A stretch of DNA of 64,000 bases from Bacteroidota bacterium (GTDB taxonomy: Bacteria > Bacteroidota > Bacteroidia > UBA8524), in assembly GCA_016124735.1 (NCBI GenBank), contig WGMZ01000010.1, forward strand, positions 1 through 64,000, read 5' to 3'. The notes under the pieces were generated by a model that had not been told where the DNA came from, ran no database searches, and saw only the letters and a list, made by a program, of their open reading frames with translations. Each line of letters opens with the position of its first letter. Within the stretch, counting starts at the first letter, position 1. The position numbers and the translations under genes were made by a program. Shown here piece by piece: positions 1 to 64,000 of the stretch.

Positions 1-126
1 AAAAGAGAAAACCTTGCAAGATATCTGGCGGAATACTGCTATAAAGTTAACAGGAGATATTTTGGCCTTAATATCTTTGAAAGGCTAGTAAACATAAGTG
101 TTTTGCCTAGTTTAGTGGTAAGTTAA
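1..126 (+). CDS. IS1595-family (ISXO2-like) transposase, C-terminal fragment cut by window start
   Basis: Frame 1 is open from the first base to a TAA at 124-126 and encodes 41 residues. The stretch RYLAEYCYKVNRRYFG followed by NIFERLV resembles the C-terminal end of ISXO2-like DDE transposases, which characteristically carry a YLxEFxYrxNRR segment and then an (L/I)FxRLL motif. The rest of the gene lies outside the window, so it cannot be told whether the element is intact. The right end of the element should lie between the stop and the next gene at 172, but no terminal inverted repeat can be confirmed without the other end. Family assignment rests on a short segment only. Confidence 0.6.
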   Translation, partial: KRENLARYLAEYCYKVNRRYFGLNIFERLVNISVLPSLVVS

Positions 127-171
127 AGGACAGTCATGTAAAATTTTTATACAAAAAAAGAAGGAAATAGT

Positions 172-594
172 ATGTTACGATGTACACCATTTCTTTTATT
201 CGATGGCAATTGTGCCGAAGCAATGACTTTTTACAATAAATGCATTGGAGGTGAATTAATGCTAACAAAGCTTGGTGATAGTCCGATGAAAGCGCAATTA
301 CCACCGGAGAAACACAACAGAATAATCAATGCACACCTCAAAAGTAAAGCAATTGAGATTTCAGCTACCGACTGGATGGCCTCTCCAGAGTTTGACCCGC
401 TGCAGGGAAACACATTTGCCCTATTTATTACGGGAGACGATTATAAGGAGATGAAAAGGATTTTTGACAAACTTAAGGATGGAACAAACAATTCAAGGTT
501 GCAGGAGTTACACGATCTCCCAATGGGAACTTATGGACAGTTCTACGATAAATATGGCATCCAATGGATTTTTGTATGCCGAAAAAATGAATAA
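172..594 (+). CDS. VOC-family (PhnB/glyoxalase-like) protein
   Basis: This 140-residue protein starts LRCTPFLLFDGNCAEAMTFY, the N-terminal strand-helix pattern of PhnB-type vicinal oxygen chelate proteins ('3-demethylubiquinone-9 methyltransferase-like' domain). It ends with MGTYGQFYDKYGIQWIF, the typical last strand of that family (G.fxDpfGv.W). Members are small cytoplasmic dimers and most have no known substrate. The usual metal ligands of glyoxalase I are not obvious, which is common in PhnB-like proteins. It stands alone, 45 bp after the transposase fragment, so it may have been carried or disturbed by that element. The fold is secure and the function is not known. Confidence 0.8.
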   Translation: MLRCTPFLLFDGNCAEAMTFYNKCIGGELMLTKLGDSPMKAQLPPEKHNRIINAHLKSKAIEISATDWMASPEFDPLQGNTFALFITGDDYKEMKRIFDKLKDGTNNSRLQELHDLPMGTYGQFYDKYGIQWIFVCRKNE

Positions 595-752
595 TTGAAA
601 AAACAACGAACCGCCAACAATTCGAAAAAACAATCGCCTGGATATCAGTGTTTTCAAGGGTTGTAGTCCACTTCAACTTTCTTGAAACTTGATAGGAAAG
701 CCCTACCCATTCGACTGCTATTCTCATACAAACCGTTACACATTTTAAAACC

Positions 753-1307
753 ATGCCCTTCAACCTAAACCTCCTGATTCTTTTCTTGACCCATATGGCT
801 TCGACACAAACGACACCATTATCCGAAACCGAAATAGAGCGCTATGTGCAATGGGTGGATCAGTTAAAAGTAGAGCATCAACTGGACAGAATTTCGTATC
901 CCAATATGTCGGGTTGTGGAGGAGCAGTGGATGGCTACTATTTCAATCAAAAATTGGTATTGATTGAGTCGATATACAATGCGGAACTGGGCTTTTCTTC
1001 CAGGAAATATTATCTGGAACAAGACAGTTTTGTAAAAATAATTTATCATGAACATTTTGCCGATTGGGACCGATACCAGGCGGACTATCCGCCGGACAAA
1101 TTTGATTTCGATGCTTCAAAAATGACCTATACCGACACCCTGTATTCCATCTTCCTGGCGCATCCTGCGGTATTTTATAAAACAGCAGGCAATCATCTCA
1201 TTAGCAAAAATCCAGAACAGCCTCTATTGGACCGGCTCCTGAGTTGCGGACAGGAAATGAAAAATGAATTGCACGAAGTTACAGACCAGGCAGATAGTCT
1301 GAAATAA
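753..1307 (+). CDS. conserved hypothetical protein, possibly exported
   Basis: A 184-residue protein whose first 17 residues (PFNLNLLILFLTHMAST) are hydrophobic and could act as a signal peptide. The mature part is acidic, rich in Tyr and Asp, and has one Cys in NMSGCGGAVDGYYF. No family is recognised. The ATG at 753 is preceded by no clear ribosome binding site, as is usual in this window. It is followed by about 280 bp without a gene. It may be a periplasmic protein, but nothing in the sequence gives a role. Confidence 0.55.
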   Translation: MPFNLNLLILFLTHMASTQTTPLSETEIERYVQWVDQLKVEHQLDRISYPNMSGCGGAVDGYYFNQKLVLIESIYNAELGFSSRKYYLEQDSFVKIIYHEHFADWDRYQADYPPDKFDFDASKMTYTDTLYSIFLAHPAVFYKTAGNHLISKNPEQPLLDRLLSCGQEMKNELHEVTDQADSLK

Positions 1308-1584
1308 TCAATCCCTTAACCGGATCCTTCCTTTTGGAACAAATTCGAGGAACGTAAATAAGCTCATCTCTTTCACTTAACTTACCCGCTAACCGATTCC
1401 CGAAACCTCTTTCTCAACTCAAGCCTTTTACCTAATTTAGTATTTCCGATAACGTATCGGGAGGCCATCGGGAATCGGAAATTTAGCTCAATTGTATTTC
1501 GCTGTTTCAGCGGGAATCCATAGTGTTAAGCAATGTTCGCAGCCATATTGCCTGGAGTGAGAATTTGACCTAAGCTGTCGGATT

Positions 1585-3468
1585 TTGAAAAAAGAAAAAG
1601 CCCTTACCCTGCTCTTGATACTCTTCTCACTATGTGGGTTTGCAGAGAAATTGCATGCCCGGAAATCCGGACAGGATCTGATTGACAGCCTCAATACTGA
1701 ACTACAGCGTCAGAAAGAAGACACGAACAAAGTAAATCTTCTCGTAGACTTGAGCCGGCAATCGATGCTAATCAGTCTTTACGACAGCTCGCTGGAATAT
1801 GCTCTTCAGGCCAAGAATCTGTCGGAATCCCTCAATTATTCCGATGGCATTGCCAATTCCTGCAACGGAATTGCAGTGGCCTATGCCAACCTCTCGGATT
1901 ATTCCAAAGCCCTGGAATATTATCAGATAGCCCTGAAAATTCATGAACAGGAAGTGAATAAAAGCGGAATAGCCCGCATCTTGAACAATATGGCGCTGGC
2001 TTATCTGAATTTAGCCGATTATCACAAGGCCCTGGAATACCAGTTCAAAGCGCTAAAAATCAATGAGGAGCTCGACAATAAAAGAACCATCAGAATGAAT
2101 CTCGGAAATATTGGTATTGCCTACGAACGATTGACTGATTACCATCGTGCATTGGAGTATTCTCAAAAAGCTTTGTATCTCTCAGAACAGACCGGTGATA
2201 CCCGTGACATGGCCATCAATCTGGGCAATATCGGACTCGCCTACCGAAATTTAGAGGATTATCCCAATGCTTTGCGCAACTATCAACAGGCATTGAGCAA
2301 TTTTAAATTGGCAGGCGACAAAAGGGGGATAGCCGCCAATTTAAGAAGTATTGGAGAATGGTATCTGAATGCTCCAGATAGCTTTCTAAGATGGATGAAA
2401 ATCAATCCTGTCAACCGCTTCACGATAGCACGGCAATATGCAGACAGTGCATTGATACTGAACAAAATGATTGGAAGAATTGGCGGACTGCAGGAAAACA
2501 GCGAATTGTTGAGTCAGATTTACGAAAAGGAAGGGAAATACGACAAAGCTTTTGAAGCCTACAAAGATTTTATCATCTTCAGAGACAGCGTGCAGGGTGA
2601 AAAAGTAAAAAATCAGATTACCCGTCATGAAATGCAATATGAATTTGACAAAAAGGAAGCTATCACTGTCGCTGAAATCCAAAAGCAACGGCTGCTTCGC
2701 AATGGTTTTATAGCAGGAAGTATCTTATTCCTTTTGCTTGCACTCTCTGTATTCATTGGATTGAAACGGACTCTGAAAGAGAAAAAAATAACGGAAGAAT
2801 TAAGGGTCCAATCGGATAATTTATTGCACAATATATTACCGGAAGAAACCGCTACAGAACTAAAATTAACTGGCAGCGCAAAGGCCAAAAGCTATGACAA
2901 TATAACCGTGTTGTTTACCGATTTTGTAGGTTTTACAACCATAAGCGAACAACTCACACCCACGGAGCTGGTCCAGGAACTGCACACATGCTTTACTGCC
3001 TTCGACCAGATAATCGAAAAACACAGACTGGAAAAAATTAAAACCATTGGAGATGCCTACCTGGCGGTATGTGGTTTACCCAAACCCCATAACAAGCATG
3101 CCCAAAATACGGTCAATGCCGCATTGGAAATCCGAGACTTTATGGTGCAGCGCAAACAAAAAGCGAACACGTTTGAAATTCGGATAGGTATTCATTCAGG
3201 GAGTGTGGTCGCAGGTATCGTTGGAGTAAAAAAATTCGCATATGATATCTGGGGCGACACTGTGAATACAGCCGCAAGAATGGAACAACGCAGTGAAGCA
3301 GGAAAAATCAATCTATCAGAAAATACCTATTTGCTGGTTAAAGATGATTTTGATTGTGAATACAGAGGCGAAATTGAAGCCAAGAACAAAGGGAAATTAA
3401 AAATGTACTTCGTCGGGAACGCCGTCATTACAAATGAAGCAGAACCCGTGTTAAACAGTATCCTCTAA
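1585..3468 (+). CDS. TPR-containing membrane class III adenylate cyclase
   Basis: This 627-residue protein probably makes cAMP. It has an N-terminal hydrophobic signal (residues about 5-22), tandem tetratricopeptide repeats (about 50-290, with repeated 'DYxKALEYxxxAL' units), one membrane helix (about 374-394), a short linker and a C-terminal class III cyclase domain (about 415-615). Metal-binding Asp446 (LFTDFVGFT) and Asp490 (KTIGDAY) are present. Purine-specificity residues Lys486 and Asp554 (YDIWGDTVN) are those of adenylate rather than guanylate cyclases, and transition-state residues Asn561 and Arg565 are kept. The TPR part would lie in the periplasm as a sensor or docking unit, with the cyclase in the cytoplasm. 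The start used is TTG at 1585. A later start would shorten the signal peptide. Confidence 0.88.
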   Translation: MKKEKALTLLLILFSLCGFAEKLHARKSGQDLIDSLNTELQRQKEDTNKVNLLVDLSRQSMLISLYDSSLEYALQAKNLSESLNYSDGIANSCNGIAVAYANLSDYSKALEYYQIALKIHEQEVNKSGIARILNNMALAYLNLADYHKALEYQFKALKINEELDNKRTIRMNLGNIGIAYERLTDYHRALEYSQKALYLSEQTGDTRDMAINLGNIGLAYRNLEDYPNALRNYQQALSNFKLAGDKRGIAANLRSIGEWYLNAPDSFLRWMKINPVNRFTIARQYADSALILNKMIGRIGGLQENSELLSQIYEKEGKYDKAFEAYKDFIIFRDSVQGEKVKNQITRHEMQYEFDKKEAITVAEIQKQRLLRNGFIAGSILFLLLALSVFIGLKRTLKEKKITEELRVQSDNLLHNILPEETATELKLTGSAKAKSYDNITVLFTDFVGFTTISEQLTPTELVQELHTCFTAFDQIIEKHRLEKIKTIGDAYLAVCGLPKPHNKHAQNTVNAALEIRDFMVQRKQKANTFEIRIGIHSGSVVAGIVGVKKFAYDIWGDTVNTAARMEQRSEAGKINLSENTYLLVKDDFDCEYRGEIEAKNKGKLKMYFVGNAVITNEAEPVLNSIL

Positions 3469-3791
3469 GTCATCCATTCCCCGGGTGCCGACTTCGACTT
3501 TCCTCTTTGACTTTCGTCTTTTCTCACTCCTCTTCACCCTCTGTGAATACCAAACAGAACGAGATTAATTCGGTCGATGTGGAAAATTTATCCAGTAAAA
3601 GGGCTTTACGCTTTGATTTATCTCCTTCATTTCCACTTCCAATTTCACTAAAAACACGTACTTTAGAACACTTTTTCTGCACAGGATTCCGAATCAGTCC
3701 AGACCGAAAATATGCAGGAGACCTGCCTCCCAAGGATTTTTTGTTTTGCCGTTCGGTAATATGAAGGAGCTAGAAATATTGAACTTATAAA
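3469..3791 (+). other. intergenic stretch without a supported gene
   Basis: This 323-bp stretch between the cyclase and the protease contains open frames on both strands, but their products are low-quality (Ser/Pro/Phe-rich, no domain). A TCGA-rich string near 3488-3500 resembles other short TCGA-rich intergenic strings in the window. No terminator or TAnnTTTG promoter box is clear. Confidence 0.5.
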
Positions 3792-6047
3792 ATGAAAAAC
3801 CTGATTTACCTACTGGCTTGCCTGCTGATGAACAGTGTTGCCACATCCGGACAAAGTACCGAACATATAAGCAGCGTAATCGTTCGATTAAAGCCTGAAA
3901 TTCAAGATTCCAAAAGTCCCCTGGGCGAACAAAAAACATTGGGAATCCCGATTTTGGATAGTGTGACACAAAAATACCATGCGGTAAAAATTACAAAGTT
4001 ATCGTCAGGAATAAAAAGCAAGCAATATATCTACGTTATTCAATTCCCGGAAGGAATGAGTATTCAGCAAATCATCGATGATTATTACGAAACGGAGCTC
4101 ATTGAATATGTCGAACCGGATTATATAGGTTCAGGTGGCGGAAAACCAAATGACCAATATTATTCAAGGCAATGGGGTTTAAACAATGATGGGACCTTTT
4201 CACTGTCCACTGCCACCTATGGCGCAGACATCAATATGGAAAGTGCCTGGGATCTGGAGCAGGGAGACAGCACGATAGTGGTAGCCGTAATAGATGCAGG
4301 AGCCAAAATGGACCATCCTGAATTTGCCGGAAGAATTTGGCATAATGGCAATGAAATACCGAATAATGGCATCGACGATGACGGCAATGGATATACAGAT
4401 GATGTACAAGGATGGGATTTTGTCAATTCAGACAAGGACCCAACAGACAATTTAGGACACGGAACCAATGTAACCGGAATTATTGGTGCGAACGGCAACA
4501 ACTCCATCGGCTACGCAGGAGTCGACTGGAATTGTAAACTGATGATTCTAAAGGGCATAAACAGCAGCAATTATGGATATTATTCCTGGTGGGCGAGTGC
4601 CCTTTATTATGCGGTGGATAATGGAGCAAAAGTAATCAATATGTCATTAGGCGGTACCAGCACCTCCTCCACCCTTCAAAATGCCATCAACTACGCAGTG
4701 AACAATGGCGTGACCGTTGTGGCATGCATGATGAATACCAATTCAAACATAACCTGTTACCCCGCCGGGTTTTCCGGTGTTATTGCGGTGGGTTCCACCA
4801 ATCCGGATGATACCCGGTCCAATCCCTTTTTTTGGAGTTCAGCAAGTGGTAGCAATTATGGCAATCATATTTCTGTGGTTGCCCCCGGAAACTATATTTA
4901 TGGCTTAAGTTATCAGTCGAATACAGATTATAGTACCTACTGGGGAGGGACATCTCAAGCAACACCTCTTGTGGCAGGACTTGCCTCCTTATTGTTAGCA
5001 CAGGATCCGACAAGAACTCCTGCACAGATTAAATCTTTAATTGAATCCACTGCAGAAGACCAGGTAGGAAACACCAATGAAGATACTCCCGGTTGGGACC
5101 AATATTATGGCCATGGAAGAATTAATGCTTTTAATGCGCTATACGTATATGCATGCAACACCTCTTCCTCGCAAACCGTCTCGGCCTGTAAAAGTTATAC
5201 CTGGAAATGACATACCTATACCTCTTCAGGAACTTATTATGACACGATTCCAAATGCCGCCGGCTGCGATAGCGTGATGATATTGAACCTGGCTATCCAT
5301 AACAATTCATCTTCGCAGACCATCACGGCATGCGACCAGTATAATTGGAACGGCATGGTATATAGTACTTCCGGCACATACTACGACACGATTCCCAATG
5401 CCGCAGGATGCGACAGCGTAATGAAACTGATTCTAAGCATCAAAAACAGCACTTCATCATCTCAAACAACCTCCGCATGTAAAAGTTATAGTTGGAACGG
5501 AAGCACTTATACCCAATCCGGAACATATTATGACACCATTCCTAACACAGCAGGTTGTGACAGCATAATGACCTTGAGCCTAAACCTGAATAAGGTCGAC
5601 ACCTCTGTTTCGGTTGTGGGAAACTCTTTAATTGCACATACCAATGGTGCTAAATACCAGTGGTTGAATTGCGGTATGAATTATCAGGTAATTTCCGGAG
5701 CGACAAACCAAAAGTTTACTCCTTCGGCAACGGGAAATTATGCTGTAGAAATAACGGAAAGTAATTGTATCGACACCTCTGCTTGCTATGACATGATTGC
5801 AATGGAATTAGATAATCAAATGGTGGTTCACAACTTTGATGTATATCCAAATCCGACCAGCGGCTTATTTACGATAGAACGGGGCGCAATTCAAAATACG
5901 CATTACCAACTCACTTCCATCCTGGGAAAATGCATTCTGGAAGGTATGCTCAGCAGCGAAAAGACAATAATTGACTTAAGGGACTATGAAAACGGAATAT
6001 ACTTCCTTTGCATTAACGGGGAGACTATAAAATTGATAAAGCATTAA
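3792..6047 (+). pseudogene. secreted subtilisin-like (S8) serine protease with T9SS sorting domain, interrupted by in-frame TGA
   Basis: One frame runs from ATG 3792 to TAA 6047 (751 codons) with a single TGA at 5208-5210. The N-terminus is a signal peptide and S8 propeptide. The catalytic domain carries Asp168 (VAVIDAG), His223 (GHGTNVTG) and Ser388 (GGTSQATP). After it come three tandem Cys-containing repeats of about 43 residues (core S-Y-x-W-N-G...SGTYYDTIPN-A-GCDS). The tail, starting FDVYPNPTSGLFTIE, is a type A T9SS sorting domain. The stop falls inside the first repeat, where TGG AAA TGA replaces the TGG AAC GGA seen in the other two copies. As read, the product would be a 472-residue protease lacking its export-and-anchoring tail. 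The downstream part (from about 5274) has no independent signal peptide. I read this as a recent nonsense mutation. Confidence 0.88.
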
Positions 6048-6147
6048 GTTTCCCTGATTTGTAGATGATAATTTGTTTGTTTCGTCATACGGGGATATTC
6101 GAATGCCAAAATTCTAATTAATTGTACATGCTGAACAAATCAGATCT

Positions 6148-7626
6148 GTGAGAATTCATCTTTTTAGATTCAAGCTATTTTTCTCGATTCTGATTGGGAT
6201 TGGCATCACGGCGCTCATGGTTTACAAAGCGTCGACTGCCTCTCTTACCCACGATGAAAGCTACTCGTTTATTCATTATACAGTCGATTCGTTTATGGAG
6301 ATTATTTCCTTCAGCAACTGGTTTATGAACAACCATGTGCTGAACAGCCTGTTTATGAAGTACTCCATCGAGCTGTTTGGTAATGAAGAATGGGCCCTGC
6401 GTCTGCCCAACCTTCTTGCTTTGGTTCTTTACCTGGTCTATGCCTACAAAATTTTAAATCATAAAAACCCTGTTTTAAGCCTCGCTGTTTTTCTCCTGCT
6501 TTGCAGCAATGCTGCGCTGGCAGACCTGTTTGGAATGGCCCGGGGTTATGGCCTGTCTTGCGGTTTTATGCTGATGAGCCTCTACCATTTTATCGCTTAC
6601 CTGAAAAATCCGAAAAAAATTCATCTGTATGCGTTTCACTTTGCGGCGGCATTGGCTGTATTGAGTCACTTTACCCTCCTGACCTATTATATCGCCCTGC
6701 CCTTTGCATTCAACCTGACTATACTGCTGCGGGGGCGAAATCATCTGCAAGAAAAAGAGGGATTGCTTAAAGCAAACCTGCCCCATCTTCTTCCAGTCTT
6801 CTTGTGCATTCTGGTACTTTTTGAACCGGTTAGGCGCGCCATTATGTACCGGCAACTGAACGTAGCTGGCAACAATGGCTTCTTTGCCGACACCTTTAGC
6901 AGTTTTGTAGGAAACTTAACAAATGGTGCCATTGGCTCGGGTTGGCAGATGATCCTATCTCAAGTATTAATTAGCCTGATGGTAGTTGTCCCCTTTGCCT
7001 TATTGACCTGGAATGCAATTAAAAAAGATGGACAGCTGTTGGCTCATCATCTTGAATTATGGTTGCTGAGTTTCTTTCTGCTTTTTATCTCCGCTTTCAT
7101 CCTCCTGAACCACTACCTGCTCGCATCCGACTATCCCACGGGGCGCTTTCTGATTTTTATTCTACCCCTTTTCCTGCTTCAACTTGGGTTTTTGACCGAT
7201 TATTTTCTGAATACGAAGATGAAAAACTTTGCACTGGTGTTCGTTTCATGCCTGGGATTATGCAGTGCCGCCGTTTTCATCTCCAATTTCAGCATGACGG
7301 TCTACGGTGGCTGGTCATACGATGCCTCTACCAAAAAGATGATGGAAGATTTGAATGCCTATCATCTGAAAAATTGTAGGGAAACAACAGACCAGAGCTT
7401 AAGCACTTTTTGGTTGTTTCAACCTGCCATTCGATATTGCCAAATTAAGGAAGACATGAACTGGCTATTGCCGGTAGAACGAAACGGAACAAACTCCTCC
7501 AGTCGATTTTTATACATCCAAAAAGATTCTCTTGAATCCCTTCCAATCAAGTACCAGGTGATTTCCGAATACCCGCTGAGCCAAACAGTATTGATTGAAA
7601 ACCGCAGCATAAATAATTCCCCCTAA
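6148..7626 (+). CDS. multi-pass membrane protein, GT-C/GT39-like glycosyltransferase
   Basis: This 492-residue protein has about ten hydrophobic segments. Its first extracytoplasmic loop has an acidic motif (SLTHDESYSF, about residues 31-40), the position and type of the catalytic Asp/Glu in GT-C fold transferases such as ArnT and the PMT-like group, which use polyprenyl-phosphate sugars. The next loop has WALRLPNLLA, also typical of this superfamily. The donor and acceptor cannot be told. The start is GTG at 6148 (VRIHLFRFKLFFSILIGIG). It stands alone, with about 100 bp on each side, and no operon partner indicates a pathway. Confidence 0.65.
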   Translation: MRIHLFRFKLFFSILIGIGITALMVYKASTASLTHDESYSFIHYTVDSFMEIISFSNWFMNNHVLNSLFMKYSIELFGNEEWALRLPNLLALVLYLVYAYKILNHKNPVLSLAVFLLLCSNAALADLFGMARGYGLSCGFMLMSLYHFIAYLKNPKKIHLYAFHFAAALAVLSHFTLLTYYIALPFAFNLTILLRGRNHLQEKEGLLKANLPHLLPVFLCILVLFEPVRRAIMYRQLNVAGNNGFFADTFSSFVGNLTNGAIGSGWQMILSQVLISLMVVVPFALLTWNAIKKDGQLLAHHLELWLLSFFLLFISAFILLNHYLLASDYPTGRFLIFILPLFLLQLGFLTDYFLNTKMKNFALVFVSCLGLCSAAVFISNFSMTVYGGWSYDASTKKMMEDLNAYHLKNCRETTDQSLSTFWLFQPAIRYCQIKEDMNWLLPVERNGTNSSSRFLYIQKDSLESLPIKYQVISEYPLSQTVLIENRSINNSP

Positions 7627-7769
7627 AATCTTGTTTCCCTTCGCACGGAATTCTGACCAAATATTGATAAGTTCGCCTTTGAGCCTTGCAGTCCTGCCGG
7701 CAAAACAGATAGTCAGGCGCACTTTTGCAATTTGAGACTCCATTGTTTCGTTGGTACAAATGAAACCAT

Positions 7770-8321
7770 ATGATGAGAACATTTTTGATCCTTTTTCTTT
7801 TCTGCATTGGCATGAGTTGTTCCAGGCAGCATTTCTGGAATACAAACAAGATTTTACTACTTCAGGTCGATTATACCACCTATGCCTTTGAAGGAGGAAA
7901 GGAAATTTTGGTATCATCCAATCATTCCAGTCTGGATACTCTGCCACTTGTAGCCATTGATACGCCCGCAAGTGATTTTGGCAGCCGGACAATCATCCAT
8001 GAACCCGGAAAAGAAAAGATATTTTATGGAACTGTTGTATGGATGGGAAGGGGCAATTTAATTTTTCCGGACAGCATCATTTCACCGGGCAATTTTGAAA
8101 CGCGTTCCATGGAAGTTCTTCCGACACCTTTCCAGATGTTACCACCCAATCGTACGATTCCGGAAGAAAAATTAACAAAAATCTGGGAGGCTGTAAAACA
8201 CCTTAAAATTGTTGCGAAGTATTTGATAAAAGGCAAGAAAATCGGCGTTTTTGAATACAGCAGAAGTGTTGGTGCGGGTGATCCACTTGATTGGGATTAT
8301 TATCTGGTTTTCTCAGATTAA
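7770..8321 (+). CDS. hypothetical lipoprotein
   Basis: The 183-residue product starts with a lipoprotein signal (MMRTFLILFLFCIGMSC) with Cys17 as the likely lipidation site after a GMS lipobox. The mature protein is beta-rich, and no family is recognised. It repeatedly contains short hydrophobic strands and one central stretch, LPTPFQMLPPNRTIPEEKLTKIWEAVK. It would be anchored in the periplasm or outer membrane. There is no operon partner: the next gene starts about 120 bp downstream. The start could be the second ATG at 7773. Confidence 0.6.
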   Translation: MMRTFLILFLFCIGMSCSRQHFWNTNKILLLQVDYTTYAFEGGKEILVSSNHSSLDTLPLVAIDTPASDFGSRTIIHEPGKEKIFYGTVVWMGRGNLIFPDSIISPGNFETRSMEVLPTPFQMLPPNRTIPEEKLTKIWEAVKHLKIVAKYLIKGKKIGVFEYSRSVGAGDPLDWDYYLVFSD

Positions 8322-8443
8322 CTTAATCCAGGCTCGGACAAAATCACCGAATGAATCTTTTCGGTTTCGGTTCCCGAGGATGTTATAAGTTAACGATAAT
8401 TGAACCCAATGCCACACTCAGGTGTATAGGAAGTAAAAAATCC

Positions 8444-9613
8444 ATGAAAAAACTCCTGATCCTTTTAAGTCTGCTGATCTGCGTTCCGGCGCTGAAAGCC
8501 CAGGATGCCCAACCTGTGTATTCCTACGCCCTCGTCAAAGAAAGCCCGGAATGGTATCATCTTCAAATCAAGAACTGGCGTGAAATCGTTGAGAAAGACC
8601 CATCCCAACATATTGCCTGGTACTATATCTATTATGCCACACGGAATGCACAGCGAACCGATCCGAAAGACACCCGTCCGGATTCGGTAAAGCTCAAAGA
8701 GATGAGCGACCTGGTAGATGAAATAGGCCGCAAAGCCCCTGACTCCTACGAATTCAACCTTGTAACCTGGATGCATCATGGCAATGATTTCACTTACATC
8801 AAATACCTGAACCGCGCCATGGAATTGGGCCCTAACCGCATTGAACATGTCGATTTTGTTATCAATCAGGGGGAGCTCGACCGCGACCTGAAAAAGCGGA
8901 ACGATGCCCTCCTCCGCAAATGGGAGGCGGGACTTATCTCTCCGGGTATGACCAATTACAATTACAACGCGCTGGCCGGACTCAAAGAGAAATCCATCTT
9001 ACTGACTGCAGGCGACAACGACACCTACCCGGCCTGGTATGCTCAAGCAAAGGGCTTACGTACGGATGTTATTGTAATGAACCTGAGTCTTATCCTCCTG
9101 GACGACTACCGGGGCAAGCTCTTTGAAGAACTGGGCATCAATCAGGAATTAAAGGTGAATTGGGAAGCAAAAGACGAATCAGACCCGAACCATTACAAGA
9201 ATTTTTACAAGCGACTCATCTCCACGCTACTTAGCAACAAGAAGGGATATACATTGTATGTAGGTTGCACGGCTATGGGTTATAAAGACCTGGTGAACGA
9301 ACATAAAAGCAATCTTTACCTCACCGGCTTGGCCTACGAATACAGTGAAGAGTCTGTCGACGAAAGAGCCCTTTTAAAGAAAAATTTTGAACAGGTCTAT
9401 GCCCTTGATTATCTTCTGGTTCACTATTATCAGGATATTTCAGAAAATCTGGTGCCGGTAATCAACCACAATTACCTGGTTCCTATGTTAAAGCTGTATG
9501 ATCATTACAAGCTTTCGGGCGATAAAACCCGCATGGAATGGTTAAAGACTTATCTGCTAGCTGCATGCAAAGGTTCGGATTCTGAAAAAGAAGTATTGAA
9601 GCTCTTGCAATAA
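8444..9613 (+). CDS. exported protein with a C-terminal region like that of DUF2723 proteins
   Basis: A 389-residue protein with a clear signal peptide (MKKLLILLSLLICVPALKAQ). ATG 8444 is chosen because it begins this signal; 31 upstream in-frame codons look non-coding. The middle part is helical. Residues about 180-230 contain ILLTAGDNDTYPAWYAQA followed by LRTDVIVMNLSLI, close in pattern to the region after the membrane part of Bacteroidota DUF2723 proteins ('NGDNDTFPLWY...RxDVxVVNLSL'). The TAA overlaps the ATG of the sigma factor gene by one base (TAATG at 9611-9615), so the two are translationally coupled. It may be the sensed or effector partner of the sigma/anti-sigma pair. That is an inference from gene order only. 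Confidence 0.65.
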   Translation: MKKLLILLSLLICVPALKAQDAQPVYSYALVKESPEWYHLQIKNWREIVEKDPSQHIAWYYIYYATRNAQRTDPKDTRPDSVKLKEMSDLVDEIGRKAPDSYEFNLVTWMHHGNDFTYIKYLNRAMELGPNRIEHVDFVINQGELDRDLKKRNDALLRKWEAGLISPGMTNYNYNALAGLKEKSILLTAGDNDTYPAWYAQAKGLRTDVIVMNLSLILLDDYRGKLFEELGINQELKVNWEAKDESDPNHYKNFYKRLISTLLSNKKGYTLYVGCTAMGYKDLVNEHKSNLYLTGLAYEYSEESVDERALLKKNFEQVYALDYLLVHYYQDISENLVPVINHNYLVPMLKLYDHYKLSGDKTRMEWLKTYLLAACKGSDSEKEVLKLLQ

Positions 9614-10191
9614 TGCGGGTCGACCGACATATTCCTCTGGCAGAAGCCAGCGACGAGCTCCTGATGGAGCTTGTTGTGTTGGGTAAGAAGGAGGCCTTAC
9701 GGGAACTCTACGAACGGTATTTTAGTTTGCTTTGTCGCTTTGCTCATGGATTTTTAAAAGATGAAGCAAAGGCGGAAGACGCTGTACAGGAAGTATTTAT
9801 CCGCATCCTGAACCAGAGAAATCAATTCGACACCGGGAGGAAATTCCGTAGCTGGATGTTTACCCTTTGCGCAAACCATTGCAAGAACATCTTACGCGAT
9901 GAGGCCAATCGTACCCGCATCCTGCAAACCGAACAGAAGGACAAAGAAAGCCTTGAAGAGCCAAATTACAACCTGGACCAAGTCCGGCTAAAAGAAGAAA
10001 TCAAGCGCTTACTTGCCCGATGCAGTGAAAAAGAGAAACAACTGTATAATCTCCGTTTCGAGATGGATTTATCGGTAAAAGAAATCGCGGGCATCATGGA
10101 ATTACCCGAAGGTTCGGTCAAGTCCGGACTCTTCTATCTCATTAAAAAACTCAGCACCCCTTTAAAAGCTATTATTCATGAATATCAATAA
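9613..10191 (+). CDS. ECF-type RNA polymerase sigma-70 factor
   Basis: At 192 residues this is the normal size for an ECF sigma factor. Region 2 is seen at about 25-90 (LYERYFSLLCRFAHGFL, then AEDAVQEVFIRIL, then FRSWMFTLCANHCKNIL). Region 4, a helix-turn-helix, is seen at about 135-185 (LRFEMDLSVKEIAGIMELPEGSVKS). It should direct RNA polymerase to a small set of promoters when released from its anti-sigma factor. It begins on the last base of the preceding gene and its 3' end overlaps the next gene by 14 bp, so all three are one transcription and translation unit. Confidence 0.93.
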   Translation: MRVDRHIPLAEASDELLMELVVLGKKEALRELYERYFSLLCRFAHGFLKDEAKAEDAVQEVFIRILNQRNQFDTGRKFRSWMFTLCANHCKNILRDEANRTRILQTEQKDKESLEEPNYNLDQVRLKEEIKRLLARCSEKEKQLYNLRFEMDLSVKEIAGIMELPEGSVKSGLFYLIKKLSTPLKAIIHEYQ

Positions 10192-10843
10192 TCACACAGT
10201 AATATTCGAATGGATGGAGTCCCGTCCATTTGCCCAACTCAATTCAGAGGAACAAGCGGCAGTGCTGAAAGCGATGGATGCACTTACATACGACGAGATG
10301 TATTTAGCAATCTGCATTATAGAGGGAAGAAATCCCGAAGTTAAAACCCGCGGTAAAGAAGCCATTTGGGAAAAAATAGCCACTTCCTTCCCAACAAACA
10401 AACCCAACCCGGTTGCCGAGCCTGACGAGGTGACCAACAAGAAAAAGACGACGGCACTGAGCCTTTGGCTCAACCGAAACGTTCCCGCATCCCGGGTAGC
10501 CGCCCTCCTGATTCTATTGATGCTTGCCTTTGCCTGGCTCTTCTTCTATCACACAGAAACCCAATTCACAGAAGTGCCGGTCATTCAAAAAGACACCGTT
10601 TATGTAGACCGTGCCGTTCCGACAGAAGTGCCGGTACATGATACGGTTTGGCTGCAAAGTCATGAAAAAGTGGTGAGAACCGTAGCCATTAAAAAGCCCG
10701 CACGGCAAAATGTGGCGCCATCACTAGAGCCGGAATTGCATGTACAATCTGCTTCCGAAAGTTCAGATCCCATCAATAATCCAAAGCGGAACAGTTTGCA
10801 ATTCGACACTTTGGTTAGTAAAATTGGGTTTGTAACACTTTAA
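10178..10843 (+). CDS. single-pass membrane protein, probable anti-sigma factor
   Basis: This 221-residue protein has a cytoplasmic N-terminal part of about 100 residues, one membrane helix (about 109-124, VAALLILLMLAFAWLFF) and an extracytoplasmic tail rich in Pro, Val and Thr. This is the layout of anti-sigma factors encoded directly after ECF sigma genes, and the coding overlap with the sigma gene supports the pairing. No zinc-binding HxxxCxxC motif is present, so it is not of the ZAS class. No named domain is recognised; the role is inferred from position and topology. It ends just before a TCGA-rich hairpin. Confidence 0.7.
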   Translation: MNINNHTVIFEWMESRPFAQLNSEEQAAVLKAMDALTYDEMYLAICIIEGRNPEVKTRGKEAIWEKIATSFPTNKPNPVAEPDEVTNKKKTTALSLWLNRNVPASRVAALLILLMLAFAWLFFYHTETQFTEVPVIQKDTVYVDRAVPTEVPVHDTVWLQSHEKVVRTVAIKKPARQNVAPSLEPELHVQSASESSDPINNPKRNSLQFDTLVSKIGFVTL

Positions 10844-10846
10844 GTC

Positions 10847-10870
10847 GGTCGATGGTCGAACTTCGACAAA
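10847..10870 (+). repeat. short TCGA-rich palindromic repeat, copy 1
   Basis: The string GGTCGATGGTCGAA is followed by CTTCGACAAAC. It includes a hairpin with 6-bp arms, GTCGAA (10855-10860) and TTCGAC (10862-10867). Almost the same string recurs at 12776-12800. Confidence 0.6.
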
Positions 10871-10910
10871 CTTCTTCCCAACAAACTTACTCTCATAACT
10901 CCCGACTACC

Positions 10911-11729
10911 CTAGCCCCGAATCTGGCGGAAAGCTTCACGCATCATCTTCTCGTTGTTCCGGCCAAACTTTTCAGGCATCACACGCGATCCAATGAACGA
11001 TACAATGCGATTGGCTTTTCCCGGAATGATGGTACCCTTTCGCGGAAAATCCTCCAAAGCCGTTTGCACCACCTCCAAAGTCGACATGTTTTTCATGGGT
11101 GTTTTACTCCAGTCGATATCCTTTTCCACCGCATCGAGCATAGGCGTTTGCGTCAGGCCGGGAGCCAAAACGGAAACATCGACTTTTTTTGCCCGCAATT
11201 CTTCCCGCAACGACAATGCAAGCATATTGATATAGGCCTTGCTCGCAGAATAATTGGCGAAATACGGACTGATAAAATGGCTGGCCAAACTGGATACGAG
11301 CAAAATTCCTCCCTGGCCCCTTTTCACCAACTTATCACTGAAATAACGGGTCAACCGAAGGGTAGATGCCACGTTCAATTGCAAAAGTTCCATTTCGTGT
11401 TCTTCGCTGCTTTGCTCAAAACGACCGTGACTTTCCATTCCGGCAGAATGAATGAACAGGCCAATATCCAGTCCTTTGAGGCTGCTAAAAAAGCGGTCGA
11501 TGGATTCGTTCAGTGTCAGGTCCAACTCACGAACCTGCACCTTCACCTTGTAGCTCCTTTCCCATTCCTGCTTCAGCTTCATCAGGGTGCTTTCTTTTCT
11601 TCCGGTTATTACGAGGTTCATCCCCTGAGCTGCCAGTTCTTCACAAAAGGTTTTACCAATGCCCGAACTGGCTCCGCTAACCAATGCCCATGAGCCATAT
11701 TGAAATAAATGTGTGTACTTTGTTTTCAT
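10911..11729 (-). CDS. short-chain dehydrogenase/reductase (SDR)
   Basis: This 272-residue protein has the SDR cofactor motif GASSGIG (about 19-25), a conserved Asn119 (QLNVAST), Ser146/147 and the catalytic pair Tyr160-x3-Lys164 (YSASK). It should be an NAD(P)(H)-dependent oxidoreductase of the DltE/YqjQ-like classical type. Its substrate is unknown. ATG 11729 (MKTKYTHLFQYG) is preferred over an in-frame start 7 codons upstream, because that one lies within the shared operator region. It is divergent from an HxlR regulator with two operator-like sites between them. It is therefore probably the regulator's target. Confidence 0.87.
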   Translation of the reverse strand: MKTKYTHLFQYGSWALVSGASSGIGKTFCEELAAQGMNLVITGRKESTLMKLKQEWERSYKVKVQVRELDLTLNESIDRFFSSLKGLDIGLFIHSAGMESHGRFEQSSEEHEMELLQLNVASTLRLTRYFSDKLVKRGQGGILLVSSLASHFISPYFANYSASKAYINMLALSLREELRAKKVDVSVLAPGLTQTPMLDAVEKDIDWSKTPMKNMSTLEVVQTALEDFPRKGTIIPGKANRIVSFIGSRVMPEKFGRNNEKMMREAFRQIRG

Positions 11730-11737
11730 GTGTTTTA

Positions 11738-11783
11738 TAATTACTTTCAAAACAAAAGTAATTATTACTTCTATTTTAAAAGT
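11738..11783. promoter_or_regulatory. paired operator ACTT-N9-AAGT between SDR and HxlR genes
   Basis: Two inverted repeats of the same form, ACTT-N9-AAGT, lie at 11743-11759 and 11767-11783, 24 bp apart centre to centre, so on nearly the same face of the helix. The first extends to a perfect 10-bp inverted repeat (TAATTACTTT at 11738-11747, AAAGTAATTA at 11755-11764). The region lies in the 72 bp between two divergent genes, one of which encodes a dimeric winged-helix regulator. This is where an HxlR dimer would be expected to bind and control both genes. Confidence 0.7.
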
Positions 11784-11801
11784 TATTTTTGAAAATATTT
11801 T

Positions 11802-12176
11802 ATGGAATTCCGATCCGACTGCCCGATAAGTTCGGCATTAGACATTGTGGGAGACAAATGGACTTTATTGATTCTGCGCGATATGTTGTTTGGAGAAAAA
11901 AAGACATTCAAGGAGTTTTCTTCATCCTCTGAACACATTGCAAGTGGCATCTTAAGCAACCGGCTTCTGAAAATGGAAGAAATGGGATTGATCTGCAAAT
12001 CGAAGGTGCCCGAAAATAAGAAGACCGTAATTTACAGTCCGACAGAAAAAGGGAAAGCCTTTTTACCCCTGTTGAGAGAGATGATTCTTTGGAGCGACCA
12101 CTATCTCCATGATCATATCAACGAAAAAATGAAGCAAACTGCCAGTGCAATCAGAAATAGTCGCATGGCAAATTAA
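11802..12176 (+). CDS. HxlR-family winged-helix transcriptional regulator
   Basis: The 124-residue protein matches HxlR regulators throughout: CPISSALDIVGDKWTLLILRDMLFG at the N-terminus with the family's near-invariant Cys7, a recognition-helix region (ISSxxL-like: ASGILSNRLLKMEEMGLI) and a wing followed by the YSPTEKGKAFLPLL segment. Several HxlR proteins sense electrophiles or oxidants through that Cys. It is divergent from the SDR gene and probably regulates itself and the SDR gene through the palindromes between them. Size and start are normal for the family. Confidence 0.92.
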   Translation: MEFRSDCPISSALDIVGDKWTLLILRDMLFGEKKTFKEFSSSSEHIASGILSNRLLKMEEMGLICKSKVPENKKTVIYSPTEKGKAFLPLLREMILWSDHYLHDHINEKMKQTASAIRNSRMAN

Positions 12177-12193
12177 TGTCTAGGCCACCCGAT

Positions 12194-12700
12194 TTATTTT
12201 TCGATTCGCTCAGTAAGAGCTTCCCTAATTTCTTCGGGTTTTTGGGTACCTATGAGCAGCTTTTTGCCGTTATTAAATACCAGTTGCAGCCCCTGATCGC
12301 CGCTCACATTCCAGGCCTTGCCTCTTCCGAATAATCCCAAACGAAGTCCCCAACCACCGTATTCCCGAATGGGAGAATAGGTCCTGACTTCTGCAGATGA
12401 AATATCCTTCCAGGAAAATTCCCTGGCTCTTAGATGAAACGGAAAATAGCGCACCACAATACCTTCATCGTAAATGCTGGTTTCCAGCCGGAAGACCAGG
12501 AACAAGATATTCACCAATAAAAGCATCCCAATGGAAAACAGCAGCCCCATATCGTCCGACATACGGTCTTTGAACATTTCTTCCTGAGACCATTGCTGCC
12601 AAGCCCCACCAATGAGCGTACCATCACAAATTATCAAAATAACCCACATCCACCATTGGCGGAAGCGTTGCACCTCATTGAATAACGCTTTGTTTTCCAT
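12194..12700 (-). CDS. small membrane protein of the DUF6141-like/PH-like type
   Basis: A 168-residue protein starting MENKALFNEVQRFRQWW, with two membrane helices (about 17-38 and 53-75) and then a beta-rich C-terminal part (ETSIYDEGIVVRYFPF, then WKDISSAEVRTYSPI and GGWGLRLG). That order fits small bacterial membrane proteins with a PH-like domain. The family name is a tentative memory match. ATG 12700 is chosen because 33 upstream in-frame codons run into repeat-like intergenic DNA. It is convergent with the HxlR gene, 17 bp away. Role unknown. Confidence 0.6.
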   Translation of the reverse strand: MENKALFNEVQRFRQWWMWVILIICDGTLIGGAWQQWSQEEMFKDRMSDDMGLLFSIGMLLLVNILFLVFRLETSIYDEGIVVRYFPFHLRAREFSWKDISSAEVRTYSPIREYGGWGLRLGLFGRGKAWNVSGDQGLQLVFNNGKKLLIGTQKPEEIREALTERIEK

Positions 12701-12775
12701 ACCCTGTAAATGTACGCGATATTTGGATTGAATGGAATGGGCTTCAGGAAACGGGCTTCGTGTATCCGGTGCAAA

Positions 12776-12800
12776 TGGTCGATGGTCGAAAATCGACAAA
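12776..12800 (+). repeat. short TCGA-rich palindromic repeat, copy 2
   Basis: The string GGTCGATGGTCGAAAATCGA is followed by CAAAC, almost identical to the string at 10847-10870 and followed, like it, by a C/T-rich stretch. It lies between two divergent genes. Confidence 0.6.
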
Positions 12801-12865
12801 CCTCCTTACCTCCCTGCTTCCCCATTTCTTACCAAAAGTCAAGGCAAGACAAATCCCTTACAAAA

Positions 12866-12873
12866 TACCTTTG
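12866..12873 (+). promoter_or_regulatory. -7 promoter box TAccTTTG before the DUF4386 gene
   Basis: The sequence TACCTTTG matches the Bacteroidota -7 consensus TAnnTTTG. It ends 5 bases before the ATG at 12879, so transcription would begin about at the start codon. No -33 TTG is seen at the usual distance. Confidence 0.5.
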
Positions 12874-12878
12874 TAGCC

Positions 12879-13571
12879 ATGAAAACTAACACCCTGAACT
12901 TTGCCCGATTGACCGGAATCGCATTGCTGGCAATGGCTATTCTTGCCGGCTTTGCCTTTGTCTTTGCTATGAATGAAGTTTTTGTTCCTGCCGACATGAA
13001 TGCGACCTACCTTAATGTCCTAGCGAACACTGGATTGTATCAGGCCATGACCTGGGCTTTCACAGTGATCTTTCTGTTGGATATTTTGGTATCCTTTTCC
13101 TTGTGCTACTGGCTGTCTGACCACAATCCCAAAATGGTAAAAAGTATGGCTGTACTTCGGCTCCTGTATTCACTCATACTGGCAGTAGGAATATTTCACC
13201 TGTTTCAATCTTATTATCCCGAAGCTGCGGACCCCTATGATTCCATCCTCCGTTTTCAGCATTATTTCTCCCTGGGATTGATTGTATTTGGTGTGCATTT
13301 ATCCCTGCTCGGATGGATACTTTGGAAACGGATGGATATACCCAAACTGTTTGGTGCTTTGGCTTTGTTTGCCGGGTTATGCTATACCCTGATTCATTTT
13401 CTTATCATGAGTTGGCCGGAATTTGCTTCGTACCGTCAGACTATTGAAAATGGTTTGGCCTTGCCAATGGCTGCTGGTGAATTGGCATTGGCTCTGTGGC
13501 TCAGCATCAAAGGCAAACGTTTTTCACCCATGCTTTCCGGATCGGCTCACCCGGCGTTTTATGCGACTTAA
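12879..13571 (+). CDS. DUF4386-like membrane protein
   Basis: This 230-residue protein has six or so hydrophobic segments and begins MKTNTLNFARLTGIALLAMAIL, the pattern of DUF4386 membrane proteins (N-terminal '.ARltGillLl..i.g.f'). The function of this family is unknown. ATG 12879 is preferred over upstream in-frame codons because a TAnnTTTG box lies directly before it. The 3' end overlaps the convergent Crp/Fnr gene by 48 bp, so the two transcripts must be complementary at their ends. Confidence 0.75.
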   Translation: MKTNTLNFARLTGIALLAMAILAGFAFVFAMNEVFVPADMNATYLNVLANTGLYQAMTWAFTVIFLLDILVSFSLCYWLSDHNPKMVKSMAVLRLLYSLILAVGIFHLFQSYYPEAADPYDSILRFQHYFSLGLIVFGVHLSLLGWILWKRMDIPKLFGALALFAGLCYTLIHFLIMSWPEFASYRQTIENGLALPMAAGELALALWLSIKGKRFSPMLSGSAHPAFYAT

Positions 13572-14129
13572 AGATTCGGGGGTCATTCCGAGAAAACTGG
13601 CCAGCTGGTATTGAGGCACCCGCTGAAGCAAATCAGGTCGGTCCTTTTGCAGGTTGAGATAGCGTTCTTCCGGACTGGCTGAGATGAATTTGGCAAAAGC
13701 ATCCTGGGTATACCCAAATTCTGCTTCCAACATCTGCCGGGTAATCTCGATAAGCTGAGGGTATTTTACATACATCATCTCATCCCGTTCCGGATCTCCA
13801 ACCAGCAATACAGAGTCTTCGAGGCATTGCAGGGTACTTTCTGTTTCCTGATTATTCAGGCGAGAGGTGAAATAATTGATGGACTGTCCCTCCGTATAAA
13901 AGGCAATGGTTTTTTCCTCTGCCTCTGCATTCAAGATATATTGCCTTAAGCAGCCTTTGAGAACAAAAAAGCAAAGATGGCAATGCTCGCCCTGCTTCAC
14001 AACAATGCTGTTTTTCGCATAGCCTTTTACCAGCATTTTATCGGCAAGCCCTTCGATCTCTTCGCTGCTGAACTTTTTGAAACTATTAAGAAAATCGAAA
14101 AGGATGCTTTTGTTCGTCGAATCAGACAT
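13524..14129 (-). CDS. Crp/Fnr-family transcriptional regulator
   Basis: This 201-residue protein has an N-terminal cyclic-nucleotide-binding-fold domain (about 15-120, with VVKQGEHCHLCFFVLKGCLRQYI) and a C-terminal winged helix (about 145-195, QYQLASFLGMTPESLSRIKRRV). It lacks the phosphate-binding cassette with Arg (GE.a.l...pR.at) that cAMP receptors have. It probably does not bind cAMP despite the adenylate cyclase gene nearby. Similar Bacteroidota proteins are common and mostly of unknown ligand. Its end overlaps the convergent membrane protein gene by 48 bp. Confidence 0.88.
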   Translation of the reverse strand: MSDSTNKSILFDFLNSFKKFSSEEIEGLADKMLVKGYAKNSIVVKQGEHCHLCFFVLKGCLRQYILNAEAEEKTIAFYTEGQSINYFTSRLNNQETESTLQCLEDSVLLVGDPERDEMMYVKYPQLIEITRQMLEAEFGYTQDAFAKFISASPEERYLNLQKDRPDLLQRVPQYQLASFLGMTPESLSRIKRRVSRSGKHG

Positions 14130-14219
14130 AGCACGAATATAATAGAAGTGCCAATGTACTGAATTCCCATCTTCAGAAGATCAAGAGGAATACGACTAGA
14201 AGTAAAAAAAGAAATCAGC

Positions 14220-15056
14220 TTATTCCCAATCTTTGGTTAATTCTTCAATACGTTGATCATACTGTTCAATTTGTGCATCATACGCTGAGTTCCGTTCTTT
14301 AATAGCCTTGGCAATCAGATTGTAACGCATGGCCTGCACCAAAAAATAATTTCGGATAGAGGCATGATGTTGCAGCATATTTTCATCTCCATTTGCATAA
14401 GCATCCAACTCGTCCACAAGTTTTGCCGCTTTTTTCAATTCGGGTATGGAGGTATGGTGAATATAGGCAGCAGATTCATCAACTTTTCCCTCATTGTACA
14501 GGTTAAAACATACTTCTGCTTTGGATTCATGCTCCACAATTTCCTGGAAAATTTCCTTATATTCATTGGGCATGGCTGCCATGGTAGTCTCTTCATGCGA
14601 AAAATAACTAACCCCGAATATCAATCCTACTACAAGAATCAGACTGCCCATGGACGGGCCAACTGCCCTCCATCCAGAATAAAAGGAGCCGCCGTTTTCA
14701 TCGTGCTTTTTCAGGAAATGTCCCTGCCAATGATCCGCCAAATATTTAATTCCCAAAGCTCCACCCAGAGGCAAACCAAATCGGGCTATTTTATCGTATT
14801 CATCCGGAATTAAAAATGCAAGCAATAAGAGTATCAGCGTCATGAATACTCCTGCACCAAGTCCCAAAAGAGCTTTGGAATCCTCATCTGCATTGATAAA
14901 ATTTCTTCGGATTAAAATGCCAGCTGCCAGCGGTGTTCCAAAAAATGCTGCCCCATATATTGTTTTGAGGCTATAATATTTCTTCTCCGGCATTTCAGGT
15001 CTGAACACCTGATTTGACGAGTCAAGCGACCCGGTTTCCTGATTCAATTCGTCCAT
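14220..15056 (-). CDS. hypothetical membrane protein
   Basis: The 278-residue product has four hydrophobic segments between about 30 and 165 and a helical, charged C-terminal half of about 110 residues that looks coiled (KAIKERNSAYDAQIEQYDQRIEELTKDWE). The segment after the first two membrane helices (RFGLPLGGALGIKYLADHWQG) is glycine-rich. No family is recognised. It is single and not close to a same-strand partner. Function unknown. Confidence 0.6.
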   Translation of the reverse strand: MDELNQETGSLDSSNQVFRPEMPEKKYYSLKTIYGAAFFGTPLAAGILIRRNFINADEDSKALLGLGAGVFMTLILLLLAFLIPDEYDKIARFGLPLGGALGIKYLADHWQGHFLKKHDENGGSFYSGWRAVGPSMGSLILVVGLIFGVSYFSHEETTMAAMPNEYKEIFQEIVEHESKAEVCFNLYNEGKVDESAAYIHHTSIPELKKAAKLVDELDAYANGDENMLQHHASIRNYFLVQAMRYNLIAKAIKERNSAYDAQIEQYDQRIEELTKDWE

Positions 15057-15389
15057 GGAACGAAAATAGATTTTTCAGCCCTAATTACTTACTCTTTATT
15101 CCCTGATTCAGAATGCTCCTTTCTTCAATGAAAGAAATAAAAAAAAGGTGAACCAAATTGCTTCGATTCACCTTTCCTCTATAAACCGCCAAGTTAAAAT
15201 TTCATCTATAGGGTTTAGACAAGAGGATCCGGGCAGAAAGCTGCACAGGAGATGTAATTTTTTACATTTATCTTAAACGATTCGTATACAATTGATTAAT
15301 TCAATACAACTCCCGATTCCTCATTACACTTTATCACATTCAATAAGGAAACATGTATCTTCTGCTACCGAAACCGAACTATTTGTGCC
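15057..15389. other. intergenic stretch with an orphan terminator-like hairpin
   Basis: This 333-bp stretch lies between divergent genes. The only structure I see is the hairpin at 15138-15175 described separately. No TAnnTTTG box is evident for either flanking gene. Confidence 0.5.
15138..15175 (-). terminator. intrinsic terminator-like hairpin, minus direction, with no gene upstream of it
   Basis: Arms AAAGGTGAA (15144-15152) and TTCACCTTT (15167-15175) flank a 14-base loop. On the minus strand the stem is followed by a run of T (the A run at 15139-15146). No minus-strand gene lies between it and the divergent gene at 15390. It may end an unseen small RNA. Confidence 0.5.
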
Positions 15390-16295
15390 ATGCGTTACCT
15401 CTTTTTGTCCGTCTTTCTTTTTGCCTTTTTTCTATCAACGCCTGTATCTGCCCAATACATTTTGCCCAGGCAGGAATTGCTTGTTGATTCGGGAATACGA
15501 AAAATTAAAATATACAAACAGGAGTTCGGTATTTACGAGCGCCTCCGGGTGGATGAAATCAATCTTCCTGATAGTTTTCAAGAACACCTGAGTTGGGAAA
15601 TCGATCTGGACTCATTGGGCAAAATACAGGAGGATAAGCATTGGAATCATTCTTTTATAAGTTACCGGCGTCAATGGAAATACGACGATACCGGAAGAAT
15701 TATCTACAATTCCTGGAACTGGATGAATCTGCCCGATTTGTCCACCACCACCACAATCACTGATATAGATGGAGGGGGCTATATCCTTCAAATTTTTACC
15801 AAAGACCAGGTTACAAGTATTCAAAAAGTGGACGCTGACAATAATTTAATTTACGATGCCTATTACCGGGGAAACGATTCCACTATTTTTATTCAGGACG
15901 TGGAGCAAAACAAACAAGTCAAACGAACCTACAGAAATGGCAAGGTAATTCAGTTAGAGCTTTGGGAATGGAAGATGAAAAACGGGAAGCCTGTTACCTA
16001 TACAGAACTTTCACAAAGCTTCCCAAACAATTCCCTCACGCCGATCGAAAATAAATCCGAAATCTTTCAGGTTAATGAAGATGGAAGTCTCAAATTGTTC
16101 GGGAACTTCTCTGGCAACAATGTCTACCAGAAAATCAATTTCAGAAACCGGTATAAAAAGGCCAGCGGCATCCAATACAATGGTCCGGCAATGATTCTGG
16201 ATAATTTCAGGATGTATTCTGAGCTCATGTTTGAACCTTCTTTTACTCCGGATGCTCCGGCCTACCGCCTGCGTTACGAATACCTTAAAAGGTAA
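15390..16295 (+). CDS. hypothetical secreted protein
   Basis: A 301-residue protein with a clear signal peptide (MRYLFLSVFLFAFFLSTPVSAQ, cleavage likely after SAQ). The mature part is rich in Tyr, Asn and Asp. It contains spaced strands resembling the 'YDDTGRIIYNSWNW ... YRNGKVIQLELWEW' pattern, like the loosely repeated YD/antitoxin-like beta repeats seen in many Bacteroidota exported proteins. No family is assigned. A strong terminator follows at once. Confidence 0.6.
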   Translation: MRYLFLSVFLFAFFLSTPVSAQYILPRQELLVDSGIRKIKIYKQEFGIYERLRVDEINLPDSFQEHLSWEIDLDSLGKIQEDKHWNHSFISYRRQWKYDDTGRIIYNSWNWMNLPDLSTTTTITDIDGGGYILQIFTKDQVTSIQKVDADNNLIYDAYYRGNDSTIFIQDVEQNKQVKRTYRNGKVIQLELWEWKMKNGKPVTYTELSQSFPNNSLTPIENKSEIFQVNEDGSLKLFGNFSGNNVYQKINFRNRYKKASGIQYNGPAMILDNFRMYSELMFEPSFTPDAPAYRLRYEYLKR

Positions 16296-16318
16296 AAACC
16301 GGGCTATTGCCCGGTTTT
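16295..16318 (+). terminator. intrinsic terminator
   Basis: Perfect 10-bp arms AAAACCGGGC and GCCCGGTTTT around a 4-base loop begin at the stop codon of the upstream gene. The symmetric A and T ends let it work in both directions. Confidence 0.85.
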
Positions 16319-16481
16319 CTGCCAATTGAGCTCTCCCTTGATCTGCTAAATCGTACTCACAGGGGAGAAGCCTTTTCCGGGCAATACGTTGCGTTCTTAA
16401 GGCAAACTTTGACGAAAGGTCTGTTTTCCGGGACGAATGAATTTATTGAAGTACCCGGAATCAGGCTTCTGTATTTATTAC

Positions 16482-16996
16482 TTCATGTGTATCCGTTTAT
16501 TTCCCACCAACCCTTTTTGTTGACGGATTCAAAATCCATTTATCCTTCTTTCTATTTCCTTTTTTTTAGAAAAAAAGGAAGAAAAAAATCGCGCTTGCTT
16601 CCTCAATGACCCACTAAGCCTTCCTCCGCTATCCCGCACGTACGGGATAGCCGCTCCGTCAGGCAGCGGGTGCCCTCCCGACCAATTCGGGACGGATGCC
16701 AGGCGCCTATTGCTTACGCCAGCACATGATCACATCTCAGTCTGTTCGATATAGATAAACTTGGTGCGGGTGGGCTGGCCAAAATGCGGGCCGCGCGTTG
16801 GCGTGATGTTTTTTTAGGGAGGCCAGGTGCAATGGCCGACCGTTAAGAAAAAAACAGAGAGCGGGGAAGCTTATTTTGGCCTTGTTTTTTTGGTTCATTT
16901 TGTATTAAGACAAAATGAACACACAATAAGGAAAGAATATAAATAGGAATTGGATTATTCTGAACACGGCGAAGAGGTAATAGAGCGGAGACTCAT
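16482..16996 (+). repeat. dispersed non-coding repeat, copy A (about 515 bp; conserved core 16546-16937)
   Basis: This aligns in the same orientation with 60437-60944. The core differs by about 25 changes over some 390 bp by eye; the flanks are more diverged but keep the same length. The core begins with a hairpin of TTCCT7 and A7GGAA arms (about 16556-16580) and ends with perfect 11-bp arms GTTCATTTTGT (16893-16903) and ACAAAATGAAC (16910-16920). It also includes smaller palindromes (for example around 16632-16649 and 16676-16692). Single-base length changes in T and A runs between the copies break any shared reading frame, so it is not a protein gene. Confidence 0.85.
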
Positions 16997-17028
16997 GTAT
17001 TACTTAATGTCTTTAACAGAAGTCTCCG
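16986..17028 (+). other. imperfect hairpin at the end of repeat copy A
   Basis: Perfect 8-bp arms CGGAGACT (16986-16993) and AGTCTCCG (17021-17028) are followed by TTTT. The first arm is inside the repeat homology, the second is not, and copy B lacks a matching second arm. Confidence 0.5.
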
Positions 17029-17248
17029 TTTTGATACCACCATGGATTTCTGCGAAGCCATTTTAGCAACTACCAATCAAAGAAGCTTATAGAATTTTTG
17101 GATTGGCCTTCCAGACAGATAGTGCTAAACTCCAGAAGAATCATGGCTTTTAATTTAAATTATACCCAAAATACTTGCAAATATATACATACCTGTAACT
17201 ATAGATTGTTGTTTGCGTCATTTGAATATAGATTTACAAAAACACCTT

Positions 17249-17716
17249 ATGAAAAAAGTAAACTTTCTCCCCTTATTTGCCTTAATGGCCGCCATGATTT
17301 TAAGTGCCTGTTCCAAGAAGAACGATACGACAAGTACTCCGACAAAAAGCAACAAAGAACTTTTGTTGGAAAAAGCGTGGATGGTTTCTACTGCAACCAT
17401 TAACCCTGCCTACGATTTTGGAAATGGAAAAACCACCGATTTCCTGAGTACCTGGGATGCCTGCGATAAAGATGATCTCATGACTTTTCACAGCAACTCA
17501 ACGTATACGGGCGACGAAGGCGCCACGAAATGCGATCCAGGTGATTCTCAAACCTGGACAGGTGCATGGACCTTGTCCGACGATCAAAAGTTGCTCACGA
17601 TTGACGGAGATGCGTCTACCATCAACTCCATCTCTGAAACAAAAATGACCTTGTCGAACTCACAAGCCTATGGCGGAGTGAATTACACGATTACATTCAC
17701 TTATGTAAAGAAATAA
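17249..17716 (+). CDS. lipocalin-like lipoprotein
   Basis: The 155-residue product starts with a lipoprotein signal (MKKVNFLPLFALMAAMILSAC, lipid-modified Cys21). A Ser/Thr/Lys linker follows, then a domain with the spacing of Bacteroidota lipocalin-like proteins (LLLEKAWMVSTATIN; CDKDDLMTFHSNSTYTGDEG; then GAWTLSDDQKLLTID and a final TFTYVKK strand). Such proteins are small beta-barrels of unknown ligand. ATG 17249 is used because the signal begins there; an upstream in-frame ATG adds 12 non-signal residues. A strong terminator follows. Confidence 0.8.
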   Translation: MKKVNFLPLFALMAAMILSACSKKNDTTSTPTKSNKELLLEKAWMVSTATINPAYDFGNGKTTDFLSTWDACDKDDLMTFHSNSTYTGDEGATKCDPGDSQTWTGAWTLSDDQKLLTIDGDASTINSISETKMTLSNSQAYGGVNYTITFTYVKK

Positions 17717-17736
17717 ACATTTGTTCAAAGACAGGA

Positions 17737-17761
17737 AAAGCCCTTTGCAGGGCTTTTTTTA
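17737..17761 (+). terminator. intrinsic terminator
   Basis: Arms AAAGCCCT (17737-17744) and AGGGCTTT (17749-17756) with loop TTGC, then a T run to 17760. Confidence 0.9.
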
Positions 17762-17850
17762 TTCCCTGATCTAACAGTGGGTAACGTGTTTGGATTATCC
17801 CGGTATAAACTTTCCATTCATTCATTTGTTTATCCATTCGAACAACAATT

Positions 17851-18699
17851 ATGAAAACAAGCTTTTACCTATTAGCAGCCGCCATGATAGTGGCATGCGG
17901 TAATCCCGATTCCAAAGAGGAAGAAAAGAATCAAACTCAGGAACAGATGGATACCGTTCCTAAACTGGTATCAGAGGAAATTACCTACCAGGCAGACAGC
18001 GTCACCATGAAAGGGTACCTTGTGTACGATGCCAATATCAAGGGAAAGCGTCCGGGAGTAATCGTGGTCCACGAATGGTGGGGACACAACGAACACAGCC
18101 GAAACAGCGCCAACAAATTAGCCGAAGCGGGTTATGTGGCCTTTGCCCTGGATATGTATGGTGATGGAAAAACCGCCGACCATCCTCAGGATGCAGGAGC
18201 ATTTGCCGGTGCCGTGATGAAAAACTTCGATGGAGCAAAAAAACGATTCAATGCCGCTGAATCCATTTTAAAAGCCGACCCCCATACCGATTCCTCAGAA
18301 ATAGGTGCCATTGGTTACTGTTTCGGTGGTGGAGTCGTGCTGAACATGGCTCGCCAGGGAGCTGATCTTGATGCAGTGGCAACATTCCATGGAAGCCTTG
18401 GACCAATTCAAAAGGCAAAACCCGGTTCCATCCAAGGGAAAGTCCTCATCATGAATGGAGAATCGGATCCTTTTACCAGTCAGGAAACCATTACTGCCTT
18501 CAAAGATGAGATGGATTCTGCCAAGGTGGATTATACGTTTATCAATTACCCAGGTGCCAAACACTCTTTTACTAACCCGGAGGCAACCGCCCTGGGAGAA
18601 AAGTTCGGCATACCACTCGCCTACAATCAGGAGGCAAGCGAAGCCAGCTGGAACGAGCTACTCTCCTTCCTCCACAAGGTATGGCCAGACAAACGCTAG
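17851..18699 (+). CDS. dienelactone hydrolase-family lipoprotein
   Basis: This 282-residue protein has a lipoprotein signal (MKTSFYLLAAAMIVAC, Cys16) followed by an alpha/beta hydrolase of the dienelactone hydrolase type. The expected triad is present: nucleophile Cys157 in GYCFGGG, Asp206 in NGESDPF and His238 in GAKHSFTNP. N-terminal strand motifs (RPGVIVVHEWWGHN) also fit. It is likely to hydrolyse an ester or lactone at the periplasmic or outer membrane face; the substrate is not known. It is transcribed alone between a terminator and a convergent tilS gene. Confidence 0.88.
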   Translation: MKTSFYLLAAAMIVACGNPDSKEEEKNQTQEQMDTVPKLVSEEITYQADSVTMKGYLVYDANIKGKRPGVIVVHEWWGHNEHSRNSANKLAEAGYVAFALDMYGDGKTADHPQDAGAFAGAVMKNFDGAKKRFNAAESILKADPHTDSSEIGAIGYCFGGGVVLNMARQGADLDAVATFHGSLGPIQKAKPGSIQGKVLIMNGESDPFTSQETITAFKDEMDSAKVDYTFINYPGAKHSFTNPEATALGEKFGIPLAYNQEASEASWNELLSFLHKVWPDKR

Positions 18700-18829
18700 A
18701 CTCTTCCAGCCTGGTAGAGAACTGCCTGAATTGATTTGAAAATGTAACGGGTATTGGCTTTCGAACTTCGAATGTTCGATTGTCGAGCATCTGGTATTGA
18801 AGGCCACTTAATTCCCTAAAAGACCCGAA

Positions 18830-20155
18830 CTATTCCGCCCGAAGTACTATATACACAGCGTTCTCAGGCAAACGAAGAAGCTCCGAACTGCGAACACCTA
18901 CCAGCCACAGTATTTCCCCCTTTTCGTTGCAGAGGACGGGGATTTTTTCCTTATCCAAACGATTGATACCCGCATCAATCAGCAAATCACTGAGCTTTTT
19001 TTTGCCTTTCATCCCAAAGGGATGCATTTTGTCACCCTCGCGCCAGGTACGGAAATACAGGCCATCCAGTTGTCCCGGATTTAGTCGAATCGCATCGTTG
19101 CCGTAATTTTTATCTTGCACTTCGGTCCAGGAAAACTGAAAACCATTCCATTCGGCTTCATTTTTTCCGTTAAAAAGCGTCTTTAAAGACACCAGCGAAT
19201 TTTCTTCCCTCCGTGCTGCCAAATCCTTCGCTTCCAAAATCCAAAACGCCCTGTCTGCCAGCAAACGATGGGTCTCAGATGAAAACATAGCGCCGGGTCG
19301 AGATTCACCATCTAATATAAACGGAACCTGATCCTGCAGTCCGAATGGAGTCAGAAGATGCCGCATAAGCAAACGTGCAAAGGGTTCTTGGCGAAGGGAA
19401 TATTCAATCTGCATTTGCAAGCCCTTCTGAGAAACATAGCCCAAACAAATGGTATCCATCTGCTGCTTCAAAAAACCATTCACCTCTGCCATTATCTCTG
19501 CGCTCCTGTTCATTTGGTGCACTGTTCCCGGGAATCTTTCTTCCCAGGGAGCCAGTAGGGTATGCCGAATGAAATTTCTGCGGTATTTGATTTCTGCATT
19601 GCTGCGGTCTTCCCGAAAACGAATGCCTTCCTGCCGGGCATAATTCGATACTTCATCGTACGATTCCCGTAACATCGGACGAAGCAAGCGGCCATCGTCT
19701 TCCAGCATACCCTGTAAACCTTTGGGACCGCTTCCCCGCATCAGGTTGAGCAGCAGGGTTTCTGCCTGGTCCCGCTCGTGATGCGCCGTTAGCACCCTCA
19801 CAAACCCTTTCTCTTCCATCAATCCAAAAAGCCATTGATACCGAAGGCGCCGCGCAGCCATTTGAATACTTTCCTTATGACTATCTGCCTCTGCTTCCGT
19901 ATCAAACTCCTGATAATAAAATTCAAGATTCTTTTCGGCACAGTAATGGAGTACATGCTGCGCATCAGCATCGCTGTCTTCCCCACGAAGACAAAAATTG
20001 ACGTGCGCTACCGAAGGTTTATACCCCAATGACAAAAGCACATTCAGCAGAACCATTGAGTCCTTTCCACCGCTGCAGGCGAGCAATAATGATTGCTCAG
20101 GATACAAACCTGCACGTTCTAATGCTTGTCGGACATGGATTTCGAGATGATGCAT
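18830..20155 (-). CDS. tilS: tRNA(Ile)-lysidine synthetase
   Basis: TilS uses ATP to attach lysine to C34 of the CAU-anticodon tRNA(Ile), changing its reading to AUA. At 441 residues it is full length, with the PP-loop SGGKDS at 28-33, the N-type ATPase domain to about 220 (AHHERDQAETLLLNLMRGSG) and a C-terminal TilS domain containing LNPGQLDGLYFRTWREGDKMHPFGMKGKKKLSDLLIDAGI. ATG 20155 (MHHLEIHV) is preferred to a TTG four codons upstream. It is divergent from the OstA-like gene, with 53 bp between start codons. Confidence 0.95.
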   Translation of the reverse strand: MHHLEIHVRQALERAGLYPEQSLLLACSGGKDSMVLLNVLLSLGYKPSVAHVNFCLRGEDSDADAQHVLHYCAEKNLEFYYQEFDTEAEADSHKESIQMAARRLRYQWLFGLMEEKGFVRVLTAHHERDQAETLLLNLMRGSGPKGLQGMLEDDGRLLRPMLRESYDEVSNYARQEGIRFREDRSNAEIKYRRNFIRHTLLAPWEERFPGTVHQMNRSAEIMAEVNGFLKQQMDTICLGYVSQKGLQMQIEYSLRQEPFARLLMRHLLTPFGLQDQVPFILDGESRPGAMFSSETHRLLADRAFWILEAKDLAARREENSLVSLKTLFNGKNEAEWNGFQFSWTEVQDKNYGNDAIRLNPGQLDGLYFRTWREGDKMHPFGMKGKKKLSDLLIDAGINRLDKEKIPVLCNEKGEILWLVGVRSSELLRLPENAVYIVLRAE

Positions 20156-20194
20156 TTTTCGGAACAAATGTCGCGAAGCCCTCTCATAAAACCA

Positions 20195-20202
20195 TAATTT
20201 TG
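20195..20202 (+). promoter_or_regulatory. -7 promoter box TAatTTTG before the OstA-like gene
   Basis: TAATTTTG fits TAnnTTTG and ends 6 bases before the ATG at 20209, which predicts a nearly leaderless transcript. Confidence 0.5.
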
Positions 20203-20208
20203 CCGACT

Positions 20209-21702
20209 ATGGGCCGTTCCCTCCTTTTCTTCGTCTTCAGTCTTATATGCCTCCTGAGCAATGCACAATCGCGCGTGGAACTGATTGGCGCCGACGAGCT
20301 AAGCGGATTGAATCAGAATGGAGAAAAGTTGGTTCGGCTAATTGGAAATGTGGCTTTTCGCCATGATAAAACCATCATGCGCTGCGATTCGGCCTACCAA
20401 AATAAAGCAGCCAATACTTTCGAAGCATTTGGGAATGTAGACATCAACGAAAACGACAGCGTCCATCTGAATAGTCGCTACCTGCATTACGATGGCAACG
20501 AAAAGAAGGCCCTGGTACGCGAAGAAGTTCATATGACCGATGGACAAATGACGCTTACAAGCACGCAGCTTGACTACAATCTAAGCAGCCGGACAGCCTA
20601 TTACACAAACGGAGCACATGTTGTCAATCAGGACAATGTGCTCGATAGTAAAATCGGTACCTACGATGCCAACAGCAAAACCTTTGGTTTTAAGAAAGAC
20701 GTGGTGCTGGTTAATCCAGACTATGTGCTAAAAACCGATACCCTGCAATACAACACTCAAAGCAAAACAGCCTGGATGTTTGGCCCGACGACCATCACAA
20801 ATAAAGATGGATATCTCTACTGTGAGAATGGTTGGTACAATACATATACCCAACGGGCGCATTTTAGCAGGAATGCGTATGTTATCAACAAAGAAAACCG
20901 CCTGAATGCCGATAGTCTAATCTATGGAGGTAAAATCGGAAGGGATACCGCATTGGGAAATGTGCATTTCAGCGACTCCATCAATCATATAGTGATCCAT
21001 GGAGGCCGGGGCCTCTACAACCGAAAGCAGGGAATAGCTACCATCACGATAAATCCCCTGGCCAGCGTTAAAATGGAAGAGGACAGTCTCCATATCGGCG
21101 CAGACACGCTTCGAAGCGTGGAGGATTCCCTGAAGCGGAAATCTATCTTTGCATTCCACCATGTACGCATGTTTAAGTCTGATATGCAGGGGATCTGCGA
21201 CAGCATGCATTATTCGCAAAAGGATTCCATGATCTACATGGAAATAGACCCCGTGCTATGGAACGAATCTAGGCAGATGTTTGCCGACAGCATCCATATT
21301 CGGGTGGTAAAAAACAAGGTCGACCGAAGCGATTTTATCGATAATGCCCTGATTATTGAAGAGGTAGACACCGGCTTATACAATCAATTGCGGGGCAGAA
21401 CCATCAATGCCTGGTTTTATAACAATCATCTTGAACAAATCCTGGTCACCGGAAATGCAGAGAATGTTTATTTTCAGGAAGATGACAGTGTCACGATTTC
21501 ATCCATGAACTATATCATCTGCTCGGATATCCGCATTCTCTTCGATACCGCAGGCAAAGCCGAAGAAATCACCTACCTGGGCCAATCAGAAGGAACAGAC
21601 TACCCCATCAATAAATTACCCGGAGGGGAAAAACAGGAACTGAAAGGCTTTGTGTGGCGCATTGCGGAACGGCCCAGGTCGAAAGCAGATGTGATGCAGT
21701 AG
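20209..21702 (+). CDS. OstA-like (LptA/LptD N-terminal-like) exported protein
   Basis: The 497-residue protein has a signal peptide (MGRSLLFFVFSLICLLSNAQ) and a long series of beta-taco type repeats like those of LptA and the N-terminal part of LptD: VELIGADELSG, LIGNVAFRHDKTIMRCDSAY, FEAFGNVDINENDSVHLNSRYLHYDG, and similar later. This matches the OstA-like family of Bacteroidota, expected to bind lipopolysaccharide in the periplasm on its way to LptD (encoded at 31251-33836). ATG 20209 lies just after a TAnnTTTG box; upstream in-frame codons run inside tilS on the other strand. Confidence 0.87.
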   Translation: MGRSLLFFVFSLICLLSNAQSRVELIGADELSGLNQNGEKLVRLIGNVAFRHDKTIMRCDSAYQNKAANTFEAFGNVDINENDSVHLNSRYLHYDGNEKKALVREEVHMTDGQMTLTSTQLDYNLSSRTAYYTNGAHVVNQDNVLDSKIGTYDANSKTFGFKKDVVLVNPDYVLKTDTLQYNTQSKTAWMFGPTTITNKDGYLYCENGWYNTYTQRAHFSRNAYVINKENRLNADSLIYGGKIGRDTALGNVHFSDSINHIVIHGGRGLYNRKQGIATITINPLASVKMEEDSLHIGADTLRSVEDSLKRKSIFAFHHVRMFKSDMQGICDSMHYSQKDSMIYMEIDPVLWNESRQMFADSIHIRVVKNKVDRSDFIDNALIIEEVDTGLYNQLRGRTINAWFYNNHLEQILVTGNAENVYFQEDDSVTISSMNYIICSDIRILFDTAGKAEEITYLGQSEGTDYPINKLPGGEKQELKGFVWRIAERPRSKADVMQ

Positions 21703-22016
21703 TGTAAAGTACAAGAGTACATGAGTACAAAGACAGTGTGACAGTGGGATTTTGTGAGGGTGCGACAAGTTTACAAATACCGCGGAAATAGATTTGATGT
21801 AGAGGCACGATTTATCGCGACTACAATACAATTTTGCGAAAGTCAAGAACGCAGGACATTGCGACTGTTAGCCGACTAACTGGCGTCTGGTGTCTTTAAT
21901 CTGGCATCTTTTGTCTGGAGTCTCCCTTAAAACTTAACACTGAAAACTTAAAACTCACACCAAGGGTTTTGCTTTTTCAAATCATCGTTTTATCTTTGCA
22001 GCCCAATAAAATTGAA
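21703..22016. other. intergenic region with GTACTC-like repeats and the rpmE2 promoter
   Basis: This 314-bp stretch has no gene. It holds a string of near-repeats of GAGTAC (21706-21733), a C/T/G-rich stretch of 'CTGG(C/A)(G/A)TCT' units (about 21880-21930), a short AACTTAACACT-type motif (about 21933-21955) that recurs before tpiA, and the promoter of rpmE2. Confidence 0.6.
21967..21998 (+). promoter_or_regulatory. promoter of rpmE2 (TTTTG-N19-TATCTTTG)
   Basis: A -33 type TTTTG (21967-21971) and a -7 box TATCTTTG (21991-21998) are 19 bases apart, matching the Bacteroidota vegetative promoter (TTG, 17-23 bases, TAnnTTTG). The start codon follows 18 bases downstream. Confidence 0.75.
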
Positions 22017-22262
22017 ATGAAAGCAGAAATCCATCCATCCAACTATAGATTAGTGGTTTTCCGGGACATGTCCTGCGACTACGAATTCATTACCCGTTCT
22101 ACCGTTGAGACCAAAGAAACAACTAAATGGACGGACGGAAATGAGTATCCTCTGTACAAACTCGAGATCTCTCATAAGTCTCACCCATTCTTCACCGGCA
22201 AAGCTAACCTGGTGGATACAGCCGGACGTATCGACAAGTTCAGAAAACGCTACGGGAAATAA
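22017..22262 (+). CDS. rpmE2: 50S ribosomal protein L31 type B
   Basis: The 81-residue protein begins [20 protein letters not shown] and continues through [26 protein letters not shown], as in type B L31 proteins. It lacks the CxxC zinc ligands of the A type (only one Cys is present). It binds the large subunit near the central protuberance. ATG 22017 is preferred over an in-frame start 16 codons upstream, which lies inside the promoter. A strong terminator follows, so it is a single-gene unit. Confidence 0.96.
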
Positions 22263-22283
22263 TCCGTGCGAAAAGCATATTTC

Positions 22284-22310
22284 AAGCCTTCTTCGGAAGG
22301 CTTTTTTTTT
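22284..22310 (+). terminator. intrinsic terminator with TTCG loop
   Basis: Arms AAGCCTTC (22284-22291) and GAAGGCTT (22296-22303) with a TTCG tetraloop and a T run to 22310. Confidence 0.9.
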
Positions 22311-22371
22311 GTCCTGAGTCCATCTGTTCAGGGCGAATTCGCTATTTTGCAGCCTCAAAAAGATTGAGAAC

Positions 22372-23577
22372 ATGAACCTTATCCTGTTCGACGACAAAAG
22401 TCGCATCCATCTCCTTCCGCTCACTTATACCCGTCCTTGTGCCGACTTGCGTATCGGAATACTGACCATCCGGGAAAAATGGGAGAAATACCTCAAAGCC
22501 CAAACGAGTACTTTGACGGAACCTTATTTGCAAAAGAAATTTCCGATGCAGAAAGGCAGTGATAACCTGCTAATTAATGGTAGGGTATTGCCCAACAGCA
22601 CTTTAATAAAAGGTCTGGAGGCATTGCAAAGCGGACAGGCACTCATGGGCGAAAATGGAATTTTACTAGGAGTGAGAATGGAACAAGAGCAATTGGATGT
22701 TTTTCAATCTGACTCATCCGGATTCAATACGGTGAACTTTTCCGGAGATGCCCTGATAATTAATTACCCATGGGACCTCTTCGCTAAAAATGCGGAGGCT
22801 TTGGAAGCTGATTTCGATCTGATAACCGCAGGAAGAAAATCACAGCCTTTGTCGCCAACCAATACCTTACTCGGTAATCGCATCTTCCTGGAAGAGGGCG
22901 CTTATGCCGAATGTGCTGTTTTCAACAGCACCACCGGCGCTATTTACCTGGGCAAAGATTCAGAAGTAATGGAAGGATCTGTGGTCCGCGGCGGACTGGC
23001 ACTTTGTGAACATGCGGCTTTAAAATTATCCACCAAAATTTATGGCGCCACCACGGTGGGTCCGCACAGTAAAGTGGGTGGAGAAGTAAATAATTCTGTG
23101 ATAACAGGCTATTCCAATAAAGGTCACGATGGATTCCTCGGGAATTCAGTCTTGGGAGAATGGTGCAACTTAGGCGCCGATACCAATAACTCAAACCTGA
23201 AGAACAATTATGCGGAAGTAAAGCTCTGGAGCTATGCCCGGAACGGATTTGCACGCACCGGATTACAGTTCTGCGGCCTGATCATGGGTGATCACAGCAA
23301 GAGCGGAATCAACACAATGTTCAATACCGGCACAGTGGTCGGGGTATCGGCCAATATTTTTGGTTCCGGATTTCCACGAAATTTCATCCCCTCCTTCAGC
23401 TGGGGTGGCGCTCAGGGCTTTGAAACATTCGCTTTGAAAAAGGCAGATGAGGTAGCAGAAAAGATGATGGCACGCCGGGGCATCGAATACAATGAAACCG
23501 AAAAAGCCATCTTGCAGCACCTCTTTGAAACAAGCTCTGAATACCGAATCTGGGAAAAGGAAAATGCTTTAAACTAA
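22372..23577 (+). CDS. GlmU-like sugar nucleotidyltransferase/acyltransferase family protein
   Basis: This 401-residue protein begins MNLILFDDKSRIHLLPLTYTRPCADLRIG, the start of the Bacteroidota 'GlmU family' that combines a degenerate nucleotidyltransferase-like N-terminal half with a C-terminal left-handed beta-helix. The hexapeptide-like part begins near 170 (TLLGNRIFLEEGAYAECAVFNSTTGAIYLGKDSEVMEGSVVRGG) and continues to about 330. The canonical GlmU pyrophosphorylase signature (LAAGxGTRM) is absent, so the reaction is uncertain. It may act on a sugar-1-phosphate or as an acyltransferase. It precedes tpiA by 38 bp. Confidence 0.85.
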   Translation: MNLILFDDKSRIHLLPLTYTRPCADLRIGILTIREKWEKYLKAQTSTLTEPYLQKKFPMQKGSDNLLINGRVLPNSTLIKGLEALQSGQALMGENGILLGVRMEQEQLDVFQSDSSGFNTVNFSGDALIINYPWDLFAKNAEALEADFDLITAGRKSQPLSPTNTLLGNRIFLEEGAYAECAVFNSTTGAIYLGKDSEVMEGSVVRGGLALCEHAALKLSTKIYGATTVGPHSKVGGEVNNSVITGYSNKGHDGFLGNSVLGEWCNLGADTNNSNLKNNYAEVKLWSYARNGFARTGLQFCGLIMGDHSKSGINTMFNTGTVVGVSANIFGSGFPRNFIPSFSWGGAQGFETFALKKADEVAEKMMARRGIEYNETEKAILQHLFETSSEYRIWEKENALN

Positions 23578-23615
23578 AAAATTAACACTAAAAACTTAAC
23601 ACCGAAACCCAAGAA

Positions 23616-24377
23616 ATGAGAAAATATATTGTTGCCGGAAACTGGAAGATGAATGGAAAGCAGGAACAAACACAAATCCTGGCTTCCGAAGTAGTAAATA
23701 TGTATAAAGATGAGGTGAATAACGGGGTTACAGCCGTAATGATCCCCCCATTCATTGGCATTGGCGAAGTGCAACGCCTAGCCAAAGGTTCTCCCCTCAA
23801 AGTAGGAGCGCAAAATTGCCATCAGGAAGAAAGCGGGGCATATACCGGCGAAATTTCCGCTGCCATCCTTGCTTCCTTTGGCCTGGACTATGTAATTATC
23901 GGACACAGTGAGCGACGTGAGTACTTCGACGAACAAAATGCCCTGTTGGCACAAAAAGTTGACCAGGTGCACCGTCATCACATGACTCCTATTTACTGTG
24001 TGGGAGAGACCCTGGAAGAGCGGGAAGAAAACCGCCATTTCGAGGTTATCGAACAGCAAATTTCCGAAGGACTTTTCCATCTGAGTACTGACAATATTCA
24101 ACGCACAGTGATTGCCTACGAACCCGTTTGGGCCATCGGGACAGGTAAAACCGCGTCTGCCGGGCAGGCACAGGAAATTCATGCCTTCATCCGCGACCTG
24201 CTTACCAAACGATACAGCGAAGCAATGGCGCAGGAAATCTCCATTCTTTACGGCGGGAGTGTGAAGCCAAACAATGCGGCTGAGCTGTTTTCCATGCCGG
24301 ATATCGACGGAGGATTAATCGGTGGGGCATCGCTTCAATCCAGAGACTTTATCGATATCTGTAAAGCGGTAAAATAA
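23616..24377 (+). CDS. tpiA: triosephosphate isomerase
   Basis: The 253-residue enzyme interconverts dihydroxyacetone phosphate and glyceraldehyde 3-phosphate in glycolysis. It starts RKYIVAGNWKMNGK with the active-site Asn/Lys, and has the His electrophile in VIIGHSERR, the catalytic Glu in AYEPVWAIGTGKTAS (also the mobile loop) and the phosphate-binding ILYGGSVKPNNA near the end. Its stop overlaps the ATG of prmA (TAATG), so the two are translationally coupled. Confidence 0.98.
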   Translation: MRKYIVAGNWKMNGKQEQTQILASEVVNMYKDEVNNGVTAVMIPPFIGIGEVQRLAKGSPLKVGAQNCHQEESGAYTGEISAAILASFGLDYVIIGHSERREYFDEQNALLAQKVDQVHRHHMTPIYCVGETLEEREENRHFEVIEQQISEGLFHLSTDNIQRTVIAYEPVWAIGTGKTASAGQAQEIHAFIRDLLTKRYSEAMAQEISILYGGSVKPNNAAELFSMPDIDGGLIGGASLQSRDFIDICKAVK

Positions 24378-25213
24378 TGAGCAGCCAACCTCGGTACCTC
24401 GATATATTCCTCCCCTGCAGCAACGAATTGAAAGAGATTCTCAGCGCAGAGTTTTTTGAATTAGGCTTTGAAGGAACCTGGGAACAGGATGAAGGACTGC
24501 ATGCCTATATCCCCCTCAACGATTACGACCAGGAGACCATGTGCGACGTATTGAGCCGTTACGATATAGACATCAACGATCTGCAGGTGACCAATATGGA
24601 TCAAGTCAACTGGAATGAAGATTGGGAAAAATCGTACGAAGCCATTGATGTACTTGGTCGTTGCATGATTCGCGCGGAGTTCCATCCCAAACCAATAGGT
24701 TACGAGTACGACATTGTCATTCAGCCCAAAATGTCTTTCGGAACAGGACACCATGATTCCACCCGCCTCATCGTGGAAGAAATGCTTGACATGGATTTTA
24801 AAAACAAATCCGTTATAGATGTAGGATGTGGTACCGGTGTGCTTGCTATCTTAGCAGGGATGAAAAATGCACATCCCATCGTAGCGATCGACAACAACCC
24901 CTGGAGTTATGAAAACACCCTGGAAAATGCCGAACGCAATGCGATTGAGATGAAAGTGATAGAAAGCGATATCGAATCCTTTACCGGAAGCGGATACGAT
25001 ATCATCCTCTCCAATATCACACGAAACATCAACCACCAGAACATTCCAAAATATGCCGGAATGGTGAAACACGGCGGTGAATTAATCATGTCGGGATTCT
25101 TTAATCGCGATTTCGACTTTTTAAATGATCAGGCAATAAAGCATGGTTTTCGCTTGTTGAATAAACGTATCTCAGAGAAAACCTGGATTGCATTGCACTA
25201 CCAACTCGACTGA
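24377..25213 (+). CDS. prmA: ribosomal protein L11 methyltransferase
   Basis: This 278-residue SAM-dependent enzyme methylates L11. The N-terminal substrate-binding domain includes WEQDEGLHAYIPLND, and the methyltransferase domain has FGTGHHDSTRLIVEEM, motif I DVGCGTGVLAI and the catalytic-region NITRNIN in place of the usual NI(L/V)ANP-type motif. Bacteroidota PrmA proteins are of this length. It overlaps tpiA by one base and is followed after 3 bp by the 1459-residue unknown, so tpiA-prmA-unknown-plsY is one operon. Confidence 0.93.
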   Translation: MSSQPRYLDIFLPCSNELKEILSAEFFELGFEGTWEQDEGLHAYIPLNDYDQETMCDVLSRYDIDINDLQVTNMDQVNWNEDWEKSYEAIDVLGRCMIRAEFHPKPIGYEYDIVIQPKMSFGTGHHDSTRLIVEEMLDMDFKNKSVIDVGCGTGVLAILAGMKNAHPIVAIDNNPWSYENTLENAERNAIEMKVIESDIESFTGSGYDIILSNITRNINHQNIPKYAGMVKHGGELIMSGFFNRDFDFLNDQAIKHGFRLLNKRISEKTWIALHYQLD

Positions 25214-25216
25214 TTC

Positions 25217-28200
25217 ATGAAGCAACTAAAAATTACTTTCCTCCTCTTTTTTTTCAGCTCCATCGGAACCAGCCTGCTGGCACAACCCATTAAAAGTTTT
25301 AGCCGGGAACCGGATGTCTTTATCAAGGAATTGAAAAAGGTGATGTACGACGACAAGGTGGATCCGGCCATGCAGGCTTACGATCAATTCAAAATCTTGT
25401 GGGATTCGGCTGCCTTCGATGCATATCAGCAGGCGCGAATCATTAAAAATGCCGACAAGATGCTGATGAAACGGATGCGTCCTCATCCACATTTTACCCT
25501 GTATCTCGAAACCATCATCCATTTTCAAAATTCCGGTCGCATGGGTGATCTTTTTGTGCAATGGCAAAAAATACTCGAAGGATATTACGAAAAGAAAACC
25601 CTCGAATTCATTAATTACCTGGAAATTTCCAATGCCCTCTTTGCCACCAATACCCTATACGAAACACGGGCCCAACGAACCTGGAAAGCTTCCGACAACT
25701 CTTATAGCTTCGATATGGTGAATGGCGAACCTGCAGTTGTATTTCAGAACACCACACTCACCTGCCTTACGCGCACCGACTCCATTACCATTGCAAATAC
25801 ACAGGGGAAATTTTTGATGGATAGCCACCAGTGGATCGGACATGGTGGAAAAATAGACTGGACCAGAGGGAATTTTAGTCCGGATGAAGTCTATGCTACC
25901 CTGCGCGACTACACCATCAACATGGAAGGAAATAAATACACCGCAGACTCGGTGACATTCCATCAGAAAAAATTTTTCAATGAGCCTTTGTTAGGAAGCA
26001 TCGAAGATGTTGCACTCGCAACTTCTACCCCGGAATCCATCCGCTACCCTAAATTCTATTCCTACCGAAAAGACCTCAATATCTCCAAGTTTGCCAGCGA
26101 CGTACAATACGAAGGAGGCTTTTCACAGCAGGGATCAAAAATTATTGCATACGGAGACGGAGATGAACTCGGCACCTTTACCTTCAAATTCAAAGACAAA
26201 CCTTTCATCATCCTGAAGGGAAGAGAATTTGTGGTGAGTGATGAACGCATTGTAACCAATGCCGCCGCATTGGAAATCAATCTCGATACCGGATCTGTAT
26301 TTCATCCGCAAGTTGAATTTAGTTATGTAAAATCCGATAAAAAAGTAACATGCAGTCGTGGAGATGTCGGGGTATCACAAGCTCCCTTTACCGACACTTA
26401 CCATCGGATGGAACTGAAAGCAGATAAAATGGAATGGATATTAGGTCAGCCTAAAATTGAATTCCGAACTATTCTGAAAGATGGCTCCGTTCTGCTCTAT
26501 TCAGAAAATTATTTCAAAGAATTCGATTACGAGAAACTGCAGGGAATGCAGGCAGAAAACCCGCTTTCGAAAATCAAACAGTTTTGCGAACAAACAGGAA
26601 AACGAAAATTTAAACTGGATGAATACGTCGCCTGGCGCCGCAGCAAGATGGAATATGTCCGGTTTCAAATTGTGCAATTGACCGACCTGGGCTACCTCAT
26701 GCTCGATTCAAAAACGGATACGGTTCAGGTCAATGATAAGCTCTTTAATGCCGTAAACGCACATATGGGCCGCACCGATTACGATGTTATTTTCTTCGAA
26801 TCCATTATTGAAAAGCGCGCCAATGCCACCATCGATCTGGAAAGCTACAGCATGCAACTGGAAGGTATCGGACGCTTCTTTTTCTCCGATTCGCAGTATG
26901 TATATGTCATTCCCGAAGAACAACAGGTCACCGTGCTTCGCGATCGCGAATTAATTTTCGATGGAAAAGTACGTGCAGGTCGATTCGAGTTTTTTGGCAA
27001 GCGATTTCGATTCACCTACAAAACCTTTACCGTCGATATGGATGACATCGACTCGCTGCGCTTTTTCTTTCCTGATGAAGCAGATAACGGAAGACTGAAA
27101 CGAATCAACTCCGTACTTCAGGATATCACCGGCACTTTATTCATCGACAACCCGAACAATAAATCGGGACGAAAAGACTTTCCAGAATACCCGATCTTTA
27201 AAGCAACCAAAGGCTCAAAAGTATATTACGACTACCCCTGGATCTATGGAGGCGTTTACAACAGGGAGAATTTCTATTTTGCCACCGATCCATTTATCAT
27301 CGACTCACTCGATAACTTTACACGAGAAGGGCTCCGTTTTGGCGGGAATTTTATATCAGCCGATATATTCCCTGATTTCCGCGAAGAATTAACGGTTCAG
27401 GACGATTTCTCCCTCGGATTCAAAAAAGTGGTCGACATGCCAACTTACCAGGGTACGGGAAATGCGAAGGTCAACCTTTCGCTTTCCAACGAAGGACTTT
27501 TGGCAAAAGGAAACATTGAATTTGCCACACTCAATATGAGTTCCCAGGACATTATCTTTTTCCCGGATTCCATGAATGCGGTCACGGAGTCGTTCAATGT
27601 CCCGCAAAGCGAGAATTACCCCAAGGTGGAAGGCATCAATCTTATTACGCATTGGGAACCCTATAAGGATTTCATGGCTCAGCGAACAACCGATGCTCCG
27701 ATCCTCATGTTTGGCGATGTCAAGCTCACAGGTGAATATATCCACCGAAAAAGCGGTGCAGAAGGAGATGGAAACCTCGATTTCAATGATGCAATCCTTA
27801 CATCAGACAATATGCACTTCGACAAAAAGCGCATGTGGGCTGATACCTCTACCTTGACAATACGATCAATCGACACCACCAAATTTGCATTCAGGGCCGT
27901 AAATGTGAAGTCGGATGTAGACTTTACCAAACGTTTCGGAGATTTCAAATCGAATGAAAACGGCGCAAATTCAGAGTTCCCGTACAATCAGTACAAAAGC
28001 TCGTTGAATGAATTTAAGTGGGATATCAAGAAGAAACATCTGAATTTCAACACGCCAGCCGATAAACCAATTGAAAGTACTTATTTTGTCAGCACTCATC
28101 CTGATCAGGATAGCCTGAAATTCAGCTCCCGAAAAGCACTTTACGACCTCAATACCTTTACGCTTTACGCAAATGAGGTACCACATATCGATGTGGCAGA

Positions 28201-29596
28201 TTCACGTGTAATTCCCGATTCGGGGAAAGTGATCGTGCGGGCCGATGCCGCCATGGACCCATTGCTACATTCGCGCATTGTGATGGATACCGTGAACAAA
28301 TGGCACGAATTCTACGAATGCAACACGACCATCTTCGGTCGCCTCAATATGGGTGCCAATGGCTTCTACGATTATATTAGTAAAGATGGAAAAAAGAATA
28401 CCGTGAATGCGCATGAAATCAAAGTGGATTATGTTGCAAAGACTGCCCTGGCCTATGCCCATGTTTACGACACCATGCATTTTACCATTACGCCACGCTT
28501 TGAGTTCAAAGGCGATTTGACCTTAAAAGGCAGTTACCGCGGAGCCAAATTCGATGGTTACATGCATCCGGTTCAAAAACTTTCCCGGCCTTCATCCGGT
28601 TGGTGGCGGGAGAATCAGGCCTATGTGCCAGATTCGGTCCTTTTCCATATCGACGACCCTTACAACGAAGATAAAAAGCCTATGAAACTGGGTATGTGGA
28701 TTACCCTGGACTCCATCCATACCTACCCTTCTTTCTTCACTTTAGGCAGAAATTATTCCGACAGTGCAATTATTCAGGTGCGTCAGGGCATCGTTTATTT
28801 TGATGAATCCGATGGGAAATTCTATGCAGGCGACTCGCTGAAACTGAAAGCCGGAGCAGCAAAAGGAAATATTGTAACACTCGACGACCAGGCCGGCATT
28901 GTATATGCAGAGGGAAAAACAGACCTGGGAGTCAATACAGGATTTGTTTCGCTCAATACGGCAGGTAACGCAACCTTCCTGCATAAAGACAGCAGCATGA
29001 CCCTGGATTTGATGATGTTGCTCGATTTTGCCCTGCCGGCAGATGCGAAGAAATTCTTTGTAGATAAGATGATTGAGAATGCCATCGGATTAAATGCCAC
29101 CTACAACAATCGCCCGATGGTGCCAAATGCTTTGGCCGAACTGCTCAATGAAAAGGATTACAAAGAGGCCTTGAATCTGTATAAGTCGGGAAGCATCCCT
29201 TTGTACAAAGAATTCAACAGCCTGTTCTTCATCTCTCAAATCAAGATGGTATGGGATCAGGATAAAAAAGCCTATGTGTCCGAAGGGCCCATCGGAATCA
29301 CTGGTTTAGGCGGTACCAGCTTCGAAAAGCAGGTAGAAGGGAAATTGATGATTGAAAGAAAAAGAAGCGGCGACGAAATAACTTTCTATTTCCAAACCGA
29401 CGACAATCATTGGTATTATATCAATTATCTCCGCGGAAATCTTTATATATACTCTTCAGAGTCAGACTTTAACAACCTGGTGAGAGAAAAATACGAAGAA
29501 GTGAGCAAGGGTGGATATACCTTGAAACTGGCTTCACCGCGTGCAAAAATTAAATTTTTGAATAGTTTTGAAGCCACGAAAGAGGGAGACGAATAA
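25217..29596 (+). CDS. very large exported protein of unknown function, beta-repeat-rich
   Basis: A 1459-residue protein with a signal peptide (MKQLKITFLLFFFSSIGTSLLAQ). Residues about 25-145 look helical; the rest is a long series of beta-strands with no domain I recognise. Some sections (for example about 190-330 and 860-1080) show spaced strands such as 'GGKIDWTRGNF', 'VFQNTTLTC', 'GDVKLTGEYIHRK' and 'NLDFNDAILTSDNMHFDKKRMWADTSTLTIRS', reminiscent of beta-taco or AsmA-like lipid-channel proteins. There is no visible C-terminal sorting domain or membrane anchor. Lying between prmA and plsY with 3-bp and 2-bp gaps, it is co-transcribed with housekeeping genes and presumably conserved. A role in envelope lipid handling is my inference only. 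Confidence 0.8.
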   Translation: MKQLKITFLLFFFSSIGTSLLAQPIKSFSREPDVFIKELKKVMYDDKVDPAMQAYDQFKILWDSAAFDAYQQARIIKNADKMLMKRMRPHPHFTLYLETIIHFQNSGRMGDLFVQWQKILEGYYEKKTLEFINYLEISNALFATNTLYETRAQRTWKASDNSYSFDMVNGEPAVVFQNTTLTCLTRTDSITIANTQGKFLMDSHQWIGHGGKIDWTRGNFSPDEVYATLRDYTINMEGNKYTADSVTFHQKKFFNEPLLGSIEDVALATSTPESIRYPKFYSYRKDLNISKFASDVQYEGGFSQQGSKIIAYGDGDELGTFTFKFKDKPFIILKGREFVVSDERIVTNAAALEINLDTGSVFHPQVEFSYVKSDKKVTCSRGDVGVSQAPFTDTYHRMELKADKMEWILGQPKIEFRTILKDGSVLLYSENYFKEFDYEKLQGMQAENPLSKIKQFCEQTGKRKFKLDEYVAWRRSKMEYVRFQIVQLTDLGYLMLDSKTDTVQVNDKLFNAVNAHMGRTDYDVIFFESIIEKRANATIDLESYSMQLEGIGRFFFSDSQYVYVIPEEQQVTVLRDRELIFDGKVRAGRFEFFGKRFRFTYKTFTVDMDDIDSLRFFFPDEADNGRLKRINSVLQDITGTLFIDNPNNKSGRKDFPEYPIFKATKGSKVYYDYPWIYGGVYNRENFYFATDPFIIDSLDNFTREGLRFGGNFISADIFPDFREELTVQDDFSLGFKKVVDMPTYQGTGNAKVNLSLSNEGLLAKGNIEFATLNMSSQDIIFFPDSMNAVTESFNVPQSENYPKVEGINLITHWEPYKDFMAQRTTDAPILMFGDVKLTGEYIHRKSGAEGDGNLDFNDAILTSDNMHFDKKRMWADTSTLTIRSIDTTKFAFRAVNVKSDVDFTKRFGDFKSNENGANSEFPYNQYKSSLNEFKWDIKKKHLNFNTPADKPIESTYFVSTHPDQDSLKFSSRKALYDLNTFTLYANEVPHIDVADSRVIPDSGKVIVRADAAMDPLLHSRIVMDTVNKWHEFYECNTTIFGRLNMGANGFYDYISKDGKKNTVNAHEIKVDYVAKTALAYAHVYDTMHFTITPRFEFKGDLTLKGSYRGAKFDGYMHPVQKLSRPSSGWWRENQAYVPDSVLFHIDDPYNEDKKPMKLGMWITLDSIHTYPSFFTLGRNYSDSAIIQVRQGIVYFDESDGKFYAGDSLKLKAGAAKGNIVTLDDQAGIVYAEGKTDLGVNTGFVSLNTAGNATFLHKDSSMTLDLMMLLDFALPADAKKFFVDKMIENAIGLNATYNNRPMVPNALAELLNEKDYKEALNLYKSGSIPLYKEFNSLFFISQIKMVWDQDKKAYVSEGPIGITGLGGTSFEKQVEGKLMIERKRSGDEITFYFQTDDNHWYYINYLRGNLYIYSSESDFNNLVREKYEEVSKGGYTLKLASPRAKIKFLNSFEATKEGDE

Positions 29597-29598
29597 AA

Positions 29599-30246
29599 GT
29601 GATTAGTTTTATTCCAATGGTTATTCTGCTGGCAATAGCAGCGTATTTACTGGGTTCTATCCCAAGTGCCGTGTGGATAGGCAAAGCATTGCACGGAGTG
29701 GATGTTCGCGAACATGGTTCGGGCAATGCAGGTGCTACCAACACTTTTCGGGTACTTGGAAAAAAAGCCGGCATCATCGTTATGGCGATGGATATTCTTA
29801 AAGGACTTGCAGCAGCTTCTCTGATACGATTTTTAGGAGATCAGGTAGAGCCCGACAGCTTCAAATATGTAAACCTTCAATTGCTCTTTGGCTTTCTGGC
29901 GGTCATTGGCCACCTCTTCCCCATATTTGCTCAATTCAGGGGTGGAAAAGGAATTGCCACCCTTTTTGGGATGATATTGGCGATTCATTATCCTTCTGCT
30001 TTGCTCTGTCTTGGATTTTTTCTCCTGGTCTTATACGTTACCCGCTACGTTTCACTTGGATCAATCCTGGCTGCGATTTCTTTTCCGATTGGATTGGTAT
30101 ATATTTTTCATGAGAAGACCCCGCTTTTTATTGCTTTCGCAATCACTGCCGCACTCATGGTTATTTTAACCCACCAGAAAAACATTAAAAAATTGGTGTC
30201 AGGCACAGAAAACAAGGCCAATATCCTGAAATACCGCGACCGCTAA
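29599..30246 (+). CDS. plsY: acyl-phosphate:glycerol-3-phosphate acyltransferase
   Basis: The 215-residue inner-membrane enzyme makes lysophosphatidic acid from acyl phosphate, the first step of phospholipid synthesis. The motifs are present: GSIPSAVWIGK near residue 14, HGSGNAGATNTFRVLGKKAG (about 33-52), and FRGGKGIATLFGM (about 114-126). It has about five membrane helices. The start is GTG at 29599, 2 bp after the previous stop. A repeat-rich intergenic region follows. Confidence 0.96.
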   Translation: MISFIPMVILLAIAAYLLGSIPSAVWIGKALHGVDVREHGSGNAGATNTFRVLGKKAGIIVMAMDILKGLAAASLIRFLGDQVEPDSFKYVNLQLLFGFLAVIGHLFPIFAQFRGGKGIATLFGMILAIHYPSALLCLGFFLLVLYVTRYVSLGSILAAISFPIGLVYIFHEKTPLFIAFAITAALMVILTHQKNIKKLVSGTENKANILKYRDR

Positions 30247-30446
30247 TTTGGTTTAGGGTTTATTGATTACCTACCTACCAACTACCCTACCTTCCTACTT
30301 CCCTGCCTACCTCCTGAGCTTTTTTGTCGCAAAGACGCAAATTCTATCAGCCATTCTCCAACTACATACTGGAAACTACGATTACAAAAGCCTTCGGTTT
30401 TCGCTCTGCTTTGTCAAAAGTCTTATTTGCATGGAATAATTTAACA

Positions 30447-30821
30447 CAAAGGACGCAATTAGGGTAGGCTGACGCACAACGGAGGCGCGGTTGATTTTGC
30501 TCGCTCAAATTTTTAACGCAGGGACGCAGAAAATTTATGGCTTACGCCAGACGGAGGCGCGGTTTTTTTTGTACAGCCAAATTAGTCGCGAAATCCCAAA
30601 GTCTCACTATCACATCGTCTATTGTGTTCACCCGGTCAGCATCGTTTCCCGCGAAGCCGGAGTCAGGTTACGGGTATCGGGTTTCAGCATGCTTACGCAG
30701 ATTAATTTTTATCGCAGGGACGCAGAGATTTATTAGCTGACGCTTCACGGAGACGCGGTTTTTTATTGCCCGGCCAAATTCGTCGCGAAATCCCAAAGTC
30801 TCACTATCACAATGTCCATCC
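30447..30821 (+). repeat. degenerate GACGC-rich intergenic repeats
   Basis: Two good copies lie at about 30514-30624 and 30710-30821 (offset 196-197 bp), each running GCAGGGACGCAG, then CGGAGgCGCGGTTTTTT, then GCCAAATT, then GTCGCGAAATCCCAAAGTCT and ACTATCAC. A shorter, more diverged copy lies at about 30447-30513 (GGACGCAATT...CGGAGGCGCGGTT). Similar 'ACGCAGAGACGCAG' spacers occur between genes in many Bacteroidota. There is no coding potential and the spacing is not that of a CRISPR. Confidence 0.75.
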
Positions 30822-30869
30822 TTGATCTAAATACAAAGTATTACCCTACCTACTTACCTATCTCCCATC

Positions 30870-30901
30870 TTTGTTCTCAACAACTTTTCCTTATAAATTT
30901 G
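30870..30901 (+). promoter_or_regulatory. promoter of clpS (TTTG-N20-TAAATTTG)
   Basis: TTTG at 30870-30873 and TAAATTTG at 30894-30901 are 20 bases apart. The ATG lies only 4 bases after the -7 box (30906), so the mRNA should be leaderless or nearly so. Confidence 0.7.
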
Positions 30902-30905
30902 CAGT

Positions 30906-31190
30906 ATGATTCGATTTGGCGGACAAGTAGAATACGAAGAAGATCTGTTGTTAGATGAGTTGTTAACCGATACGCGCAAATTGGTTTTATACAACGACGA
31001 TGTCAACACCTTTGACCATGTGATCGATTGCCTGATGGACATCTGCAAACACGAGATGCACCAGGCAGAACAATGTGCCATGTTGGTGCATTACAAAGGG
31101 AAAGCTATTGTGAAAGAAGGAGAAGAAGATCCTCTCAGAATCATGTGCGAAGGCCTGCTAGACAAAGGACTCAGCGCGGTCATTGAATAG
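30906..31190 (+). CDS. clpS: ATP-dependent Clp protease adaptor ClpS
   Basis: The 94-residue adaptor delivers N-degron substrates to ClpAP. It contains the family core KLVLYNDDVNTFDHVIDCLMDICKHEMHQAEQCAMLVHYKGKAIVKEG, including the residue pair Asn-Asp of the N-end pocket (YNDDVNTF) and the conserved His in VHYKGKA. The size is normal. It is convergent with lptD, and no clpA is in the window; a ClpC-type partner elsewhere is likely. Confidence 0.95.
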   Translation: MIRFGGQVEYEEDLLLDELLTDTRKLVLYNDDVNTFDHVIDCLMDICKHEMHQAEQCAMLVHYKGKAIVKEGEEDPLRIMCEGLLDKGLSAVIE

Positions 31191-31250
31191 TTTAGGGTTG
31201 TTCTGTACTCTGTACTCTGTACATTTGTACTCATTACTCATGTACTCCCC

Positions 31251-33836
31251 TCACCTGTCAAACCAATTTTGACGCTTGTTGATTTTCAAATCCTGTAGTA
31301 CCGAGCTTTTTGCGTTGAGCGCGAAAGAGAAATAACGGCGGTCGCCAAAAGGCATCCAGTCCAAACGGAATTCCCAGCAATGCAGGTCACGGTACAAATT
31401 AAAGGTCGTCATGGAGATTTGCTTCCTATGGAGATCGTACCCACTATTGAATCCTATTTTCCATTTTTGTGTGAGCTTGAAGTCACCGGAAAAGTTTAAT
31501 GTCTGAACCTGTGAACGGGTCAACGGTGTTTTTGTGATGGTGTTCACATAATTCAAATTGAAATTCCAAGGAATATTGAAGTCGACAAACAAGTTGGGCG
31601 AGTTGAGCATAAGCAACTGCTGAGAAGTCATATACGGGTGCATATACGGTCGAAAATTCCCCGGTGTTGGTTTTCCTTTTAAGGTTTCCGAATTCAGGGA
31701 AGTTGTAATATAAATCCGGCTGCTTGTCATTCGTGCCAGCTTCCCTTCCTGATGCAACAAGGTCTCTTTCGACTTTGTTCCGTCCGGATGATACCCGTAA
31801 AAATCATATTGCGTATTGTACTGAAGATTGAAGTACTTGAAAACCACTGTTCTCAATTGTACCGACAAAGGGGCCAGACGGTTGGAATCTGCCAGCATAT
31901 TGTAACTGGACGCCAGATTAAAAACTTCCAACACTTTCACTTTTCGAAATCCGGTAGCCGTGTCCTTCGGATCCTTTACCTTCATCTCCACGTTATTGCC
32001 CAGACTAAAAGTGAGCATTCCTGACTTACCTCCACTGGGCGATCCGAAAATTCCATTTTCAAAACGACTGTACTGCACGGCAATGGAGTCATTTCCACTA
32101 TGGTCCTTCAGTATCACATCCTGATAGACTCCATACTTGCTTTGTGAAAAATCCGGACGATAATTCAGGGTGATATTGGGCACCATCACATGGCGAATTG
32201 CACTTATCTTTCCTTTCCGGAATTGATACATCCCATATACCATAGACCGAAAACTGGAACTAAAACTATAATCGTAACCTCTCGCAAATCCGTAAGTCGT
32301 ATCTACTTTCACCTCATTGGTGGCCTGATTAAAATATTTGTCAGTCGTTTGAAAATACCAGTATTCATTGTAATTCACTCCGGGACTAAAGGCTATAAAT
32401 TTCAGGATTTTAAAGTTTCCGCTAACCCCAACAGAATGACTCATTCCGTACTGCAGTGAACTGAGTATATTATTCCAGGCATTGGTTTCGCCAAACGTAG
32501 AATCACCTGTACTTAACTGATTTCTGAAAATGGTGCTGTATTTTACACCGATGTCCTGATAGAATTTGCTATTGGCACTGTTGTAGTTCTTTCCCCGAAA
32601 TGGATAGAAACGAAACACGTCAAAGTTCAGGTCTGGCAAAGTAATATCCACCGCCCCGGTCTGCGTATTCTGGGTATGCCTTCCAGTTACATTCAGGTTC
32701 CCAAAGTTGAAGGCACGGGAGAAGTTTACAGAGCTGGTCAGTGTATTCTTTACCATGTCATTCGGATTGTAGGAGTTCAGTTTTAAGAATTTGCTGCTTC
32801 CCAATTGCACATCCGCCTTAAAATTCATCTTGGGATGTGCCCTGTTATCCATCATATGCGTCCAGTTGAACATGAAATCCTTGGACTTAAAAAAATCAGG
32901 ATCTGTCGGTTCATTATTTTTATTTACCGCATAGCTCAGGGTCATGTTGCCGCTGTATTTATACCGCTGCGCATAGTAAGTAGTAGCTTGTCCGCGCCAG
33001 CTTCCATTCGCATAAATATCTCCGGTTAAGGCCAGATCAAAATGATCGCTGATGCCAAAATAATATCCGCCGTTTTTAAGAAAATAACCCCGATTTGCCG
33101 AGTATCCGTAGTTGGGCATTACTATTCCGGAACTCCGCCCCCGGGTAATAGGGAAAAATCCGAATGGAAGCACCAGGGGCGTCGGCACATCCGAAACATA
33201 AAAGGCCGCCGGTCCCGAAATAATCTTTTTGTTCGGGATGATCTTCATCTTGTTGGCCATTATGTAAAAATGCGGATGGGAGGTATCGCTGCAGGTAGTA
33301 TATCGCGCATGACTGATATACATATTGTCCTGTTCGTCTTTCTTGACTATTTCTCCATACACCAATCCATCCGCCTGCTCCGTAACAAGTCCGTAGATGA
33401 TGCCCTTCTTGGTTTTGAAATTATAACGCATGGAATCGGTGACCATCTCATCTTTATCGTCCTTAAAATGAGGGATTCCATTGCGGTTACCCAGGCTATC
33501 GACCGAAAATACGGCGAACATGATATTGTCTGCGAAGTCAATACTGATCATGGAAGCCTTTATTTCCATGTTTTTATAATGGACGATTGCATTGCCATAC
33601 AGGTAAATCATTTTTTCTTTTACCCGTATTTTAATGGAATCGCTGGCATTATACTTGACGTCTTCATCCATAGATGACTTATGAAGCTTACGATAAACGG
33701 TTCCCATAGAGTCCTGAATATCGTTGGTGTATAGATTAGTGGAATCCTTTGAGTCCTGCGCCCACGCGGACTGCGTACCGAGGAGGCAGACAATCAACAG
33801 GGTAAGATGGAAAAGTAGCAGGCTTCGGAATTTCAA
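31251..33836 (-). CDS. lptD: LPS-assembly protein LptD
   Basis: This 861-residue outer-membrane protein would insert lipopolysaccharide into the outer leaflet with LptE. It has a signal peptide (MKFRSLLLFHLTLLIVCLLGTQSAWAQ), an OstA-type beta-taco domain (about 60-210, IYLYGNAIVHYKNMEIKASMISIDF), the LptD hallmark around 215-250 (FYVSDVPTPLVLPFGFFPITRGRSSGIVMPNYGYSANRGYFLKNGGYYF), and a beta-barrel to the C-terminus. The start is TTG at 33836, the only sensible start for the signal peptide. It is divergent from an amidase gene. Few Cys are present, so disulfide-dependent maturation as in E. coli is not supported. Confidence 0.9.
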   Translation of the reverse strand: MKFRSLLLFHLTLLIVCLLGTQSAWAQDSKDSTNLYTNDIQDSMGTVYRKLHKSSMDEDVKYNASDSIKIRVKEKMIYLYGNAIVHYKNMEIKASMISIDFADNIMFAVFSVDSLGNRNGIPHFKDDKDEMVTDSMRYNFKTKKGIIYGLVTEQADGLVYGEIVKKDEQDNMYISHARYTTCSDTSHPHFYIMANKMKIIPNKKIISGPAAFYVSDVPTPLVLPFGFFPITRGRSSGIVMPNYGYSANRGYFLKNGGYYFGISDHFDLALTGDIYANGSWRGQATTYYAQRYKYSGNMTLSYAVNKNNEPTDPDFFKSKDFMFNWTHMMDNRAHPKMNFKADVQLGSSKFLKLNSYNPNDMVKNTLTSSVNFSRAFNFGNLNVTGRHTQNTQTGAVDITLPDLNFDVFRFYPFRGKNYNSANSKFYQDIGVKYSTIFRNQLSTGDSTFGETNAWNNILSSLQYGMSHSVGVSGNFKILKFIAFSPGVNYNEYWYFQTTDKYFNQATNEVKVDTTYGFARGYDYSFSSSFRSMVYGMYQFRKGKISAIRHVMVPNITLNYRPDFSQSKYGVYQDVILKDHSGNDSIAVQYSRFENGIFGSPSGGKSGMLTFSLGNNVEMKVKDPKDTATGFRKVKVLEVFNLASSYNMLADSNRLAPLSVQLRTVVFKYFNLQYNTQYDFYGYHPDGTKSKETLLHQEGKLARMTSSRIYITTSLNSETLKGKPTPGNFRPYMHPYMTSQQLLMLNSPNLFVDFNIPWNFNLNYVNTITKTPLTRSQVQTLNFSGDFKLTQKWKIGFNSGYDLHRKQISMTTFNLYRDLHCWEFRLDWMPFGDRRYFSFALNAKSSVLQDLKINKRQNWFDR

Positions 33837-33853
33837 GTGTCAGTTGCTGTAAC

Positions 33854-33861
33854 TAGCTTTG
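33854..33861 (+). promoter_or_regulatory. -7 promoter box TAgcTTTG before the amidase gene
   Basis: TAGCTTTG fits TAnnTTTG. It lies 40 bases before the GTG at 33902, and shows that a TTG at 33863 is not the start codon. Confidence 0.5.
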
Positions 33862-33901
33862 TTTGGCAAACTTTATACCGCTTCAAAAAAACAGCACAAA
33901 A

Positions 33902-34681
33902 GTGAAAACTCCAATACTTCTATCGTTAGGCCTTCTGGCTTTTTTAACAAGCTCCTTCCAACCACTTAATTTTGTTGGCAATAAATTGGGGGTGGTTGTT
34001 ATCGATGCCGGCCATGGAGGCAAAGATCCCGGAGCGATTAGCGGCGGACTCCGTGAAAAGGATGTCACTCTTGCGGTAGCACTTCGATTGGGACAATTGA
34101 TCAAAAGTTCACATCCCGAAATCAAGGTTTATTACACCCGGATGAGCGATAATTTCATCGAATTGAATGAAAGATCGAGCATAGCCAATCGCAATAAGGC
34201 AGATCTTTTTATTTCCATACATGTGAATCATAGCGATAATTCGAGTGCCCATGGTTCTGAAACCTATGTGATGGGAACTCATAAAAATGCCGGGAATCTT
34301 GAAGTGGCAAAAAGAGAAAATGCGTCCATTCTACTGGAAGACGACTACCAAAAAGACTACGAAGGCTTTGATCCCAATTCTCCTGAAGGCCATATCATCT
34401 TTTCTTTCTACCAAAATGCCTTTTTGGAACAAAGCATACTTCTTGCCTCTGAAATTGAAGACGAATTGGCGAAACGAAAAAAAATCAATCGCAGTCGTGG
34501 AGTGAAACAAGCAGGATTCCTCGTGCTTTGGAAAACCACCATGCCAAGCGTATTGGTAGAAACGGGATTCATGACGAATTCCGAAGAACGTGGCTATCTG
34601 AAAAGCGAAGCTGGTAAAGATGAATTAGCCGAGTCTATTTTCAAAGCCTTTGAAAGCTACAAAAAGGAAGTAGAGAAGTAG
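33902..34681 (+). CDS. N-acetylmuramoyl-L-alanine amidase (amidase_3)
   Basis: The 259-residue zinc enzyme would cut the bond between muramic acid and the stem peptide in the periplasm. It starts with a signal-like sequence (VKTPILLSLGLLAFLTSSFQP). The zinc ligands are His in VVVIDAGHGGKDPGAISGG, Glu in LREKDVTLAVALRLG and His in FISIHVNHSDN; the catalytic Glu is in VLVETGFMTN. The start GTG 33902 is chosen because it heads the signal; an in-frame TTG at 33863 overlaps the promoter. It is divergent from lptD. Confidence 0.92.
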   Translation: MKTPILLSLGLLAFLTSSFQPLNFVGNKLGVVVIDAGHGGKDPGAISGGLREKDVTLAVALRLGQLIKSSHPEIKVYYTRMSDNFIELNERSSIANRNKADLFISIHVNHSDNSSAHGSETYVMGTHKNAGNLEVAKRENASILLEDDYQKDYEGFDPNSPEGHIIFSFYQNAFLEQSILLASEIEDELAKRKKINRSRGVKQAGFLVLWKTTMPSVLVETGFMTNSEERGYLKSEAGKDELAESIFKAFESYKKEVEK

Positions 34682-34689
34682 CAAAGCAC

Positions 34690-34720
34690 TTGCTAATCCA
34701 CTCCTTTTAACCTACTTTTG
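34690..34720 (+). promoter_or_regulatory. promoter of queA operon (TTG-N20-TACTTTTG)
   Basis: TTG at 34690-34692 and TACTTTTG at 34713-34720 are 20 bases apart. The start codon ATG 34742 follows, so the leader is about 15-17 bases. Confidence 0.7.
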
Positions 34721-34741
34721 CGCCCTTCGTATACACTGCAG

Positions 34742-35788
34742 ATGAAGCTTTCTCAATACAAATTCGAACTTCCCGAAAAACTTATTGCTCAACACCCAGC
34801 CAAGCACCGTCACGACTCAAGAATGATGGTATTGAACCGGGAAAAAGGCACCATCGAACACAAAATTTTTCATGACATTCTGGATTATTTTGATGACCAG
34901 GATGTGTTCGTTATCAATAATACCCGTGTTTTCCCGGCACGACTTTATGGAAATAAAGAAAAGACCGGAGCGAAGATTGAAGTTTTTATGCTTCGTGAGT
35001 TGAATGATGAACTTCGCTTATGGGATGTTTTAGTGGATCCGGCCCGAAAAATTCGGGTGGGGAACAAATTATATTTTGGAAACGATGATCTCGTTGCGGA
35101 AGTTGTAGACAATACTACCTCCAGAGGCCGTACCATTCGTTTTCTCTTCGACGGAACTAAAGAAGAGTTCAGAAATATCATTGAAAAATTGGGCGAAACC
35201 CCGCTTCCAAAATACATTGACAGACCTGTAGATGAAGATGACAAAGATCGTTACCAAACGATTTTTGCAACGGAAGAAGGCGCGGTTGCTCCTCCTACCG
35301 CCGGACTGCATTTCTCACGCGAATTGAAAATGCGTTTGGAAATCAAAGGAATCGATTTCAATGAATTGACCCTGCATACTGGTTTGGGAACCTTCCGCGA
35401 CGTGGAAGTAGAAGACCTTACCAAGCATAAAATGGACAGCGAACATTACCATATCCCGGAACATACTGCCAACCGTGTAAACCGTGCCTTGAATGAAAAG
35501 AAAAGGGTAGTGGCAGTTGGTTCATCTGTGATGCGTGCTGTAGAATCTTCCGTGAGTTCAAAGGCTTCTCTGAATGCATCCGAGGGATGGAGTGATAAAT
35601 TTATCTTCCCTCCTTATGATTTCTCTATTGCCAATGCATTCATCACCAATTTCCATGCTCCGATGTCAACCCTGATGATGCAGTCTGCTGCATTTGCAGG
35701 TTACGATTTCCTTATGGAAGCTTATAAAGTGGCCATCAAAGAAGAATACAAGTTCCTCTGTTACGGGGATGCTTTACTGATTATTTAA
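34742..35788 (+). CDS. queA: S-adenosylmethionine:tRNA ribosyltransferase-isomerase
   Basis: The 348-residue enzyme transfers and isomerises the ribosyl moiety of SAM onto preQ1 in tRNA, giving epoxyqueuosine. The motifs are clear: [87 protein letters not shown] and the end [33 protein letters not shown] 34742 is preferred over an upstream in-frame start within the promoter. It is followed after 1 bp by the rRNA methyltransferase gene. Confidence 0.97.
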
Positions 35789-35789
35789 G

Positions 35790-37163
35790 ATGGCTTTTCC
35801 ATCCGGCTTTCAGGATAGAATTAAAGGTCAGCTTCCACAAGAAGCTGACCTTCTTTTTTCAGCTCTGGACGGTCCGGTTCCTGTCAGTGTCCGATTAAAT
35901 CCATTCAAACCTCTCCAAATCCCGGAAAATCTTGAAACCACCCCCTGGAACAGCAATGGACTTTACCTGAAAGAACGCCCTTCATTTACACTTGATCCGG
36001 CTTTTCACGCTGGCATGTATTATGTTCAGGAAGCAAGTTCCATGAGCCTTGCTTTTATCCTGGAACAATTGAACCTGGAAAAAATTCTGGCTCTCGATCT
36101 TTGTGGAGCACCCGGAGGAAAAAGCAGCTTACTGGCCAATCAGCTCTACCCCAAAGGGAGTTTTGTTCTGGCCAATGAAGTCATTCGTGCCAGAGCGATA
36201 ACCTTGAAAGAAAACCTCATCAAATGGGGTTTACCCAATATTGCCGTAAGCAATCTGGACCCAAAACAAATCGCCAACGGCAAATTAAGATTTGACCTGA
36301 TTCTGGTCGACGCACCCTGCTCCGGAGAGGGCATGTTTCGTAAAGACGAAGTGGCAAGAAAGGAATGGTCTCCGGACCATGTTGAATTATGCGCCGCCCG
36401 TCAGAAAAGGATTCTTAGCGACATATTGCCTGCACTCAATGCCGAAGGCTATGTCATCTATTCCACCTGCACTTTTTCAGCAGAAGAAAACGAACAAAAT
36501 CTTCTGTGGTTAGCTGAAAATCAAGGATTGGAAAGTCTGGAAATTCCCTTTCCTGCCGAATGGAATATTGTCAGAAAAGAATACAAAGGCTGTATTGGTT
36601 ACGCATTCTATCCTCATAAAATAAAAGGTGAAGGCTTCTTTGTCGCTCTGCTTCAGAAAAAAGGAGCAAATAGAGAAACCATTGACCACCGAGAAAAGGC
36701 TGCAAACAAATTCAGGCTTGGGAAAAAAACGGATGCACCCGTTCAATGCTGGCTCAACACTGAATCTGAGATTTTTGAGTGGTACGACGGACTCTATGCC
36801 CTGCCAAATGAATATATTGAAATAGCCTCCCCTGTTTTTCAACAATTGCCTCTGCAATATTTTGGACTCAAAGTGGCCGAAGCAGCCGGACGGGATTGGA
36901 AACCGTCACCGGAATTGGCTTTTTCGGTAATTGCAGACCAAACAGCCTTTCCATTCATTGAGTTATCGCAGGTGGATGCCTTGCATTTTTTAAGAAGAGA
37001 TGAATTGAAATTTCCGGAGGCTCCACAAGGCTGGTTGCGGATGGTATATAAGAGACAAGGACTGGGTTATGTGAAGAATCTCGGCAAGCGGAGCAACAAC
37101 CAGTACCCAAAAGAATGGCGTATATTGATGAATCTACCCGATCAACTCGAGTCATGGCATTGA
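35790..37163 (+). CDS. RsmF-like 16S rRNA (cytosine-C5) methyltransferase
   Basis: This 457-residue NOL1/NOP2/Sun family enzyme has the SAM-binding segment ALDLCGAPGGKSSLLA (about 104-119), the two catalytic-site Cys motifs VDAPCSGEGMFRK and YSTCTFSAEENEQ, and a C-terminal RsmF-type domain that includes YLKRQGLG-like VYKRQGLGYVKN. It probably makes m5C in 16S rRNA. The gene begins 1 bp after queA, and its last 10 bp overlap the next gene (ATGGCATTGA), so the three genes form one unit. Confidence 0.92.
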   Translation: MAFPSGFQDRIKGQLPQEADLLFSALDGPVPVSVRLNPFKPLQIPENLETTPWNSNGLYLKERPSFTLDPAFHAGMYYVQEASSMSLAFILEQLNLEKILALDLCGAPGGKSSLLANQLYPKGSFVLANEVIRARAITLKENLIKWGLPNIAVSNLDPKQIANGKLRFDLILVDAPCSGEGMFRKDEVARKEWSPDHVELCAARQKRILSDILPALNAEGYVIYSTCTFSAEENEQNLLWLAENQGLESLEIPFPAEWNIVRKEYKGCIGYAFYPHKIKGEGFFVALLQKKGANRETIDHREKAANKFRLGKKTDAPVQCWLNTESEIFEWYDGLYALPNEYIEIASPVFQQLPLQYFGLKVAEAAGRDWKPSPELAFSVIADQTAFPFIELSQVDALHFLRRDELKFPEAPQGWLRMVYKRQGLGYVKNLGKRSNNQYPKEWRILMNLPDQLESWH

Positions 37164-38188
37164 AGGGAATATTGCAAAATACGGGAGTATTGATTCGCAT
37201 CGTGTATGCCTATTCCGTGATGGGCGCAAAAGTTTATATATTGAGCCGAAATCGGGGACGCAAATTAATAGAAGAGATTTACCAGCAGATGGATCCTTCT
37301 TTGGGCCTCTTGCCCTATGAACGAATCAAGAAAATAAGGCTATATGTTGCCCTTTGCCTCATTGCATTCCAGCTTAAAAGTCTTCTTCGAGGCAGCAAAT
37401 TGAATCCCACGGAAAAAAGACGAGCCGTTTATCTTGGAGCTATCTCTGCCTTGGTAGATGATATTGCCGACGATTTAAAACTGAATTCGAAACAGATTAG
37501 GGAACGAATTGCCGCCCTGCAATCAGAAGACCCAATAGAGCTGCATGTAGCTTCAATACTTTATCAAAAACTGGTGAATACCATGGAGTCTTCGGAACAG
37601 GTGGATGCCTTGTTGGAGCAGGTGTCCATTGCACAGGATGCCAGCTTGAAGCAGGAATCGAAACAAAAGCTATCCGAGGAAGAATTAAAGAAAATCACCT
37701 TCGAAAAAGGTGGATATACCGTTCAGCTTACCGCTTCATTTTTAGACATTAAAAGCAGTCAGGAAGAAAACGAGGCCTTTATGGCCTTTGGATATAATGT
37801 TCAATTGATAGACGACATGTTTGATCTTTGGGAAGATAGACAAAGCAATCGGCAAACGCTGTATACCAATTCTGCCGATATGTGCGTCAATGCCGAACAT
37901 TTCCGGAAAAACATTCATCAGGTATGCACCAAAATCATGCAAATCAAAAGCAATCCGAAGAACCTGAGGCACTTTCTTTTGTTCATTGTCTCATTCATTT
38001 CCCGGGGTATGGTGTGTACTGATCAGCTTCTGGCACTGCAGGAAAAGACAGGCCTGCCCTTTAAGATTGATCACTTCCCCAGGAAAGATTTAATCTGCGA
38101 CATGGAAAAGCCGCGTAATATTCTTCGTTCCATTCATTACAGCATTAAATTGTATAATGATTACTCGCGAATCACTCCAGGACAATAA
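37154..38188 (+). CDS. class I isoprenoid-synthase-like protein
   Basis: This 344-residue all-helical protein has two aspartate-rich motifs in the right places for the class I polyprenyl synthase/terpene synthase fold: LVDDIADDLK (about 97-106) and GYNVQLIDDMFDLWEDRQSNRQTL (about 215-238). The second resembles the 'QxIDDxxD' motif of prenyltransferases. It lacks the usual GGKxxRP and other prenyltransferase signatures at the N-terminus. Bacteroidota proteins of this kind are annotated as 'class 1 isoprenoid biosynthesis enzyme' with no known substrate. It starts inside the end of the methyltransferase gene (ATG 37154). Confidence 0.65.
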   Translation: MALKGILQNTGVLIRIVYAYSVMGAKVYILSRNRGRKLIEEIYQQMDPSLGLLPYERIKKIRLYVALCLIAFQLKSLLRGSKLNPTEKRRAVYLGAISALVDDIADDLKLNSKQIRERIAALQSEDPIELHVASILYQKLVNTMESSEQVDALLEQVSIAQDASLKQESKQKLSEEELKKITFEKGGYTVQLTASFLDIKSSQEENEAFMAFGYNVQLIDDMFDLWEDRQSNRQTLYTNSADMCVNAEHFRKNIHQVCTKIMQIKSNPKNLRHFLLFIVSFISRGMVCTDQLLALQEKTGLPFKIDHFPRKDLICDMEKPRNILRSIHYSIKLYNDYSRITPGQ

Positions 38189-38196
38189 TTGGGCGT

Positions 38197-39414
38197 TTAG
38201 ACCAATCCCTCTACTACAGGTATAAGCCGTTCTATACTCACATGCTCCATCACTACAATCTTAAACCACTTGGGTGCGTGGTGATTATCCGGAACCATCA
38301 CAAACTTTTCGGCCAATTCATGCGGAACATGCCCTGCACGAATGGTGATGATATTGGAGGAAGGTTGACGGAAATACGCAATTCTCTTCTCCTTTAATTG
38401 TTGCTCCAGCCAATCTGTACGTTTCTGAAGAACAAAGATTTTTTCTCTCCAAGCGTAGGGTCCATATGTCGACAAGATCATCCAAATCGCAACCGCATTG
38501 GCTCCTGAACGTGAACCAATCAAGGTTGAATCCTCTCCTTCCACATAACTTGCTTCCTTGGTGGCGGCATAGTTCATCCAACCCTTACGGATAATAAACA
38601 TTCCTGTTCCATAAGGGGCCTGCACCATTTTATGGGCATCGAGAGTCACGGAAGTAATTTCCGGAATGCTGAAATCCGGAATATTCTTTTCACCGCTAAA
38701 TGGATAAAAGAATCCTCCATAGGCACCATCCACATGTATTTTAAACGGAAGATCCGCAGATTTCAATGCCTCAATATATACGGAGGGCTGGTCTACCGAG
38801 CCAAACATGGTGGTCATCATATTTACCACCACAATTACTGCTTTGTTTCCATCGGATTTCAATTGAGCAATGGCTCGATCCAGGTCTACTTTTTGAAGCG
38901 ATCTTTGGTCATCATCTACCTGAACAGAATATAAATTCAAACCCAACACATTACATGCTTTGGCCATGGAATAATGTCCATCAGATGATGCAAGCAAGGC
39001 TATCTCATCTGCATTCAACCCCATCTCCTGCATAAAATAATTTCTGAATATCCAGGCCGCCTGCATATTGGCTTCTGTACCGCCGGAAGCCACATACCCA
39101 TCGAACTCTCCTTCTCCCCGAAGAATATCGTGCGCACAAATTGCAATCAGATCCCGCTCAATTTCCTGGGTGCCGGAAAAGAAACTTTCCGATTTTCCCA
39201 GTGTATGGCAACCGATGTGATTGGGATTATGAATTAATGAAGATAGAAAGGGAGCATCCTTCAGAAAGGAAGCATCTGAAAAGAAAACCTTGCTGTCCAG
39301 ATGCGAAGCCGGCACGCCCACGATCGCCTCCGTATAAAAATTCACATTTTCATTCAATGCCTCGAATACCCGTTTGCGGATGTCCGATTGATCTAATTTC
39401 CTCCAATACTTCAT
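38197..39414 (-). CDS. PLP-dependent decarboxylase (group II type)
   Basis: This 405-residue pyridoxal-phosphate enzyme belongs to the glutamate/aspartate/aromatic amino acid decarboxylase family. It has GYVASGGTEANMQAAWIFRNY (cofactor phosphate), a His in SSDGHYSMAKACNVLG, the Asp/Ala of HVDGAYGGFFYPF and the PLP-binding Lys in VTLDAHKMVQAPYGTG. The length is in the range of bacterial single-domain members. The substrate cannot be deduced. ATG 39414 is chosen over an in-frame TTG three codons earlier because a promoter -7 box covers that TTG. It is convergent with the isoprenoid-like gene, 8 bp away. Confidence 0.9.
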   Translation of the reverse strand: MKYWRKLDQSDIRKRVFEALNENVNFYTEAIVGVPASHLDSKVFFSDASFLKDAPFLSSLIHNPNHIGCHTLGKSESFFSGTQEIERDLIAICAHDILRGEGEFDGYVASGGTEANMQAAWIFRNYFMQEMGLNADEIALLASSDGHYSMAKACNVLGLNLYSVQVDDDQRSLQKVDLDRAIAQLKSDGNKAVIVVVNMMTTMFGSVDQPSVYIEALKSADLPFKIHVDGAYGGFFYPFSGEKNIPDFSIPEITSVTLDAHKMVQAPYGTGMFIIRKGWMNYAATKEASYVEGEDSTLIGSRSGANAVAIWMILSTYGPYAWREKIFVLQKRTDWLEQQLKEKRIAYFRQPSSNIITIRAGHVPHELAEKFVMVPDNHHAPKWFKIVVMEHVSIERLIPVVEGLV

Positions 39415-39420
39415 GGGCCG

Positions 39421-39428
39421 CAAAGATA
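39421..39428 (-). promoter_or_regulatory. -7 promoter box TAtcTTTG before the PLP decarboxylase gene
   Basis: CAAAGATA on the plus strand is TATCTTTG on the minus strand. It ends 6 bases before the ATG at 39414, again predicting a very short leader. Confidence 0.5.
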
Positions 39429-39465
39429 TGGCTCACGGTTAGAGAAAAACTGAGAAAGATCAGAA

Positions 39466-40404
39466 TTAATTACCCTTGTCTTTCTTCCCAAAGATCGAGA
39501 AGTGGACAAAACGTTTTGGATGGGCTTTCAACTCAACCAATAAGGCATCCAGGTCTTTGCTCACCTTGTCCATCTCAGTGTAGAGCGACTCATTTTGCGC
39601 CAATTGACCGAGTGTTCCTTTCCCCTGATTGATATTGGTAAGTACCGTATCCAGGCTGGATAGCACCTGGTTCGCCCGAATCATCGTGTTTTGAAGATCC
39701 AAGGCGTTCAACGAATCAGAAAAGGATCGCAGTCCAGACAGGGTTGTATGGATGACTTCTTTATTTTCAAGAATCATCTCTTCAATCCCAATGGCTTTAT
39801 CCAGAATGGCAGCTACCCGTGTTTCGATTGTTTCATTGACTGTACTGAGCGAAGTATTGATATTGTTGATGGTTTTCGGAAGTTTTTCCATTGTCAGGCG
39901 CAGGGCACGACCCGACTCTCCATTAAATGTGCTGTCCAAGCCTTCCAAAATACTGCTTACTTTCTCGCGAAGCGGAGCGGTTATCATCTTAAGGTTTTCT
40001 GCCAAATCAGGCTCCATCCATGAAACCAGCGTGTCCCGGTTATTCGCCAGTTTCGGGGCATCGCCCAGAACCAATTCAACGGCTTTGCTTCCAAAAACAT
40101 CCGAGCTATACACCTTAATCTTCGAATTCTCCGGCACGTCAATGGTGCTGTTAATTTCAATTTCCACCAATAATCTCAGATTCTCCTTTGTGAGGAGTTT
40201 GACCTCACTTACCTGGCCAATGCGGTATCCATTGATCATAACTGGATTTGATGCCACCAGGCCATCTACGGTTTCAAACACGGCATAGAAGGTCCGGGTA
40301 CGTGTGAACAAATCGCGGCCCTTCATGTAGTTATAGCCCAAAATCATGATGGTGATAGCAATTGCGGCAAAAATGCCGACCTTGGATTCATTGGAAATCT
40401 TCAT
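39466..40404 (-). CDS. MlaD/MCE-family lipid transport protein
   Basis: The 312-residue protein has an N-terminal membrane helix (about 8-24, VGIFAAIAITIMILGYNYM) and an MCE domain (about 35-115, FYAVFETVDGLVASNPVMINGYRIGQVSEVKLL, then FGSKAVELVLG). A long helical C-terminal region follows (about 130-300), as in MlaD-like subunits that bridge the periplasm. Such proteins bind phospholipids as part of an ABC-driven transport path. No MlaE/MlaF genes are adjacent. The next gene on the same strand, an ABC permease of a different type, is 37 bp upstream. Confidence 0.88.
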   Translation of the reverse strand: MKISNESKVGIFAAIAITIMILGYNYMKGRDLFTRTRTFYAVFETVDGLVASNPVMINGYRIGQVSEVKLLTKENLRLLVEIEINSTIDVPENSKIKVYSSDVFGSKAVELVLGDAPKLANNRDTLVSWMEPDLAENLKMITAPLREKVSSILEGLDSTFNGESGRALRLTMEKLPKTINNINTSLSTVNETIETRVAAILDKAIGIEEMILENKEVIHTTLSGLRSFSDSLNALDLQNTMIRANQVLSSLDTVLTNINQGKGTLGQLAQNESLYTEMDKVSKDLDALLVELKAHPKRFVHFSIFGKKDKGN

Positions 40405-40410
40405 GCGTCA

Positions 40411-40418
40411 CAAATATA
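40411..40418 (-). promoter_or_regulatory. -7 promoter box TAtaTTTG before the MlaD-like gene
   Basis: CAAATATA on the plus strand reads TATATTTG on the minus strand, 6 bases before the ATG at 40404. The MCE gene may therefore have its own promoter and is not only read from the permease gene. Confidence 0.5.
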
Positions 40419-40441
40419 CGTTGTTCCCCTTAATCTGTTTT

Positions 40442-41707
40442 TTACTTTGATCTCATTGCAACTACCGGATCCATTCTCGAAGCTGAGAAGGCAGGAATCA
40501 AACCGGCAAGGAGTCCGATTACCGCCGAAATCAAATTACTCAATATAAAATTCCAGGCGGAGAGTGTCACTTCAATTCCCATCACAGCCGTAATTCCGAG
40601 CGTAGCCAGGTAAACAAATACCACACCTATCAAACCACCAATCAGTGATAGCATCACAGCCTCCACCATAAATTGGAAAAGAATGAACGAATTGGTCGCT
40701 CCCAAGGCTTTCTGAATTCCAATTTGAGCTGTTCTTTCCTTTACGGAAACGAACATGATATTGGCTATACCAAATCCCCCAACTAATATGGAGAATATAC
40801 CAATAACACCTCCTCCCAAATGGAGAACGCTGAATACACCACTTATAATACTGGTGAGCATGGTTAATCGGTTCAGGGCAAAATCATCGTCCTCCCTTGG
40901 ACTCAGCCGACGAATGGAACGCATGGCTCCTTTTATGGTTAGGTCTAAATCATCGCTGGAAATTCCATCAACCCCTTTCACCAAAATACTGGGTTCTCCT
41001 CCCCGATTGATATTTGAAATTTTCCGAACAAACTCGATGGGCACAATCACCGATTCATCTTCCGAATTGCCAATCAAAGATTTTCCTTTTACTTCCAATA
41101 CGCCTACAACCATCAATTTTCTGCCCATCATCTGAACTTCCCTGCCGGCTACGTCGGCATTCCCAAATAAATTGGTCGCTATGGTTTGTCCTAAAATAAT
41201 CACTGGTTTGCCCATGCGGCATTCACTTTCCGTGAAATACCTCCCATACTCGACATTCACAGGATTGATGTCGTTGTAGTTGAACGAAACCGCCAATCCC
41301 GAAATATCCTCTGCGCTATTCCCTTCTGCCTTGATCGTCTTTCTGAACAATCGGAACATATAGCCCACATTCTTCACCAAAGGATTCGACAGCAAACGCT
41401 CTCTTAATAGCTCCGACTCCTTCAGGCTCGCCTTGGGCCTGTTCATGTATTTCCACCAGGGGTAGTTATTGGAAAACTCCCAGGGCCATTTTTGAACATA
41501 CACCACATTCTGACCCAATGACTCAAAGCTCTTGTTGATGTTCGCCTCCATCGAGTCAACAAAAGTCCAGACCAGAATAATGCAAAATATACCTATCGAA
41601 ATGCCTGTCAAGGAAAGAATCGAACGCAACTTATTCACCCACAATGCCCGAACAGCCATCAGGAAGCCCTCCAAACTGAGTTGTAAGAAAAGCTGCAACT
41701 TCTTCAT
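40442..41707 (-). CDS. MacB/FtsX-type ABC transporter permease
   Basis: At 421 residues it has the MacB-like layout: one N-terminal membrane helix (about 30-50, LRSILSLTGISIGIFCIILV), a large periplasmic MacB_PCD domain (about 55-270), and three C-terminal helices with the FtsX motif (ILVGGFGIANIMFVSVKERTAQIGIQKALGATNSFILFQFMVEAVMLSLIGG). It would act with a MacB-type ATPase that is not present in the window. Its ATG overlaps the 3' end of the DUF2141 gene by 77 bp as that is read. Confidence 0.92.
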   Translation of the reverse strand: MKKLQLFLQLSLEGFLMAVRALWVNKLRSILSLTGISIGIFCIILVWTFVDSMEANINKSFESLGQNVVYVQKWPWEFSNNYPWWKYMNRPKASLKESELLRERLLSNPLVKNVGYMFRLFRKTIKAEGNSAEDISGLAVSFNYNDINPVNVEYGRYFTESECRMGKPVIILGQTIATNLFGNADVAGREVQMMGRKLMVVGVLEVKGKSLIGNSEDESVIVPIEFVRKISNINRGGEPSILVKGVDGISSDDLDLTIKGAMRSIRRLSPREDDDFALNRLTMLTSIISGVFSVLHLGGGVIGIFSILVGGFGIANIMFVSVKERTAQIGIQKALGATNSFILFQFMVEAVMLSLIGGLIGVVFVYLATLGITAVMGIEVTLSAWNFILSNLISAVIGLLAGLIPAFSASRMDPVVAMRSK

Positions 41708-42077
41708 GCGACGAAATTAGCCATTCGTTGGAGCCTCTCAGAAGGAATCCGATAAACCCCATTGAATTGGAGATGAATGAAGAAAGACGACCATTGCCAT
41801 TTTCATCATCCAACAAGGCTAAACCATAAACACCCGATGCCAGATCAAGGATAATATCCATCTGCCCATCTTGAATTCCTTCTTTTGGGAAAACCAGTAA
41901 TTTCAGTGATTTATCCTCCGCAAAATCTTCCTGATTGGCATACACTCCCAGCTGGATATTTCCTTTGACATTTTGAATTTCGGAAATATGAACCTTGATT
42001 TTTTGAGTGTCCGTTGAAAATGAGTTGAATATGAAAAACAGGGTACACATTGCAAGGAGGAACAAGCAATTTTTCAT
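41631..42077 (-). CDS. DUF2141-domain exported protein, possibly frameshifted near its end
   Basis: This roughly 148-residue protein has a signal peptide (MKNCLFLLAMCTLFFIFNSFS) and a DUF2141 domain (KVHISEIQNVKGNIQLGVYANQEDF, ending YGLALLDDENGNGRL). Typical family members continue with a 'GIPKEGYGFSNN'-type stretch. Here the frame instead reads SSFISNSMGFIGFLLRG and overlaps the permease by 77 bp. A one-base change at the GGGG run (41757-41760 on the plus strand) would give IPSERLQRMANFVA and a TGA that overlaps the permease ATG (ATGA at 41707-41704). I cannot tell which frame is used. Confidence 0.7.
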   Translation of the reverse strand: MKNCLFLLAMCTLFFIFNSFSTDTQKIKVHISEIQNVKGNIQLGVYANQEDFAEDKSLKLLVFPKEGIQDGQMDIILDLASGVYGLALLDDENGNGRLSSFISNSMGFIGFLLRGSNEWLISSHEEVAAFLTTQFGGLPDGCSGIVGE

Positions 42078-42182
42078 GGTCAATTCAAGCGACCATTATC
42101 ATACAAGGTCTCCACTTTGACATACAAAATCGACAAGCATCCGGCAGAAAAAGTCGAATGGAAACCCACTCCCTTCCGAGAT

Positions 42183-43985
42183 CTAGCCAATCATGATATG
42201 TGACTTCGGATAATGGAATGAATTGCTGCGCGTAGGTACGCTCAAAGAGAAGGCAAGCGACAGTACTCCGATCCTTCCCACGAACATCGACACAATCAAA
42301 ATCAATTTGCTGTAGTCACTTAGTTGCGCGGTAATTCCGGTCGACAAACCCACCGTCGCAAAGGCCGATACTTCTTCAAAGACAAGGTGTGTAATTTCTA
42401 ACTCCGGCTCAGTAATCGCCAGCAGTACCACCCCAATAAAGATAAAGGTTGCCGAAAATATAAATACCGAGAAGGCTTTGTAAATCAATTCCTGACTAAT
42501 GGTTCTCCTTCCCAGTGTAACTTCCTTTCTGCCGGTCACCGTGGCCATGATTGCCGAGAAGATAACCACAAAGGTAGAAGTCTTGATTCCTCCCCCGGTG
42601 CTGCCCGAGGAAGCTCCTATAAACATCAGAAATATGAAGATGATGAGAATCGGGGAACCCAACAATGAAAAATCAATGGTATTGAAACCGGCAGTCCGCG
42701 TGGTTACAGATTGAAAAAGCGAGGTAACAAACACTCCAATGGTGCTTTCACCAGCCAGCACTCCTTTTCTTTCCAGCAGATAGAACATGAGGCTTCCAAA
42801 GCCGATCAATATCAAAGAACCATAAAAAGCGATCTGCGTGCTTAGCTTCCACTTTTTCCAAGGTTTGCTTAAGCGCTCTCTTACATTGCGCACCTCGAAA
42901 ATATCGCGCAATGCCGGAAATCCGAGTCCTCCGAAAAAGATGGTCAGGGCAATGCACATGTGTAGAATATAATTTTTGTTGACCCCGGCCTCCGCCAAGC
43001 CGTTGCTGAACAAGGAGAAGCCTGCATTACAAAATGCCGACACCGCGTGAAACGCAGAATAAAAGACCTTCTTGCCTTCGGTGGCAAATGTGTAATCTCC
43101 CCAGAAATTATAGATGATAGCCGTGCTGATAAACTCGATTGTAATCGTATAAAACACCACCTTTCTGAGCAGCGATACCGTACCCAGTAAAGATTCATTG
43201 TCGAATAGTTCTTTCAGCATGCTTTGCTGTTTCAGACCCATGCCTTTCTTCATAAAGGTGGCAAAGAAGGTGGCGAAGGAAATAATCCCCAATCCGCCTA
43301 TTTGAAACAGAAACAGCAAAATAAGGTGTCCCTTGGTATTGAAAAAAGTAGCCGTATCCACTACAATCAATCCCGTAACACATGAGGCACTGGTTGAAGT
43401 AAACAAGGCATCTATCCAGCGCAATGGCTCACTGCCATCTGTCAAGGCAGGCATTTGTAAAAGGAAAGTACCGGAGCCTATCAAAAAAATAAACGAGATC
43501 AAAAATATCGTGGTGGGCCTTAACGTGACCTGTCCCAGCATCTGAACCGACTTCACAATCTCCAGCACAATCAACACAAGCAGATAAAGCTGGATAAAGA
43601 ATACGTAATAGGGTTCAAATCCTTCCCAACCCAGCCATTCGAAGAAACGTGCAATGATTGGAAACTTGAAAAGTTGATAGGAAATAAAATTAAGTACCAC
43701 CAAAGACAGCAGTGTAAATTCCAATAAGCTGCTCCGGATATAAGCCCTTCGTTCCAGGGTAAAAAACAGGCGTACCAGATAATTCAAAATAAAAACGGCA
43801 AAGAAGGAACGGTTGATATCCAATAAAACCATTCGTTCTTCCGCACTGTGCTCATACCCGTGATAGTATATTAGCGAACCGATTGTCACGATAGATGAAA
43901 TCGCTACAATCCACCCCATCAATCGTAAGATGAGGTATTTGTTTTCGAATATAAAGAGGTTGATTTTCTGACGGAGTCCGAACAT
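42183..43985 (-). CDS. TrkH/KtrB-family potassium uptake protein
   Basis: This 600-residue protein has about ten membrane helices. The superfamily selectivity-filter loops are visible (DALFTSTSASCVTGLIVVD at about 180-200, FHAVSAFCNAGFSL at about 312-325, FQSVTTRTAGFNTIDF at about 427-442, FEEVSAFATVGLSTGI near 545-560). It would import K+ with a cytoplasmic TrkA-type regulatory subunit, which is not in the window. The N-terminal 150 residues with extra helices are longer than in E. coli TrkH. It ends a minus-strand unit, 5 bp downstream of the heptose kinase gene. Confidence 0.93.
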   Translation of the reverse strand: MFGLRQKINLFIFENKYLILRLMGWIVAISSIVTIGSLIYYHGYEHSAEERMVLLDINRSFFAVFILNYLVRLFFTLERRAYIRSSLLEFTLLSLVVLNFISYQLFKFPIIARFFEWLGWEGFEPYYVFFIQLYLLVLIVLEIVKSVQMLGQVTLRPTTIFLISFIFLIGSGTFLLQMPALTDGSEPLRWIDALFTSTSASCVTGLIVVDTATFFNTKGHLILLFLFQIGGLGIISFATFFATFMKKGMGLKQQSMLKELFDNESLLGTVSLLRKVVFYTITIEFISTAIIYNFWGDYTFATEGKKVFYSAFHAVSAFCNAGFSLFSNGLAEAGVNKNYILHMCIALTIFFGGLGFPALRDIFEVRNVRERLSKPWKKWKLSTQIAFYGSLILIGFGSLMFYLLERKGVLAGESTIGVFVTSLFQSVTTRTAGFNTIDFSLLGSPILIIFIFLMFIGASSGSTGGGIKTSTFVVIFSAIMATVTGRKEVTLGRRTISQELIYKAFSVFIFSATFIFIGVVLLAITEPELEITHLVFEEVSAFATVGLSTGITAQLSDYSKLILIVSMFVGRIGVLSLAFSLSVPTRSNSFHYPKSHIMIG

Positions 43986-43990
43986 TTCGA

Positions 43991-44971
43991 CTAATCCAAT
44001 TTAATTGCCTCTTCAAGCAATTTCGTTTTTTCTATCGGAACTACCCCAACTTTTTCACAGACAAGTCCGCCAGCAAGGTTTGCCAGAAAGGCAATATCCC
44101 GCATGGGCAAGTTCAAGGCCAGGCACAGGGCTGCCACACTTACCACCGTATCTCCGGCTCCCGAAACATCCGAAATATTGCGAACATGGGCTGGAAGATG
44201 TTCCCAATGATTCCGATCGCTAATAATCACTCCCCGTTCAGAAAGAGTTACCATGATTTTCTCGCTCTCAAGGATATCCTTCAACAGCGCAATGGCATTC
44301 ATTACCTCCTCATTTGTTTTTAATCCGGACTCCAATTTTAAACCTTCCTGAATTTCCTTCAGATTCGGTTTAAATAGACTGGCTCCTTTGTAAGCCAGAA
44401 AATTCCTTTTCTTGGGATCGACCACACTGGGTTTTCCCTTTTTATTCGCCATCCGGATGATGGATTGTATCAATGATGAGTTCAGCACTCCTTTGTCGTA
44501 ATCTTCAAAGATGATGACCTGACAGGAATCCATCTCTCTTTCCACTGCTTTCAATAAACGCGTCGACTCTTTCGTATTTAAGTCGTGTAAGTCTTCATCA
44601 TCTACCCTCAGCATTTGATGGTTATTGCCAATAACCCGGTGTTTTACGGTGGTTTTTCGGTCTGAGCTCTGAATCAGACCCTCTGTTTCAATGCCTTCGG
44701 AGCGCAATAGAACAGATAATTTGTCACCCATATCGTCTTTACCGATCACCGATGCAATGCATACTTTCGCTCCCAAAGCTCTGAGGTTAAGTGCAACATT
44801 CGCAGCACCTCCCAGGCGGAATTCTCTTCGGTCGAGTTGAACCACGGGAACAGGAGCCTCCGGCGAAATACGATCCACCTTCCCGAACAAGTAGGAGTCG
44901 ATCATTAAGTCTCCGATAACCAGAGCTTTTAACGACTCAAATTGCTGAAAAATCTGTTCCCAATTGCTCAT
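43991..44971 (-). CDS. rfaE1: D-glycero-beta-D-manno-heptose-7-phosphate kinase (RfaE1-type)
   Basis: This 326-residue PfkB-family kinase matches the N-terminal domain of HldE: LVIGDLMIDSYLFGKVDRISPEAPVPVV at the start, RLGGAANVALNLRALGA (substrate), a DPKKRNF segment, KPNLKEIQEG, and the catalytic DVSGAGDTVVSVAALCLAL. It phosphorylates heptose 7-phosphate on the way to ADP-heptose for the LPS core. The adenylyltransferase half (RfaE2) is not fused to it. It overlaps the upstream aminotransferase by one base (TAATG). Confidence 0.92.
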   Translation of the reverse strand: MSNWEQIFQQFESLKALVIGDLMIDSYLFGKVDRISPEAPVPVVQLDRREFRLGGAANVALNLRALGAKVCIASVIGKDDMGDKLSVLLRSEGIETEGLIQSSDRKTTVKHRVIGNNHQMLRVDDEDLHDLNTKESTRLLKAVEREMDSCQVIIFEDYDKGVLNSSLIQSIIRMANKKGKPSVVDPKKRNFLAYKGASLFKPNLKEIQEGLKLESGLKTNEEVMNAIALLKDILESEKIMVTLSERGVIISDRNHWEHLPAHVRNISDVSGAGDTVVSVAALCLALNLPMRDIAFLANLAGGLVCEKVGVVPIEKTKLLEEAIKLD

Positions 44972-46164
44972 TAGTCCAGCTTGCTTAATGCATCACCAAT
45001 GCGTTTGATGGCCTCCCTAAGGAGCTCGTCATTGGCCGCGTAGGAAATCCGGACACAATTCGGAGCTCCGAATGCTTCACCGGGAACTATCGAGACGTAC
45101 GACGTATTGAGAATGTATAGGCATAAATCATTGGACGTTTCGATTATGCCATTGGCATGTCTTTTCCCCAAAAACGCGGAGATATCTGGAAAAACATAAA
45201 ATGCTCCATCTGGTACATTGCAATGCAATCCTGGTATTTCAGCAAGAAGCGCTAATACCAGGTCTCTTCTTTTCAGGAATGCATCCCGCATCTCGTACGT
45301 GGCTGTGAGCGGAGAAATTAAAGCCGCCAGTGCGGCCCGTTGTGAAATGGAACAGGCTCCACTGGTAAACTGACCTTGCAATTTCTCACATGCCTGAGCT
45401 ATTTCAAGCGGTGCTGCGATATAGCCAATCCGCCAGCCCGTCATGGAAAAACCCTTGGATACCCCGTTTACAAGCACTAAGCGATCCTGCAGATCTTCAA
45501 ACTGCGCAATGCTTTCATGCTTCCCTATAAAATTAATGTATTCGTAAATCTCATCTGAAATAATGATAATCTCCGGATGTTTAACAAAAACCTCCTTCAA
45601 TGCTGCCAGTTCTTCTTTGCTGTATACAGACCCGGTAGGGTTGCAGGGAGATGAGAATAAAAATGCCTTCGTTTTGGGAGTTATCGCCGCTTCCAGCTGG
45701 TTTGCAGTGATTTTAAAATCACTTTCCACGCCGGCCTCCACAAAAGTGGGAATACCTTCCACCAGTTTGACCATTTCCGAATAACTCACCCAATACGGAG
45801 TAGGGATAATTACTTCATCTCCGGGATTGATAATAGCCATGATTACATTCATAATAGAATGTTTGGCTCCTGTGCTTACCACCACCTGGTTCATCGAATA
45901 ATCCAGGTCATTGTCGCGTTTAAGTTTGTTCACCACCGCTTCCCTTAATTCGGGATAACCCGCCACCGGTGTATAAAAAAAGTAGCCATCGTCGATGGCT
46001 TGTTTGGCAGCATTTTGAATATGGATGGGGGTATCGAAATCTGGCTCTCCGAAACTGAGGTTGATGACATCAAAACCTTTGGCTTTCAATTCGCGTCCGG
46101 CTTTGGCCATTGCGATTGTTTGGGATTCGTTGATCCAGGATACCCGGTCGGCTAAATAGTTCAT
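44971..46164 (-). CDS. PLP-dependent aminotransferase, aspartate aminotransferase-like
   Basis: The 397-residue class I aminotransferase begins YLADRVSWINESQTIAMAKAGRELKAKGFDVINLSFGEPDFDTP and has the PLP Lys in NGVSKGFSMTGWRIGYIAAP with the Arg-binding site near the C-terminus (CVRISYAAND). Bacteroidota members of this subgroup act mainly on aspartate, but prephenate or other keto acids cannot be excluded. It is the first gene of a minus-strand unit with the heptose kinase and trkH. Confidence 0.93.
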   Translation of the reverse strand: MNYLADRVSWINESQTIAMAKAGRELKAKGFDVINLSFGEPDFDTPIHIQNAAKQAIDDGYFFYTPVAGYPELREAVVNKLKRDNDLDYSMNQVVVSTGAKHSIMNVIMAIINPGDEVIIPTPYWVSYSEMVKLVEGIPTFVEAGVESDFKITANQLEAAITPKTKAFLFSSPCNPTGSVYSKEELAALKEVFVKHPEIIIISDEIYEYINFIGKHESIAQFEDLQDRLVLVNGVSKGFSMTGWRIGYIAAPLEIAQACEKLQGQFTSGACSISQRAALAALISPLTATYEMRDAFLKRRDLVLALLAEIPGLHCNVPDGAFYVFPDISAFLGKRHANGIIETSNDLCLYILNTSYVSIVPGEAFGAPNCVRISYAANDELLREAIKRIGDALSKLD

Positions 46165-46280
46165 GATCGTGTAGCTGCGAATATACAGGAATGGTAAGAT
46201 TTAAAAGAAGGTTTCGCAGAATCCCTCACAAGTATTCAGCCAGCCGGAACCCCGAATCAAATGAAGGGTTTCAATAGAAA

Positions 46281-46309
46281 AAGGACAGAAATGTTCTAAT
46301 TCTGTCCTT
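46281..46309 (-). terminator. intrinsic terminator for the STAS-like gene
   Basis: Arms AAGGACAGAA (46281-46290) and TTCTGTCCTT (46300-46309) with a 9-base loop. On the minus strand it is followed by a T-rich run, so it ends the transcript of the gene at 46335. Confidence 0.85.
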
Positions 46310-46334
46310 CTCCTTTTCTGATTCAAAAAGATTC

Positions 46335-46718
46335 TTAACTCTCGCGAACGAAATACATCGCCTCTTCCATCTGCGATACATCAAAATACCGCTCAAGTCG
46401 ACCCTCACTTGCTCTTTGAAAAAAGAGGTTATCGATGGGTATCAATGCTTTCAGAATTTTAGAATGAGCAACGATAGCAAGGTGTCCCATTTTCTTATAA
46501 TTGCGAAGAGTCCAAACCACGTCTTCCATAAATGCTTTAGCACTGCTGCCAGACACCTTCATCTCATCCAGCTTCACCAACACATTCACATGTTCGTGAC
46601 CATCAGCCAATTTTTGGTCGAACCATTTCTGGCAAAGTTTCTCATCTACTTCGCTAAATGAACCCACCACCTCAACAGCTAATGTGTTTCCGGGAAAAAT
46701 TTCCAATTGTTCTATCAT
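46335..46718 (-). CDS. SpoIIAA-like (STAS/CRAL-TRIO-like) protein
   Basis: This 127-residue protein has the pattern of SpoIIAA-like proteins of the PF11964 kind: the strand LAVEVVGSFSEVDEKLCQKWFDQKLAD, the strand VNVLVKLDEMKVSG, then a helix and strand HLAIVAHSKILKAL, ending in YFDVSQMEEAMYFV. These are small cytoplasmic alpha/beta proteins of unknown role that may take part in stress or membrane signalling. ATG 46718 (MIEQLEIFPG) is preferred over an in-frame start 7 codons upstream. It is divergent from clpB. Confidence 0.78.
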   Translation of the reverse strand: MIEQLEIFPGNTLAVEVVGSFSEVDEKLCQKWFDQKLADGHEHVNVLVKLDEMKVSGSSAKAFMEDVVWTLRNYKKMGHLAIVAHSKILKALIPIDNLFFQRASEGRLERYFDVSQMEEAMYFVRES

Positions 46719-46925
46719 GATTGTACTATTTAACTGCACTAAATTAGGAATTGGAAAAGCGGCAATATCTGAGCCAAGTCATATTTTCCGAATTCAATTT
46801 AAAAAGAACTGATAATCAGTCAATTTTACATAAAAAAATGAAAATATTTTACCTCATCTGTCAATTTTTCAGGTATCCAGAAATGGAAGCATGTTTGATA
46901 AATTAGAAGCGTTAGCATTATACAT

Positions 46926-49541
46926 ATGGACTTTAAACAATTCACGATAAAATCTCAGGAGGCGATTCAAAAAGCCCAGGAACTCGCAGGCAGTGCTCAA
47001 AATCAAGCTATTGAAACGGGTCACTTGCTAAAAGGACTGATGCTCACGGACGAATCTGTGCTGGCATTCCTGTTCAATAAACTTAATGTACCAATTCCCC
47101 GCCTCTCCCAGGCTTTGGATGCTGTGTTAAACTCCTATCCAAAAATAGAGGGTGGGGAAGTGTACCTGGGCCGTCAAACGCAAAACGTGCTTTTACAGGC
47201 ACAATCCTATCTCAAGGATTTCAAAGATGAGTTCGTATCGGTAGATCATCTTCTTCTTGCTTTACTGAAAAATAAGGACTCGGTTTCCACGCTCCTTAAA
47301 GATGCAGGCGTAACGGAAAGTGGCTTGAAAAAAGCCATCGAAGAACTGCGCGGAGGACAACGCATAACCAGCGACACCGCAGAACAACAACATCAATCGC
47401 TGGATAAATTCGCAAACAACCTGAATGATCTTGCATCACGAGGTAAGCTGGATCCGGTAATTGGACGCGACGAAGAAATTCGCCGTGTGCTTCAGATTCT
47501 CTCCCGCAGAACAAAAAATAATCCGGTGCTGATTGGTGAACCAGGTGTGGGGAAAACGGCCATTGCAGAAGGATTGGCCCACCGTATTGTGAGTGGAGAC
47601 GTTCCGGAAAACCTGAAATCAAAAAAAATATACTCCCTCGATATGGGAGCACTGATTGCCGGTGCGAAATACAAGGGTGAATTTGAAGAACGGCTCAAAT
47701 CCGTAGTTGAAGAGGTGATTAGCAGCGATGGCGAAATAGTGCTGTTCATCGATGAAATTCACACACTGGTTGGTGCAGGAGGTGGCGGAGAAGGAGCCAT
47801 GGACGCGGCCAACATCCTCAAACCTGCCCTCGCACGGGGCGAACTCCGTTCCATCGGGGCCACTACATTAGCGGAATACCAAAAGTATATTGAGAAAGAT
47901 AAAGCCCTCGAACGTCGCTTCCAGAAAGTAATGGTGGATGAACCGGATACGCAGGATGCCATCTCCATTCTTCGTGGACTGAAAGAGCGCTACGAGGTGC
48001 ACCACAAGGTCCGAATTAAAGACGAGGCCATCATTTCAGCAGTTGAACTTTCGCAACGCTATATCACCGACCGTTTTCTGCCGGATAAAGCTATCGACCT
48101 GATTGACGAAGCTGCATCGAAGTTGCGACTGGAAATTGATTCTGTTCCGGAAGAATTGGATGAGATTGAACGCCGCATCATGCAATTGGAGATTGAAAGA
48201 GAAGCTATTAAAAGGGAAAAAGACAAAGACACCCTCGAAAAACTGAACAAGGAAATTGCCGATCTGCAAGAGGAACGCAATGAAATCAAAGCACGCTGGC
48301 AGAGTGAAAAAGAGGTGGTGGAAGGCATCCAAACAAGCAAAGAAGCCATAGAACAGTTGAAGCTGGAAGCCGACCAGGCCGAACGCGCAGGCGATTATGG
48401 CAAAGTGGCCGAGATTCGCTACGGAAAAATCAAAGAGGCAGAACAACAACTCGAGGCCAACAAGGAAAAATTAAAGGAAATGCAGCAAAGCAGCTCACTG
48501 GTCAAAGAGGAAGTGGATGCAGAAGATATTGCCGGTGTTGTGAGTCGCTGGACCGGAATTCCTGTGAGCAAAATGCTCCAGAGCGAGAGAGAAAAACTCC
48601 TGCACCTTGAGGCGGAATTGCATAAGAGGGTGGTCGGACAAGAAGAGGCTATTGCAGCCATTTCGGATGCGGTACGAAGAAGCCGCGCCGGATTACAAGA
48701 CCCCAAACGCCCGATTGGTTCCTTTATCTTCCTCGGAACTACCGGCGTTGGAAAAACAGAGTTGGCAAAAGCACTGGCAGAATACCTGTTCAACCAGGAA
48801 AACGCGATGGTGCGAATTGATATGAGCGAATACCAGGAAAAACATACGGTCTCTCGCCTAATCGGAGCGCCTCCCGGATATGTGGGCTATGATGAAGGCG
48901 GACAATTGACCGAAGCCATTCGACGCAGACCCTATAGCGTGGTATTGTTAGATGAGATTGAAAAAGCCCATCCGGATGTGTTTAATATCCTGCTTCAGGT
49001 TTTGGATGATGGACGCTTAACGGACAACAAAGGTCGGGTGGCAAACTTCAGAAATACCATTATCATTATGACGTCGAACCTGGGTTCCGAGGTGATTCGC
49101 GACAATTTTGAAAACGTGAATGAGAATGATATCGATGAGGTAATCGCTAAAACCAAATTGGAAGTATTCGATATCCTGAAAAGAAGTATCCGTCCGGAGT
49201 TTCTGAATCGTATCGACGAAACCATCGTATTTACTCCTCTAAGTAGAGAAAACGTGCGGGAAATTGTCGAGCTTCAGTTTAAAGGACTTCAAAAGATGCT
49301 GGCAGACAATGATATTCATGTCGACGCCACTGACGAGGCCCTCGATTGGCTGGCTCAATTGGGATACGATCCTCAATTTGGTGCCCGTCCATTAAAAAGA
49401 GTCATGCAAAAAAGAGTACTGAATGAACTCAGTAAGAAAATATTGAGCGGAGAGGTACACAAAGACTCATCCATCCTGATACGTCTGGATGATAATAAAT
49501 CCATTCAATTTGTGAATGAAATGGCCGAAGCCGAAAGCTAA
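46926..49541 (+). CDS. clpB: ATP-dependent chaperone ClpB
   Basis: The 871-residue AAA+ disaggregase frees proteins from aggregates together with DnaK. It has the N-terminal Clp repeats (about 1-145), NBD1 with Walker [10 protein letters not shown] and Walker [11 protein letters not shown], a middle coiled-coil (about 410-530), and NBD2 with Walker [10 protein letters not shown] and Walker [12 protein letters not shown]. The C-terminal segment ([16 protein letters not shown]) is complete. It is normal in length and ends before a strong terminator. No CIRCE element is seen upstream; the gene stands alone. Confidence 0.98.
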
Positions 49542-49563
49542 TAGCCAAACGAACACTTAACAT

Positions 49564-49597
49564 AAAGGACGTCCCTTCCCGGTGACGTCCTTTTTTT
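49564..49597 (+). terminator. intrinsic terminator of clpB
   Basis: Arms AAAGGACGTC (49564-49573) and GACGTCCTTT (49584-49593) around a 10-base loop, followed by a T run to 49597. Confidence 0.9.
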
Positions 49598-49742
49598 ATG
49601 ATCTGCTCTCTTCTTCCTTCTAAAATACAACAATAGCCGCAGATAATTTTCATTATCTCCATAAGAATCCAATTCCCTTGTTAAAAATGAATATAATGTC
49701 TCTCATCCGGTCTAAAGGGAAATTGACGTAATTTGGGATTCG

Positions 49743-50234
49743 ATGAAAGTCCTGCTAGCTCTAGTCCTGATTTATTTGGTTTCCTCCTGCTGTCCATCCA
49801 GTTGCAATTGCGATGAATACTGCAATGAACCCTATTTATTTCAGTTCGACACCTCATCTTCCGGATACCGGCCAAGCGACCTCGATACCTTAATCATATT
49901 GTACAAATTTGAAGGTCAGCGATACTTTGATTCTATACAGTCCTATTTAATCAATGGAAAGTATTATCCAGGAAGTGCGTGTGCCGACTCTAAAGTATTG
50001 GCCCTGGAAAAAAATTACCCGGATTCAAATGGTAAATTACTGCGTGTTGATGTTTATAAAGTATATACTGCAATCGACTCCTTCAGGGTAGACAGGATGG
50101 ATTTGCTGGTCACCAAATCGGGGAACCACTGCTGCAGGTGTGTGAGTACAACGGAACGAACCTTTTTTCTGGATAGTGTCAAATACTTTCAAAACTCGTT
50201 GAGCAGCAAGCCTGTCACTGTTTATCGCAAATAA
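49743..50234 (+). CDS. hypothetical Cys-rich lipoprotein
   Basis: A 163-residue protein starting with a lipoprotein signal (MKVLLALVLIYLVSSC). An unusual run of Cys residues follows (CCPSSCNCDEYC, residues 16-27), with two more later (HCCRC, about residue 129). The Cys spacing might form disulfides or bind metal; no family is recognised. It would be attached to a periplasmic membrane face. Its stop codon directly abuts the stop of the convergent MBL hydrolase gene (50234/50235). Confidence 0.6.
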   Translation: MKVLLALVLIYLVSSCCPSSCNCDEYCNEPYLFQFDTSSSGYRPSDLDTLIILYKFEGQRYFDSIQSYLINGKYYPGSACADSKVLALEKNYPDSNGKLLRVDVYKVYTAIDSFRVDRMDLLVTKSGNHCCRCVSTTERTFFLDSVKYFQNSLSSKPVTVYRK

Positions 50235-51074
50235 TTACAAATCGACTAATGGGAAAGTCTGATCCAGACGCATTCCCTTTTCTGTCATCCGTACGGTGCC
50301 ACACTCTACTTCCGGATCATGCTCGAAGAAGTAAATATAATCATGTTGCAGAGCTTCTTCATGAATCTTCAGTCGCTCTTTCATGGTATCCAACGGACGA
50401 ATATCATATCCCATCACATAGTTAACCGGAACATGATGCCTGGAGGGAATTAAATCGGCCATGTAAATTACGGTTCTGCCCTTGTAATTAATTTTTGGCA
50501 ACATCATCGATTCAGTATGCCCATTGACTTCTATGAATGAAAATCCCGGAATAAGTTCTTCCCCGCTTCTCAAAAATTTCAATTGTCCGGCTTCTTCGAT
50601 CGGTAAAATATTTTCCCTTAAAAAAGATGCCCTTTCTCTGGGATTAGGAGCCAATGCATGCTTCCAATGCTTTTCGTGACTCCAATAGGTTGCATTTGGG
50701 AAACGACATACCAGTCCATCTCTGTTTTTATTCCATTTTACGGCTCCTCCCACATGATCGAAATGCAAATGAGTCAGAAATACATCGGTTACATCTTCAG
50801 GACTAAATCCCTTGGCACGGATCGAATTTTCAAGGGTCTGATCTCCGCTCAGATAATAATAATGGAAAAATTTATCGTCCTGCTTATCTCCAATACCCGT
50901 ATCAATCAATATCAGGCGATTTCCATTTTCCACCAGCAAGCAACGCATGGCCCAATTACACAGATTATTCTCATCTGCCGGATTCAACTTATTCCACAGT
51001 ACTTTTGGCACCACACCAAACATAGCACCTCCATCCAACTTGAATAAGCCCGTATCGATCACGTGTAAATTCAT
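50235..51074 (-). CDS. MBL-fold metallo-hydrolase
   Basis: This 279-residue protein has the metallo-beta-lactamase fold motif HLHFDHVGG (about 107-115), a preceding LIDTGIGDKQ strand, and later His and Asp residues (NGHTESM, and VIYMADLIP). It resembles the quorum-quenching/glyoxalase II-like and AttM-like subgroup. The substrate is not known. ATG 51074 (MNLHVIDTGLF) begins the first strand of the fold; an in-frame start 7 codons upstream adds no domain. Confidence 0.9.
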   Translation of the reverse strand: MNLHVIDTGLFKLDGGAMFGVVPKVLWNKLNPADENNLCNWAMRCLLVENGNRLILIDTGIGDKQDDKFFHYYYLSGDQTLENSIRAKGFSPEDVTDVFLTHLHFDHVGGAVKWNKNRDGLVCRFPNATYWSHEKHWKHALAPNPRERASFLRENILPIEEAGQLKFLRSGEELIPGFSFIEVNGHTESMMLPKINYKGRTVIYMADLIPSRHHVPVNYVMGYDIRPLDTMKERLKIHEEALQHDYIYFFEHDPEVECGTVRMTEKGMRLDQTFPLVDL

Positions 51075-51100
51075 TTCACAAAGCAAATGATTCAAGTGTA

Positions 51101-51133
51101 AAAAAAAAATCCCGGACCATGGATCCGGGATTT
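51101..51133 (-). terminator. intrinsic terminator of the PKD protein gene
   Basis: Arms AAATCCCGGA (51107-51116) and TCCGGGATTT (51124-51133) with loop CCATGGA. The run of A at 51101-51109 is a T run on the minus strand. It lies between the gene's stop (51156) and the next gene on that strand. Confidence 0.9.
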
Positions 51134-51155
51134 AAGTTTTAGCTGGACTTTTAAT

Positions 51156-54100
51156 CTACTGAATTACAAACTGAAGCTGAGCTTGCTGTCCGTTGTCATT
51201 ATTCAAAATCACAAAATAAACTCCCGGTTTCGCCGTACTCAGGTCGATAAGTGCTCTGGAGTTAGTCTCAAGGTTCCAGATGGCTTGCACTTCTTGTCCG
51301 AGGCTATTTACCACTTTTGCACTGGTATGATCAAATGTTGCTCCATCCAATTCCAATGTGAATCTTCCTTTGTTTGGATTAGGATAAAGTCTCATCTTGG
51401 CATCCAGTGACAAATCATTCAATCCGGTGCGGTGAATAGAAACATTCTGGAATGTTGTACTTATACACTGGTCTGCATTTTTGGTTATCAATTGTGCAGT
51501 AAAGTTACCGTCATACACATATTGATGTGTTGGAGATTGCTGCGTAGAAGTATTGCCGTCTCCAAATTTCCATACATAGGAAATACCAGCACCTGTTGCA
51601 AGCGGTTGGAAAATCATGGTGCCATTCATCATCTGTGCCGAAACTGCGCTAAATACAGCACTCGGATTCGCAGAAACCCGGATTGACTTGATGGCCGTAT
51701 CAGAACATCCACCCGGCATAATAGCATATAAATGAACTTTGTAGGTACCAGGTCCCGCATATATCAGGGAAGTATCATGTGCCTGAGTAACCGTTCCATT
51801 TCCTAAATCCCATTCATAACTAATTGAACCCGGCATGGAAGAAACTGAAGCGTTTTGCAGGTTCACCTCATTACCGTCGCAAATAACAGTTGGAGCCACA
51901 ATACCTGCAATTGGTTTCTCGCCAATGGTAACAACCACCTCAACCGAATCAGAACAACCATTGGTGCTGAAGGAAAGTAATTTCAGGGTATAATTGCCTA
52001 CCGCTGAATAACTGTGGCTCGGATTGGCATCGCTGGAAACAGCTCCATCTCCAAACGTCCACTTGTATGAATTGGTAAATCCGGCAGGCACGACTGCATT
52101 ATTCATAAATTGAATGGCCTCACGTACGCAGGGGTTACTATAGCTAAGGTTTACCTGAGGTGCCTGAATGACTACCACCTGTGATTGGAATGAATCGACA
52201 CATCCTAAGTTCGTGTGCGCTTTTAACATCACATCAAAAACTCCAAAACCCTGGTATATATGGGAAGGATTAGTTGAATTGGAAGTCTTCGAATCTCCAA
52301 ATTCCCATGAATAGCCCATCGTACCAAATGCAAGAGTGGAATGGTTATTAAACTTCACTTCAGTATTGTTGCATGAAGCAGTATAGCTATAGTTAACCTT
52401 TGCTCTCGGCGCCTGAGTAACTGTTTTTGAGGTGGTATTAGAACAACCGTTCACATCCACCGTATAAGTTACTGTATAATATCCGGCGCTGGAATACCTA
52501 TGACTGGTATTTTGCTGATTGTCACCGTTTCCATCACCAAAATCCCAATGGAATGACGTGGCCCCCTGAGGCATCATGGTAGTATTGCTCAACTGTATAT
52601 CCGACCCCTCACAAGCATTTACTGCTTTAAAGCTGGTAGCCGGAACTTCTTTGACAACGACCTGAACGGTGTCAAAATCCACATAACCATAATCAGAGAT
52701 AACTTTTAAAATCACCGGGTAGTTACCACTTGTTGGGAAAAGGTAGGATGGGTTTTGATCTGTTGAAGCAGTTGCCCCGCTGCCAAAATTCCATTCATAT
52801 GACAATATACCTTTCAGTATGGATGATTGATTCACAAAAACCATATCCTGTCCATCGCAGGTAGGCTGGTAAGTAAACTGTGCATGAGGTCTTGGAGCAA
52901 TATATAAATAAGCTTCTACCAAAGAATCGCATCCCGTCAGCATTGAGTGAATGGTTGCTTCAAATCGATACAGGCTATCGGATATACTCAAAGATGGAAC
53001 AAACAGAATATTTCCGTCAGCATTGGCAGATGGAAGTATAGTGGCCGTATCTGTTGATGGTACGTTGCCGCCATTTGGAGTGGAAATATTAATGTTGGTA
53101 ATTTCCCAGGTAGTGCCAAAATCACTATTAGAATAGCCGCTTGGAGGCAAAATGTTAAAGCGTACACTGTCACCATCTGCTACAATATGCGGATCTGAAG
53201 CTGTGCCGCTTTTAAAGGTTCCCTTAAATGGCGTGCCCTGAGTGATAGAAGATCCTGTTGGAAGGCTATTAACGGTTATGTCAACGGAAGTCCTGTTACT
53301 TTCGCAAAGTGGATAGTAGTTATAGAACAGGGTACCATTGAACGATCTTGGACTGAATGTAGAACCAAAATTAGATCCTTTACCCACCCCTGTCGTGATT
53401 TGCAATTCCGAATTGCCCCATTGACCGGATCCATTGGTATAGTTTACTATTCCAGTTGAAACATTTGGCACCTGAATATAAAACGCATAGGTCGACCCAT
53501 CTGCTAGGGTCAATTTGTTCCCAACGTTTACATAGGTTCCACTTCCACCACTGCTTGTTGTGCTTGTTACTGATGTAGAACCAAGCAAAGTCCAGGCACT
53601 CGCGTTGGTTTCGAAACCCACATAAGTACCCTGCTTATAATATACTTCTACCGTGTAGGTACCGGCATCGATACTTACTTCAAAAGAATCCAATACTACG
53701 GTTCTTGTCGCGGCAACGTCGAACATTACACCCGACTGACCATTGTTTGCATTGAAAGCAGTACTCAATTTGCTACTCAATGCTCCTCTCCCGCTGCTTA
53801 CATAATATGAATATTTACCCGGTGATAAGTCAGGGGTTGTATAAGATATCCCGGAACCGACAGGAGCTTTTGAACTTGGATCGTCGTACCAAACGATGGA
53901 ATCTCCAGATTGCACATTCAAGGCCTGAAGTGTTACATCACCCTGACCACAGCGGCTTACGGTATTGGCAGAAGGGGCACTTGGTGTACCGATAAACTGC
54001 GTCGTTGCATTGTGCAAGGTGTCGTTGGCAAAATTTTGTTCATTGCTCAATTCCGTCCAGGCAGAGAGGATGACGTTTCCCCCGGTGGAAGTATTGAACG

Positions 54101-54905
54101 GAGGCATCATAATACTTCCTTTTCCCCCCGGAGCGAGGCTGCCCGTATAGGTTGCACTTACTGTGGAATTCACTGAATTGTTGCCCAAGGTTCCTGCCAT
54201 GTTGGCTTTCACTGTAAAATTTGAAATAGATTGCAAACCGCCATTGGCCAAATCAACCATCACACTATCGTTGGATGAACCGCATGTACCGGAAGAAAAC
54301 TTTGCATTGAGGGTCAGTGCGTCGTAATTGAAATAGCCCAATACTCGAACATTGTCCACAATCCAGTAATACGACCAATCCCCAACAAAGCGGAACCGAA
54401 CCTTTGCATTGGTTACAGTACCCACCTGACTCGTAATTTTTAAATCCTGAGTATTACTCATCGCAGAACCATTGTAACTGTATACCGATACCCAGCTACT
54501 CCCGTTGTACACTTCGACAAGAATACTGTCTGTCGAATTATAAATTCCGGCAAACTTTTGGTCAAACATCAAATGAACCTCCGCAAAACCTGTAGCATTA
54601 AAGGAAGGAGATTCCATGGCCACATTTTCAGCCCCGCCATTTTGAGAATTGTAGTCGCTATCGAAAATGGCAAATTTCCCTAAAATGGGAGATGAAGTGG
54701 AACGATTACCCGGGTTATTGAATAACCAGTTATCGTACAGACTATCACCAGCGATAATATGATTCGACCATCCACTTGTTGGAAGTCCAGAGAAGTTGTC
54801 AAAAGTTTCGTTTATGAGATAGGTTTGTGCTTTTGTTTGTAAAGACACGATGAATGCAATGAGCAAGAAAATGCTCATTTTAAATGGCTTGTAAATATTT
54901 CTCAT
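51156..54905 (-). CDS. secreted PKD-repeat protein with T9SS type A sorting domain
   Basis: A 1249-residue secreted or cell-surface protein. From the N-terminus it has: a signal peptide (MRNIYKPFKMSIFLLIAFIVSLQTKAQ), a MAM/jelly-roll-like domain (about 30-190, INETFDNFSGLPTSGWS to WIVDNVRVLG), Ig-like and sugar-binding-like stretches (about 195-640), six PKD modules (about 660-1150, each with the W(D/E/K)FGDG-type strand and a '(N/T)PSHxY...G.Y.V' motif), and a tail LYPNPNKGRFTLELDG...GVYFVIL, the T9SS sorting signal. Likely to be adhesive or part of a surface layer. ATG 54905 is used; an in-frame TTG upstream lies in the promoter. Confidence 0.92.
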   Translation of the reverse strand: MRNIYKPFKMSIFLLIAFIVSLQTKAQTYLINETFDNFSGLPTSGWSNHIIAGDSLYDNWLFNNPGNRSTSSPILGKFAIFDSDYNSQNGGAENVAMESPSFNATGFAEVHLMFDQKFAGIYNSTDSILVEVYNGSSWVSVYSYNGSAMSNTQDLKITSQVGTVTNAKVRFRFVGDWSYYWIVDNVRVLGYFNYDALTLNAKFSSGTCGSSNDSVMVDLANGGLQSISNFTVKANMAGTLGNNSVNSTVSATYTGSLAPGGKGSIMMPPFNTSTGGNVILSAWTELSNEQNFANDTLHNATTQFIGTPSAPSANTVSRCGQGDVTLQALNVQSGDSIVWYDDPSSKAPVGSGISYTTPDLSPGKYSYYVSSGRGALSSKLSTAFNANNGQSGVMFDVAATRTVVLDSFEVSIDAGTYTVEVYYKQGTYVGFETNASAWTLLGSTSVTSTTSSGGSGTYVNVGNKLTLADGSTYAFYIQVPNVSTGIVNYTNGSGQWGNSELQITTGVGKGSNFGSTFSPRSFNGTLFYNYYPLCESNRTSVDITVNSLPTGSSITQGTPFKGTFKSGTASDPHIVADGDSVRFNILPPSGYSNSDFGTTWEITNINISTPNGGNVPSTDTATILPSANADGNILFVPSLSISDSLYRFEATIHSMLTGCDSLVEAYLYIAPRPHAQFTYQPTCDGQDMVFVNQSSILKGILSYEWNFGSGATASTDQNPSYLFPTSGNYPVILKVISDYGYVDFDTVQVVVKEVPATSFKAVNACEGSDIQLSNTTMMPQGATSFHWDFGDGNGDNQQNTSHRYSSAGYYTVTYTVDVNGCSNTTSKTVTQAPRAKVNYSYTASCNNTEVKFNNHSTLAFGTMGYSWEFGDSKTSNSTNPSHIYQGFGVFDVMLKAHTNLGCVDSFQSQVVVIQAPQVNLSYSNPCVREAIQFMNNAVVPAGFTNSYKWTFGDGAVSSDANPSHSYSAVGNYTLKLLSFSTNGCSDSVEVVVTIGEKPIAGIVAPTVICDGNEVNLQNASVSSMPGSISYEWDLGNGTVTQAHDTSLIYAGPGTYKVHLYAIMPGGCSDTAIKSIRVSANPSAVFSAVSAQMMNGTMIFQPLATGAGISYVWKFGDGNTSTQQSPTHQYVYDGNFTAQLITKNADQCISTTFQNVSIHRTGLNDLSLDAKMRLYPNPNKGRFTLELDGATFDHTSAKVVNSLGQEVQAIWNLETNSRALIDLSTAKPGVYFVILNNDNGQQAQLQFVIQ

Positions 54906-54926
54906 AGAATAAGTTTGAATAGTCCT

Positions 54927-54934
54927 CAAAAATA
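54927..54934 (-). promoter_or_regulatory. -7 promoter box TAttTTTG before the PKD gene
   Basis: CAAAAATA on the plus strand is TATTTTTG on the minus strand, 21 bases before the ATG at 54905. It rules out the TTG at 54929 as the start codon. Confidence 0.55.
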
Positions 54935-55008
54935 AGACGAATAGTCCGTATTATCACTTATTTCCAACGATTTCACGCTTTGTTTATCCAAACTATCGGA
55001 CGAAAATT

Positions 55009-55668
55009 TCAATCCGGATTGAAAACGTAGGATATCAAATTGGCACCCATTTGCAGCGCCTTTGTTCTGATTTCAGGACTATCAGGATACGTCCCTGCAT
55101 CTTCCCAACCGTTTCCTAAATCGCACTCATAGGTATAAAAACAGACCAGGCGTCCTTCGTAAATAAGTCCGAATCCCTGCGGTGCTTTATTATCGTGTTC
55201 ATGTATCTTGGGCAGACCATTGGGGAAATTAAATTTTTGATGGTAAATGGGATGAGAAAAGGGCAACTCCACAAAATCAAGCTCAGGAAAAACCTTTTTC
55301 ATCTGCGGACGAACGAATGGATCCAAACCATAATTATCATCTATATGCAAAAAGCCTCCTGCAATAAGGTACTTCCGCATGTTTTCCGCATCTGCATCAC
55401 TCAGTCTAAAGGTGCCATGTCCGGTCATGTGTACGAAGGGATAATTAAACAACTCAAGACTCCCGGGTTCAACCACCGCTTCTTCCGGTTCCATGCGGGT
55501 ACCAAGGTTTTTATTGCAAAAGGCAATCAGATTGGGTAGCGAACTTCTGTTCGCGTACCAGTCGCCCCCTCCACTGTATTTCAATCGCGCAATTTGTACA
55601 TTTCTATTGCCCTGAAAAGCCAGCGAAAAACCGGAAAATAAAAGAATGAACAAAAATCTCTTGAGCAT
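55009..55668 (-). CDS. DUF4159-domain protein
   Basis: This 219-residue exported protein has a signal peptide (MLKRFLFILLFSGFSLAFQ) and the DUF4159 pattern: FQIARLKYSGGGDWYANRSSLPNLI, then LFNYPFVHMTGHGTFRLSDADAENMRKYLIAGGFLHIDDNYG, HPIYHQKFNFPNGLPKIHEHDN and GWEDAGTYPDSPEIRTKALQMGANLISYVF. The domain has a class I glutamine amidotransferase-like fold and is common in Bacteroidota; function unknown. It is a single gene 104 bp from the PKD gene, with the two in the same orientation. Confidence 0.87.
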   Translation of the reverse strand: MLKRFLFILLFSGFSLAFQGNRNVQIARLKYSGGGDWYANRSSLPNLIAFCNKNLGTRMEPEEAVVEPGSLELFNYPFVHMTGHGTFRLSDADAENMRKYLIAGGFLHIDDNYGLDPFVRPQMKKVFPELDFVELPFSHPIYHQKFNFPNGLPKIHEHDNKAPQGFGLIYEGRLVCFYTYECDLGNGWEDAGTYPDSPEIRTKALQMGANLISYVFNPD

Positions 55669-55781
55669 GACGGGAGCAAGTTAATGGAAAATAAATCGTC
55701 AATTCAATTGTAATAAATAATGCAAAATACTTTTAAGGCTTCCTTCAGATTGTACGACTCATAGATAAACCAACTTAAAAT

Positions 55782-56206
55782 ATGAAAATTAATATTCTGC
55801 TTACTATGGGCATCCTTCTTGGAGCAGTGGCCTGAGTTCATGTTCCCGTGTTTACGCAAGTCGAAATTATGTCAAGGGACATCAAGAATTTAAAGCAGTT
55901 GAAAAGCAAAAGAAATCAACCCGCGAAATCACAGAGTCCGCGGCCTTGTTGGAAAAACAAGCAGTTAGCCCCATCGAATTGGACAAGGCCGCAGCTCCAG
56001 AACCTGCTAAAAAGTTGAATGAAATCGTTCACCGCGCCATTCGGCATTTAGTCCATCTTGATTTTCAAAGTGCCTGGGAATTCAACAAATTGTGCGTAAT
56101 CGTCGCTCCTCTCTTACTACTTGTTGGAATTCAGGAAATAAGAAAGAGTATTAAAATCATTCGCCATTCAAGGCTTCAAAAAATTAAGGCTGGCAACAGC
56201 CAATAA
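55782..56206 (+). pseudogene. hypothetical lipoprotein gene with a one-base deletion
   Basis: ATG 55782 opens MKINILLTMGILLGAVA and hits a TGA at 55833-55835. Reading one frame over from the same point gives SSCSRVYASRNYVKGHQEFK and continues open to TAA 56206. The joined product would be MKINILLTMGILLGAVA(L)SSC..., a perfect lipoprotein signal with a lipidated Cys. A missing C in the GGCC run at 55829-55832 explains the break. The C-terminal part has a helical segment and one membrane helix (LCVIVAPLLLLVGIQEI). Either a true pseudogene or a sequencing slip. The end overlaps the convergent rsmE gene by 39 bp. Confidence 0.75.
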
Positions 56207-56863
56207 CGCTGCAGTTTCAGTTCGCAAGCGTTTCTCTCCAAATGAAATTCCTTTCCAACCCGCTGATTTAGCCAGTGCGTATTCCTCGGGAGTGAAATCG
56301 CCTTCCGGACCAATCAATATATGCACCGGACCTGAATAGGAGAAACCGGGTGTTAAATTCAATTCAGCTCCTTCACATACTCCAATCAGCCTGGTCGCCT
56401 CCACGTTTGTTGCAACAAAATCTTTCAAAGGAATCATGTCACTGATTTCTGGCAAATACCAACTCAAAGATTGTTTGCAGGCAGACAAAGCAATTTTCTG
56501 CAATCTTTCCATGTTCACCTGCTTCCTTTCCGAGCGGTCACAGCGAATAAATTGAATACCTGATAGTCCGATTTCAATGCTTTTTTCGAGCAACCACTCG
56601 ATTCGATCCATATTCTTTGTAGGAGCTACCGCCAAATAAATTGGATGCGTTGTGTTCGAAAAGTGTTTCGACTCCACAATGTCTAAATGGGTTTCCTTCT
56701 TTTTTATTTCTCTGATTCGGGCGGTATAGAGTCCGCCTTTACCATCCATTACAGAAATTTCGTCTCCAACCTTCTTACGCAAGACCTGCGTGGCATGCCG
56801 ACTTTCATCTGCATCCAGAATAATTTCTTTCTCCGTGAAAGATGAACTATAGAATAGCTGCAC
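56168..56863 (-). CDS. rsmE: 16S rRNA (uracil(1498)-N(3))-methyltransferase
   Basis: The 231-residue SPOUT methyltransferase modifies U1498 of 16S rRNA. It has an N-terminal PUA-like domain (MQLFYSSSF, ESRHATQVLRKKVGDEISVMDGKG) and a SPOUT C-terminal part with the SAM-binding knot HILIGPEGDFTPEEYALAKSAGWKGISFGEKRLRTETAAL. It is normal in length. Its end is convergent with a broken lipoprotein gene. The start is divergent from the AlkD-like gene, 42 bp apart. Confidence 0.95.
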   Translation of the reverse strand: MQLFYSSSFTEKEIILDADESRHATQVLRKKVGDEISVMDGKGGLYTARIREIKKKETHLDIVESKHFSNTTHPIYLAVAPTKNMDRIEWLLEKSIEIGLSGIQFIRCDRSERKQVNMERLQKIALSACKQSLSWYLPEISDMIPLKDFVATNVEATRLIGVCEGAELNLTPGFSYSGPVHILIGPEGDFTPEEYALAKSAGWKGISFGEKRLRTETAALLAVASLNFLKP

Positions 56864-56904
56864 CGGCCAAAGATACTAAAGATGATTTTCCCTTTCTTCG
56901 CCTA

Positions 56905-57570
56905 ATGGAATCTGCCATTCAATCTATTTACACAGAAATGCAAAAGGCCGGAAATGCGAAGGAAGCAGCTAAAATGGCCAAGTACATGAAAGATCGATAC
57001 CCCTACTTTGGCGTAAAAAGCCCAGCGAGAAAAGAAATACAAAAAGCTTATTTCCCCATCTGGAAAAAAGAATTCAAAGGGCGTGAAATGGAAATGGCTC
57101 AAAAGCTTTGGAATAAGCCGGAAAGAGAAATGCAGTATGTTGCCATGGATTGGATGAAAAGCACTTCCATCTGGAAAATTCCTGGGGCCATTGAGCAGAT
57201 TGAAACCTGGATTTGCCATGAAAGTTGGTGGGACAGCGTAGACTTTCTGGCGAGTACTTGCGTAGGCGGGTATTTTTTAAAGTTTCCCGGTGAGCGGGAT
57301 ATTTGGATTGAAAAATGGAACAACAGTCCTGATTTCTGGCTGAACAGAACGGCCATCATCTTTCAGTTAAAATACAAAAGCAAGATAGACACAGACCTAA
57401 TGTTCGCTGTGATGGATACCCACAAAGGCCAGAAAGAGTTTTTCATTCGGAAAGCCATTGGCTGGGCACTGAGGGAATTGAGCAAAACACAGCCTGAGAA
57501 AGTAAGGGAATATCTCTCCAGTCGGGAATTGTCTGGATTGAGTGTTCGGGAAGCGTCTAAATACCTATAA
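56905..57570 (+). CDS. AlkD-like DNA alkylation repair protein
   Basis: The 221-residue protein is of the HEAT-like AlkD family of DNA glycosylases that remove alkylated bases. It has the family residues MKDRYPYFGVKSPARKEI, then WWDSVDFLAS (the Trp/Asp of the active region), FWLNRTAIIFQLKYK and EFFIRKAIGWALRELSKTQP. ATG 56905 (MESAIQSIYTEM) is preferred to an in-frame start 21 codons upstream that overlaps rsmE. A bidirectional terminator follows. Confidence 0.9.
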   Translation: MESAIQSIYTEMQKAGNAKEAAKMAKYMKDRYPYFGVKSPARKEIQKAYFPIWKKEFKGREMEMAQKLWNKPEREMQYVAMDWMKSTSIWKIPGAIEQIETWICHESWWDSVDFLASTCVGGYFLKFPGERDIWIEKWNNSPDFWLNRTAIIFQLKYKSKIDTDLMFAVMDTHKGQKEFFIRKAIGWALRELSKTQPEKVREYLSSRELSGLSVREASKYL

Positions 57571-57598
57571 AAAAAGCCGGTAGCTTTCGCATACCGGC
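57571..57598. terminator. bidirectional intrinsic terminator
   Basis: Arms GCCGGTA (57576-57582) and TACCGGC (57592-57598) with an inner GC/GC pair. An A run precedes and a T-rich stretch follows, so it can end both the AlkD-like and the convergent M13 peptidase transcripts. Confidence 0.85.
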
Positions 57599-57638
57599 CT
57601 TGTCTTTTGTACCTGCTAATTTGTACTCTCGTACTGTA

Positions 57639-59687
57639 TTACCAGATAACTACTCTCTTTTCAGGATCTTTCTGTACCATCGGACTTCCATCCTTGCAAT
57701 CGAAGGCATTCCAGAATTCCTGCAAATTGCTAAGGGGACCAAGCACTCTGTATTGTCCTGGAGAATGTGGATCTGTGATGATACGCGTTCTTAGCTCTTT
57801 CTCTGTAATATTCTGTGCCCATACCTGAGCCCAACCTAAAAAGAAACGCTGCTGCCAGGTAAATCCATCTGAACCTTTACCTTTTGGAGGATGATCCCCA
57901 TAGTGTTTTTCCAAGGCATGGTAAGCCAGGGTAACCCCCGCCAGGTCGGCAATATTTTCTCCCTGGGTCAAGCTTCCATTGATATGAATGCCAGGTAATA
58001 CTTCAAAACCATCGAACTGAGCGACGATCATACCAGTCAGTTTGTTAAAGCGGTTTCTGTCGTTGGCAGTCCACCAATCATTCAGGTTACCGACTGCATC
58101 AAACTTAGAACCCTTATCGTCGAAGCCATGAGAAAATTCATGTCCAATCACTCCGCCAATGCCTCCATAGTTCAGGGCATCATCTGCATTTGGGTCGTAA
58201 AACGGCGGCTGAAGAATTCCAGCTGGAAAAACAATTTCATTGTTGCTTGCATTGTAATAGGCATTTACGGTTTGTGGGGTCATTCCCCATTCTGATTTAT
58301 CAACTGGTTTGCCGAGTTTATCCATCATCCGTTTGTAAGTAAACTCCGCAATGGCTTCCTCGTTTTCAAACAAGTTCTTGGGTTTGATATTCAGGGTAGA
58401 ATAGTCTCTCCATTTATCCGGATAGCCAATTTTATAGGTAAAGGCATTGAGTTTTTCCATTGCCTTTTCTTTGGTTGTATCGCTCATCCAGGTCAGGTTC
58501 ATGATCCGGTCTCTGAATACTTCCCGAATTTCCTCGACCATCTGGCTCACTTTCTTTTTCGAATCTTCAGAAAAATACTGCTTCACAAAAAGTTCTCCTA
58601 CCAGTTCACCCAGGTTTCCGTTCACCTTGCGCACTGCTCTTTCAGAAAAAGGTTTCATCTCCTGTGTTCCACGCAATACCCCACTGTAAAAAGCAAACTG
58701 AGAAGCCTCTATGTCCAGACTTAATACACCCGAATTATTGCTCAATACTTCCCATTTATAATAGGCCTTCCATACTTTCAGTGGACGCTCATTCCAGAGA
58801 GCTATTGCCTCTTTGAGGTAGGTTACCTGTTCAACAATGATGTCTTCCCACTCGGGTACCTGGGCCAATTCGAAATAACTTTTCCAGTCAAAGCCAGCAA
58901 AAGCGGCCTCAAATTCCTGTCTTGAGTATTTGTTATACCTTTTATCCGGGTCTCTTCTTTCGGTGCGGCTCATGGAGATCTCCGCCAGTTGCTTCTCCAG
59001 TTCAATCACATCAAGCGCTGCCGATTCTACATTTTCCGGATTGTCAATATATGAGAACATAGTTCTCAGGTGCTGACCATAACTTTCACGAATCATTCGG
59101 CTGGATGAATCCTCTTTGAGGTAATAATCCCGGTCGGGCAAATGCAAACCACTTTGTCCGAGATGAAGCCGGTTCATTCCGCTTTCCTTGGCGTCGCTAT
59201 CAACGTAAAGCGAAAAGAAGGTGCCCATTCCGACAGGTCTCCAGGTAGCTATTGTTTTCAGCAATTTTTCCTTGCTATCTGCCATTTCGATGGCTTCCAA
59301 ATATTTTTTTACAGGCTCTATACCTCTTGCGTTTCGCGCGGCACTATCCAGGCTTGCGAGATAAAAATCGCGCACCTGTTGCTCCGGACTATTCGCCGGA
59401 TACGCCTTTTTCGTTTTCAGAAGATTTTCGAGGATTCCTTCTATATGATCCTGGTTTTGTTTGGACAGAACATTAAACACCCCCCATCGACTGTCAGTTG
59501 CCGGCATCGGATTTGCCTTTTTCCAGCCTCCAATGGCATATTCATAAAAATCCGTGCATGGGTTGGCCTCAGTATCGAGGTTTTCTAAGTTATACCCTTT
59601 TTTCTCTTCTATCATGTTCCAGGCGCTTAGTGCCATACCTCCCAGGATAACCGCACTGGCAAGCCAGAGTTTGGACGCATTCTTCAT
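57639..59687 (-). CDS. M13-family (neprilysin-like) metallopeptidase
   Basis: This 682-residue zinc peptidase has an N-terminal signal/membrane segment (MKNASKLWLASAVILGGMALS), an M13 N-terminal domain (about 35-430, NPCTDFYEYAIGGWKKANP) and the catalytic domain with HEFSH (VIGHEFSHGFDDKGSKFD), ENIADLAG and the substrate-binding NAYYNASNNEIVFPAGILQPPF. Zinc ligands and the catalytic Glu are all present. It probably cleaves peptides in the periplasm. ATG 59687 is chosen because it heads the signal; 43 upstream in-frame codons look non-coding. Confidence 0.93.
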   Translation of the reverse strand: MKNASKLWLASAVILGGMALSAWNMIEEKKGYNLENLDTEANPCTDFYEYAIGGWKKANPMPATDSRWGVFNVLSKQNQDHIEGILENLLKTKKAYPANSPEQQVRDFYLASLDSAARNARGIEPVKKYLEAIEMADSKEKLLKTIATWRPVGMGTFFSLYVDSDAKESGMNRLHLGQSGLHLPDRDYYLKEDSSSRMIRESYGQHLRTMFSYIDNPENVESAALDVIELEKQLAEISMSRTERRDPDKRYNKYSRQEFEAAFAGFDWKSYFELAQVPEWEDIIVEQVTYLKEAIALWNERPLKVWKAYYKWEVLSNNSGVLSLDIEASQFAFYSGVLRGTQEMKPFSERAVRKVNGNLGELVGELFVKQYFSEDSKKKVSQMVEEIREVFRDRIMNLTWMSDTTKEKAMEKLNAFTYKIGYPDKWRDYSTLNIKPKNLFENEEAIAEFTYKRMMDKLGKPVDKSEWGMTPQTVNAYYNASNNEIVFPAGILQPPFYDPNADDALNYGGIGGVIGHEFSHGFDDKGSKFDAVGNLNDWWTANDRNRFNKLTGMIVAQFDGFEVLPGIHINGSLTQGENIADLAGVTLAYHALEKHYGDHPPKGKGSDGFTWQQRFFLGWAQVWAQNITEKELRTRIITDPHSPGQYRVLGPLSNLQEFWNAFDCKDGSPMVQKDPEKRVVIW

Positions 59688-59819
59688 AGCATTTGTTTTT
59701 TGAGGCCGTGAATTTAGGCAATTCACAGATTCTCCGACAGGATTCGAGAAATACTTAGCAGCCCCCTTACCGGAACAAAGCCTGCAGTTTCGATCTGCTT
59801 CCTTTGTGGCACACAAGCA

Positions 59820-60290
59820 TCAATTGACAATTTTATCTGCACAATAGCTGGAGGCAAAGGCCTCCGGCTTTGCTTTAAAACAGAAGCCCATCCCTAAAAT
59901 ATATCCCGTTGCTTCTTTCAGTGCAGAGTTCGATTCGAATTGTGGATTGGTATTGATATCGGCATGCACTTCCAATTCAACATCATAACGATCCAGAAGA
60001 TCACATAACTTATAGGCTATATCTACTGACATAGCCACTTCCGTAATCATGCGTTCCTTTAGCGAAGTAAGGTTCTTTTTTCGTTCCTGATTGATGAACA
60101 TAAAGCCTCCCTTTTTCTGACGCACAAAAACAATGACCGTAGCATACTCGGTCCAATTGCCTTTCACCTGCGAATCGGTGCCGATACAAACTTTTAATTT
60201 GTTTCCGGCTGCTGCTTCTCTGTTTATCGCCGATTCGACTTCATCCAGAATATTATCTGATAGTTGTGTACCCTCAAAATTTCTCCACAT
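59820..60290 (-). CDS. YkuK-like (DUF458) RNase H-fold protein
   Basis: The 156-residue protein matches the YkuK/DUF458 group of the RNase H-like fold: KVCIGTDSQVKGNWTEYATVIVFV near residue 35, then KKGGFMFINQERKK, ELEVHADINTNPQFESNSALKEATGYILGMGFCFKAKPEAFASSYCADKIV. The acidic residues in the first strand (GTDSQ) and in HADIN are the likely metal ligands. Function not known. ATG 60290 (MWRNFEG) is preferred over a TTG 6 codons upstream. Confidence 0.82.
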   Translation of the reverse strand: MWRNFEGTQLSDNILDEVESAINREAAAGNKLKVCIGTDSQVKGNWTEYATVIVFVRQKKGGFMFINQERKKNLTSLKERMITEVAMSVDIAYKLCDLLDRYDVELEVHADINTNPQFESNSALKEATGYILGMGFCFKAKPEAFASSYCADKIVN

Positions 60291-60995
60291 AACCCGAATT
60301 TTCCCCAAGATAGAGAAAATGAGTTAAGCGTATGTTATGTACCTAATGATGTATCCTCAACACTGCACTTTAAACTGTAAACCCATTAGAAACTCTGAGC
60401 CGCTCGGCCCGGAAAGCCTGAGCGGCATGTTGAAATTTCATAAGCATCCGTATACTTCCCTCAGTACCTTTTTATGGAAGGATTCATCATTCCATTTTGC
60501 TTCTTTCTATTTCCTTTTTTTAAGAAAAAAAGGAAGAAAAAATCGCGCTTGCTTCCTCAATGACCCGCTAAGCCTTCCTCCGCTGTCCCGCACGTGCGGG
60601 ATTGCCGCTCCATCAGGCAGCGGGGGCCCTCCCGACAAATTCGGGACGGAAGCCAAGCGCCTATTGCTGTCGCCAGCATAAGATAACATCTCAGTCTGTT
60701 CGATATAGATAAACTTCGTGCGGGTGGGCTGGCCAAAATGCGGGCCGCGCGCTGGCGTGATGTTTTTTTTAGGGAGGCCAGATGCAATGGCCGACCGTTA
60801 AGAAAAAAACAGAGAGCGCGGAAGCTTATTTTGGCCTTGATTTTTTGGTTCGTTTTGTATCATGACAAAATGAACATACAATTAAGAAAGAAAGAAACAG
60901 GATTATTCTCGCAAATCAGAAGTGGTCTTGAAGCGGTGACTCATTTGAAATTTACTTTCAAAAACACTCCACTCTCCACACTAAACGCTATTCCA
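60291..60995. other. intergenic region with dispersed repeat copy B
   Basis: About 700 bp with no supported gene. It holds the repeat at 60437-60944 and, after it, about 50 bp of plain sequence to the stop codon of the phosphoesterase gene on the minus strand. An open frame at 60738-61004 lies across the repeat and is not conserved in copy A. Confidence 0.7.
60437..60944 (+). repeat. dispersed non-coding repeat, copy B (about 508 bp; conserved core 60500-60892)
   Basis: The second copy of the repeat at 16482-16996, in the same orientation. It keeps the leading hairpin (about 60510-60533), the 14-base palindrome CCCGCACGTGCGGG (60587-60600), TCCCGA/TCGGGA arms (about 60632-60648), and the closing hairpin GTTCGTTTTGT (60848-60858)/ACAAAATGAAC (60865-60875). 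In that hairpin a G-T pair replaces the A-T pair of copy A, so the stem would still form in RNA. Confidence 0.85.
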
Positions 60996-62249
60996 TCAAG
61001 CTAATTCAAATACGGTAATCTCAGGCAGAATGCCCACCCTTCCCGGATAGCCAATAAAGCCAAAGCCACGGTTTACATAGAGCTGCTGTCCGTTTTGTTC
61101 GTACATGCCGGCCCATTGTTTATAGATGTATTGCACCGGACTCCATTTGAAGAATTTGTTTTCGATACCCAATTGGGCACCATGGGTATGGCCCGAGAAC
61201 ATGGCAGCGATATCCCTGTGCTCTTTTCGTACAACTGCATCCCAATGGGAAGGATCATGAGACATGAGGAGTTTGAAATCAACTTTTTGCATTCCTCTTT
61301 CGGCAAGATTTACATCTCCTCTTTTTGGGAACCGAGCACTGTGTCCCCAGTTCTCCACTCCCAGAAGTCCCAGTTTCCTGCCACCAATTTCCAGCACCTC
61401 GTGTTCATTTCTCATCAGGTTCCATCCAATTTCTTTATGCGTATTCACCAGGTCGCGAAAATTTTGTTCCATGGCTTCTTTGCTTTCCCAATGATGGTAC
61501 AACCCGTAATCATGATTTCCCAAGATAGAATAGGTTCCGATATCCGCCTTGATACCCCGAAAAATATCAACCATGTCATTGGCTTCCCAGGCAAAATTGT
61601 TAACCAAATCGCCGGTGAACATGAAAATATCAGGTTTGGTGTCCTTTACCATTTGGACTCCTTTGGCCACAGCGTCAATGTCGGCCAGACTACCGCTGTG
61701 AATGTCAGACAATTGCACAATTCGCTTACCTCGCCATGCTTTAGGAAGATTAGGGATTTCCAGTTTGACCCGATGGACCTGGTAATCGTAAGCACTCTTG
61801 TAAACTCCTCGCAGCATAAGATAAAATGGCACGGCCGCCGTAATTGCACCTGCACTGTAGATGAAGTCAGCACGAGACATGCCTCCTTTCTCCTCTATCT
61901 TTTGCACATTTCTTTTGCGGTAACGTTCCGTCATCCACTCAAAAAATCGCAATACATCTTCAAACAACACGAACACCGTGAAGATGATTTTTGAAACATA
62001 GAATGCCATGACAAAACCCGAAAAGAAGGTTCGGAAAGTTCCGTAGCGTTCGGCTGTTACTGAAGTAAAGAAATATAGGAAGCCCGCGAGTACTGCCAAC
62101 GTAATTCCAAAATGAACAGCGCCAACAAAGCGTCTCCAAAACTTGCGCTTCCCCCGCATAAGAAAGCGGATGGCGCGGTAGGCAAATAAGTCGGTAATGA
62201 TAATAAATCCGAAGACAAAAACCAGCGTATTCAATAGGGGTGACTTCAT
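60996..62249 (-). CDS. membrane-anchored metallophosphoesterase
   Basis: This 417-residue protein has three or four N-terminal membrane helices (about 1-110), then a calcineurin-like phosphoesterase domain (about 150-410). The metal-site motifs are all present: LSDIHSG, FTGDLVNN, LGNHDYG, LMSHDPSHWD and FSGHTHGAQLG. Family members of this type (YaeI-like, DUF membrane plus phosphoesterase) may act on UDP-sugar or nucleotide substrates at the membrane; the substrate is not known. It is divergent from the proline dehydrogenase gene. Confidence 0.92.
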   Translation of the reverse strand: MKSPLLNTLVFVFGFIIITDLFAYRAIRFLMRGKRKFWRRFVGAVHFGITLAVLAGFLYFFTSVTAERYGTFRTFFSGFVMAFYVSKIIFTVFVLFEDVLRFFEWMTERYRKRNVQKIEEKGGMSRADFIYSAGAITAAVPFYLMLRGVYKSAYDYQVHRVKLEIPNLPKAWRGKRIVQLSDIHSGSLADIDAVAKGVQMVKDTKPDIFMFTGDLVNNFAWEANDMVDIFRGIKADIGTYSILGNHDYGLYHHWESKEAMEQNFRDLVNTHKEIGWNLMRNEHEVLEIGGRKLGLLGVENWGHSARFPKRGDVNLAERGMQKVDFKLLMSHDPSHWDAVVRKEHRDIAAMFSGHTHGAQLGIENKFFKWSPVQYIYKQWAGMYEQNGQQLYVNRGFGFIGYPGRVGILPEITVFELA

Positions 62250-62295
62250 TCTGTTTATGCGGAATAAACCGCGGGTTTCTTAAAGTGCTTTTTAC

Positions 62296-62303
62296 TAATT
62301 TTG
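62296..62303 (+). promoter_or_regulatory. -7 promoter box TAatTTTG before the proline dehydrogenase gene
   Basis: TAATTTTG fits TAnnTTTG. It covers the in-frame TTG at 62301, so that codon is not the start. Confidence 0.5.
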
Positions 62304-62321
62304 AGCCGAAATTTTAAGCCA

Positions 62322-63527
62322 TTGGAACCTACAGGATATCCGGAAACCGAATTTTCATTTACCGACACTTCCATCGCTTTTCAGGATAAAAGCAACGAAG
62401 ATCTCAAAAAAGCCAGGCTCATGTTTTCAACCTTTAATTACAAATGGTTGTTAAAAATGGGCCCTTCAATAGCCAAATTCGGATTAAATGCCGGACTGCC
62501 CGTAAAAGGTCTCCTGATGGATACCATTTTCGCTCAATTCTGCGGTGGAGAATCCATCGAAGATTGTGCCGAAACAGTCGAACGGCTCCATAAAGCAGGT
62601 ATAGGAACTATTCTCGACTACTCAGTGGAAGGTCAGGAGGATGAAAGAACTTTTGATGCGACAGCTCAGGAAATTATCCGAACCATAGAAAAAGCAGCGG
62701 AGGAGCCGGATAAAATTCCGTTTTCTGTATTTAAAGTCACAGGAATCGCACGCTTCATAATTCTCGAAAAAGCAACAAAAGGCGAAGATCATTTGGCAGG
62801 CGACGATTTGGCAGAATTTCAACGGGTAAAAAACCGATTCTTCAAAATAACCGGCCGTGCGGCCGAATTAAAAATTCCAATTTTGGTCGATGCCGAAGAA
62901 ACATGGATTCAGGTAACCATCGACCGTTTGACGGAAGAGGCCATGCGCCAATATAATAAAGAGGCATGTATCGTATACAATACTCTTCAGTTCTATCGTC
63001 ACGATCGCCTCGAGTACCTGAAAAGTTGTATTCTCAATGCTCAGGAAGAAGGCTATTATCTGGGCTACAAATTGGTACGCGGTGCGTATATGGAAAAAGA
63101 AAGACTTCGGGCGTATAAAAGCGGATATCCCTCTCCAATTCAAAGGTCCAAAGCAGAATCTGACCTGGATTTCGACAAAGGACTGCGGATTTGCATTGAC
63201 TACATCGACCGGGTTCATATTGTGGCAGGAACCCATAACGAACAATCCTGCCGGTTCCTCACAGAACTCATGCATGAAAAAGGAATTGCAGTAAACGATA
63301 AAAGCGTTTACTTTGCACAGCTGCTTGGAATGAGCGATCATATCAGTTACAATCTTGCTCATGCAGGCTACAATGTGGCGAAGTACGTGCCTTATGGCCC
63401 GTTAAAAGAAGTACTCCCTTATCTTTCAAGAAGAGCGGAAGAAAACAGTTCTGTAAAAGGACAAGCAGGCAGAGAATTGGGCCTGATTAACGCCGAATTA
63501 AAAAGAAGAAATCAAAATCCGAAATGA
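62322..63527 (+). CDS. proline dehydrogenase family protein
   Basis: The 401-residue FAD enzyme of the proline oxidase barrel family would oxidise proline to pyrroline-5-carboxylate. It has a beta/alpha-barrel with GTILDYSVEGQEDERTFDATAQEII, VTGIARFIILEKA, IPILVDAEETWIQVTID and the substrate-recognition GYKLVRGAYMEKERLRAYKSGYPSPIQRSKAESD, then HIVAGTHNEQSCRF and YGPLKEVLPYLSRRAEENS near the end. The start is uncertain: TTG 62322 (MEPTGYPETEFSF) is the first codon clear of the promoter; ATG at about 62421 is an alternative. It overlaps the next gene by 4 bp (ATGA). Confidence 0.85.
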   Translation: MEPTGYPETEFSFTDTSIAFQDKSNEDLKKARLMFSTFNYKWLLKMGPSIAKFGLNAGLPVKGLLMDTIFAQFCGGESIEDCAETVERLHKAGIGTILDYSVEGQEDERTFDATAQEIIRTIEKAAEEPDKIPFSVFKVTGIARFIILEKATKGEDHLAGDDLAEFQRVKNRFFKITGRAAELKIPILVDAEETWIQVTIDRLTEEAMRQYNKEACIVYNTLQFYRHDRLEYLKSCILNAQEEGYYLGYKLVRGAYMEKERLRAYKSGYPSPIQRSKAESDLDFDKGLRICIDYIDRVHIVAGTHNEQSCRFLTELMHEKGIAVNDKSVYFAQLLGMSDHISYNLAHAGYNVAKYVPYGPLKEVLPYLSRRAEENSSVKGQAGRELGLINAELKRRNQNPK

Positions 63528-64000
63528 TCGATCCGGAATATTACAATACGCAAAGAGAGAAACTGCGCATATCCGAATACGGAAGAAACGTGCAAGACAT
63601 GGTGGCTTATATCAAGAGCATCGACGATAAAAGCAAACGCAGCCTGATAGCTGCCGGTGTAGTCAACGTAATGGCCACTCTTAATCCTCAATTGAAAGAC
63701 ATGAGTGATTACAAGCAAAAGCTTTGGGATCACCTGTTTGCTATTGCCGATTATGATTTGGATGTTGACTGTCCATTTCCAATTCCGGAAAGAGAAGCCA
63801 TGAACCGGAAGCCAGACAGTATTCCGTATCAGGACAACATGATTCGTTTCCGTTTTTACGGTAGAAATGTCCAGAATATGGTCATTGCAGCTTCTGAGAT
63901 GGAAGAAGGAGAAACACGCACTACTTTCATCAATCTCATTGCTTCTTTCATGCTGAACTCCTGCCGCAATTGGAACAATGAAAACCTGAGCGAAGATGCC
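63524..64000 (+). CDS. DUF4290-domain protein, cut by window end
   Basis: The frame from ATG 63524 is open to the end of the window (159 codons). It begins MIDPEYYNTQREKLRISEYGRNVQDMVAYIKSIDDKSKRS, matching DUF4290, a Bacteroidota family of unknown function with a helical N-terminal region and repeated YGRNVQDMV/YGRNVQNMV motifs. Its start overlaps the stop of the proline dehydrogenase gene by 4 bp (ATGA), so the two are coupled. Confidence 0.85.
   Translation, partial: MIDPEYYNTQREKLRISEYGRNVQDMVAYIKSIDDKSKRSLIAAGVVNVMATLNPQLKDMSDYKQKLWDHLFAIADYDLDVDCPFPIPEREAMNRKPDSIPYQDNMIRFRFYGRNVQNMVIAASEMEEGETRTTFINLIASFMLNSCRNWNNENLSEDA

Follow-up and report, generated by a model that had tools for sequence, protein, structure and literature searches.

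MITEs are commonly regarded as what a deletion has left over, with an interior of no meaning. REPs as a rule lie on either side of their transposase gene, and Flavo-1 RNA (RF01705) has been reported in Bacteroidota as a multi-copy intergenic structured RNA candidate. Among the described bacterial MITEs are an IS982-derived one of Cardinium (PMC9769881) and those of Porphyromonas gingivalis (PMC4596501). The IS1595 family, with its DDE domain and zinc finger, typically produces 8-bp duplications (PMC8101967). Here, we study a repeat from a 64,000-nt stretch of DNA of a Bacteroidota bacterium (in the following, the window). Its ends and its movement are of a known kind; what is new is its conserved core.

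Copies, ends and the related transposase

The original prediction had described two homologous regions of the same orientation within the window, each with two hairpins and without a shared reading frame. This description holds: the regions align in the same orientation with 90% identity over 469 bp, i.e., they are no chance match, both hairpins are present, and the repeat is too short for a transposase ORF and has no frame common to its copies. When the window's own genome was searched (3.11 Mb in 53 contigs), at least 58 matching pieces emerged at about 40 places, a lower bound given that 40 of 74 candidates were scored. That is, the genome contains not merely two but about 40 copies or fragments, of which an intact one measures about 510 bp. 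Within the genome, copies show 78-95% identity to each other, and truncations or internal rearrangements affect many of them; several of the places lie at contig ends, which is where assemblies are broken by repeats.

With regard to the boundaries, the original prediction saw no clear terminal repeats and missed the ends, which are located at 16484/16997 and 60439/60945. Both window copies show imperfect 24-bp terminal inverted repeats (CATGTGTATCCGTTTATTTCCCAC / CATGAGTCTCCGCTTCAATACCAC) and perfect 8-bp target duplications; once copies are oriented, the element spans CATGTGTATCCGTTTATTTCCCAC to ...GTGGTATTGAAGCGGAGACTCATG. The flanks noted as more diverged correspond to the sequence that separates the inverted repeats from the core. 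The features of the window are as follows, where P1, P2 and the pseudoknot strand denote predicted pairings.

1..137, plus strand: 3' end of a second multi-copy IS1595-family element, end GTGGTAAGTTAAAGGACAGTCATG, cut by the contig end
16476..16483, unstranded: left target duplication TATTACTT of copy 1
16484..16997, minus strand (strand of the hairpin-pseudoknot core): MITE copy 1, 514 bp
16484..16507, plus strand: left terminal inverted repeat CATGTGTATCCGTTTATTTCCCAC of copy 1
16556..16580, unstranded: hairpin 2 of copy 1, TTCCTTTTTTTT AG AAAAAAAGGAA, from the alignment of copies
16777..16785, minus strand: P2 3' strand of copy 1, ATTTTGGCC on the minus strand
16873..16881, minus strand: P2 5' strand of copy 1, GGCCAAAAT on the minus strand
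16893..16920, minus strand: hairpin P1 of copy 1, loop CTTAAT, loop-tail pairing degraded, from its self inverted match and the alignment
16974..16997, minus strand: right terminal inverted repeat of copy 1, reverse complement starting CATGAGTCTCCGCTCT
16998..17005, unstranded: right target duplication TATTACTT of copy 1
60431..60438, unstranded: left target duplication TGAAATTT of copy 2
60439..60945, minus strand (strand of the core): MITE copy 2, 507 bp
60511..60535, unstranded: hairpin 2 of copy 2
60731..60739, minus strand: P2 3' strand of copy 2
60828..60836, minus strand: P2 5' strand of copy 2
60836..60841, minus strand: tail ATCAAG of copy 2, pseudoknot 3' strand, pairing with the P1 loop
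60848..60875, minus strand: hairpin P1 of copy 2, loop CATGAT, one change from CTTGAT
60946..60953, unstranded: right target duplication TGAAATTT of copy 2

Reading the flanks of oriented copies, we find perfect A/T-rich 8-bp duplications for eight copies, i.e., the two window copies (L001 TATTACTT, L007 TGAAATTT) as well as L010 (ACAAAAGT), L015 (AAAATCCT), L016 (TTTTTTAT), L017 (AAAATAAA), L026 (TTTATGAA) and L032 (ATATAATT); L004 and L005 match in 7/8 positions. At the orthologous intergenic site of a congener (G001) the MITE copy is missing: 259 bp lie between the same two matched flanks that are 804 bp apart in the window, in a region too diverged to define the exact empty site.

Searching the genome with the right end reveals an intact IS1595-family element of 1004 bp (C12:22144-23147), with ends CATGAGTCTCCGTTTCCTTACCAC and CATGAGTCTCCGCTAGTTTACCAC and the duplication AAATCCAT on both sides. 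Its single ORF of 311 aa matches DDE_Tnp_IS1595, Zn_ribbon_IS1595 and NF033547 (PF12762, PF12760 and NF033547 above cut-offs). The earlier statement that transposase genes are absent is thus wrong, as a related transposase is encoded elsewhere in the genome and the first 137 bp of the window are an IS1595 3' end. The right end of the MITE is identical to the two ends of the C12 element in 21/24 and 20/24 positions, where a value of 21 was reached by none of 200,000 shuffles; the best match of its left end (20/24) is the second, multi-copy IS1595 subfamily. Given an IS1595 element of the same genome with near-identical ends and an 8-bp duplication, the classification of the repeat as a small non-autonomous transposon, i.e., an IS1595-mobilised MITE, is well supported, and its mobility is apparently driven by an IS1595-family transposase. 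It is no simple internal deletion of the C12 element, with which it has only the ends in common. Among named elements, an IS1595 element annotated as ISBbi1 on a Bacteroides fragilis plasmid is 41% identical in protein and shows the ends TCTGATTCTCCG / TCTGATTATCCG (also given as TCTGATTCTCCGCAAACACACC / TCTGATTATCCGTTTATGCACC) with the 8-bp duplication AATAAATT. A terminal-repeat scan of about 85,000 GTDB genomes gave seven matches, roughly as many as chance would produce, and neither of the two that were inspected had an element next to it; plasmid and phage collections searched with the element gave no match.

The multi-copy IS1595 3' end also starts contigs C7, C8, C20 and C53, and at L082 (G000:C32, ~14030-14037) a multi-copy IS1595 element is inserted a few bases past the right end of a MITE. 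To the right of copy 1 (17021-17057), a second MITE subfamily (end CATGAGTCTCCGTTTTGATACCAC) is represented by an end fragment, which recurs at C19, C34, C43 and C6.

The base-paired core module

The alignment of copies shows that the 28-bp palindrome at 16893-16920 is part of a larger minus-strand module, which consists of P1 (GTTCATTTTGT-CTTGAT-ACAAAATGAAC), CAAAAAATCAAGG and GGCCAAAAT ... ATTTTGGCC. The P1 hairpin loop CTTGAT is complementary to the downstream tail ATCAAG, followed by the long-range stem P2. L011 and L023 carry CTTGAA together with TTCAAG, plus compensated stem changes. In both window copies the alignment shows a degraded loop-tail pairing, which is consistent with decay after insertion.

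Using one sequence per genome (41 in total) and, as for the loop-tail and P2 statistics below, shuffles that ignore the relatedness of genomes, we find that the covariation of P1 pairs 0, 1, 7 and 9 exceeds all 2000 shuffles and that of pair 8 all but three; T-A, C-G, G-C and A-T forms occur. For the loop-tail pairing we used 31 distinct loop-tail combinations from a pattern with free loop and tail (see below). Here, the inner four pairs are formed in 79/124 cases compared to 60.4 +/- 3.9 with shuffled tails, a value that none of 20,000 shuffles reached. Alternative pairs include AAAGAT/ATCTTC and AGAGAT/ATCTTC as well as, shifted by one base, TGTC/GACA and TGCC/GGCA; CATGAT/ATCTAG (two genomes) and CTTAAT/ATCAAG depart from the pairing. 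P2 was assessed by a strict test for exact complements, which replaced a permissive version (G-U pairs, any register): for 16/41 sequences, compared to 0.27 expected, the eight bases that follow the tail recur as an exact reverse complement at a distance of 20-260 nt downstream. By eye, several lineages also have in common ATGCTTCC..CGC..CTCTG after the P2 5' strand and GGCCCGCAT before the P2 3' strand. Copy 2 is predicted to fold mildly more stably than its shuffles (z -1.86), and a promoter search on the core strand gave none of significance. From sequence comparison, we regard the predicted pairing of P1, loop-tail and P2 as conserved, which is well supported.

The original prediction had offered a miniature mobile element, a repeat family or a structured RNA. 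The first two are established by the inverted repeats, the target duplications, the about 40 copies, the matching IS1595 element and the orthologous site of the congener without a copy; structure gains support from the cross-genus covariation, and an action as RNA is a hypothesis.

Additional palindromes accompany the repeats. A REP-like one (ATGCTGAGCGAAGTCGAAGCAT) lies exactly inside the P1 loop of L009, L013, L015 and L018 and also inside that of L019, L020, L026 and L031, all of them G000 copies. Another repeated palindrome (GCTCGGCCCGGAAAGCCTGAGC and variants) is found near MITEs (window ~60400-60425, L055, L073) and elsewhere in the window's genome, too.

Distribution, genomic setting and origin

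The pattern CTTGAT-N8-16-CAAAAAATCAAG is present in 28/149 sampled genomes of the class (25/99 genera), with 46 copies in G079 and 17 in G095, while the reversed control never occurs; it is also found in other classes of the phylum. A second pattern, which leaves loop and tail free, matches 56/295 genomes with few control matches. About 20% of the sampled class genomes and dozens of genera in the phylum carry the module.

Sequence matches to parts of the module were obtained in genomes of other families. In G079, a member of another family of the class, it resides in an IS1595-like MITE of about 480 bp with ends ACTGAGTATCCGCTT / ACTGACTATCCGCAT and 8-bp duplications (e.g., TAATTTTA, TTATAAAA, TAATATTA); in G292, of a third family, the IS1595-like MITE measures about 350 bp, with ends AATGCTTCTCCGTTT and duplications AAAAGTTT and TAGTCTTA. 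Scanning for IS1595-like ends around modules (shuffled control: 3/117 loci) found none in G095, G060 and most single-copy genomes. Neither in G079 nor in G292 was an element found that has matching ends and also encodes a transposase; the IS1595 transposases of G079 and G060 gave no matching ends, and no IS1595 gene was found in G292. At L115 (G082:C7) and L116 (G024:C51), the module itself occurs three times in tandem, with a period of about 380 bp.

Module copies are mostly intergenic. In G095, a stop codon lies 3-20 nt before the start of 5/8 same-strand copies; in G079, 14/20 have a same-strand gene on their 5' side; over the whole copy set, the orientation relative to genes is mixed.

These observations allow for different histories. 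An ordinary IS1595-derived MITE with neutral filler as interior, recently amplified within each genome and spread by horizontal transfer, would agree with the 78-95% identity and frequent truncation or rearrangement within a genome as well as with the degraded loop-tail pairing of both window copies. We consider it unlikely, since the sequences of P1, loop, tail and P2 differ between genomes yet their pairing is kept and neutral filler would not covary; furthermore, the module lacks visible IS1595 ends in many genomes. Alternatively, the module could be a single-stranded DNA signal of an HUH transposase (Y1, REP-associated), i.e., REP/BIME-like, that was later captured by IS1595-type ends. The intergenic, often gene-end positions of its multi-copy palindromes and the separate REP-like palindrome inside the P1 loop of several copies would suit such a signal, but none of 15 Y1 transposase loci from six genomes has the module in the flanking sequence that was retrieved, and the multi-copy genome G283 is without any Y1 gene. 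The unflanked Y1 genes disfavour a DNA-level Y1 signal, which we hold to be very unlikely; a REP/RAYT identity was rejected on the same observation (0/15 loci).

The module may also be a small RNA or 3'-UTR element in its own right, spread over the whole phylum, that IS1595-type MITEs picked up on at least three occasions; the chance of this stays clearly short of even. Such an origin would explain why IS1595 ends are lacking around the copies of G095, G060 and most single-copy genomes, and why several G095 copies begin shortly after stop codons. However, the ends of old copies may have decayed beyond recognition, the many copies in G095 imply mobility of some form, and the whole set of copies shows a mixed orientation relative to genes.

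Proposed mechanism and relation to known systems

We assign a probability of about 0.8 to the joint reading of a MITE that is moved in trans by an IS1595 transposase and has a base-paired core kept across the phylum, the module presumably being RNA. The element is a non-autonomous MITE of about 260-550 bp, apparently mobilised by an IS1595-family transposase that may recognise the imperfect 24-bp ends CATGnGTnTCCGyTT...CCAC and leave 8-bp target duplications on insertion into A/T-rich intergenic DNA. Within the core, the P1 loop CTTGAT is predicted to pair with the tail of CAAAAAATCAAG into an H-type pseudoknot, which is followed by the long-range stem P2 closing a variable interior. We infer that the module functions at the RNA rather than the DNA level. 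Its RNA would be made by read-through from neighbouring genes, and the resulting stable 3'-side structure most likely allows the host to tolerate insertions or to benefit from them, which in turn would favour copies that keep the module. We favour, as a hypothesis, a structure that acts at the RNA level on the 3' side of host transcripts. That it represents a phylum-wide, undescribed class of structured RNA (a hairpin whose six-base loop is fully paired, an A-rich linker and a long-range stem) that travels within IS1595-type MITEs and is kept in host transcripts as a functional element on their 3' side is a tentative proposal with odds slightly below even.

No Rfam family matches at gathering score in the window, and matches at the module in other loci are of chance level only. 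A search of the open literature, subscription papers lying outside its scope, gave no description of the element. In G037, a Flavo-1 RNA (L050:2194-2269; RF01705, 64 bits) is located about 630 bp from a module copy and not inside it.

Compared to known systems, the repeats resemble Flavo-1 as a multi-copy intergenic structured RNA candidate, but neither Flavo-1 nor any other Rfam RNA family matches the element or the modules of the tested members. If the module is RNA, it would be a common structured RNA of the phylum that Rfam lacks. REP/BIME systems with RAYT (Y1) likewise comprise multi-copy intergenic palindromes; unlike these, the window element has inverted ends and target duplications, and the module is absent from the retrieved flanks of Y1 genes. 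With the IS1595 family (PF12762 plus zinc ribbon; nearest named member ISBbi1), it has in common the TnTCCG signature, imperfect ends of about 24 bp and 8-bp duplications, and autonomous relatives of two subfamilies reside in the same genome; in contrast, the window repeats have no transposase gene, and what they share with the IS is limited to the ends. The repeats also resemble the MITEs of Cardinium and P. gingivalis, which are likewise short, non-coding and present in many copies with the ends of resident IS elements. Here, however, the interior is no IS remnant but a structured module common to different bacterial families. That MITEs of three such families share a covarying base-paired core points to selection acting on the inside of a non-autonomous transposon.
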